NCBI GenBank assembly: GCA_023261755.1
Contig: JAGDXS010000030.1
Location: 1-36,177 of the forward strand
Length of the DNA stretch: 36,177 nucleotides
Direction of reading: 5' to 3'
Source of the DNA: Thermoplasmata archaeon
GTDB lineage: Archaea > Thermoplasmatota > Thermoplasmata > Thermoplasmatales > ARK-15
Shown here one piece after another: positions 1 to 36,177 of the stretch; within the stretch, counting starts at the first letter, position 1, and every line of letters begins with the position of its first letter. Below the pieces are notes generated by a model. That model saw only the letters and a program-made list of their open reading frames with translations. It had not been told where the DNA came from and made no database searches. Position numbers and translations under genes: made by a program.

Positions 1-62
1 GCGGATTGCCAATGTTCTTGTTTCATTATGATTATAATATAAAATAATTGCATTCGAAGTTA

Positions 63-106
63 TCGGCTCTGTATCCTACCTTTGAAAAGGTGGGGATTAG
101 AGCCGA
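63..106. repeat. Long imperfect inverted repeat (about 21-nt arms), possible IS200/IS605-type right-end hairpin
   Basis: TCGGCTCTGTATCCTACCTTT / AAAGGTGGGGATTAGAGCCGA fold back on each other with perfect 8-bp outer and 6-bp inner stems. The CCTACCTTT...AAAGGTGGGG core resembles hairpins downstream of tnpB genes. Confidence 0.45.
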
Positions 107-169
107 ATTTGTTCCTAAAATGAAATCATAAAAATAAAAATTTTAATAGTTCATAATAATGAACTATCT

Positions 170-1423
170 ATGTATTATGATATTTTGAATCAATTAGATA
201 ATGTAATAAAAATCAATGAGCACGTATCAAAAAATATAGAGGTAACAAAATATCTTTTAAAGTATCCAAAAAACCCAGTATATTTTAAAGATCTTGATGG
301 TTATGAAGCCACAGGAAACATATGGGCGGAAAGAAAAAATATCTCAAAGGTACTTAATAATGCTGATATATTGCAAACACTTCTCTATGCAATAAATAAT
401 CCTGAAAATTATGAAGTTTTAGATTATAATCCTTTTAATCAAACAAATGATTTTTCTTTAAAGAGTTTGCCTATTCCAAAGTATTTTGAAAAAGATGGAT
501 CTAATTATATAACAAGTGGTATAGTATTCTCAGAAAAGGATGGGAAAAAAAATGTTTCATTTCATCGTATGATGGTTATCGATGAAAAAAGAGTGGCTAT
601 TAGGCTTGTTCCAAGAGATCTTTACAAGATGTATAAAGATTCAATTGAGCAGGGCAATGAGTTAAAAATATCTATGGTTATAGGAGCGTTTCCAACATTT
701 TTAATTTCTGCGGCAACTTCCGTTGATTTCAGTATTGATGAATCAAAAATAGCATCTGCAATTAGGTTGAAAACAATGGGAGAAAGAGAAAAAATGGTAA
801 GATTAACAAATAACATAAATGTACCTTTGGAAAGTGAATATATTTTTGAAGGAAAAATTACCAATGATCTATACCCTGTGGAAGGACCATTTTTAGATAT
901 AACAAGAACATATGATATTAAAGAAAATCAGCCAATTGTAGTATTTGAAAAAATGTACAAGAATAAAAGACCCATATTTCATCTTCTACTTTCAGGAGGT
1001 TATGAACATTTTAATTTAATGGGTATGCCAAGGGAACCTACAATTTACCAGGAGATTAAAAAAATGGGAATAGAAGTATTAGATGTTAAACTAACATATG
1101 GTGGATGTTCATGGTTGCATGGAATTGTAAAAATTAAGAAAAATAATGAAAATGATGGAAAAAAGGCTATTGAAGGTGCATTTCAAGGTCATAAAAGTTT
1201 AAAACATGTGGTGATTGTTGACGAAGATATTAATATAAATGATTTAGAAGATGTGGAATGGTCAATAGCAACGAGATTTCAAGGCGATAGAGATATGATA
1301 ATAAAAAAGGAAAGAGGAAGTTCATTAGATCCAAGCAGATATGACAATGATATAACAACAAAAATTGGTATAGATGCAACAATAAAAGGAAATGAAAAAG
1401 AAAAATTCAAAAAAGAATTCTAA
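170..1423 (+). CDS. UbiD family (prFMN-dependent) decarboxylase
   Basis: Conserved UbiD-like blocks NVPLESEYIFEGKI and EGPFLDITRTYD; full-length ORF of 417 aa. Confidence 0.85.
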   Translation: MYYDILNQLDNVIKINEHVSKNIEVTKYLLKYPKNPVYFKDLDGYEATGNIWAERKNISKVLNNADILQTLLYAINNPENYEVLDYNPFNQTNDFSLKSLPIPKYFEKDGSNYITSGIVFSEKDGKKNVSFHRMMVIDEKRVAIRLVPRDLYKMYKDSIEQGNELKISMVIGAFPTFLISAATSVDFSIDESKIASAIRLKTMGEREKMVRLTNNINVPLESEYIFEGKITNDLYPVEGPFLDITRTYDIKENQPIVVFEKMYKNKRPIFHLLLSGGYEHFNLMGMPREPTIYQEIKKMGIEVLDVKLTYGGCSWLHGIVKIKKNNENDGKKAIEGAFQGHKSLKHVVIVDEDININDLEDVEWSIATRFQGDRDMIIKKERGSSLDPSRYDNDITTKIGIDATIKGNEKEKFKKEF

Positions 1424-1516
1424 AATACATTTTAAAAGTTAGAAAATATCTAAAAGAAAGGAGAAACTTAATATAGTTATTTTTATCTAGAATAATACCA
1501 AATTTAGGTGGTTCTG

Positions 1517-2449
1517 ATGAGTAAAAAACTTGATGAGGACCAGGTTATTAAATGTCCAGAATGTGGATCAACACATTTTATAATAGATTATGAAAGAGGA
1601 GAAATGATTTGTCAAAACTGTGGTTTTGTTATTGAGGATTCATATATTGACCAAGGCCCAGAATGGAGAGCCTTTGATAGTGAACAGGAAGAGAAAAGAG
1701 CTAGAACAGGAGCACCAATGACTTATTTAAGCCATGACAAGGGTTTAGCTACAGAAATTTCATGGTCAAATAAAGACTCATATGGAAAAAGGATTCCACA
1801 CAGAAACAGGGCTCAAATTTACAGGGTAAGGAAATGGCATCAGAGAATAAGGGTGAGCAATTCCGCTGAGAGAAATCTTTCAATAGCACTACAGGAATTA
1901 AATACAATCGCAAGTAAAATGGGCCTTCCAAAGGATATAAGAGAAACGGCAGCAGTAATATATAGAAAAGCCGTGGAAAAAAATCTTATAAGGGGTAGAA
2001 GTATTGAAAGCATTGTTTCGGCGAGCATATACGCGGCATGCAGACAGGTAAATCTCCCAAGGACATTGGATGAAGTAGCAAAAAGTGCAGAATTGAGTAA
2101 GAAAAAAATTGGAAGATCTTATAGACATTTAACAAAAGAATTAAAATTGAATTTAAAGCCCACATACCCAACATCATATATTGTGCAATTTTGCAATAAA
2201 CTAAACTTGGATAAATCCGTTCAGGAGGAAGCAGAAAATATAATTAGGCGTGCTGGAGAACTGGGAGTAATTTCAGGTAAAGGACCTACAGGCATTGCAG
2301 CTGCAGCAATATACATTGCATCAACACTTAAGGATCAGGTAAGAACACAGAAAGAAATTGCAGATGTTGCTGGTGTAACAGAAGTAACAATAAGAAATAG
2401 GTATAAGGAAATTTCAAAGTTGCTCAATATTAACATGGATGGAGATTAA
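1517..2449 (+). CDS. tfb: Transcription initiation factor IIB (TFB)
   Basis: N-terminal zinc ribbon [24 protein letters not shown] and two cyclin-like repeats ([38 protein letters not shown]). ATG at 1517 follows an AGGTGG SD-like motif, so it is preferred over the GTG at 1508. Confidence 0.95.
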
Positions 2450-2572
2450 ATATTTTATTTTAAAAAATTTAATATTTATATAATTTTCTATTTTTCTTGA
2501 TTTGAAATAAAAAGAAATGAAAAGATTTTAAACTTGAAAAATTTTTTATCTATAGTTGTATTATAGTAAAAC

Positions 2573-3886
2573 ATGATAACACCAAAAAATGTTCATGAAA
2601 TATTGGGAAAAAGAATTTTGACTGACGGCTATGATATGGTTCTTGACATGGAGAAGAGCCAAGGTGCTTGGCTATATGATTCTAGATTCGACAAAAAATA
2701 TTTGGATTTTTTCGGTTTTTTTGCCACATCTGCTGTTGGAATGAACCATCCTAAATTTTTTGAGACAGAATTCTTAAAAAAATTGGAAAGAGCAGCAATA
2801 AACAAACCTACGAATTCTGATATATACACAGTTGAAATGGCAGAATTTGTTGAGACACTTTCCAGAATAGCTACACCCGATTACATGAAATATTTCTTCT
2901 TTATAGAGGGTGGAGCTTTAGCTGTAGAAAATGCCTTAAAAACAGCATTTGATTGGAAAGTAAGGAAGAATTTCAAAAAAGGCTATAAGGAAGAAAAAGG
3001 TTATAAAGTAATACATTTGAGGGAAGCTTTCCATGGAAGATCTGGATACACATTATCATTAACAAATACATTCGATCCAAGAAAAACTCAATATTTTCCA
3101 AAATTTAACTGGCCGAGGATAACAAATCCGAAGATCACATTTCCTCTATCAGGTGAGAATATAAAGAAAGTAGAAGAGCTTGAAAAGAAAAGTTTAGATG
3201 AAATGGAAAAAGCCATAAAGGAAAATCCCGATGATATAGCAGCATTTATAATTGAACCAATCCAGGGAGAAGGTGGAGACAACCATTTCAGGAAAGAATA
3301 TTTTAAGGAAGTTGAAAAAATTACAAAGAAAAATGAAATTATGTTCATAGTTGATGAAGTTCAGAGTGGTATGGGAATTACAGGAAAATGGTGGGCACAT
3401 CAGCATTTTGATGTTAAACCTGATATAATTGCCTTCGGAAAGAAAATGCATGTGTGCGGTATAATGGTAGGGCCAAGAATAGATGAAATTGAGGACAATG
3501 TTTTCAAAGTATCAAGCAGAATTAATTCCACATGGGGTGGAAATCTAGCAGACATGGTAGCAGGTAAGAAGATACTTGAAATAATGGATGAAGAAAAGTT
3601 AGTTGATAACGCTGCAAAGATGGGAGAAATTTTTGTTAAGGGTCTTTTAGAGCTTCAGGAGAAGTACACTGTGATGAACAATGCAAGAGGAAGAGGTTTG
3701 ATGGACGCATTTGACCTTAAGGATACTAAAACAAGGGATGTTATGTTTGAACTTCTATACAAGAATGGTTTACTTGCATTAAAGACGGGAGAAAAAGGAA
3801 TAAGGTTCAGGCCACCGTTGGTTGTCGGAAATACAGAAGTTACTGAAGCTTTAAACAGAATAGAAAAATCTTTGAAAGAACTTTAA
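2573..3886 (+). CDS. lat: L-lysine 6-transaminase-like class III PLP aminotransferase
   Basis: DFFGFFATSAVGMNHPKFF start typical of LAT; FIIEPIQGEGGDNHFR, FIVDEVQSGMGITGKWWAHQHFDVKPDIIAFGKK (PLP Lys) class III aminotransferase motifs. Confidence 0.82.
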   Translation: MITPKNVHEILGKRILTDGYDMVLDMEKSQGAWLYDSRFDKKYLDFFGFFATSAVGMNHPKFFETEFLKKLERAAINKPTNSDIYTVEMAEFVETLSRIATPDYMKYFFFIEGGALAVENALKTAFDWKVRKNFKKGYKEEKGYKVIHLREAFHGRSGYTLSLTNTFDPRKTQYFPKFNWPRITNPKITFPLSGENIKKVEELEKKSLDEMEKAIKENPDDIAAFIIEPIQGEGGDNHFRKEYFKEVEKITKKNEIMFIVDEVQSGMGITGKWWAHQHFDVKPDIIAFGKKMHVCGIMVGPRIDEIEDNVFKVSSRINSTWGGNLADMVAGKKILEIMDEEKLVDNAAKMGEIFVKGLLELQEKYTVMNNARGRGLMDAFDLKDTKTRDVMFELLYKNGLLALKTGEKGIRFRPPLVVGNTEVTEALNRIEKSLKEL

Positions 3887-3896
3887 TAATTTTTTT

Positions 3897-4952
3897 ATGA
3901 ACCCAAAACTTTTTATTTTTTTAAATAAAATTGAAGAAAATGCAAGGAAATTAAAACATTTGTTATCAAGGGAAGGAATAGATATTCTTGGAATTACAAA
4001 GGTAATGCTTGGAAATCCAAAGTATGCAGAAATTTTAATTAAATCTGGAATTACAAATATAGGAGATTCAAGAATTCAGAATATAACGAAAATGAAAAAA
4101 TATGGTATAGATGCAAAATTTTTTCAAATAAGGGCACCACAGATTTCCGAGGTTGAATACACAGTTAAATATGCCGATGCTGCATTTGTTACAGAGATTG
4201 AAACTGTTAAAGCTTTATCCTATTATTCAAAAAAATTAGAAAGGAAATTCGGATATTTGGTAATGGTTGAAATGGGAGATCTTAGGGAGGGTGTAATGCC
4301 TGAAGATCTTCTTCAATTTGTTAATGAATCCATGAAATATGGCATTGAATTCCTTGGCATAGGAACAAACTTGGGATGTTACGGAGGAGTAATTCCAACA
4401 AGGGAAAAAATTGATGAACTCGTTCAATTAAAGGATTTACTTGAGGATCATGGAATAAGTTCAAAAATAGTTTCTGGGGGAGCAACAGACACATTGCAAC
4501 TATTTGAAAAAAAAGAGCTAAAAGGAATAAATCAACTTAGGTTAGGTGAATCAATAGTACTTGGAAGGGATACCACAGGTAATAGAGAAATCGAATATTT
4601 GAATAGGGATACAGTAATCCTAGAAGCAGAAATCATAGAAATAAAAAATAAACCATCTAAGCCATATGGAAAAATAGGTCATGATGCTTTTGGTCATGTG
4701 CCTGAGATTCCAGACATAGGCATAAGAAGAAGGGCGATAATAGCCTTAGGAAAACAGGATGTGGAATTGGAATCTCTCATTCCCTTGGATAATAAAATTA
4801 AAATTTTAGGAGGAAGCGGAGACCATGTTATTCTTGATATCACAGACAGCGAAGAAAATTACAAAGTTGGATCTGTTATTAAATTTAATGTATTATATCC
4901 AGCATTGTTAAAGCTTATGACCTCACCCTTTGTGCAGAAGAAATTTTTATAA
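3897..4952 (+). CDS. Alanine racemase N-terminal fold / ornithine racemase-like PLP protein
   Basis: GITKVMLGNPKYAEILIKSGITNIGDSRIQNI, EMGDLREGVMPEDL, GGATDTL and QLRLGES are typical of the YhfX/ornithine racemase-like group. Confidence 0.75.
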   Translation: MNPKLFIFLNKIEENARKLKHLLSREGIDILGITKVMLGNPKYAEILIKSGITNIGDSRIQNITKMKKYGIDAKFFQIRAPQISEVEYTVKYADAAFVTEIETVKALSYYSKKLERKFGYLVMVEMGDLREGVMPEDLLQFVNESMKYGIEFLGIGTNLGCYGGVIPTREKIDELVQLKDLLEDHGISSKIVSGGATDTLQLFEKKELKGINQLRLGESIVLGRDTTGNREIEYLNRDTVILEAEIIEIKNKPSKPYGKIGHDAFGHVPEIPDIGIRRRAIIALGKQDVELESLIPLDNKIKILGGSGDHVILDITDSEENYKVGSVIKFNVLYPALLKLMTSPFVQKKFL

Positions 4953-5876
4953 ATCGTAAACATGGCCAGGAATTCTTGGGAAAATCTGTACATTTCCTAT
5001 ATGGTCAACATTTGTAACCCACTTTAACAGCCTTTCAATGCCTATACCTGCTCCTGCACATTTTTTTATTTTTCCAGATTTTGCAAGATTCAAAATAACT
5101 TTGAAATTTTCTTCTTTAAGACCATCCCTTGATATCTTTTCTAACATTTTTGAATATTTGAATTCCCTTTTAGCACCGGACAGAACTTCACCAAGAGCGG
5201 GAAGATAAAGATCGTAGTTGTCCCATTTTCCTGTGTTAAAATCTTGATAATCATAGAATTCCCTAGGTATGTTTACCACCCAAACTGGTTCATTTAAATC
5301 TAAAACATTTTTTTCCCAATCTTGTCCAAATTCTTCCCTTAATTTTTCAGAATCAAAAATTTTCCAGGGTGGATTAATTAAATTCTCTAAATTACTGGGC
5401 AAATGATCATAATTTTCAGCAAAAACCTTTTTTAATTTATAAAAAATGGATTCAACAAATTTAATCACATCCGCAGATTCTGCATCCCTTATTTCAAAAT
5501 CAAGCTGTGTAAATTCGTAGGCATGGATACCAGTGAAAGCTCTTTCCCTCTTTTCAATTCTCACATTTGGAGAATATGTAAATAGTTTTTCATAAAGTAA
5601 TGAGCAAGCGACGATTTTATGCACTATCATGCTCTGTGTTACTTTTACATTTGAACCATAAATTTCCGCTTCAAGTCTTTTTTCAATTGATGCACCTGGA
5701 TCTGGCCACAATGGATCCGTGGACTTGGAAAATATTACTGGCATTATCCACTGATAGCCATTTTTTATGAATTCATCAGTTAAAAATTTCAGTAAAAATG
5801 TTCCCATTGAGCCTATCATTCTTTTTCTTTCTATTTCCGAATCGCTTAAATTATATATTGGTTTAGGCAGTTCCAT
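4947..5876 (-). CDS. Archaeal asparagine synthetase-related AsnRS/AspRS paralogue (catalytic core only)
   Basis: Class II aaRS motif 2-like region RAFTGIHAYEFTQLDFEI and motif 3 CAGAGIGIERLLKWV. At 309 aa it has no room for an anticodon-binding OB domain. Confidence 0.75.
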   Translation of the reverse strand: MELPKPIYNLSDSEIERKRMIGSMGTFLLKFLTDEFIKNGYQWIMPVIFSKSTDPLWPDPGASIEKRLEAEIYGSNVKVTQSMIVHKIVACSLLYEKLFTYSPNVRIEKRERAFTGIHAYEFTQLDFEIRDAESADVIKFVESIFYKLKKVFAENYDHLPSNLENLINPPWKIFDSEKLREEFGQDWEKNVLDLNEPVWVVNIPREFYDYQDFNTGKWDNYDLYLPALGEVLSGAKREFKYSKMLEKISRDGLKEENFKVILNLAKSGKIKKCAGAGIGIERLLKWVTNVDHIGNVQIFPRIPGHVYDL

Positions 5877-5955
5877 ATATGTCTGTAAAACTTTGTAATT
5901 ATTAACATTTATGTTAAAATTGTAAAATTTTTGTCTAATTTTTTTAAAATAATTG

Positions 5956-5975
5956 ACAAATTTTAAACAATTTGT
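5956..5975. promoter_or_regulatory. Palindrome ACAAATT-N6-AATTTGT upstream of the Lrp/AsnC gene, candidate operator
   Basis: Perfect 7-bp inverted repeat with 6-nt spacer in the divergent intergenic region. Confidence 0.45.
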
Positions 5976-6003
5976 TTGATTAAAAGAATAGAAAAGATTA
6001 AAA

Positions 6004-6497
6004 TGATGTATATATATAATAAAACTATGGATCTTGATAAAAAGGATATAGCAATATTGAAAGTGCTATCGAGCAATGGAAGAGCACAGGTAAGTGAAGT
6101 TTCTAAAATAACCAATATACCAAGGATCACTGTTTATAACAGAATTCAAAAGTTATTGAAGGATGGAATAATTAAAAAAATAATTCCAATACTTAATTAC
6201 AAAATGCTAGGTCTTTCTGTAACTGCTTTTATATTAATTTCTTTTTCACCAAATTTTAAACTTTCTCAGAGAACTGTTGCAAAGAAAATTTCAGCTATGA
6301 AAAATGTGGAGGAAGTTCATATAATAGCAGGAGAATGGGATCTATTGGTTAAAGTGAGAGGCAAAACTGTTGAAGATGTAGGATCCTATGTTGTTGATCA
6401 ATTAAGAAATGTTGAAGGTGTTGAAAAAACAATGACAATTGTTGCATTTGATACTGTTCTTGATGAACCATTGAGTATTGAGGGAATAAAATTATGA
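6004..6497 (+). CDS. Lrp/AsnC family transcriptional regulator
   Basis: HTH LDKKDIAILKVLSSNGRAQVSEVSKITNIPRITVYNRIQKLLKDGII plus RAM domain (VEEVHIIAGEWDLLVKVRGKT). The start is ambiguous: TTG 5976, ATG 6004 or ATG 6027. Confidence 0.9.
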
Positions 6498-7162
6498 TCA
6501 AGCTTGTTGTTTTCGATATGGATGGTGTTTTAACCGATTGCAAGAGTAGTTGGTATTTTGTGCATAGATATTTTAATACAGATAATATTGAAAATATTAG
6601 ATTATTTAATGAAGGTAAGATAGATTATCCTACTTTTATATACAAGGATGTAATGCTTTGGAAAAACAAAGATCCTTTTCTTAGTATTGAAAAGCTTAAA
6701 GAAATTTATTCTAAAATGCCTTTAATGAATGGTGCAGAGGAAACAGTTGAAATGCTTAAAAAAAATGGAAAAAAAATAGCTATTATAACAGGTGGTCTTG
6801 ATATTCTTGCTGAAATTGTTTCAAAAAGACTCGGCATTGAAATTTATTATGCTAACGGCCTTGAAGTTGATGAAAATGGCATTATAACCGGAAGGCCAAA
6901 AATGGTTGTAAATCCATATAGGAAAGATATTGCTTTGTTGAACCTTCTTGAGAATCTTAAAATAAGTAAGAGAGAGACTGTTGCCATAGGTGACGGTGAG
7001 GTTGATGTACCAATGTTCCGTCTTGTGGAAAAAAGCATAGCTTTTGATCCACTAGATGAATCAGTTGAAAAAAATGCAAAAATAGTAATAAAGAAAAAGG
7101 ATTTAAGAGAAATACTTCCCTATGTTTTAAGTACCGATCCAGAATCTTCAAGTAATTTATAA
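6494..7162 (+). CDS. HAD-superfamily phosphatase, phosphoserine phosphatase (SerB)-like
   Basis: DMDGVLTD motif I, IITGGLDILAE motif II, AIGDGEVDVPMF motif IV; ATGA overlap with the upstream Lrp gene. Confidence 0.82.
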   Translation: MIKLVVFDMDGVLTDCKSSWYFVHRYFNTDNIENIRLFNEGKIDYPTFIYKDVMLWKNKDPFLSIEKLKEIYSKMPLMNGAEETVEMLKKNGKKIAIITGGLDILAEIVSKRLGIEIYYANGLEVDENGIITGRPKMVVNPYRKDIALLNLLENLKISKRETVAIGDGEVDVPMFRLVEKSIAFDPLDESVEKNAKIVIKKKDLREILPYVLSTDPESSSNL

Positions 7163-9078
7163 CCTGGAAATTTTTTTCTTATTATTTCTGCTGTTTCATT
7201 TGATTTAAGTAAATTTATTATTTCTTTAACTTCATTTTTATCCAATGAATCTTTTTTTACAAGTAAATCATAAATTTCAAAACCAATAGGTATGAAGTCA
7301 AGGCCATATAGTTCTGCATAAAATTTTAAGCTTATCCCGGCATCTGCTCTTCCCTGCGATACCGCAGATGCAACAGATGAATGAGTTTTACCTTCAAAAT
7401 GGTATCCCTTTATATTCTTAATAACGTATTCAAAATCAATTCCAATTTTTTCTGCCTCCTTTTCCAGAAGTATGTCAAGAAGTGTTCTAGTACCTGAACC
7501 TTTTACCCTATTTATTATGGTAACATCATCTCTTAGAAAATCTTTAACAGAATTTATATTCTTTGGATTTCCTTTTTTTAATAAAATTCCTTGTTCCCTG
7601 CCATAACCTCTGATAATAACAGCTTTATCATTTAATCCAAATTTTTCAATAAAAGGTAAATTGTATTTTCCAGTTTTTTCATCCAGAAGGTGTGTGCCAG
7701 CCATATCAGCTTCTCCATTCTTTACGGCATACCAACCTGCAGTTGATCCTACCCTTATATACTTTACATTTCTTATATTTGATATTAAATTTTCAAGCAA
7801 AGGGCAGTGGCTACCTATAATTGTTAAATTAGGAATGTTTATTGCATTACCTAACAAATAAATCTCAATATCCTCATTTTCATCTACATAATTTACATTT
7901 TCAGGTATTTTCATAATTCCATCTGCGTAGAGCATTGATGTTATAGAACCTGAATTTCCATATATTGGGTATGCTTTTAATTCATCCTTTATTTTAATTA
8001 TATTTACAGGAATAAATTCAACTACATTCTTATTCGAATTTACTCTTACAGAGAGCTTTGCCCTTATTTTATTTTCATCATCTTGAATTCCAGATAATTT
8101 CATTAAAATAGGTTTTACAAGGTATTGATATGCAATTATTCCTGACATTGGAAATCCTGGAAGCCCTATTAACAATTTTTTCCCTGAAACTGCTACAATA
8201 GTTGGTTTTCCAGGCTTGATTTTCAGGCCATGAACTATTAGCTTTCCAATATCTCCATAAACTCTATAAATCAAGTCACCAATGCCTGCTGAAGTGCTTC
8301 CTGAAGTAATTACTACATCATTTTCATCCATTGCCATTTCTACAATGTCTTTTATCTCATCATAGTTATCTTTTACTATACCATAAAATCTAGGTTTTAG
8401 ACCAATTTCCATAAGATAAGAAAAAATTGTATGTGAATTTGAATCATAGATCATACCTGGTTTGAGAGATTTTCCGATATATTCAACTTCATCACCAGTT
8501 GAAATTATACCAACACTTAATCTCTTGTAAACAGGTATTTTCTCATAACCAAGGGATGCCATAATGGCAATATCAAGTGGTGAAATTTTTTTACCTTTTC
8601 TTAAAGTAGTATCACCTACCATTACATCTGATCCTGCATTTGATATATTTTCACCCGTGGAAATAGATCTGTATATTTTTATTTCATCTTCAATTCTTTT
8701 GGTATATTCCACCATAACAACAGCAGTAGCACCTCTAGGTATAGGCGCACCAGTTGCAATCTCAACACATGTTCCTTTTGTAATAGATATCTCAGGTATT
8801 TTACCTACAACGGATTTACCTATTATTTTCAATGATACAGGATTATCCTCATCCGCACCAATTAAATCCTCGTGGTTAACTGCATAGCCATCAACTTCAG
8901 ATCTATCAAATGGAGGTGAATCAACCTTTGCATATATTTCATCCGCAAGAATTCTTCCTAGGGAATCATCTATATCAATATATTCTATTTCTGAAGGTGT
9001 TAATTTTCCATATTCTTTTTCAATAATTTTTAAGGCTTCTTCAATTGATAATAATTCATGAAATATTTTTTGCATCAT
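7120..9078 (-). CDS. moeA: Molybdopterin molybdenumtransferase MoeA fused to a periplasmic-binding-protein-like (PBP) C-terminal domain
   Basis: MoeA signatures DSPPFDRSEVDGYAV, PIPRGATAVVMVE, LIGLPGFPMSG; C-terminal region TIIGSHCPLLENLI...VKGSGTRTLLDILL...GRADAGISLKF is PBP-like. Confidence 0.9.
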   Translation of the reverse strand: MMQKIFHELLSIEEALKIIEKEYGKLTPSEIEYIDIDDSLGRILADEIYAKVDSPPFDRSEVDGYAVNHEDLIGADEDNPVSLKIIGKSVVGKIPEISITKGTCVEIATGAPIPRGATAVVMVEYTKRIEDEIKIYRSISTGENISNAGSDVMVGDTTLRKGKKISPLDIAIMASLGYEKIPVYKRLSVGIISTGDEVEYIGKSLKPGMIYDSNSHTIFSYLMEIGLKPRFYGIVKDNYDEIKDIVEMAMDENDVVITSGSTSAGIGDLIYRVYGDIGKLIVHGLKIKPGKPTIVAVSGKKLLIGLPGFPMSGIIAYQYLVKPILMKLSGIQDDENKIRAKLSVRVNSNKNVVEFIPVNIIKIKDELKAYPIYGNSGSITSMLYADGIMKIPENVNYVDENEDIEIYLLGNAINIPNLTIIGSHCPLLENLISNIRNVKYIRVGSTAGWYAVKNGEADMAGTHLLDEKTGKYNLPFIEKFGLNDKAVIIRGYGREQGILLKKGNPKNINSVKDFLRDDVTIINRVKGSGTRTLLDILLEKEAEKIGIDFEYVIKNIKGYHFEGKTHSSVASAVSQGRADAGISLKFYAELYGLDFIPIGFEIYDLLVKKDSLDKNEVKEIINLLKSNETAEIIRKKFPGYKLLEDSGSVLKT

Positions 9079-10336
9079 TATTCACCTCTTCAATAGGTTG
9101 TGTTATTTCTACATTTACAATTGAATTTTCATCATATCCTTCTGAATTTTCATTTATAACCATAATTCCATTTGCTCTTGTTAAAGTTGAGAGTATGCCT
9201 GAACCTGTTAATCTCAATGGTTCTATCAAATAATCGTTGTCCTTTTTTATTATTCTAACCCTCACAAAGGATCTAATACCTGGAGGGTTGGGGAATCTTT
9301 TTGTTAATTTTCCTTTTATCTCTGGTACAGGATTTAAAACTGTTCCATAAAAAATTTTAAGAAATTCCCTAAAAAATAAATTGAATGAGATGTAGGCTGC
9401 CACAGGAAAACCTGAAATCATTATTATTGGGATTTTGCCATCGAAGGCAATTCCTGTGGTTCTAGCTGGCCTCATTGCTATTCCATGAACTACAATTCCA
9501 GGTTTAGCAATACTTTCAACAGCATCTGGAACAAGGTCATAATTTCCAAGGCTTGTACCGCCAGTTATAACTACCAAATCAGAAATTTGAATTGCAATTC
9601 TTAATTTTTCTTTTATTTCATTCAGATCGTCTTTAACTATACCTAGATCTATTGGTTCAGCATAATTTTCTTTTAATGCTGAAATTATCATCGGTCTCGT
9701 TGAGTCTATTATTCCATCTTTTTCATCGCCTATATTTTTTAATTCTGATCCAGTGGAAATAACAGACACCCTTGCTTTCTTAAAAACTTTCAATTTATCA
9801 ACACCACATGAAACAAGTGCACCTATATGGAATGGTCTTATTAATGTTCCTTTTTTTATGACAATGTCTCCCTTGGAAAAATCCTCACCTTTTCTTGATA
9901 CATTCTGATATTTGAAGCACTGTTTCAACACCAATAATTTATCACCATTTCTTGAACAATCCTCTGCCATTACAACGCAATCTGATCCATTTGGCAATTT
10001 ACCTCCAGTATAAATTTCAATTGCCTGATCTTTTTCAATTACAATAGATGATTTTTCGCCAGCGCTTATTTTTCCAACAATAGAAATTTCTATGGGATTT
10101 GAAGGTGAAGCACCTGAAACATCAATAGACCTGACAGCATAACCATCAACTACGCTTCTATCCTCTGCGGGTAGGTCAAAATTTGAAAGTACATTTTCAA
10201 ATGAAAACCTGTTCAATGAATCTGTCACGTTTACAATTTCATATTCCTTAGATTCCTGTATTCTAGTTTTGAATTCTTTCAGTGCTTCTTCAACTGAATA
10301 GTATTTTTTGAACCCTAACATCTTTTTTCTGTTCAT
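9056..10336 (-). CDS. moeA: Molybdopterin molybdenumtransferase MoeA (second paralogue)
   Basis: FDLPAEDRSVVDGYAVRSIDVSGA, KLPNGSDCVVMAEDC, VVITGGTSLGNYD, MISGFPVAAYI; starts overlap/couple to the MoeA-PBP gene. Confidence 0.9.
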   Translation of the reverse strand: MNRKKMLGFKKYYSVEEALKEFKTRIQESKEYEIVNVTDSLNRFSFENVLSNFDLPAEDRSVVDGYAVRSIDVSGASPSNPIEISIVGKISAGEKSSIVIEKDQAIEIYTGGKLPNGSDCVVMAEDCSRNGDKLLVLKQCFKYQNVSRKGEDFSKGDIVIKKGTLIRPFHIGALVSCGVDKLKVFKKARVSVISTGSELKNIGDEKDGIIDSTRPMIISALKENYAEPIDLGIVKDDLNEIKEKLRIAIQISDLVVITGGTSLGNYDLVPDAVESIAKPGIVVHGIAMRPARTTGIAFDGKIPIIMISGFPVAAYISFNLFFREFLKIFYGTVLNPVPEIKGKLTKRFPNPPGIRSFVRVRIIKKDNDYLIEPLRLTGSGILSTLTRANGIMVINENSEGYDENSIVNVEITQPIEEVNNDAKNIS

Positions 10337-10498
10337 TAATTTAAGAAAGACATCTTTTATTAAATTATTTTCTTAATTGTTATGAAAGCATTTCAATTAA
10401 ATAATTTTATTTAAAATAATGGTAAAAGCAAGAGATAATTTTTTATACAAGATTAATATCCAACACAATTGTGATATTCTTGGAGATGGTGAGAAAGA

Positions 10499-10594
10499 AT
10501 GGAAGATGATGACGACGGCCATCCACCTAAATGTTTGAATAAGTTGGCATTTTTGAATTTGCATGTATCCATTTTTTGCAGGGTGTTTCCATGA
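10499..10594 (+). CDS. 31-aa micro-ORF (MEDDDDGHPPKCLNKLAFLNLHVSIFCRVFP), possible translationally coupled leader peptide/small protein
   Basis: Strong SD-like GGAGATGGTGAG directly upstream; the TGA stop overlaps the ATG of the DUF1611 gene (CC-ATGA-CT at 10591). Not in the supplied ORF track because of its length. Confidence 0.5.
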   Translation: MEDDDDGHPPKCLNKLAFLNLHVSIFCRVFP

Positions 10595-11688
10595 CTCTAC
10601 CAAGGGCGATAATTCTCGCTGAAGGTGTTTATGGATCTACGAATGGAAAAACGGCGCATGGCCTTGTTAGATATTCAAAGAGGTATGAAATCGTAGGTGT
10701 CATAGATTCAGAATTTGCAGGAATGGATGCTGGATATGTTCTAGATGGAAAGGTAAGGAACATACCAGTTTTTTCCACAGTAGAAGAAACATTGTATTTA
10801 AAACCAGAGATTCTCATAGTTGGTGCAGCTACAGATGGTGGGTATTTACCTAAAAATTACAGGCCATACATAACAAAGGCCATACTTAATGGTATGAGCA
10901 TAGTTTCAGGGTTGCATGAATTTTTAAGTGATGATCCAGAATTTTCATCACTTGCAAATATAATGGGAGTAAACATAACCGATGTTAGAAAAATGTTCTT
11001 GAAAAAACAGGAATTTTTCACTGGTGAAATAGAGAATGTTAAGGCAATCAAAGTAGCAGTTCTTGGTACAGACAGTGCCATAGGAAAAAGAACAACAACT
11101 ATCATGCTTACCGAAGCCCTAAAGGATATGGGTTACAGTGCCATATTCGTTGGGACAGGGCAAACGGGCTGGATGCAGGGTGCAGAATACTGTGCCTTAA
11201 TTGATGCAATGATAAACGATTTTGTAGCCGGTGGCATAGAAAGTGAAGTGGTAAGAGCATGGAAAGACCATCACCCAGATTTCATATTAATAGAAGGTCA
11301 GGGGGGAATTCTTCATCCAGCGTATCCAGGTGGTTTTGAAATCATAGCAGCTGCAAGGCCTGAAGCAATAGTGCTTCAGCACGCACCAAAGCGCCTTTAT
11401 TATGATGGGTTTGAAAAATACCCAATTCCAGATGTGAAAAAATTCATGGACATAATTGAGATTCTTTCAGGACACCCCATAGTAGGAATAACATTGAATA
11501 CAGAACATATGTCAGAATTTGAGATACCTTATTACATTCAAGATTATGAGGAAAGATATAGGGTTCCAGTGGATGCACCTCTATATTCTGGTGTTTCTAA
11601 AATAGCAAGGGCCATTCTGGACATGAAGGAATCCCAGGTGGAAATTCAGGAAAAGAAGGAAACTGTAATTGCAAGAGGGGGCTATTGA
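10591..11688 (+). CDS. DUF1611 domain P-loop protein (DgcN / D-glutamate N-acetyltransferase-like family)
   Basis: Rossmann-like N-terminus, P-loop-like VAVLGTDSAIGKRTTTIML, GTGQTGWMQGAEYCALIDAMINDFVAGGIE, LIEGQGGILHPAYPGG are characteristic of DUF1611. ATG 10591 is preferred over TTG 10576. Confidence 0.82.
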   Translation: MTLPRAIILAEGVYGSTNGKTAHGLVRYSKRYEIVGVIDSEFAGMDAGYVLDGKVRNIPVFSTVEETLYLKPEILIVGAATDGGYLPKNYRPYITKAILNGMSIVSGLHEFLSDDPEFSSLANIMGVNITDVRKMFLKKQEFFTGEIENVKAIKVAVLGTDSAIGKRTTTIMLTEALKDMGYSAIFVGTGQTGWMQGAEYCALIDAMINDFVAGGIESEVVRAWKDHHPDFILIEGQGGILHPAYPGGFEIIAAARPEAIVLQHAPKRLYYDGFEKYPIPDVKKFMDIIEILSGHPIVGITLNTEHMSEFEIPYYIQDYEERYRVPVDAPLYSGVSKIARAILDMKESQVEIQEKKETVIARGGY

Positions 11689-13123
11689 AACCTTGAATTT
11701 GATAAGCTTTTATAGAATAGATGTAAGTGATCCTGTAGTAGAAGAAAAAAAAGTAAGCGCTGAAGTCACCTTGGACGGTGAGAAAAAATTCAAACTTATT
11801 TTTTCTTATCAAGAAAGTATAGATGATATTCCAAATATACAAAACCTAGCTAGATTAATGGCGGTAATGCCCCTTGTCAATTACGGTCTTTTCACTGAAA
11901 ACATATTTTTAGATTTTCCATTAAGCAATGAAGATATTAAATACATAAAAGACAACATGGACATAATATCAAGAGACATATTTGTTAACAAAATATGCAG
12001 GAGGCGGGCAGATTTCATTAAAAAAGAGTATATCCCAAATGAAAATGAAATGGTTCCGGAGAATGCAAAAACACGGGCTGTAATACATACAAAAGGCACA
12101 TCAAATGAAAAATTTAATATTCAAGCAGATAAAAATAAATGTACAATTCTTTCATCAGGAGGAAAAGAAAGTTTGCTTACATACGGTCTTTTGAATGAAC
12201 TGGGTTTCAAAGTTTTTCCAATATTTTTTAATGAATCTGGTGGTCATTGGAGAACGGCCCTACCAGCTTACAAGTCCTTTTCAAAAAATGACAAAAATAC
12301 AAAGAAGGTCTGGTCAAATATAGATAGATTTTATCTTTTTATGCTTGATAATTTGAAGATCATAAGAAGTGATCATAGAAAAATTAAATCTGATACTTAT
12401 CCAATAAGGCTTTTTATATTCGGACCATACATATTTTCAATGCTACCATTGATAGTGAAACATTCAATAGGGAATATACTCCTAGGAAGTGAATATGACG
12501 ATCCAAGGGCCAATTACTATTTTAATGGCATAAAACATTATTTTGGTATATATGACCAAAGTGTTGATTTTGATGTTTACAATACTGATTACTTCAAATC
12601 AAAGGGCTTAGATATAAGGCAGTGGAGTATTGTAAGACCTATTACAGGCCTGATTGTTGAAAGGATTCTTACGCAGAGATACCCTGAACTTTATAAATTG
12701 CAGAGATCATGTCATTCCTGCCATTTTGAAAAGGGTGAAATAGTGCCTTGTGGAACTTGTACAAAATGTTTGGGTGTAATGTCATTTATTATAGCAAATG
12801 GTGCAGATCCAAGGATAGCAAATTACAAGGAAGAGCATATAAAAAGCTTGGCTGATAATTTAAAGAAGACAACATTGCGCCTTGATCCTGATGAAAGAGA
12901 ACATACGTTCTATTTGCTTAGTAAAAAGGGAATAGATATTGAAGGAAAAGAACATCCACATGTGGAAATGCTACATTTTGATGATAGAAATTCACCCATA
13001 GATCATATTCAGGGCAATTTTAAAAAGGTATTTGATATTTATAAAAATTATGTAAAGGGTGCTGTTATCTTAAAAGGAAATGAATTTGTTCCCTTCAATG
13101 ATTTCTTCTCGAAGATACAATGA
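11669..13123 (+). CDS. PP-loop (adenine-nucleotide alpha-hydrolase-like) ATPase, possibly MurL-related
   Basis: SGGKESLLTYGLL PP-loop motif; Cys cluster CHSCHFEKGEIVPCGTCTKC. The TTG start is uncertain (11669, 11693 or 11699); a GAGGGGG motif precedes TTG 11693. Confidence 0.65.
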   Translation: MQEGAIETLNLISFYRIDVSDPVVEEKKVSAEVTLDGEKKFKLIFSYQESIDDIPNIQNLARLMAVMPLVNYGLFTENIFLDFPLSNEDIKYIKDNMDIISRDIFVNKICRRRADFIKKEYIPNENEMVPENAKTRAVIHTKGTSNEKFNIQADKNKCTILSSGGKESLLTYGLLNELGFKVFPIFFNESGGHWRTALPAYKSFSKNDKNTKKVWSNIDRFYLFMLDNLKIIRSDHRKIKSDTYPIRLFIFGPYIFSMLPLIVKHSIGNILLGSEYDDPRANYYFNGIKHYFGIYDQSVDFDVYNTDYFKSKGLDIRQWSIVRPITGLIVERILTQRYPELYKLQRSCHSCHFEKGEIVPCGTCTKCLGVMSFIIANGADPRIANYKEEHIKSLADNLKKTTLRLDPDEREHTFYLLSKKGIDIEGKEHPHVEMLHFDDRNSPIDHIQGNFKKVFDIYKNYVKGAVILKGNEFVPFNDFFSKIQ

Positions 13124-13943
13124 TCATCGCTGAAATCATTAATATTCCACCTAATATTTGTAAAATTCCCATTGTTTCATGAAGTAATAATATTGAAAAC
13201 AACACACCAAAAACAGGTTCCAGGGCAAATACCATGGATGCTGTAGCAGAATCAAGGCCCTTTTGGCCAAAGTTTTGAAGCAATAATGCTATAGCAGTTG
13301 CAAAAATTGAAAGATATATTATTGAAAATATTACATCATTATTCCATGATACGGAATATCCTGAAAAAGGAAGGAAAATTAAACCCAATGGAACTACCAT
13401 CAAAATTTGATAAAATGTTAATACCAATGGATCATATTTTTTAGAATATTTATCCACTAGAACAACTTGAAATGAATAAGAAATAGCAGAAAAGAAAGTA
13501 AGTATATCACCTATATTCACAACTGTTATCAATATACCAGTGATGAGGAACAGACCTATAAGAGCTAAAATGAGTGAAATAATTACCTTTTTATCTAAAG
13601 GTTCTTTCAGCATGAAAAATGCTAAAATTGGCGATATAATTATATAAAGACCAGTTATAAGAGTTGAATGCATAGCTGAAGTGAAGACAATTCCCACAAT
13701 CTGGAAATAATATCCAAAATAAAGAAACACACCTATAAAAAGGCCGCTCAATACAGATCCAATTGAAGATGAAACAATTCTTTTAAAAAATATAGCAAAA
13801 AGGATAGCAGAAGCAATTGCAAACCTAATTAAAGTTAATAGAACTGGTGAAATTGATACAACTGCAATTTTCATTATTGGGAATGTTACTCCCCAAAGCA
13901 ATGTAGCGATAATGATCAATGAAATATACTTCGCTTTTTCCAT
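13095..13943 (-). CDS. EamA/DMT family transporter
   Basis: About 10 hydrophobic segments; duplicated EamA features (LLWGVTFPIMKIAV, SATASMVFALEPVFGVLFSILLLHE). Confidence 0.88.
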   Translation of the reverse strand: MEKAKYISLIIIATLLWGVTFPIMKIAVVSISPVLLTLIRFAIASAILFAIFFKRIVSSSIGSVLSGLFIGVFLYFGYYFQIVGIVFTSAMHSTLITGLYIIISPILAFFMLKEPLDKKVIISLILALIGLFLITGILITVVNIGDILTFFSAISYSFQVVLVDKYSKKYDPLVLTFYQILMVVPLGLIFLPFSGYSVSWNNDVIFSIIYLSIFATAIALLLQNFGQKGLDSATASMVFALEPVFGVLFSILLLHETMGILQILGGILMISAMIIVSSRRNH

Positions 13944-13967
13944 CAAGGATGCATTTTAAAAGCATTA

Positions 13968-14720
13968 TTATTCTTTTCGGTCAAAATATTTATTTTCGTA
14001 AAGAAAATCAGAAAGTATTCCAAATTCTTCAGGTGTGAGTTCTTCTGGTCTGCGATCTTCAAAGGGAATATTATGCATTTTTAAAATATTTCTAATCTTT
14101 TTTCTTCTCTGAGAGAATAGTTCTTTTACAATATCAAAGAAAGCTTTTTCACTTTTTACTGAAAATTTTTTTCTTGGCAAGATTTTGACTAATGCTGAAT
14201 CAACATCCGGTACAGGATTGAAGCATGATCTTGGCACATTCCTTATTATTTCAGCATCAGCAAAATAGTACATGTTTACAGAAAGCCTTGAATAATCTTT
14301 ATTACCTGGCTTGGCTACAAGCCTTTTTGCAAATTCCTTTTGATACATTATTATTCCCATCTTAAAATCATAGTTCAATAACTTGAAGGTAAGGGGTGAA
14401 GAAATGTTGTAAGGAATGTTTGAAACAATTTTATCAAATTTTGGAAAATCAATTTTAAGTGCATCTGCATTTATGACCTTTAGCTTGCCTTTTTCAATTT
14501 CATCGTTCAAAATTGTGGAAAGGAGATCATAATATTCTTTTGATTTTTCTATTGATATTACTTTAGCTCCTCTTGACAACAATTCCTTTGTTAGATTGCC
14601 CGGGCCTGGGCCTATTTCTAAAATTATTTCTCCATCCTGAATTTCAGCATTTTCTGCTATTATTCTTAGAATATTCTTATCTTTAAGAAATACCTGGCCT
14701 AGCCTTTTTTTCTGCATCAT
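13968..14720 (-). CDS. ksgA: 16S rRNA dimethyladenosine transferase KsgA/RsmA
   Basis: KKRLGQVFLKDKNILR, ILEIGPGPGNLTKELL, IVSNIPYNISSPLTFKLL, SCFNPVPDVDSALV. Confidence 0.95.
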   Translation of the reverse strand: MMQKKRLGQVFLKDKNILRIIAENAEIQDGEIILEIGPGPGNLTKELLSRGAKVISIEKSKEYYDLLSTILNDEIEKGKLKVINADALKIDFPKFDKIVSNIPYNISSPLTFKLLNYDFKMGIIMYQKEFAKRLVAKPGNKDYSRLSVNMYYFADAEIIRNVPRSCFNPVPDVDSALVKILPRKKFSVKSEKAFFDIVKELFSQRRKKIRNILKMHNIPFEDRRPEELTPEEFGILSDFLYENKYFDRKE

Positions 14721-15265
14721 TTTGCAACGAATATTTTGTACTTTATATCTCTATTCTGCAGCTCTTCAATTATTCTTGCAACAATTAACTTTTCAGGTGG
14801 ATGTGTTAGTTTGACCCTTTCAACTATGTCCTGGAAACTCTTGAATGGTCCCTTTTTTCTTTCATCTATTATGGACCACATTGTTTTCTTTCCTAAACCT
14901 GGTAGGAGTTCAAGCATATGAAGCCTTGTTGTAATTGGAGATGCATTGTTGAAAAAATCAACAAATTTTTTCTCCTGCTTTTTTACTATTTCCTCAAGAA
15001 CATATGGTAGCTCATTTTGCGCAGCATGTGTAAGCTCATCATATGTAATCCTTCTTTTCACATGCTCTATTTTAACCCTTTTATCCAAGTCCTTGCCTAT
15101 GTAAACCCTTTCACCTATTGTTAAAGTTATATTTATTTTTGGTATGAGCTCAAAAAGCTTGAATTCTGTTTCTCCCACTGCCAGGGCAAGAGGTACCCTT
15201 TTAAAACTTTTATCATCTGCCCTTCCCTGGGGTAAATAATCAATAATGAAGGCATAATCTTCCAT
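14717..15265 (-). CDS. DUF655 family putative nucleic-acid-binding protein
   Basis: EDYAFIIDYLPQGR...ERVYIGK...LHMLELLPGLGKKTMWSIIDERKKGPFKSFQDI (HhH-like); conserved neighbourhood with KsgA/Rpb4/L21e. Confidence 0.88.
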   Translation of the reverse strand: MEDYAFIIDYLPQGRADDKSFKRVPLALAVGETEFKLFELIPKINITLTIGERVYIGKDLDKRVKIEHVKRRITYDELTHAAQNELPYVLEEIVKKQEKKFVDFFNNASPITTRLHMLELLPGLGKKTMWSIIDERKKGPFKSFQDIVERVKLTHPPEKLIVARIIEELQNRDIKYKIFVAK

Positions 15266-15278
15266 AAAAAGATCCCCC

Positions 15279-15605
15279 TTATGCCTCTTCCTTTTTTGGC
15301 CAGAGAATTTCTAGTATTTTTTGAATATCTTCGGGGGTAGGGACAATCTTATCCTTAAGGAAAATAGATCTTACTTCATCCGGTGTCCTTGGCATTATAT
15401 CAAGGATTTTGACAGCATATTTTTCATTTACTATTTCAAGTTTCATCAATTTATCCTTTAACTTTTTAACATTCTGAACTTTTATTTTGGAAAATTCTTC
15501 AGCATGTTTCAGAGTATTTTTTTGCAAGTCTGTAAGCTCCCTTTCCTTAGAAATTTCTTCCAGGAGCTCACGCACTTCGGCTAGAGTTACATATTTCTTG
15601 TTCAT
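15279..15605 (-). CDS. rpoF: DNA-directed RNA polymerase subunit Rpo4/Rpb4 (RpoF)
   Basis: TLAEVRELLEEISKERELTDLQKNTLKHAEEFSKI...IMPRTPDEVRSIFLKDK...EDIQKILEIL. Confidence 0.9.
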   Translation of the reverse strand: MNKKYVTLAEVRELLEEISKERELTDLQKNTLKHAEEFSKIKVQNVKKLKDKLMKLEIVNEKYAVKILDIMPRTPDEVRSIFLKDKIVPTPEDIQKILEILWPKKEEA

Positions 15606-15612
15606 TTTTTCC

Positions 15613-15903
15613 TCATAATTTTTTTATGTGCACTGGAGAAGCTATTATCTTCTTGTGCACAGAACCTACCTTAAGGTCAATAACATATGAATCACCCTGC
15701 ATGCCCAAAACAGTTCCAACGAGTCCTTGAAACCTGTGATGAGGCATACCATTGTGTTGCGATGGATCAATATCTATTACTACCTTTTCACCTTCATCAA
15801 AAGACCTTAGAAAATGCGTAATCGGGGGCATACCCTTCTCTCTTACACTCTTCATCAATTTCATTCCCGAACGCGCTCTGGGTCCATGCGACATCTTGGA
15901 CAT
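15613..15903 (-). CDS. rpl21e: 50S ribosomal protein L21e
   Basis: SHGPRARSGMKLMKSVREKGMPPITHFLRSFDEGEKVVIDIDPSQHNGMPHHRFQGLVGTV. Confidence 0.96.
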   Translation of the reverse strand: MSKMSHGPRARSGMKLMKSVREKGMPPITHFLRSFDEGEKVVIDIDPSQHNGMPHHRFQGLVGTVLGMQGDSYVIDLKVGSVHKKIIASPVHIKKL

Positions 15904-15905
15904 AT

Positions 15906-17072
15906 TTATTCCTCCGAATCAAGTATTTTAACTACATCAAGTCTTTCTATTTTTATTTTTTGGTCCAATACCTCAGATATGCTTGGTCTCGTTCTACCTT
16001 CATCGCCATGTGCAAATTCTTTTATATATGTGCCAGGATCAGCCATTATTTCAAGTTCTATAATTTTACCATTTTTTGATATTACATCAATTGAATATAC
16101 CTTTTTTTCTCTTTGAATGTCTGATCTCTTTCCTAGAACACGCAAAGGAGTCCTTTGATATATAACTTTTCCTTCAAGTGATTTTAATTTACTCTTTACC
16201 AATTCGATAGGCAAATCATTTTCTAGCTCAATACAAAGCCTGTAAATTTTCTTTCCTGTTTTTTCTTTAATTCTCTTCATTTCATCCCTATTAGAATATC
16301 TCAAATCAAGAACTTCAATCCTATTTTCAGATTTTGTATTTATTTCATATTCAATATTCCTTAAATCAATATTCCTTTTTTTGGGCTTGCTTATCTCTAG
16401 AATGAAAGGTCTCCCATTTCCTAGCATAAGAACATCAACATCTTCCCTTCCGGATCCATGAAGATAATAGTTGCTGCCATCAAAATATTTTACTGCTACT
16501 TCACCTATATATTCTTCAACACTCTTTCCCTCTTTTTCATGGATCCACCTAGTTTGTGGAATTCCTCTTTCGAGTTTTTTGTATCTCCCATATATGAATA
16601 TGGGCTTTGGAATTATTTCTGCGTATTCATACTCTGTATCAAATATAATTGAAATATCTGGATTTTCAAAGGAAACATCCTTTCCTAGTTTTTCAGAAAC
16701 CCTTTTTCCTATTTCTCTGCTTAATTCATTTTTTATTGTTTCACCATTTTTTCCATATTTTTCAATCAATTCCTTGTCCTTTGATTCTATTTCAAAATCT
16801 ACCCTCGTTCCCAAAAGGAATGTGTTGAATTCGTAATCTTTAACTGAATTTATAATGATAGATACAAATTTATCTATATTATTGAAAATATTATTGCATA
16901 TAATGCAATCCATATTTTTTATTTCATTATAGCTTAAATTTTCATTCATAGCATATATTATTCTTATAGCCTTGCCTCTCTCTTCGTTTGTCAATCCATG
17001 GCCAAGGTTTGCGTAAATCCTGCCCAGGCAATGATCACAAAGGTTGTTAATTTCATCGGGAATTTTAAGCAT
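15906..17072 (-). CDS. pus10: tRNA pseudouridine(54/55) synthase Pus10
   Basis: N-terminal Zn-binding CDHCLGRIYAN...CIIC; GSGREDVDVLMLGNGRPFILEISKPKKR catalytic motif; DPGTYIKEFAHGDEGRTRPSIS. Confidence 0.93.
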   Translation of the reverse strand: MLKIPDEINNLCDHCLGRIYANLGHGLTNEERGKAIRIIYAMNENLSYNEIKNMDCIICNNIFNNIDKFVSIIINSVKDYEFNTFLLGTRVDFEIESKDKELIEKYGKNGETIKNELSREIGKRVSEKLGKDVSFENPDISIIFDTEYEYAEIIPKPIFIYGRYKKLERGIPQTRWIHEKEGKSVEEYIGEVAVKYFDGSNYYLHGSGREDVDVLMLGNGRPFILEISKPKKRNIDLRNIEYEINTKSENRIEVLDLRYSNRDEMKRIKEKTGKKIYRLCIELENDLPIELVKSKLKSLEGKVIYQRTPLRVLGKRSDIQREKKVYSIDVISKNGKIIELEIMADPGTYIKEFAHGDEGRTRPSISEVLDQKIKIERLDVVKILDSEE

Positions 17073-17144
17073 AATTTTGTAATTAATTAATCATATTAAA
17101 AACATGGGGATTAATTTAATTTCCCAGAAGATCATGTAAAAATT

Positions 17145-17693
17145 ATGGAATTGAGTACAGAAATTTATTCTTACGGTACATTGAACATCATGAAATACGA
17201 GGAAAATTTCCCCTGGGAAAAAATAATCGTAGATGCGATGAGATATGGATTATCTGTATACCTTATATTCGGAAACTATGTGAATATGAATTTAAGGCTG
17301 GTGCATACAACACTTAAAAGGCTTAAAATGAATGAAAATATAACAATAAGAAGAGGTTTTACATACTATCAGCTCCTTGAAATTGTTCTAGAAATTAATT
17401 CCTATTATGACATCATAATATTTTTCCATGATCCCATATCATTTAGAGACCTATCTTCAGATGAAAAATTTACATTGTCTCAAGCAGTGATGCTTAATCT
17501 CTTTAAATACGCTGAAATGTTCGATTCAATTACTGTATTTGCTCACACAGAATCTTTTAATTTTAAATATACAGTTAAAAGAATTGAGGTAAATCCTGTT
17601 AGAAAAGGTTGGAAGATAACATCAAATGGTAAAGAGTTATTTATTTATTATGATCCATTACAGGTTCCGCTTGATTATTTTATGGAGGTATGA
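17145..17693 (+). CDS. Uncharacterised protein, candidate degenerate RecA/RadA-like fold, first gene of the polB2-like operon
   Basis: Strand/helix pattern SVYLIFGN...NITIRRGFTYYQLLEIVLEI...YDIIIFFHDPISF...FDSITVFAH resembles a RadA core, but there is no Walker A GxxxxGKT. Leaderless-type TATA about 28 nt upstream. Confidence 0.45.
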   Translation: MELSTEIYSYGTLNIMKYEENFPWEKIIVDAMRYGLSVYLIFGNYVNMNLRLVHTTLKRLKMNENITIRRGFTYYQLLEIVLEINSYYDIIIFFHDPISFRDLSSDEKFTLSQAVMLNLFKYAEMFDSITVFAHTESFNFKYTVKRIEVNPVRKGWKITSNGKELFIYYDPLQVPLDYFMEV

Positions 17694-17696
17694 ATA

Positions 17697-17936
17697 ATGG
17701 GAAGGAATGTTTCATCAATGCGTGAAGAAATAAATCGAATTCTTGAAAGATGGAAATCATATGAGAGAGCAATGAAAGAAAGTGATAAAATTGCTATGGA
17801 AAAGATAATTGAAAAAGTAAAAAGGCATTCTGGAGAAGCAATGTACGCTTTGGACGACCCTCTCGAAGCTGTTATTTTATCAATTCTTGTTGAAATGCAG
17901 AAGGAGATAGAGGCAATAAAAAATGGTACTAATTGA
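17697..17936 (+). CDS. 79-aa alpha-helical, highly charged small protein
   Basis: ORF tightly packed between 17693 and the polymerase gene, overlapping the latter by 14 nt; REEINRILERWKSYERAMKES...IEKVKRHSG helical pattern. Confidence 0.65.
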   Translation: MGRNVSSMREEINRILERWKSYERAMKESDKIAMEKIIEKVKRHSGEAMYALDDPLEAVILSILVEMQKEIEAIKNGTN

Positions 17937-19905
17937 TATTGATGTTGGGCAAAGGGTAACTTTATATTACAAAGAAAATGATAAAATAAAATATAAAACA
18001 GATGAATTTATCCCTGAAATTCTCCTTTTTGGAAATGAAGAACAGTTAGAATCACTTTACAATGAAAATATTCCGAATGTTATTTATGTTAAAAGCAAGA
18101 AGATAAATACGGTGAGTGAAGTTCTTGATGGTACAGCTATAGGCGTAAAACCATCATATTTTTTCCAGATCGCATCATTTCTCAACAAGTATTTTAATTA
18201 TTATAGTGTAAAAATGTTTAACGTTGATATTAGACTAAGTGTAAGATACATGGCTGAAAAATCAATATTTCCATTTATGGATAACAAGGAAAGATTTTCT
18301 GTACCCGATATTTCTGGAATTAAAATATTATATATTGAAAATAAAAATAATTATTTAAAAATTCAAAATAATGAAATTTATATCTATAATTATATGAAAA
18401 TAGAAGATCAAATTTTAGAGATTGATCCAGATATTATAATATTTCCTGGTGCAGATGAGATAATTTTAAAAATTTATGAAAAGGCAAGGAGAGATGGAAA
18501 ATACTTTAATTTAGGAAGACAAAAAGGATGGATTGAATTGAAATCCAGGGAATATTTTTCATACGGAAGGGAATTTTACAAAGAAAAAGCATTGATACCT
18601 AAAGGTAGAATATTGATAGACCCGGATTCAAGTTTCATATTTAGGGAAGGAGGATTGGAAGGTGTTATTATGACATCACGCGTATCATCTTTGCCTGCAT
18701 CTTACGCAGCCAGGGCAACTCCTGGAACTCTTGTATCAACACTTGAGGTATATGAAGCTCTGAGAAAAGGTATTGCTGTACCATACCATAAATATGAATC
18801 AGAAAGGGAGAAAACTATAGAACAATTGATAAAAGCTGACAGGGGAGGAATAGTTTATCAGCCAAGGCCAGGTATTTACTGGAATGTTAAGGAGTTTGAT
18901 TACACATCAATGTATCCTTCAATAATTGTGAGAAAGAATCTATCCATAGAAACTGTGAATAAAAATTGCACAAAATATGAAATTGTACCTGAAATTAATT
19001 ATACCATTTGTAAAGACAAACCAGGTTTTTTATCATCAGCACTTAAACCTTTGCTTGAACTAAGAATTAAAATGAAAAAGATGAAAAAATTTGAAAATAG
19101 ATATACAGGCATTGATAATGCTTTAAAATGGATGCTCGTAACATCATTTGGCTATACTGGATACAGGAATGCAAAATTTGGGTCAATTGAAATTCATGAA
19201 GCAATAAACGCTTATGCGAGAGAATATTTGCTCAAAGCCAAGGAAATACTTGAAAAGAATGGGTTTGAAATAATACATGGAATTGTCGATTCCTTATGGG
19301 TAGCAGGCAAAGGAAATGCTGAAAATATTGTTAATGAAATTAATGAAATCACAGGTCTTGATATGGATTTTTCTGGAGATTATTTTTGGATGAAAATAAT
19401 TCCAGAAAAGAGTGAAATTTCAATCGGTGCTCCTGGTAAATATATTGCACTTTCAGAAAATGGTGATTTTAAGGTAAGGGGGATAATGCTAAGGAGAGGA
19501 GATGTTCCTGACATAATAAAGGATTTTCAGAATGATGCATTAAAAATTTTAAATGAATTGAAAAGTGAAGATAATCTAGAAAAAATTAGAATTTCCTTAA
19601 AGAATATTTTCCTTAGCTACAAAGAAAAAATAGAAAGAAGGTCAGTTGAAAAAGAAAAATTCCTGATTGAAAAAAGGGTGAATAAATATCCATGGGAATA
19701 TAGTTTGAAAACAGCTGAATACATTCTTCTTGAAAATTTTTATGAAAAAGGTGAAATAAAGCATCCAGGTGAAAAGATAAGATATATGGTTTATTCAATT
19801 GATCCAATAAGGGCTGTGGAAGACTCAAGGATAAAAAATTTTGATTATTCAGTTCAATTCTATTTAAAATATCTAAGGGAAGCTTATAATGAAATACTGC
19901 CTTAA
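17923..19905 (+). CDS. polB2: Divergent family-B DNA polymerase, PolB2-like
   Basis: Motif A KEFDYTSMYPSIIVRKNLS, motif B NALKWMLVTSFGYTGYRNAKFG, variant motif C IHGIVDSLWV (canonical YGDTDS). No recognisable exonuclease FDIE motif in the N-terminal half. Confidence 0.85.
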   Translation: MVLIDIDVGQRVTLYYKENDKIKYKTDEFIPEILLFGNEEQLESLYNENIPNVIYVKSKKINTVSEVLDGTAIGVKPSYFFQIASFLNKYFNYYSVKMFNVDIRLSVRYMAEKSIFPFMDNKERFSVPDISGIKILYIENKNNYLKIQNNEIYIYNYMKIEDQILEIDPDIIIFPGADEIILKIYEKARRDGKYFNLGRQKGWIELKSREYFSYGREFYKEKALIPKGRILIDPDSSFIFREGGLEGVIMTSRVSSLPASYAARATPGTLVSTLEVYEALRKGIAVPYHKYESEREKTIEQLIKADRGGIVYQPRPGIYWNVKEFDYTSMYPSIIVRKNLSIETVNKNCTKYEIVPEINYTICKDKPGFLSSALKPLLELRIKMKKMKKFENRYTGIDNALKWMLVTSFGYTGYRNAKFGSIEIHEAINAYAREYLLKAKEILEKNGFEIIHGIVDSLWVAGKGNAENIVNEINEITGLDMDFSGDYFWMKIIPEKSEISIGAPGKYIALSENGDFKVRGIMLRRGDVPDIIKDFQNDALKILNELKSEDNLEKIRISLKNIFLSYKEKIERRSVEKEKFLIEKRVNKYPWEYSLKTAEYILLENFYEKGEIKHPGEKIRYMVYSIDPIRAVEDSRIKNFDYSVQFYLKYLREAYNEILP

Positions 19906-19951
19906 ATATAAAAAAATGGAAAAATACTTTAATTTATAATAAATACAAATT

Positions 19952-21103
19952 ATGATAAAAATGCAATATGAGGATGAAATTATAGATTTGTCAAAAAAGA
20001 TTTATCAATATGCTGAGCTAGGAAGTGAGGAATATAAATCTTCTAGCTTGATAGCAGAATCACTAAGATTGCATGGCTTTAAGATAATTTTTCCATATAT
20101 GAATATGGAAACAGCTTTCAGAGCTGAGTGGGGAAAAGGAGAACCAGCTGTCGGTATTCTTGCTGAATATGACGCTTTGCCAAATGGCCATTCCTGTGGC
20201 CATAATCTTATAGCTGCCTGGGCTTTTGGTACAGCAATTAATCTTAAAGATTCAATAAAAAAAGGTAGGATAGTTGTTTTTGGCACTCCTGCTGAAGAGG
20301 GTATTGGAAAATATGCTGGTAGTAAAGCAATAATGGCAAAGGCAGGCGCCTTTAAGGACATTGATTTTGTAGTTGGAATGCACCCTGATGATTCATGGAA
20401 CGTTGGAGCAAAGGCACTAGCAGATATTACAATATTGGCTGTATTCAATGGTAAGGCATCCCATATGGCAGATTCACCTGAAAAGGGAGTAAATGCACTT
20501 GATGCTGCTGTGACTGCCTATGTTGGTATAAATAATTTAAGAAGCTGGATAAAGAATGATAAACATGCTGTCATAGGCATGGTGTTTAGGGAATGTGGGA
20601 ATGCAACTAATGTTGTTCCAGAGAAGGCATCATTGGAAATAGATTTAAGGTCTAGTTCAGGCGAATTTCTTCAATTGCTTTTGGAAAAGGTAAAAAATTT
20701 GCTTAAAAATGTGGCTTCTGCCTTTGGCGCAAATATTGAAATAAAAGAAATTACACCTTTATATGAAAATTATAAATCAAATAGAATTATAAATAAAGTT
20801 CTTGAAGAATCTCTAAATCAATTCGGTATTTCGCCTAAAAACTTGGATTTAATAAATTCTGTAGGATCAGGGAGCACGGATGAAGCAAATGTAAGTAAAG
20901 TAGTTCCCACAGGTCATCTGGATATAAAAATAGGTTTTCCAGGTATTGCAGGTCATTCGGATGATTTCAGGATTGCTGCAAATCCTGTAAATGCAAAAGA
21001 ATCTTTGATAATTTCAATTGAAGCCACTGTGAATGCAATTAAAAAAATCATGGAAAATGAAAATATTCTAAAAGAAATTAAAAAGGAATTTAATCAACCA
21101 TGA
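19952..21103 (+). CDS. M20 family amidohydrolase/peptidase
   Basis: AILAEYDALPNGHSCGHNLIAAWAFG, GTPAEEGIGKYAGS, GMHPDDSW, ASHMADSPEKGVNALDA. Confidence 0.88.
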   Translation: MIKMQYEDEIIDLSKKIYQYAELGSEEYKSSSLIAESLRLHGFKIIFPYMNMETAFRAEWGKGEPAVGILAEYDALPNGHSCGHNLIAAWAFGTAINLKDSIKKGRIVVFGTPAEEGIGKYAGSKAIMAKAGAFKDIDFVVGMHPDDSWNVGAKALADITILAVFNGKASHMADSPEKGVNALDAAVTAYVGINNLRSWIKNDKHAVIGMVFRECGNATNVVPEKASLEIDLRSSSGEFLQLLLEKVKNLLKNVASAFGANIEIKEITPLYENYKSNRIINKVLEESLNQFGISPKNLDLINSVGSGSTDEANVSKVVPTGHLDIKIGFPGIAGHSDDFRIAANPVNAKESLIISIEATVNAIKKIMENENILKEIKKEFNQP

Positions 21104-22758
21104 GCATAGTATCCATTCACAAAATCTGATACAAAAACATTAACAAAACCAAATCTTTCGAATTGGACTAGCTCATTTTTTATTTTAAGTATTTTAGGCT
21201 CTGCAAGGCCATTTACAATGTTGCCATCAGGCATTTCAACAATGCATTTTACTGAATTTTCAGGTACCCAATGTATGATCTTCAATTTTTTAACGAGGCT
21301 TAAATCATTGTTTAAAAATTTTAAGCTATTGTTTTCAAATTCAAAATTTCCTAGATCTTTTAATCTTATCATTTCATTATTTTTTAAATTATTATAATCT
21401 GAATCTGAAATATATATATTGAAATTCTTTCCAAGTTGGTACTCCCTAAATCCAAGTTCCTGATGGCTAGGATGTAGAGGTGCTTTTGATTTAAGCTCAA
21501 TATCGCTTGAAACGCTTAATTTATTGGGATTCCATACGAAAAAGTATCTTTTTGTTCTTCCATCCACTATTGTTCTATTATATGAATACAGATTTTCCCA
21601 AGAAAAAATTATGTCAACATCCTTAATTCCTGCATCAACCCAATATTTCCTTATCGCCTGTGGATCGATACCCCTTTTCTTTATTGCAAGAAGTGTTCCT
21701 AATCTTACATCATCCCAACCTTTGAATGTACCATCCCTTATTCCCTTTTTTATTATGGATGTTTTTAAAATGGATCCTTCAATTTTCACCTTTCCATAAT
21801 GAATGTACACAGGTTTTTTCCAATTAAAATAGTCAAATATGTAAATCTGCCTGTAAGTATTGTTAAGATGATCCTTTCCTCTTAGTACATGTGTAAGACC
21901 AAGCTCATGATCATCTATTGCAACTGAAAAATTCATCAATGGGTACACAATATATTTTTGACCTATTCTTGGATGTATTGCTTTTCTTATTATCCTGAAT
22001 GCAGCCCAATCCCTAATGGCAGGATTCGGATGGTTTAAATCTGTCTTTACAACATATACCGCTTCCCTATCATCATATTTTCCGGAAAGCATATTATCCC
22101 ATCTTTCAAGATGAATTGATGCATCTGCATCCCTATCGGGGCAGGGTTTCCTTGCTATTTTCAATTTTCTCCATTCTTTTTCATCACATAATGTTATGTA
22201 TGCTTTCCCCATTTCAATGAGATTTTTTGCATATTTATAATAAAGATCAAACCTGTCCGATTGAATTACTATTTCATGAATTTTAACTTCAAGATAATTA
22301 AGATCATCTTTAATCATATCATAAGCATAATTTTCAACATTGAGAGGATTAGTATCCTCTATCCTAAGAATTAATCTACCACCATATCTCTTTACATATT
22401 CATCATTCAATATTGCCATCCTTGAATGTCCTATATGCAAAGGTCCAGAAGGTGAAGGCGCAAGCCTCATCACTACCTCGCCTTTCACATCAGGAAGATC
22501 GGGTAATGCTTTCTTTTCAACCACTTTTTTCTTCTCCAATGCTTCTGGAAAAATCTCAATAAGCTCAGATTTTTGCCTTTCCTGGTCCATATTATTTACT
22601 TCTTCAACAATCTTTTTTATAATGGGTATTAAATCCTTTATAGAATTTTTTAATGATGGATTGGATGCAAGTATTTTACCCAAAACACTCTTTTCATCAG
22701 CCTTGCCTCCATGTTCAACTGCGTTCTGTAGAGCGTATTTTCTAATTTCATTTTCCAT
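21094..22758 (-). CDS. gltX: Glutamyl-tRNA synthetase (archaeal type)
   Basis: MRLAPSPSGPLHIGHSRMAILN (HIGH motif), LRIEDTNP, VLRGKDHLNNTYRQIYIFDYFNW, KMSKS-like ILKTSIIKKG. ATG 22758 is preferred over TTG 22770. Confidence 0.93.
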   Translation of the reverse strand: MENEIRKYALQNAVEHGGKADEKSVLGKILASNPSLKNSIKDLIPIIKKIVEEVNNMDQERQKSELIEIFPEALEKKKVVEKKALPDLPDVKGEVVMRLAPSPSGPLHIGHSRMAILNDEYVKRYGGRLILRIEDTNPLNVENYAYDMIKDDLNYLEVKIHEIVIQSDRFDLYYKYAKNLIEMGKAYITLCDEKEWRKLKIARKPCPDRDADASIHLERWDNMLSGKYDDREAVYVVKTDLNHPNPAIRDWAAFRIIRKAIHPRIGQKYIVYPLMNFSVAIDDHELGLTHVLRGKDHLNNTYRQIYIFDYFNWKKPVYIHYGKVKIEGSILKTSIIKKGIRDGTFKGWDDVRLGTLLAIKKRGIDPQAIRKYWVDAGIKDVDIIFSWENLYSYNRTIVDGRTKRYFFVWNPNKLSVSSDIELKSKAPLHPSHQELGFREYQLGKNFNIYISDSDYNNLKNNEMIRLKDLGNFEFENNSLKFLNNDLSLVKKLKIIHWVPENSVKCIVEMPDGNIVNGLAEPKILKIKNELVQFERFGFVNVFVSDFVNGYYAHG

Positions 22759-23722
22759 CGGAATCACCAATTATTTTTTCTATTCTGCTTAATAATTCAT
22801 TTAGATTTATTTTTTCCTTTGCGGAAATTTTTATTCTAGATGAATCAGATTTAAAAATATCTACCTTGTTTTCTATGTCTAGAATATTAGATTGAAAGTT
22901 ATTTTTTATATCTTCCAGTAGAGAAATCTGTTTTTTCATCGGATATCCGCAAGTTTCGCTTGGGTCAAGCACAAATATTATTATGTCTGCAAGATGCTTT
23001 ATAGCAAGTATCGCCTGTTTTTCCATATCATTCCTTTCATTGAATGGTCTGTCAAGCAATCCAGGCGTATCTATTATCTGAACTTTAATATGACCAAAAT
23101 ATCTGTGACCAATAAGTATGCCTTTTGTGGTAAAAGGGTATGGTGCTATTTCAGGCTTTGCTGATGAAATTGATTTCACAAGCTCAGATTTTCCCACATT
23201 TGGAAATCCTGCCACCACTATTGTAAAAAGTTCAGGATCCACATCAGGAACATTTATTAACTTCGATCTTGCAATTTTTAAATAATCAAGATCCTTGTTT
23301 ATTCCATCAATAAAGGATGAGAACCTACCGAAGTATGAATTCATTATTTTAGAAAAATCATCCATTTCCCTTGTTTTTTCAAGATCTTTGATTGTTTTTG
23401 TAGTCAATTTTACAATACTGTCCCTGCACCATTTAATTGATCCAAGTGCCATTTTATATTTGTCCCTGTCAACTAGTATTTCAACAAGCTCCTTGTGAAA
23501 TGGATCAAGATCACTTAAATTCGGAAATTTTTTTAAGTATGAATCTAAAGTTTCCTTTGCACTTTTTTCCATAGATTTCAATTTATTTATATCCCAGTTT
23601 CTAAACATGGCTACTTTGTCTGGGTGCTTTGCCATGGAAATTTTCTTTGATCTCCTAAAACTCTTGTCTATTATTTCCTTTGAAGACAGGACCTGGGGTA
23701 TCTTTGAAAAAATGTAATTCAC
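22748..23722 (-). CDS. NOG1-like GTPase
   Basis: NOG1 N-terminal domain; G1 AGFPNVGKSELVKSIS, G3 IQIIDTPGLLDRPFNERNDMEKQAI; GTG start. Confidence 0.88.
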   Translation of the reverse strand: MNYIFSKIPQVLSSKEIIDKSFRRSKKISMAKHPDKVAMFRNWDINKLKSMEKSAKETLDSYLKKFPNLSDLDPFHKELVEILVDRDKYKMALGSIKWCRDSIVKLTTKTIKDLEKTREMDDFSKIMNSYFGRFSSFIDGINKDLDYLKIARSKLINVPDVDPELFTIVVAGFPNVGKSELVKSISSAKPEIAPYPFTTKGILIGHRYFGHIKVQIIDTPGLLDRPFNERNDMEKQAILAIKHLADIIIFVLDPSETCGYPMKKQISLLEDIKNNFQSNILDIENKVDIFKSDSSRIKISAKEKINLNELLSRIEKIIGDSDGK

Positions 23723-23734
23723 TTTTCCTTCCTC

Positions 23735-23980
23735 TTATTTAAAGTACGAGGGTATCTCTTCCCTCTTTTCATTCACTTTTGCCAATTCTATTATATCTAT
23801 TGCGCTAATTGAATTTACAGGTATTATTCTATATTTACCTTCAACCTCTTCCGTTTCAATGACCATCGCTGATTCCTCTCCAAGGTTAATAAAACCTGCA
23901 AATTTTCCTTGCGTTATACTTATTTTTTCGTGATCACCTATTATATACACTTTACAAACAGTACCCATTGTTAAATCCAT
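23735..23980 (-). CDS. Small conserved-looking protein of unknown function (81 aa)
   Basis: Complete ORF whose 3' neighbour is NOG1; start overlaps the stop of the HTH gene at 23980; beta-rich sequence. Confidence 0.65.
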   Translation of the reverse strand: MDLTMGTVCKVYIIGDHEKISITQGKFAGFINLGEESAMVIETEEVEGKYRIIPVNSISAIDIIELAKVNEKREEIPSYFK

Positions 23981-24417
23981 TATTTTTTCACCCCTAACAT
24001 TTTTTCAATATTTTCTATCCTTTTTCTATAATGTTCCATAGCAATTTTTACATTTGCTTCAACAAAATTCCATGATGATGATAGGCTCCCATATCTAAGC
24101 CTGTATTTTTTCAGTTTACCATCTAGTTCCTCTTCAAGAATATCAAGGCTCTTCAATCTATTTAGATGCCTGTAAAGTGTGGGTCTGGTTGTTTCAAGCA
24201 TACCCATCAATTCCTCAGGGGTCCATGATCTATCAGATCTAAGAAGAAAGCATTCCTTGAATAATCTGTACGGTACACTTTTTTTAATATTTTCAAGATC
24301 ATTTATATCCTTAATTTCAGGCAAATAACCTATGCTGGAAAGAAAATCAGCTAACTCTGCATCTGGATCACTTTCCATTCCGCCTGTTCCCTTAAGCTTT
24401 ATCTGTATTTCAAACAT
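23980..24417 (-). CDS. Winged-HTH transcriptional regulator
   Basis: RSWTPEELMGMLETTRPTLYRHLNRLKSLDILEEELDGKLKKYRLRYGSLS wHTH pattern. Confidence 0.75.
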   Translation of the reverse strand: MFEIQIKLKGTGGMESDPDAELADFLSSIGYLPEIKDINDLENIKKSVPYRLFKECFLLRSDRSWTPEELMGMLETTRPTLYRHLNRLKSLDILEEELDGKLKKYRLRYGSLSSSWNFVEANVKIAMEHYRKRIENIEKMLGVKK

Positions 24418-24488
24418 ATATTTACCTGTTTTCTTTAAGTGAATCTGTTTTAAATACTTTTTTATATGGAAAATAATTCCTTGTAATC

Positions 24489-25388
24489 ATGTTAGGAAAT
24501 GAAAAGCTTCCGGATATACAGGCAGAAAAACCACAATCAAATTATAAGTTAACTAGAGTGGGAGTAACAAACGTTGTTAAGCAGATAGTTGTTAAAAGAC
24601 CAAATAAAACTGTTTTTTTAACACCTACTATAAATCTTTTTGTGGATTTGCCTGCCACAAAAAAAGGTTCTGATATGTCAAGAAATATTGAAATCATTGA
24701 AGAAATAGTAGAAAAAAGTACCATGGCACCATGTTCAGGTATTGAGGAACTTGCTGAAAATATTGTGAAGCTGCTGATTAAAAAGCATACATATGCAAGT
24801 TACGCTGAAATTGAAATGCATGCAGATTATTTTCTTGAGAGAGAAAATCCTTCAGGAAAGAGGAGCCAGGAAAGATATGTATTATTTTCAAGGGCAATAA
24901 TGGATCATGGAACAATTAGAAAAATGCTGGGTGTTAAAGTGACGGGGATTACGGTCTGTCCATGCGCCATGGAAACTGTTAGATCAGTATTAAAGGATAA
25001 ATATCCTGATTATGCAAAGTTCTTGAATGAAATACCGGTGGTTTCACATAACCAGAGGAATAATACAACAATAATGGTGGAAGTTCCAGAAGGCTATAGC
25101 ATAGAGGCAAATGATCTTATTGAAATAGCTGAGAATGCAATGTCCAGCCCAACCTATGAAATATTGAAAAGAAAGGATGAGGAGGAGGTAGTGTACAGAG
25201 CACACACGAATCCAAAGTTTGTGGAGGATGTTGTAAGGGATGTTTTAAAGCAAATTTCAAAGAAATATTCAAACTTTCCAAAAGATACGCTAATTACTGT
25301 AAGATCTGAAAGTGAAGAGAGCATCCATAAACACAATGCATTTGCCGAAAGGATAAGCACCCTTGGAGAAATTCTCAATAACGAATAA
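24489..25388 (+). CDS. mptA: GTP cyclohydrolase MptA/FolE2 (type IB)
   Basis: YKLTRVGVTNVVKQIVVKRP, DLPATKKGSDMSRN, VKVTGITVCPCAMETVR, SHNQRNNTTIMVEVPEG. Confidence 0.93.
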   Translation: MLGNEKLPDIQAEKPQSNYKLTRVGVTNVVKQIVVKRPNKTVFLTPTINLFVDLPATKKGSDMSRNIEIIEEIVEKSTMAPCSGIEELAENIVKLLIKKHTYASYAEIEMHADYFLERENPSGKRSQERYVLFSRAIMDHGTIRKMLGVKVTGITVCPCAMETVRSVLKDKYPDYAKFLNEIPVVSHNQRNNTTIMVEVPEGYSIEANDLIEIAENAMSSPTYEILKRKDEEEVVYRAHTNPKFVEDVVRDVLKQISKKYSNFPKDTLITVRSESEESIHKHNAFAERISTLGEILNNE

Positions 25389-25395
25389 TCGATTA

Positions 25396-25405
25396 TTTTA
25401 TATAA
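25396..25405 (+). promoter_or_regulatory. TATA-like box for top6B (leaderless-type spacing)
   Basis: TTTTATATAA ends about 22 nt upstream of the ATG at 25427. Confidence 0.5.
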
Positions 25406-25426
25406 TTGAAATTTTTCTTTTTTTCC

Positions 25427-27358
25427 ATGGATATTGCTGAGGATCTTGCTAAAAAGCAAAAGGAAATATCGATTGCTGAATTTTTTGAAAAAAATAAGCA
25501 GATCCTTGGCTTTGACTCGCCACAGAAGGCCCTGGTAATGGCGGTTAAGGAGGCAGTGGACAATTCTCTAGATGCATGTGAGGATGCAAGAATATTACCC
25601 GAGATTTATGTTACAATAGAAAGGGTAGAAAAGGATGAATATAAATTAACAGTTGAAGATAATGGTCCAGGAATTGTGAGGCGTGAGGTACCTAAGGTGT
25701 TCGGTCAATTTCTTTATGGATCCAGATTTCATGCTGTACGTCAAACAAGGGGGCAGCAGGGTATAGGTATATCTGCAGTAGTTCTCTATGGGCAGCTTAC
25801 AACGGGTAAACCTGTTAAAATAGAAACAAAAATAGCATCTGAAGATGTTGGTTACGTTTTTGAGATTTTAATTGATACTATAAAAAATAGAGCAAATGTT
25901 CTAAGGGAAGAACCTGCTATATTGAATAAAAAGAGTGGTGTAAAAATTGAAGTTAATCTTAAAGCTAAATATGTAAAGGGAAAGCAGAGTGTAATTGATT
26001 ATTTGCAGAATACAGCTATTGTTAATCCGCATGCAACTATAATTTTTAATGATCCAGATGGTCTTAAAATTAAATATGAAAGGGTATGGGATCAGCCGAT
26101 AGAGCCACCTAAGGAAACTAAGCCACACCCCTTAGGCGTTGAAATAGGAGAAATAATGAAAATTGCATCTTTAACAAATGCAAAAAAAATATCCACATTC
26201 CTAACTGGGGAATTCAGCAGAATAAGCAATAATCTAGCCATGGAAATTTGTAAAATATCTGGAATAGATTCTGAAAAGGATCCAAAAAAATTAACATTGA
26301 ATGAAATTAAAGCTTTAAAGGATGCTTTTACAAAGGTAAAAATACTTCCACCATCATCCGAATCATTAAGTCCCATAGGTGATACTCTTATAAAGAAAGG
26401 GTTGAAAAATGTTCTAGGGGAACTTAGGCCAAGTTTTTACTCAATCCCTGTTACAAGGAATCCATCAGTCTATTCAGGAAATCCATTTGTTGTTGAAGTA
26501 GGTTTGGTATATGGAGGTAACATACCACAGGATGAACCTGTAAAAATATTAAGATTTGCAAACAGAGTGCCTTTACTATATCAGGCAGGATCTTGTGCAT
26601 TAACAAGGGCAGTAGAAAGCATTGACTGGAGAAAATATGGTCTTGAACAGAGAGGAGGCCAAGGAATTCCCGTTGGGCCGATGATCATTCTTATACATAT
26701 AGGATCCACAAGGGTGCCTTATACATCAGAAGCAAAGGAGGCAATTGCTGAAATACCTGAAATAATGAATGAACTTGACCTTGCACTTAAGGAATCTGCA
26801 AGACAAATTAGAACATTTTTAATCAAGAAGGAAGTAAAGACGAAGCTAACTGAAAAATTCTTCCTTGTCCAGAAAATTCTTCCAAAAATTGCTGAAAAAA
26901 GCTCTATAATTTTGCAGAAGCCTGTACCAAAGCTTGAACCTGTAATTACGAAAATTATGAATGTTGTCTGGATAGATGAAAAAATAGAACAAAATAAGGG
27001 AAGTGCAAAGATAAAGGTATCTGTATCAAATTTCACCCCTGAAAAAAAATCTTTTAAATTGTATGGGGACATATCTGAGGGCAAAATAGAAGTTAAATCA
27101 ATTAAACCATTCGGTAATTATGATGAAAAAAATGATTACATATTATGGGAAATAAATGACCTTGAACCATTAAAAGAAATAAATCTGGAATTTACTGTTT
27201 ATGATCTAAAGTCAGAATATGGAGAATCTGTATATTATATTGAAGGAATAAACCCTGTTTATGTTGTGGGCGCTGAACCACTCCCAGGTGATTGGAACAT
27301 CGAAGCACTTAGATCCATAATTGAAGAAGAGGAGGAAGAAGAGAATGGAGAAGAATAG
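25427..27358 (+). CDS. top6B: DNA topoisomerase VI subunit B
   Basis: GHKL ATPase: [78 protein letters not shown] 25427 is preferred over TTG 25406 on promoter spacing. Confidence 0.97.
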
Positions 27359-28436
27359 ATATGAGCTTGCACTTGAATCATTAAAAGATATTGTAAAAAA
27401 TATATACGAGCAGATGGAAATGGGTGAAATACCATCTATGGAATTGCCTGCAAGGAATAAGTATAATATTAAACTCGATCTTAAATCCGGTGTCTGGAAA
27501 TATGGTGATTCAAAAATAACAAGGACAGCAAAGAAAATAGATGGTGCATATACACTTTTAAGAACAATGTACATGATGGATTTTATCAGGGAGATGGTTG
27601 AAGAAAATAAATCATCTACTTTGAGGGAATTATACTATATTTCTGAAGGATGGGATCTTGCAAAATTCCATACACAGGATGAATCAAATAAGCTTGCAGA
27701 GGATCTTGAAATAATTACAAAATTTCTTAGAGAAGATTTTAAGCTCAGGCCTGAGGAGGATGGTGCTACAGTAATAGGAAACATCACATTCGAAGAAATA
27801 AATAGAAAAGGAAATCCGCAGAGGATTAATTGCAGGGATGATGTTGGCGATGCTGGATACGCAATCCCTTACAATGTTGAAAAAGAGAAGCTGAAAATCA
27901 TAGATTACGACGCTGATTTTGTACTCGCAATTGAAACTGGTGGTATGTTTGATAGATTGGTAGAAAATGGGTATGATGAAAAGGCTAGATCAATTCTTGT
28001 CCATTTAAAAGGGCAACCAGCGAGGAGCACAAGGCGTCTCCTAAAAAGACTAAACGAAGAACTTAATTTACCAATACTAGTTTTTACTGATGGTGATCCA
28101 TGGTCTTTCAGAATTTATGCAAGCGTTGCCTATGGTGCCATAAAGACTGCGCATTTATCAGAATATCTGGCGACACCAACAGCTGAATTCATTGGAATTA
28201 CAGCAAGCGATATAGTCAACTATGATTTGCCTACGGACAAATTAAATGATAAGGATATTCAGGCATTGAATGCTGAGCTCACTGACCCCAGGTTTAATAC
28301 GCAGTTCTGGAAAAATGAAATTGAACTTATGCTTAAACTAGGTAGAAAGGCTGAACAGCAGGCACTAGCAAAATATGGTTTGAATTATGTTACAGATGTT
28401 TACCTTCCAGAAAAGGTATCGGAGCTAGGAATATGA
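27345..28436 (+). CDS. top6A: DNA topoisomerase VI subunit A (Spo11-like)
   Basis: [12 protein letters not shown] (5Y-CAP active Tyr), [62 protein letters not shown] 27345 with GGAGG SD, overlapping top6B. Confidence 0.97.
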
Positions 28437-30202
28437 AGCCAGTTTTGACAAGTCCTGACATACATGCTTGGATATTGGCAAACGGCAATTATTTAAAGGG
28501 AGCTTATGTTAAAAAAACAAATTCAAAGGATGATTCTTTAATTTTAAAATTACATAAAAAGGAGGAAGGTAACAGAGATCTTGTTTTAGATCCTTCAGGA
28601 TGGATATATTTTATGGATATTGAAGGAGAACTATCCCAGATGGCTAAATATTTCAGGCAGGAATTGGATAACCTTAGAATAGAAAAGATAGAGCAGTTAA
28701 ATTTTGATAGAATCATAAGAATAGATTTTTCATTTGAGAAATCATTAATCTTGGAAATGTTTGGTGGAGGCAATATAATATTCTTAAAAAATAATGTTAT
28801 AGATTTTGCATTAAAGTACAGGGAATGGAAATCAAAATCAAATGAGGACAAGACAAGATCAATAAAAAAGGGTGAAATTTATAAATCTCCACAGCCTCCA
28901 ATAAACCCTTTTTCAATGGACATTGATACATTTAAAAAATTAATGAATCAGAATGAACAAGTAGTTAAAATTTTAGCATTGAAACTTAATCTCAGCCATT
29001 ACGCTGAATATATCTGTAATATTACAGGTATTGAAAAATCATCCCAGGGCAATAAAATACCCGATGAAAAGTTGAATGAAATTTTTTTAAAAATCAAGGA
29101 ATTTTTGAATTCAATAAACGGGAAGGGTTATCTGTGCAATGGAGAACTAAGATGTATTAATATAAACAATTGTGATGAATTTGAAAACATAAACGATGCC
29201 ATAATGAAAATAGCATTTAAAGAAGAAAATGAAACAGAGGAGGATAGAATTCTCAGGGAACAGATGAAAACACTTGAAGAATATTCCAAAATAATGGATG
29301 AATACAAAAAAATTGGTGATGAAATTCTAATGCACTTAAATGAATATAATGAAGTTATAGAAAAAATTAAAAAAAGGCAGAATCCACCAGAAATGGTATC
29401 TCTTAAGGAAACAGAAGCAGTAATAAAATTGCCCAATTCAGATATGGAAATTAAATTTAACATAACAAAAAAGCCAAGTGAAATGGCGCAATATTATTAT
29501 GAATATTCAAAGAAATTGTCAAAGAAAATAGAAGGCATCCAAAAGGTAATTGGAAAAAAGAAGAAGGTTGAAAAGAAAAAGGAAACATTACAGAGAAAAA
29601 GGTTTTGGTTTGAAAAGTTTAGATGGTTCATTTCTTCAGAAAATGCGTTGGTAATAGCTGGAAGGGATGCAAAAACAAACGAGGAAGTGGTGAAAAAATA
29701 TATGGGAGAGAGGGATTATTATGTTCATGCAGACATTCATGGAGCACCAAGCGTTGTTGTTAAGAATTCAAACATAACCGAAAAAACGCTCATTGAAGCT
29801 GGAATATTTGGTCTTGCTTATTCAAAGGCCTGGAATGCTGGATATTCAGCTGGAGATGCATACTGGGTAACATTTTCACAGGTTAGCAAAATGGCTGAAA
29901 GTGGAGAATATGTACCGAGGGGTGCGTGGATAATAAGGGGAAAAAGAAATTATATTAGAAATTTGCCAATAAGGATTGCCATGGGATTTATAAAATATGA
30001 GAACACAGATATATTAATGGCTGGCCCTGTTGATGCTGTTTCTTCAAAGACGAATAATTATGTTGTAATTATTCCTAGTGAATCATCAAAAACAGACTTG
30101 GCTAAAAAGTTGTCTGAGAAATTCAATTACCCTGTGGATGAAATAATGAAACTTTTGCCTCCGGGTCCTGGTGAGATTGCTGATGAAAAACAATCACAAT
30201 GA
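28433..30202 (+). CDS. rqcH: Ribosome-quality-control protein RqcH / NEMF homologue (NFACT)
   Basis: NFACT-N ([24 protein letters not shown]), coiled coil, NFACT-R ([53 protein letters not shown]). Confidence 0.93.
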
Positions 30203-30980
30203 AATACCGGTGAGTATTGTAATCACAGTAAAGAACGAAGAAAAGCACATAAGGGAGCTACTTGAATCAATAAAGGATCAGGAAGGTCCATTTGAAGTTA
30301 TTGTTGTAGATGCAGAAAGTAAAGACAGGACTTTGGAAATTTTAAACTCCTATAAAAATACTTTAGATATTAAAATTATTATAAAAAAATGTACTAGGGG
30401 CGAAGGAAGGAACATTGGGGTGAATAATTCAAAATATGAATATATTCTTTTCACCGACGGTGATGCAATCCTTGAAAAGAACTGGGTAAGTGAAATGAGA
30501 AAATCTTTCAGAGATGGTTATGATTTTGTTGCAGGAAAAACCATAACAATTGGAAAAGAAAAATATTCAAATTTTGATAGAGTAGAAATATTTTACAAAA
30601 ACATAGATGTAACATATCCTTCATGCAATCTTGCGTACAAGAAAAAGTTATTCAATGATCTAGGAGGTTTTGATGAAAGATTCATTACAGCCGAAGATAT
30701 TGATTTGAACTATAGGGCAGTTGACATGGGTGCGAAATTTCATTACAACGAGAATGCTATTGTATACAATAGATCAAGAGAAGATATTTTATCATTCATA
30801 AAACAGGCTTTCTGGAATGGCTATGGAAGAAAACAGCTTACAATGAAGCACGGAAGTCTATGGAAAAACTATTCAATTAATAATTTAACGTCCAGGAGGC
30901 AGATTTCCACTTACGGGATAATAAGGCTTATCTTCGCCCTATCGGGATATTTATATGCTAAAATAACATACAGGCTTTAA
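30183..30980 (+). CDS. Family 2 glycosyltransferase
   Basis: PVSIVITVKNEEKHIRELLESIKDQ, VIVVDAESKDRTLEIL, FTDGDAILEKNW, GGFDERFITAEDIDLNYR. Confidence 0.9.
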   Translation: MKNNHNEIPVSIVITVKNEEKHIRELLESIKDQEGPFEVIVVDAESKDRTLEILNSYKNTLDIKIIIKKCTRGEGRNIGVNNSKYEYILFTDGDAILEKNWVSEMRKSFRDGYDFVAGKTITIGKEKYSNFDRVEIFYKNIDVTYPSCNLAYKKKLFNDLGGFDERFITAEDIDLNYRAVDMGAKFHYNENAIVYNRSREDILSFIKQAFWNGYGRKQLTMKHGSLWKNYSINNLTSRRQISTYGIIRLIFALSGYLYAKITYRL

Positions 30981-30981
30981 A

Positions 30982-31668
30982 ATGTCAGATCCGATGATCA
31001 CAATATTAATTCCTACAATGAATGAAGAGCAGTCAATAGGCAAGGTGATTGAAAGAATAAAAAGTTCTGTTAAGCATACATACGAAATTGTTTTAATAGA
31101 TAATAGCAGGGATAAAACCCCAGAAATAGCAAGATCCATGGGTGCAAATGTAATAACTGAGAAAAGGAAAGGTTATGGAAGAGCATACAAAACTGGATTT
31201 AAAAATGTTAAGGGTGAAATAGTTGTTACATTAGATGGAGATAATACATATCCACCAGAGGTTATAGATGAATATGTAGATTATCTCATTAAGAATGATT
31301 TAGATTTCATTTCATGCGAGAGATTAACCTTGCTCCCTAAAAACTCCATGAGCACAGCACATAAGATAGGAAATTTTGTTTTAAACATAGCATTTTTATC
31401 CCTTTTCTTCATAAAATTAAAAGATTCACAAAGCGGTATGTGGATTTTTAAATCAAAGATTATTCCATATTTGGACGTTTGTTCAAATGGCATGGCATTT
31501 TCAGAGGAACTGAAAATGGAAGCATGGTCAAAATTTAAGGCTAAGGAACTTCCTATAAAATATGGTTTGAGGGAAGGTGAAAAAAAACTTCAAACATTTA
31601 AGGATGGCATCAAGAATCTTTTGTATCTAATAGAAAGAAGATTCAAAAAATGCAAAGGTATCGATTAA
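30982..31668 (+). CDS. Family 2 glycosyltransferase, dolichyl-phosphate-sugar synthase-like
   Basis: ITILIPTMNEEQSIGKVIERI, IVLIDNSRDKTPEIARSMGANVITEKRKGYGRAYKTGFKNVKGEIVVTLDGDNTYPPE. Confidence 0.9.
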   Translation: MSDPMITILIPTMNEEQSIGKVIERIKSSVKHTYEIVLIDNSRDKTPEIARSMGANVITEKRKGYGRAYKTGFKNVKGEIVVTLDGDNTYPPEVIDEYVDYLIKNDLDFISCERLTLLPKNSMSTAHKIGNFVLNIAFLSLFFIKLKDSQSGMWIFKSKIIPYLDVCSNGMAFSEELKMEAWSKFKAKELPIKYGLREGEKKLQTFKDGIKNLLYLIERRFKKCKGID

Positions 31669-31698
31669 TTTATTTCCCTTTTCAACATTACCATAATT

Positions 31699-33171
31699 AT
31701 GAGGGCAATTGTTTCCGTTTCGGATAGAAGAAACATTAATGTTTTGGTAAAAGAGCTTATTGATATGAATGCAGAAATTTATGCAACTTCAGGAACATTG
31801 AATTATCTCATTACAAATAATTTGAAAGTAAAAAGCATTGAAGAATTAACAAATTTCCCTGAAATTCTTTCTGGAAGAGTTAAGACACTCCACCCCAATG
31901 TTTTTGGCGGAATACTTGCCAGGTCAGACCAATTGAAAGAAATTGAAAAATTGAAAATTAAAAAAATAGATCTTGTAGTTGTAAACTTATATCCATTTGA
32001 ACAAACTGATAAAATAGAAGAAAAATTAATTGAAAATATTGATATAGGAGGAGTATCATTGATTCGGGCTGCTGCAAAAAATTTTGAATCTGTCGCTGTT
32101 GTAACTGATCCTGATGATTATTCCATAATCATTGAAAATTTAAAAGAAAAAAATGAAATACCTATTGAAATAAGAAAAGAACTTGCATTGAAAGCTTTTT
32201 ATTACACTGCCAGATACGATTCAATAATATACAGAACACTATGGGAACTTTATAAGAATCTTCCATATGGTAATATTATTTTCCATGGAAAAGGAGCTGA
32301 AGATCTCAGGTATGGTGAAAATCCCCAAAATATTGCCAAATTTTATTCAGATTCAAAGCCATGGGAATACATCCAGGGAAAAGAAATATCTTATAACAAC
32401 ATTCTAGATATGGATTCAGCATGGAAAACTGTTTTTGAATTTGAAAATCCTGCAGTTGCTATAATTAAGCATACAAATCCGTGTGGTGTTGCAGAATCTG
32501 AGAATCTTGTTGAAGCATATAAAAAGGCTCTTGAATCCGATCCCATGTCAGCATACGGTGGCATTGTTGCTGTTAACAGAAAAGTTGATATCGACCTCGC
32601 AAGGGAATTAAAAGGTAATTTTTATGAACTTTTAGCCGCACCAGATTTTTCTGTGGAAGCAATAGAATTTTTTAAAAAGAATAAGAAAAATATGAGGGTA
32701 ATTAAAATTCGGAATATTCAGGATAATTATGAAATTCGAACGGCAGCAGGTGGTTTTCTTTACCAGAAATTTGGCAAAGAGGAAATAAAATTTAATACAG
32801 TTACAAAAAAAGAACCAACCCTGGATGAAATGAATGATCTTAAATTTGCCTGGAAGGTTGTTAAACATGTGAAAAGCAATGCCATAGTTCTTGCAAAAAA
32901 TCATGCAACAGTTGGAATAGGTGCAGGCCAGATGAGCAGGGTAGATTCTGTCAAAATTTCAATTATGAAATCCAATGGAAAATCTGTTGGTTCAGTCCTT
33001 GCATCTGATGCATTTTTCCCATTCCCAGATGATGTGGAAGAAGCAGCAAAGGGAGGAATTAAAGCAATAATCCAGCCTGGAGGATCAAAAAGAGATCAGG
33101 AAGTAATAGATATGGCAAATAGGTATGGAATTGCCATGGTATTTACAGGTGTAAGGGTATTCAGACATTAG
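31699..33171 (+). CDS. purH: Bifunctional AICAR transformylase/IMP cyclohydrolase PurH
   Basis: RAIVSVSDRRNINVLVKEL, LSGRVKTLHPNVFGGIL, LRYGENPQNIAKFY, AIIKHTNPCGVAES, SDAFFPFPDDVEEAAKGGIKAIIQPGGSKRDQEVID. Confidence 0.96.
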   Translation: MRAIVSVSDRRNINVLVKELIDMNAEIYATSGTLNYLITNNLKVKSIEELTNFPEILSGRVKTLHPNVFGGILARSDQLKEIEKLKIKKIDLVVVNLYPFEQTDKIEEKLIENIDIGGVSLIRAAAKNFESVAVVTDPDDYSIIIENLKEKNEIPIEIRKELALKAFYYTARYDSIIYRTLWELYKNLPYGNIIFHGKGAEDLRYGENPQNIAKFYSDSKPWEYIQGKEISYNNILDMDSAWKTVFEFENPAVAIIKHTNPCGVAESENLVEAYKKALESDPMSAYGGIVAVNRKVDIDLARELKGNFYELLAAPDFSVEAIEFFKKNKKNMRVIKIRNIQDNYEIRTAAGGFLYQKFGKEEIKFNTVTKKEPTLDEMNDLKFAWKVVKHVKSNAIVLAKNHATVGIGAGQMSRVDSVKISIMKSNGKSVGSVLASDAFFPFPDDVEEAAKGGIKAIIQPGGSKRDQEVIDMANRYGIAMVFTGVRVFRH

Positions 33172-33180
33172 GTGTTTTTT

Positions 33181-33753
33181 ATGGATTCCATAGATGAAAT
33201 GATATTAATTGGGAAAAAGCTTGAATCTCTAGGTCTAATAGAATCATCCCACAGCGGGAACATCAGTGTCAGGAACGGCAATAAATTTCTCATTAAAAAA
33301 CATGGAAAAATGATGGGATCCCTTAATAGGGATGATATAATAGAACTTGATTTTAATGATGAAAAAGGTTATGAAATAGCATCAAGTGAAGTATATGCGC
33401 ATAGAAGCATATATTTAAATACAGATGCAAAAGCTATTATTCATGCACATACACCATATGCAATCACACTTTCAATGTTTTTTGAAAAAATATTCCCTGT
33501 TGATGCAGAAGGCAAATATTATCTTGAATACATCCCTGTAATAATATCAGAAGATCCTGTTGCATCAAAGGACATAGCTGAAAAACTTGGATCAACCTTA
33601 AAGGATCATTATGTTGCTATTGTAAGAGGTCATGGTACATTCTCCAGAGGTAAAGATCTCAATGAGGCTTTAAAATACCTTACGATATGCGAAAGCGTTT
33701 CGCATTTAAAATATCTTTATGATCTATGGAATTCTAATGTTCACATATGTTGA
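33181..33753 (+). CDS. Class II aldolase/adducin family protein
   Basis: GKKLESLGLIESSHSGNISVRNGNKFLIKKHG, AIIHAHTPYAITLS (metal His), IVRGHGTFSRGKDLNEAL. Confidence 0.87.
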   Translation: MDSIDEMILIGKKLESLGLIESSHSGNISVRNGNKFLIKKHGKMMGSLNRDDIIELDFNDEKGYEIASSEVYAHRSIYLNTDAKAIIHAHTPYAITLSMFFEKIFPVDAEGKYYLEYIPVIISEDPVASKDIAEKLGSTLKDHYVAIVRGHGTFSRGKDLNEALKYLTICESVSHLKYLYDLWNSNVHIC

Positions 33754-35562
33754 ATTAAGTGCCGTACCATTTCCGTAATCTTTTTGAACATCATCCGAAA
33801 CAATGAAATTTACATTCCACCCGTTTATTGATGGCCATGATCCTTTATAAATCAATAATACACCTTCTGGAACTGAATCTGTTAAAATGACCTTAGTTTT
33901 AATTGATCCGTACTCATTTTCAAGAATTATTTCATCACCACTTTTTATAGAATATGATTCAGCATCTTTTACATTCATTCTTAACGCGGTATCGAATTCG
34001 TAGAGATTATTAAACTGGCTCGTTATTCCCTGAATGTGCGTAAGGCTCAATAACCTGAATTTTTTCTCCTCAAGTTTAAAATTTTTTAATTCTTGAATGA
34101 ATTCATCCATGTTTATTTTGAAATCATTAACCTGCCTTTCAATTTTTGCAAATCCTTTTTTGTATAATTCATTAGAATCAATTCCCAAATCACTTATGAT
34201 TCTATTTATTATTTCATTTTCAGTTTCAAAAAGAAATTTATCTTTCAAATTCATCTTATATGCAAGCTTTACAAATAAATCGTGGTTGGAAATAGCAAAT
34301 CCTGGAGGATCGAATATTTTTTGGTTAATATTAATATAATCATGGTAATATGAATCTACAATATCATTATATTCAAAAAATGAGGCTGCAGGAATAACAA
34401 TATCTGCAAATCTGGCAGTATCAGTCAAAAATAGATCATGAACAACAATAAAAATATCCCTTTCCATAAGAATTTTCCTTAGAAGATTTTGATTCGGCAG
34501 TGAAACGAGTGGATTTGTATTATAAATAAAAAGCATTTTTATATCCAATTTTTCAAGCTCACGCGCTAAATTGGCTTGATTTACAACTTTTCTATGATCA
34601 TTTTTTCCTCTTAGATAATCAAAATCTATTTTGTGCTTTGCATCATAAATGAAGTTTCCTGGTTTATTTAATGTAATTAGAACTGTTTCTATTGCTTTTA
34701 TGAACAATCCACCGTATCTTGATCTCTGAAATCCATATCCCATATGTATTATTGGATTTTTTGCCTGCAACAAATCATCAGCAAGCTCTTTAATCTCATT
34801 CTCATTAATATTTGTCAACTCAGATGTTTTCTTTAGATCATAATCCATGATTACATTTTCCAGTTTTTTTATTTTTAATCCATTTTTTGAAAAATGATTC
34901 AATATGCCCAGAACAAGGTAAACATCACTTTCAATTTTTAGTTTTATGTGCCTGTCAGCTCCCTTTGCAGATTCTGTTTTCAAAGGATCAACTACATAAA
35001 TTTTAGCTTTTGAATTCTTTGCCATGGCCCAGCCATGGACGTTTGTCCAAGCCGGGTTTATACCCCAATAAACAATTAAATCTGAATCTTTAATTTTTTC
35101 AGGATCAATTCCGGTGGAGGTACCTATTAAATCATTTAGTGCCAGGCCGCCAGATTCATCGCACATTGAATGTTTTAGTTTCAATGTCCCCAAATAATTA
35201 AAAAATCTCTGCGGAAAATTGTATGATATTAAAGATCTGTTTCCTGCATATTCTACAGGCAGAATATGATCAGGCCCATATTCCTTAAGAATAAAGTTTA
35301 TTTTATCAGATATTATATTCAAAGCTTGATCGAGATCAATTTCTTTGAAATTTCCATCTCCTCTTTTTCCTTTCCTAATGAGAGGTACTTTTAATCTTTT
35401 TTCCGATAGGTGCGCTGGAACGAAATATTTTGATTTTAAGCAAAGAAAGCCAGAGGTGATTGGATGTTCTTTATTACCTGATATTTTTATTTTTTCATTC
35501 ACTCTTGTTATAATTGCGCAAGAATCGAAACAATCCTTTGGGCAAGCAGAGAAATAATCCAT
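33724..35562 (-). CDS. Mo/W-bisMGD molybdopterin oxidoreductase (DMSO reductase family)
   Basis: N-terminal 4Fe-4S motif CPKDCFDSC...FLCLKSK; HILPVEYAGN, LIVYWGINPAWTNVHGW, MLFIYNTNPLVSLPNQN. Confidence 0.9.
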   Translation of the reverse strand: MDYFSACPKDCFDSCAIITRVNEKIKISGNKEHPITSGFLCLKSKYFVPAHLSEKRLKVPLIRKGKRGDGNFKEIDLDQALNIISDKINFILKEYGPDHILPVEYAGNRSLISYNFPQRFFNYLGTLKLKHSMCDESGGLALNDLIGTSTGIDPEKIKDSDLIVYWGINPAWTNVHGWAMAKNSKAKIYVVDPLKTESAKGADRHIKLKIESDVYLVLGILNHFSKNGLKIKKLENVIMDYDLKKTSELTNINENEIKELADDLLQAKNPIIHMGYGFQRSRYGGLFIKAIETVLITLNKPGNFIYDAKHKIDFDYLRGKNDHRKVVNQANLARELEKLDIKMLFIYNTNPLVSLPNQNLLRKILMERDIFIVVHDLFLTDTARFADIVIPAASFFEYNDIVDSYYHDYININQKIFDPPGFAISNHDLFVKLAYKMNLKDKFLFETENEIINRIISDLGIDSNELYKKGFAKIERQVNDFKINMDEFIQELKNFKLEEKKFRLLSLTHIQGITSQFNNLYEFDTALRMNVKDAESYSIKSGDEIILENEYGSIKTKVILTDSVPEGVLLIYKGSWPSINGWNVNFIVSDDVQKDYGNGTALNSTYVNIRIP

Positions 35563-35633
35563 AAAATTTGCAAATATTGGAAACTTAATAATATTTTCTA
35601 AAAAATTACAAAAAAAATAATAATAAGAAAAAA

Positions 35634-35656
35634 TTAAGATCTAGAGTGGATCTTAA
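35634..35656. promoter_or_regulatory. Perfect 8-bp inverted repeat TTAAGATC-TAGAGTG-GATCTTAA around a GTG start codon
   Basis: Arms are exact reverse complements; loop/spacer of 7 nt ends with the GTG start at 35646-35648. Confidence 0.5.
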
Positions 35657-35993
35657 ATATATTGTAAAAAAGTTAAAAAATTCTGAAGGAAATTATTTGA
35701 TTAAAATTAAAACAAAGAAAGGACCAATTGAATTGGAAAATGAACTATATGAATTATTTAAGAATTTAGGAATTAAAAATATAATAAGCCATTGGTCACC
35801 TTATTCAAGATCTGGTCTAATTGAAATTCTTTGCAATAATTTGAACATTTACATTGAATGGTATGCATTCAAAGACGAATCCGTAATTCTATTTAAAAAA
35901 ATTGATAATTATGATGTAAGTGCTTTTGATGAATATCTTTCATCATTAGGCATTGAAAATTATGTACTTAGATTAATGAGAATGGAATTTTGA
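35646..35993 (+). CDS. Hypothetical protein (115 aa)
   Basis: Open frame with plausible composition, GTG start; no family recognised. Confidence 0.6.
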   Translation: MDLKYIVKKLKNSEGNYLIKIKTKKGPIELENELYELFKNLGIKNIISHWSPYSRSGLIEILCNNLNIYIEWYAFKDESVILFKKIDNYDVSAFDEYLSSLGIENYVLRLMRMEF

Positions 35994-36060
35994 TTATAAT
36001 ATATATATTTTTTATATTTAATTAAAAAATTCAATAATTTACGAAATTATGTACCAAAAC

Positions 36061-36067
36061 ATTTATA
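36061..36067 (+). promoter_or_regulatory. TATA-like box upstream of the terminal partial gene
   Basis: ATTTATAAG context about 45 nt upstream of ATG 36109, which also has an AGAGGT SD-like motif. Confidence 0.35.
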
Positions 36068-36108
36068 AGTGCGTTTTTGTATTAATAAATGCATAAGAGG
36101 TAGATCTT

Positions 36109-36177
36109 ATGGAAAAAAAGAGTTTATATGCCATAGTGGCAGTAATTGTAGTGATAGTGATAATCATAGCAGCAGCC
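36109..36177 (+). CDS. Truncated gene; N-terminal membrane/secretion segment (MEKKSLYAIVAVIVVIVIIIAAA...)
   Basis: ATG followed by short positive N-terminus and hydrophobic stretch; runs off the window. Confidence 0.6.
   Translation, partial: MEKKSLYAIVAVIVVIVIIIAAA

Follow-up and report, generated by a model that had tools for sequence, protein, structure and literature searches.

The window, by which we mean the whole 36,177-nt stretch of Thermoplasmata archaeon DNA analysed here, carries three genes in the order iRadA–PPB2–PolB2, with a 3-nt gap between the first two and a 14-nt overlap between the second and third according to the open reading frame coordinates (Table 1). These coordinates, the protein sizes, the spacing and the polymerase motifs are exactly as given in the original prediction made from this DNA. 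In same-family relatives the gene order is identical, iRadA and PPB2 are 2, 2 and 12 nt apart, and PPB2 overlaps PolB2 by 16–17 nt, so the tight packing of the trio is not due to chance. The genome is a 1.22 Mb draft (93% complete), for which the closest named records, all MAGs, are Euryarchaeota MV2.Eury, Aciduliprofundum sp. ARK-15 and Thermoplasmata KMA_Bin14.

Table 1. Coordinates of genes, motifs and other features at the PolB2 locus of the window.
Feature	Position	Strand	Description
Intergenic promoter region	17073..17144	+	Common to the operon and divergent pus10; without the tandem CAYTT element of other families
iRadA	17145..17693	+	182 aa; predicted truncated, ATPase-dead RadA/Rad51-like subunit; GNYVNMN loop at the RadA Walker A position
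Putative PCNA-interacting (PIP-like) motif QVPLDYF	17661..17681	+	iRadA C-terminus, residues 173–179
PPB2 (arCOG07300-type)	17697..17936	+	79 aa; PolB2 small partner; N-terminal MGRN arm and R9
PolB2 catalytic subunit	17923..19905	+	660 aa; from NF004416, AF2 and Foldseek
PolB2 loop	18775..18852	+	Short predicted helix, then ADRGG [D(K/R)] motif (D306); insertion relative to replicative PolB
Motif A FDYTSMYPSII	18895..18927	+	D326 kept
Motif B region LKWMLVTSFGYTGY	19123..19164	+	From sequence and alignment with replicative PolB
Motif C HGIVDSL	19276..19296	+	Ile in place of the first DTD Asp; D456, the second Asp, retained

The operon is flanked by core archaeal genes (KsgA, DUF655, Rpb4, L21e, divergent Pus10, an M20 peptidase, GltX, NOG1 and Topo VI B), and orc1/cdc6, SRAP and DUF72, which have been reported as enriched near polB2, were not found among the 10 flanking genes we scanned. 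B-family polymerases are often carried by mobile elements, and the polymerase could in principle be of casposon-like or viral origin instead of belonging to a chromosomal damage-tolerance module. However, the flanking genes are core genes, there is no tRNA within the window, and iRadA and PPB2 are partner genes in most relatives, all of which make a mobile element very improbable here. We note that the Topoisomerase VI B gene and the next gene, which resembles the A subunit, are located at positions 25406–28436, ~5.5 kb downstream of the operon on the same strand, and are followed by an NFACT/RqcH-like gene in what is apparently an ordinary arrangement.

The polymerase scored 546.6 bits against NCBIfam NF004416 (cut-off 516) and 79.2 bits against Pfam DNA_pol_B, and is closer to the PolB2-type model than to replicative PolB, with the DNA polymerase I/II type models falling far under their cut-offs. 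It shares 33–56% identity with the PolB2 proteins of relatives and about 26–33% identity, over part of its length, with replicative PolB. The AF2 model (pLDDT 89.9, pTM 0.84) has solved archaeal B-family polymerases as its best Foldseek matches (E 7e-38), and the PolB2-type assignment of the original prediction is therefore borne out by sequence (NF004416 and the motifs) as well as by predicted structure. Two loci in the genome match DNA_pol_B, namely PolB2 and another, separate B-family polymerase on contig C8, at its edge.

As a reference for the polymerase motifs we used the aligned replicative PolB from G001, a relative in the same genus. Motif C is HGIVDS in PolB2 compared to YGDTDS in the replicative enzyme, as expected from the earlier reading that the first Asp of DTD had been lost (most PolB2 proteins have a substitution at this Asp), and the motif B-like stretch, KWMLVTSFGYTG, keeps the motif B Lys. 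The exonuclease motifs, which the original prediction could not see, are indeed missing, with Exo I (FDIEN) and Exo III (YCIND) of the replicative PolB corresponding to deletions and Exo II (YNIDGYD) to an unrecognisable FPGADEI. The lost Asp and deleted exonuclease could be taken to mean that PolB2 is catalytically dead and that the trio assembles into a complex with a regulatory or structural function, e.g. in initiating replication or at stalled forks; in 2014, PolB2 was predicted to be inactive and to act in origin recognition or regulation (PMC4104785). We consider this unlikely, however, as D326 (motif A), K402 (motif B) and D456 (motif C) are invariant in the 28 PolB2 sequences compared, which would be unexpected for a dead enzyme and argues for a working active site in the window PolB2, and as Sulfolobus islandicus Dpo2, with the same kind of loss (IID), is yet a robust polymerase (PMC8764526). 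PolB2 also has a loop insertion just before the GG of the GGY motif which ends in the D(K/R) motif ADRGG and in which AF2 predicts a short helix (residues 299–305), and K290, E294, D306, G308 and G309 of this loop are invariant among the PolB2 proteins compared. The published models have the region before the D(K/R) motif docking iRadA and the motif itself holding the PPB2 arm (PMC11791011).

The first gene encodes a protein of 182 aa without sequence matches in Pfam, NCBIfam or PDB. An AF2 model produced using 29 sequences (pLDDT 83.5, pTM 0.79) was compared to PDB structures by Foldseek, and all 50 of the 50 matches listed were to RadA/Rad51/RecA-family proteins (E 5.4e-8 to 2.9e-6, TM up to 0.72). 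HMMER searches of PDB and Pfam using iRadA alignments returned only noise, and a pairwise HHalign comparison with RadA gave E 0.26, with the best local match pairing VRRaFTa-QL with vARAyNS-HQm of RadA, so the link between iRadA and RadA rests on predicted structure. The predicted RadA/Rad51 fold is without the N-terminal domain and ATPase residues, and the loop following the first strand of the core is GNYVNMN and not a GxxGxGK[ST] P-loop, leaving Walker A absent. Residues N44, R70, F72, T73, Q76, D96 and Q173 are invariant in the 29 sequences, and the iRadA orthologues of Methanomicrobia and Archaeoglobi have the GNY, RRxFTxxQL and HDP motifs in common with the window protein. Judged by its modelled fold, the 182-aa protein is iRadA, a truncated RadA/Rad51 core. 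The original prediction had proposed a RecA-like partner, to be given up if the protein turned out to have an unrelated fold; this did not occur, and AlphaFold2 and Foldseek point instead to RadA/Rad51 (E down to 5.4e-8).

Further Rad51-family matches show that the window genome has an ordinary RadA in addition to iRadA: two of them, on contigs C3 and C13, are apparently parts of a split RadA, and another on C9 is of RadB-like size. PCNA is also encoded in this genome.

The second gene can be assigned from its sequence. M1, G2, R3, R9 and D54 are invariant in 18 PPB2 proteins from Thermoplasmata, Methanomicrobia and Archaeoglobi, and the published PPB2 signature consists of the MGRT motif, Arg3 and Arg9 (PMC11791011). 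The 79-aa protein has the size (about 80–90 aa), the MGR(T/S/N) N-terminus, the two Arg residues and the position beside polB2 of a PPB2, and with its invariant MGR...R9 arm we identify it as such, an identity which the original prediction had not provided. PPB2 is a three-helix protein and a homotrimer in the published models (PMC11791011).

PolB2 was found in most genomes of the order by protein search. Among the Thermoplasmata relatives, 28 of the 29 loci we read have iRadA–PPB2–PolB2 in the same order as the window, the remaining one being truncated at a contig end, and the trio was also seen at many of 80 named archaeal loci including those of Methanomicrobia and Archaeoglobi, where the loci without a called partner have the upstream gene beyond the contig edge or missed by a simple motif filter. 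The three genes are thus adjacent, in the same orientation and conserved, and the search for the triplet in other archaea which the original prediction had suggested comes out in its favour. Translesion polymerases of the Y-family (IMS, PF00817) had no match in the window genome or in four members of its family (G001–G004), and the 51 order genomes that are at least 90% complete include 28 with PolB2 and no Y-family match, eight with both, four with Y-family only and 11 with neither. The system is dispensable, because one member of the window's family (G004, 96% complete) has no PolB2 and no Y-family match.

The iRadA C-terminus carries QVPLDYF, which fits the PIP core pattern QxxLxxF and lies in a tail with low pLDDT in the AF2 model; of the motif positions, Q173 is invariant and L176 nearly invariant in the 29 iRadA sequences. 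When the motif was scored as Q..[LIM]..[FYW] within the last 16 residues, it was found in 4/4 iRadA and 0/4 PolB2 proteins of the window's family (f1), in 12/12 PolB2 (e.g. QKSIEDY) and 0/12 iRadA proteins of the neighbouring family f3, and in 15 of 793 other ORFs used as background (1.9%). A ‘shuttling’ clamp motif has been described by Timinskas et al. 2025 (PMC11791011), and the swap between f1 and f3, as read from these sequences, reproduces it inside one order. Many iRadA proteins, though not all, have such a C-terminal clamp-binding motif, and in the window's lineage the complex would be tethered to the clamp through it. Across loci L003–L032, the PIP-like motif was never seen on both iRadA and PolB2 in the f1 and f3 sets.

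Most PolB2 operons of families f3 and f6 are preceded by a tandem T-rich element, CAYTTNYWCAYTTTT (or, in the f3 form, TCA plus T-run repeats), which has an 8-bp period and lies 53–71 nt upstream of the iRadA start (loci L007–L032). Scores upstream of polB2 operons were 10–22 bits compared to shuffle means of about -1 to 4, and are partly high by construction as the PWM was derived from these sites, while nre sites are independent of it. Nre is a PCNA-linked archaeal repair family, and five of 29 nre upstream regions scored 12.7–20.0 bits at -53 to -63 with a sixth at 8.9 bits; the sites with the element (L169, L170, L172, L175, L180 and L185) come from two genera. The radA upstream regions scored as background, and the exact tandem pattern is rare, with 0–3 sites per genome. 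The tandem CAYTT/T-rich element is a candidate operator of a DNA-damage regulon. No copy was found in the window or in its family, and searching the literature for a similar motif in Thermoplasma brought up nothing relevant. One-mismatch CAYTT sites were ~twofold more frequent than in a reversed control in genera g16 and g14; a genome-wide regulon was nevertheless rejected, as neither exact sites nor one-mismatch sites (G036 and G055) gave a consistent DNA-repair set beyond polB2 and nre. Two other elements were also discarded. The Sulfolobus UV-promoter hexamer ANTTTC occurs once in the 72-nt intergenic region (at 17118) and carries no weight there because about 300 copies are found across both strands of the window, and CATGGGGA, common to the upstream regions of the window genome (G000) and G001, is based on too few data and was missing from G003.

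We conclude, with a probability of about 0.88, that the trio codes for a translesion holoenzyme built around PolB2 (the ‘PolB2 mutasome’), in which iRadA would tether the complex to PCNA in this lineage. PolB2 would be an exonuclease-less B-family polymerase which probably extends primers beyond a lesion or mismatch, and iRadA, having the RadA fold without an ATP site, would bind it by a surface mimicking the RadA–RadA contact and hold the complex on PCNA by the QVPLDYF tail. PPB2 would insert its N-terminal MGRN arm into the PolB2–iRadA cleft near the DNA and so stabilise the active form. The extender activity, damage induction and complex stoichiometry and contacts are suggested by Sulfolobus work and the published models, and the damage-tolerance role of the window operon by Sulfolobus Dpo2. 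In S. islandicus, Dpo2 is damage-inducible, promotes survival at a mutational cost and accounts for all targeted mutagenesis (PMC7390963), and the purified enzyme has no exonuclease and efficiently extends termini that are mispaired or face a lesion (PMC8764526); strains without PolB2 and/or PolB3 have mild phenotypes, e.g. insensitivity to acute peroxide (PMC8100216).

A broader proposal, which we put forward tentatively and think rather less likely to hold than to fail, is that the PolB2 mutasome is the sole dedicated bypass polymerase of a Y-family-less lineage and both inserts and extends, reaching PCNA through a dead RadA subunit, with the clamp contact moved to the polymerase in a sister family and the operon, in some genera together with nre, placed under a new tandem CAYTT operator in two sister families. 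If it is the sole bypass polymerase of the lineage, then it must insert as well as extend. The PolB2 mutasome is confirmed here as widespread in Thermoplasmata, and neighbouring families with the clamp motif on different subunits allow the idea of a ‘shuttling clamp motif’ to be tested on naturally occurring variants, while the order genomes with PolB2 and no detected Y-family polymerase are a clean setting for the question of translesion synthesis by PolB2 alone.

The window operon is a well-preserved but ordinary representative of an archaeal gene trio that is already known. The new elements here are the lineage, the change of subunit by the clamp motif within one order, and a possible regulon. 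Makarova et al. 2014 (PMC4104785) reported the iRadA–PPB2–PolB2 operon, and Timinskas et al. 2025 (PMC11791011) modelled its products as a heteropentamer, the ‘PolB2 mutasome’, with high-confidence models of the three-protein complex for 40 complexes. The mutasome reading of the original prediction was essentially right; that the trio already had a description and this name in the literature had not been recognised there. The name ‘Thermoplasmata’ is absent from the main text of the 2025 study. Compared to the published system, the window shares the gene order, three subunits, MGR...R9 arm, D(K/R) motif, loss of the first DxD Asp, exonuclease decay and clamp motif in iRadA. It differs in that this Thermoplasmata-related member is known from genes and predicted folds, in a very diverged iRadA (about 20% identity to methanogen iRadA) and in a PPB2 arm of MGRN instead of MGRT. 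Sulfolobus Dpo2/PolB2 likewise has an IID/IVD motif C, no exonuclease and identical operon partners (PMC7390963, PMC8764526), although S. islandicus also has the Y-family Dpo4, of which no counterpart was detected in the window genome or the four family members. Escherichia coli Pol V (UmuD'2C–RecA) similarly combines a polymerase with a RecA-family subunit and a small subunit with an arm into the active site (PMC11791011). It differs in having a Y-family polymerase, an active RecA, and UmuD' in place of PPB2. Bacterial ImuA/ImuB/DnaE2, to which the original prediction compared the operon, follows the same logic of a RecA-like accessory, a further accessory and a damage-tolerance polymerase per operon, but DnaE2 is a C-family polymerase and ImuB a Y-family-derived protein, whereas the window has a B-family polymerase with PPB2 as the small subunit and no Y-family match in the genome. 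Direct homology between the two is therefore highly doubtful, the accessory proteins also differing and the likeness being one of logic and not of descent beyond the RecA/RadA superfamily; the comparison stands as an analogy, and Pol V is the closer published parallel.
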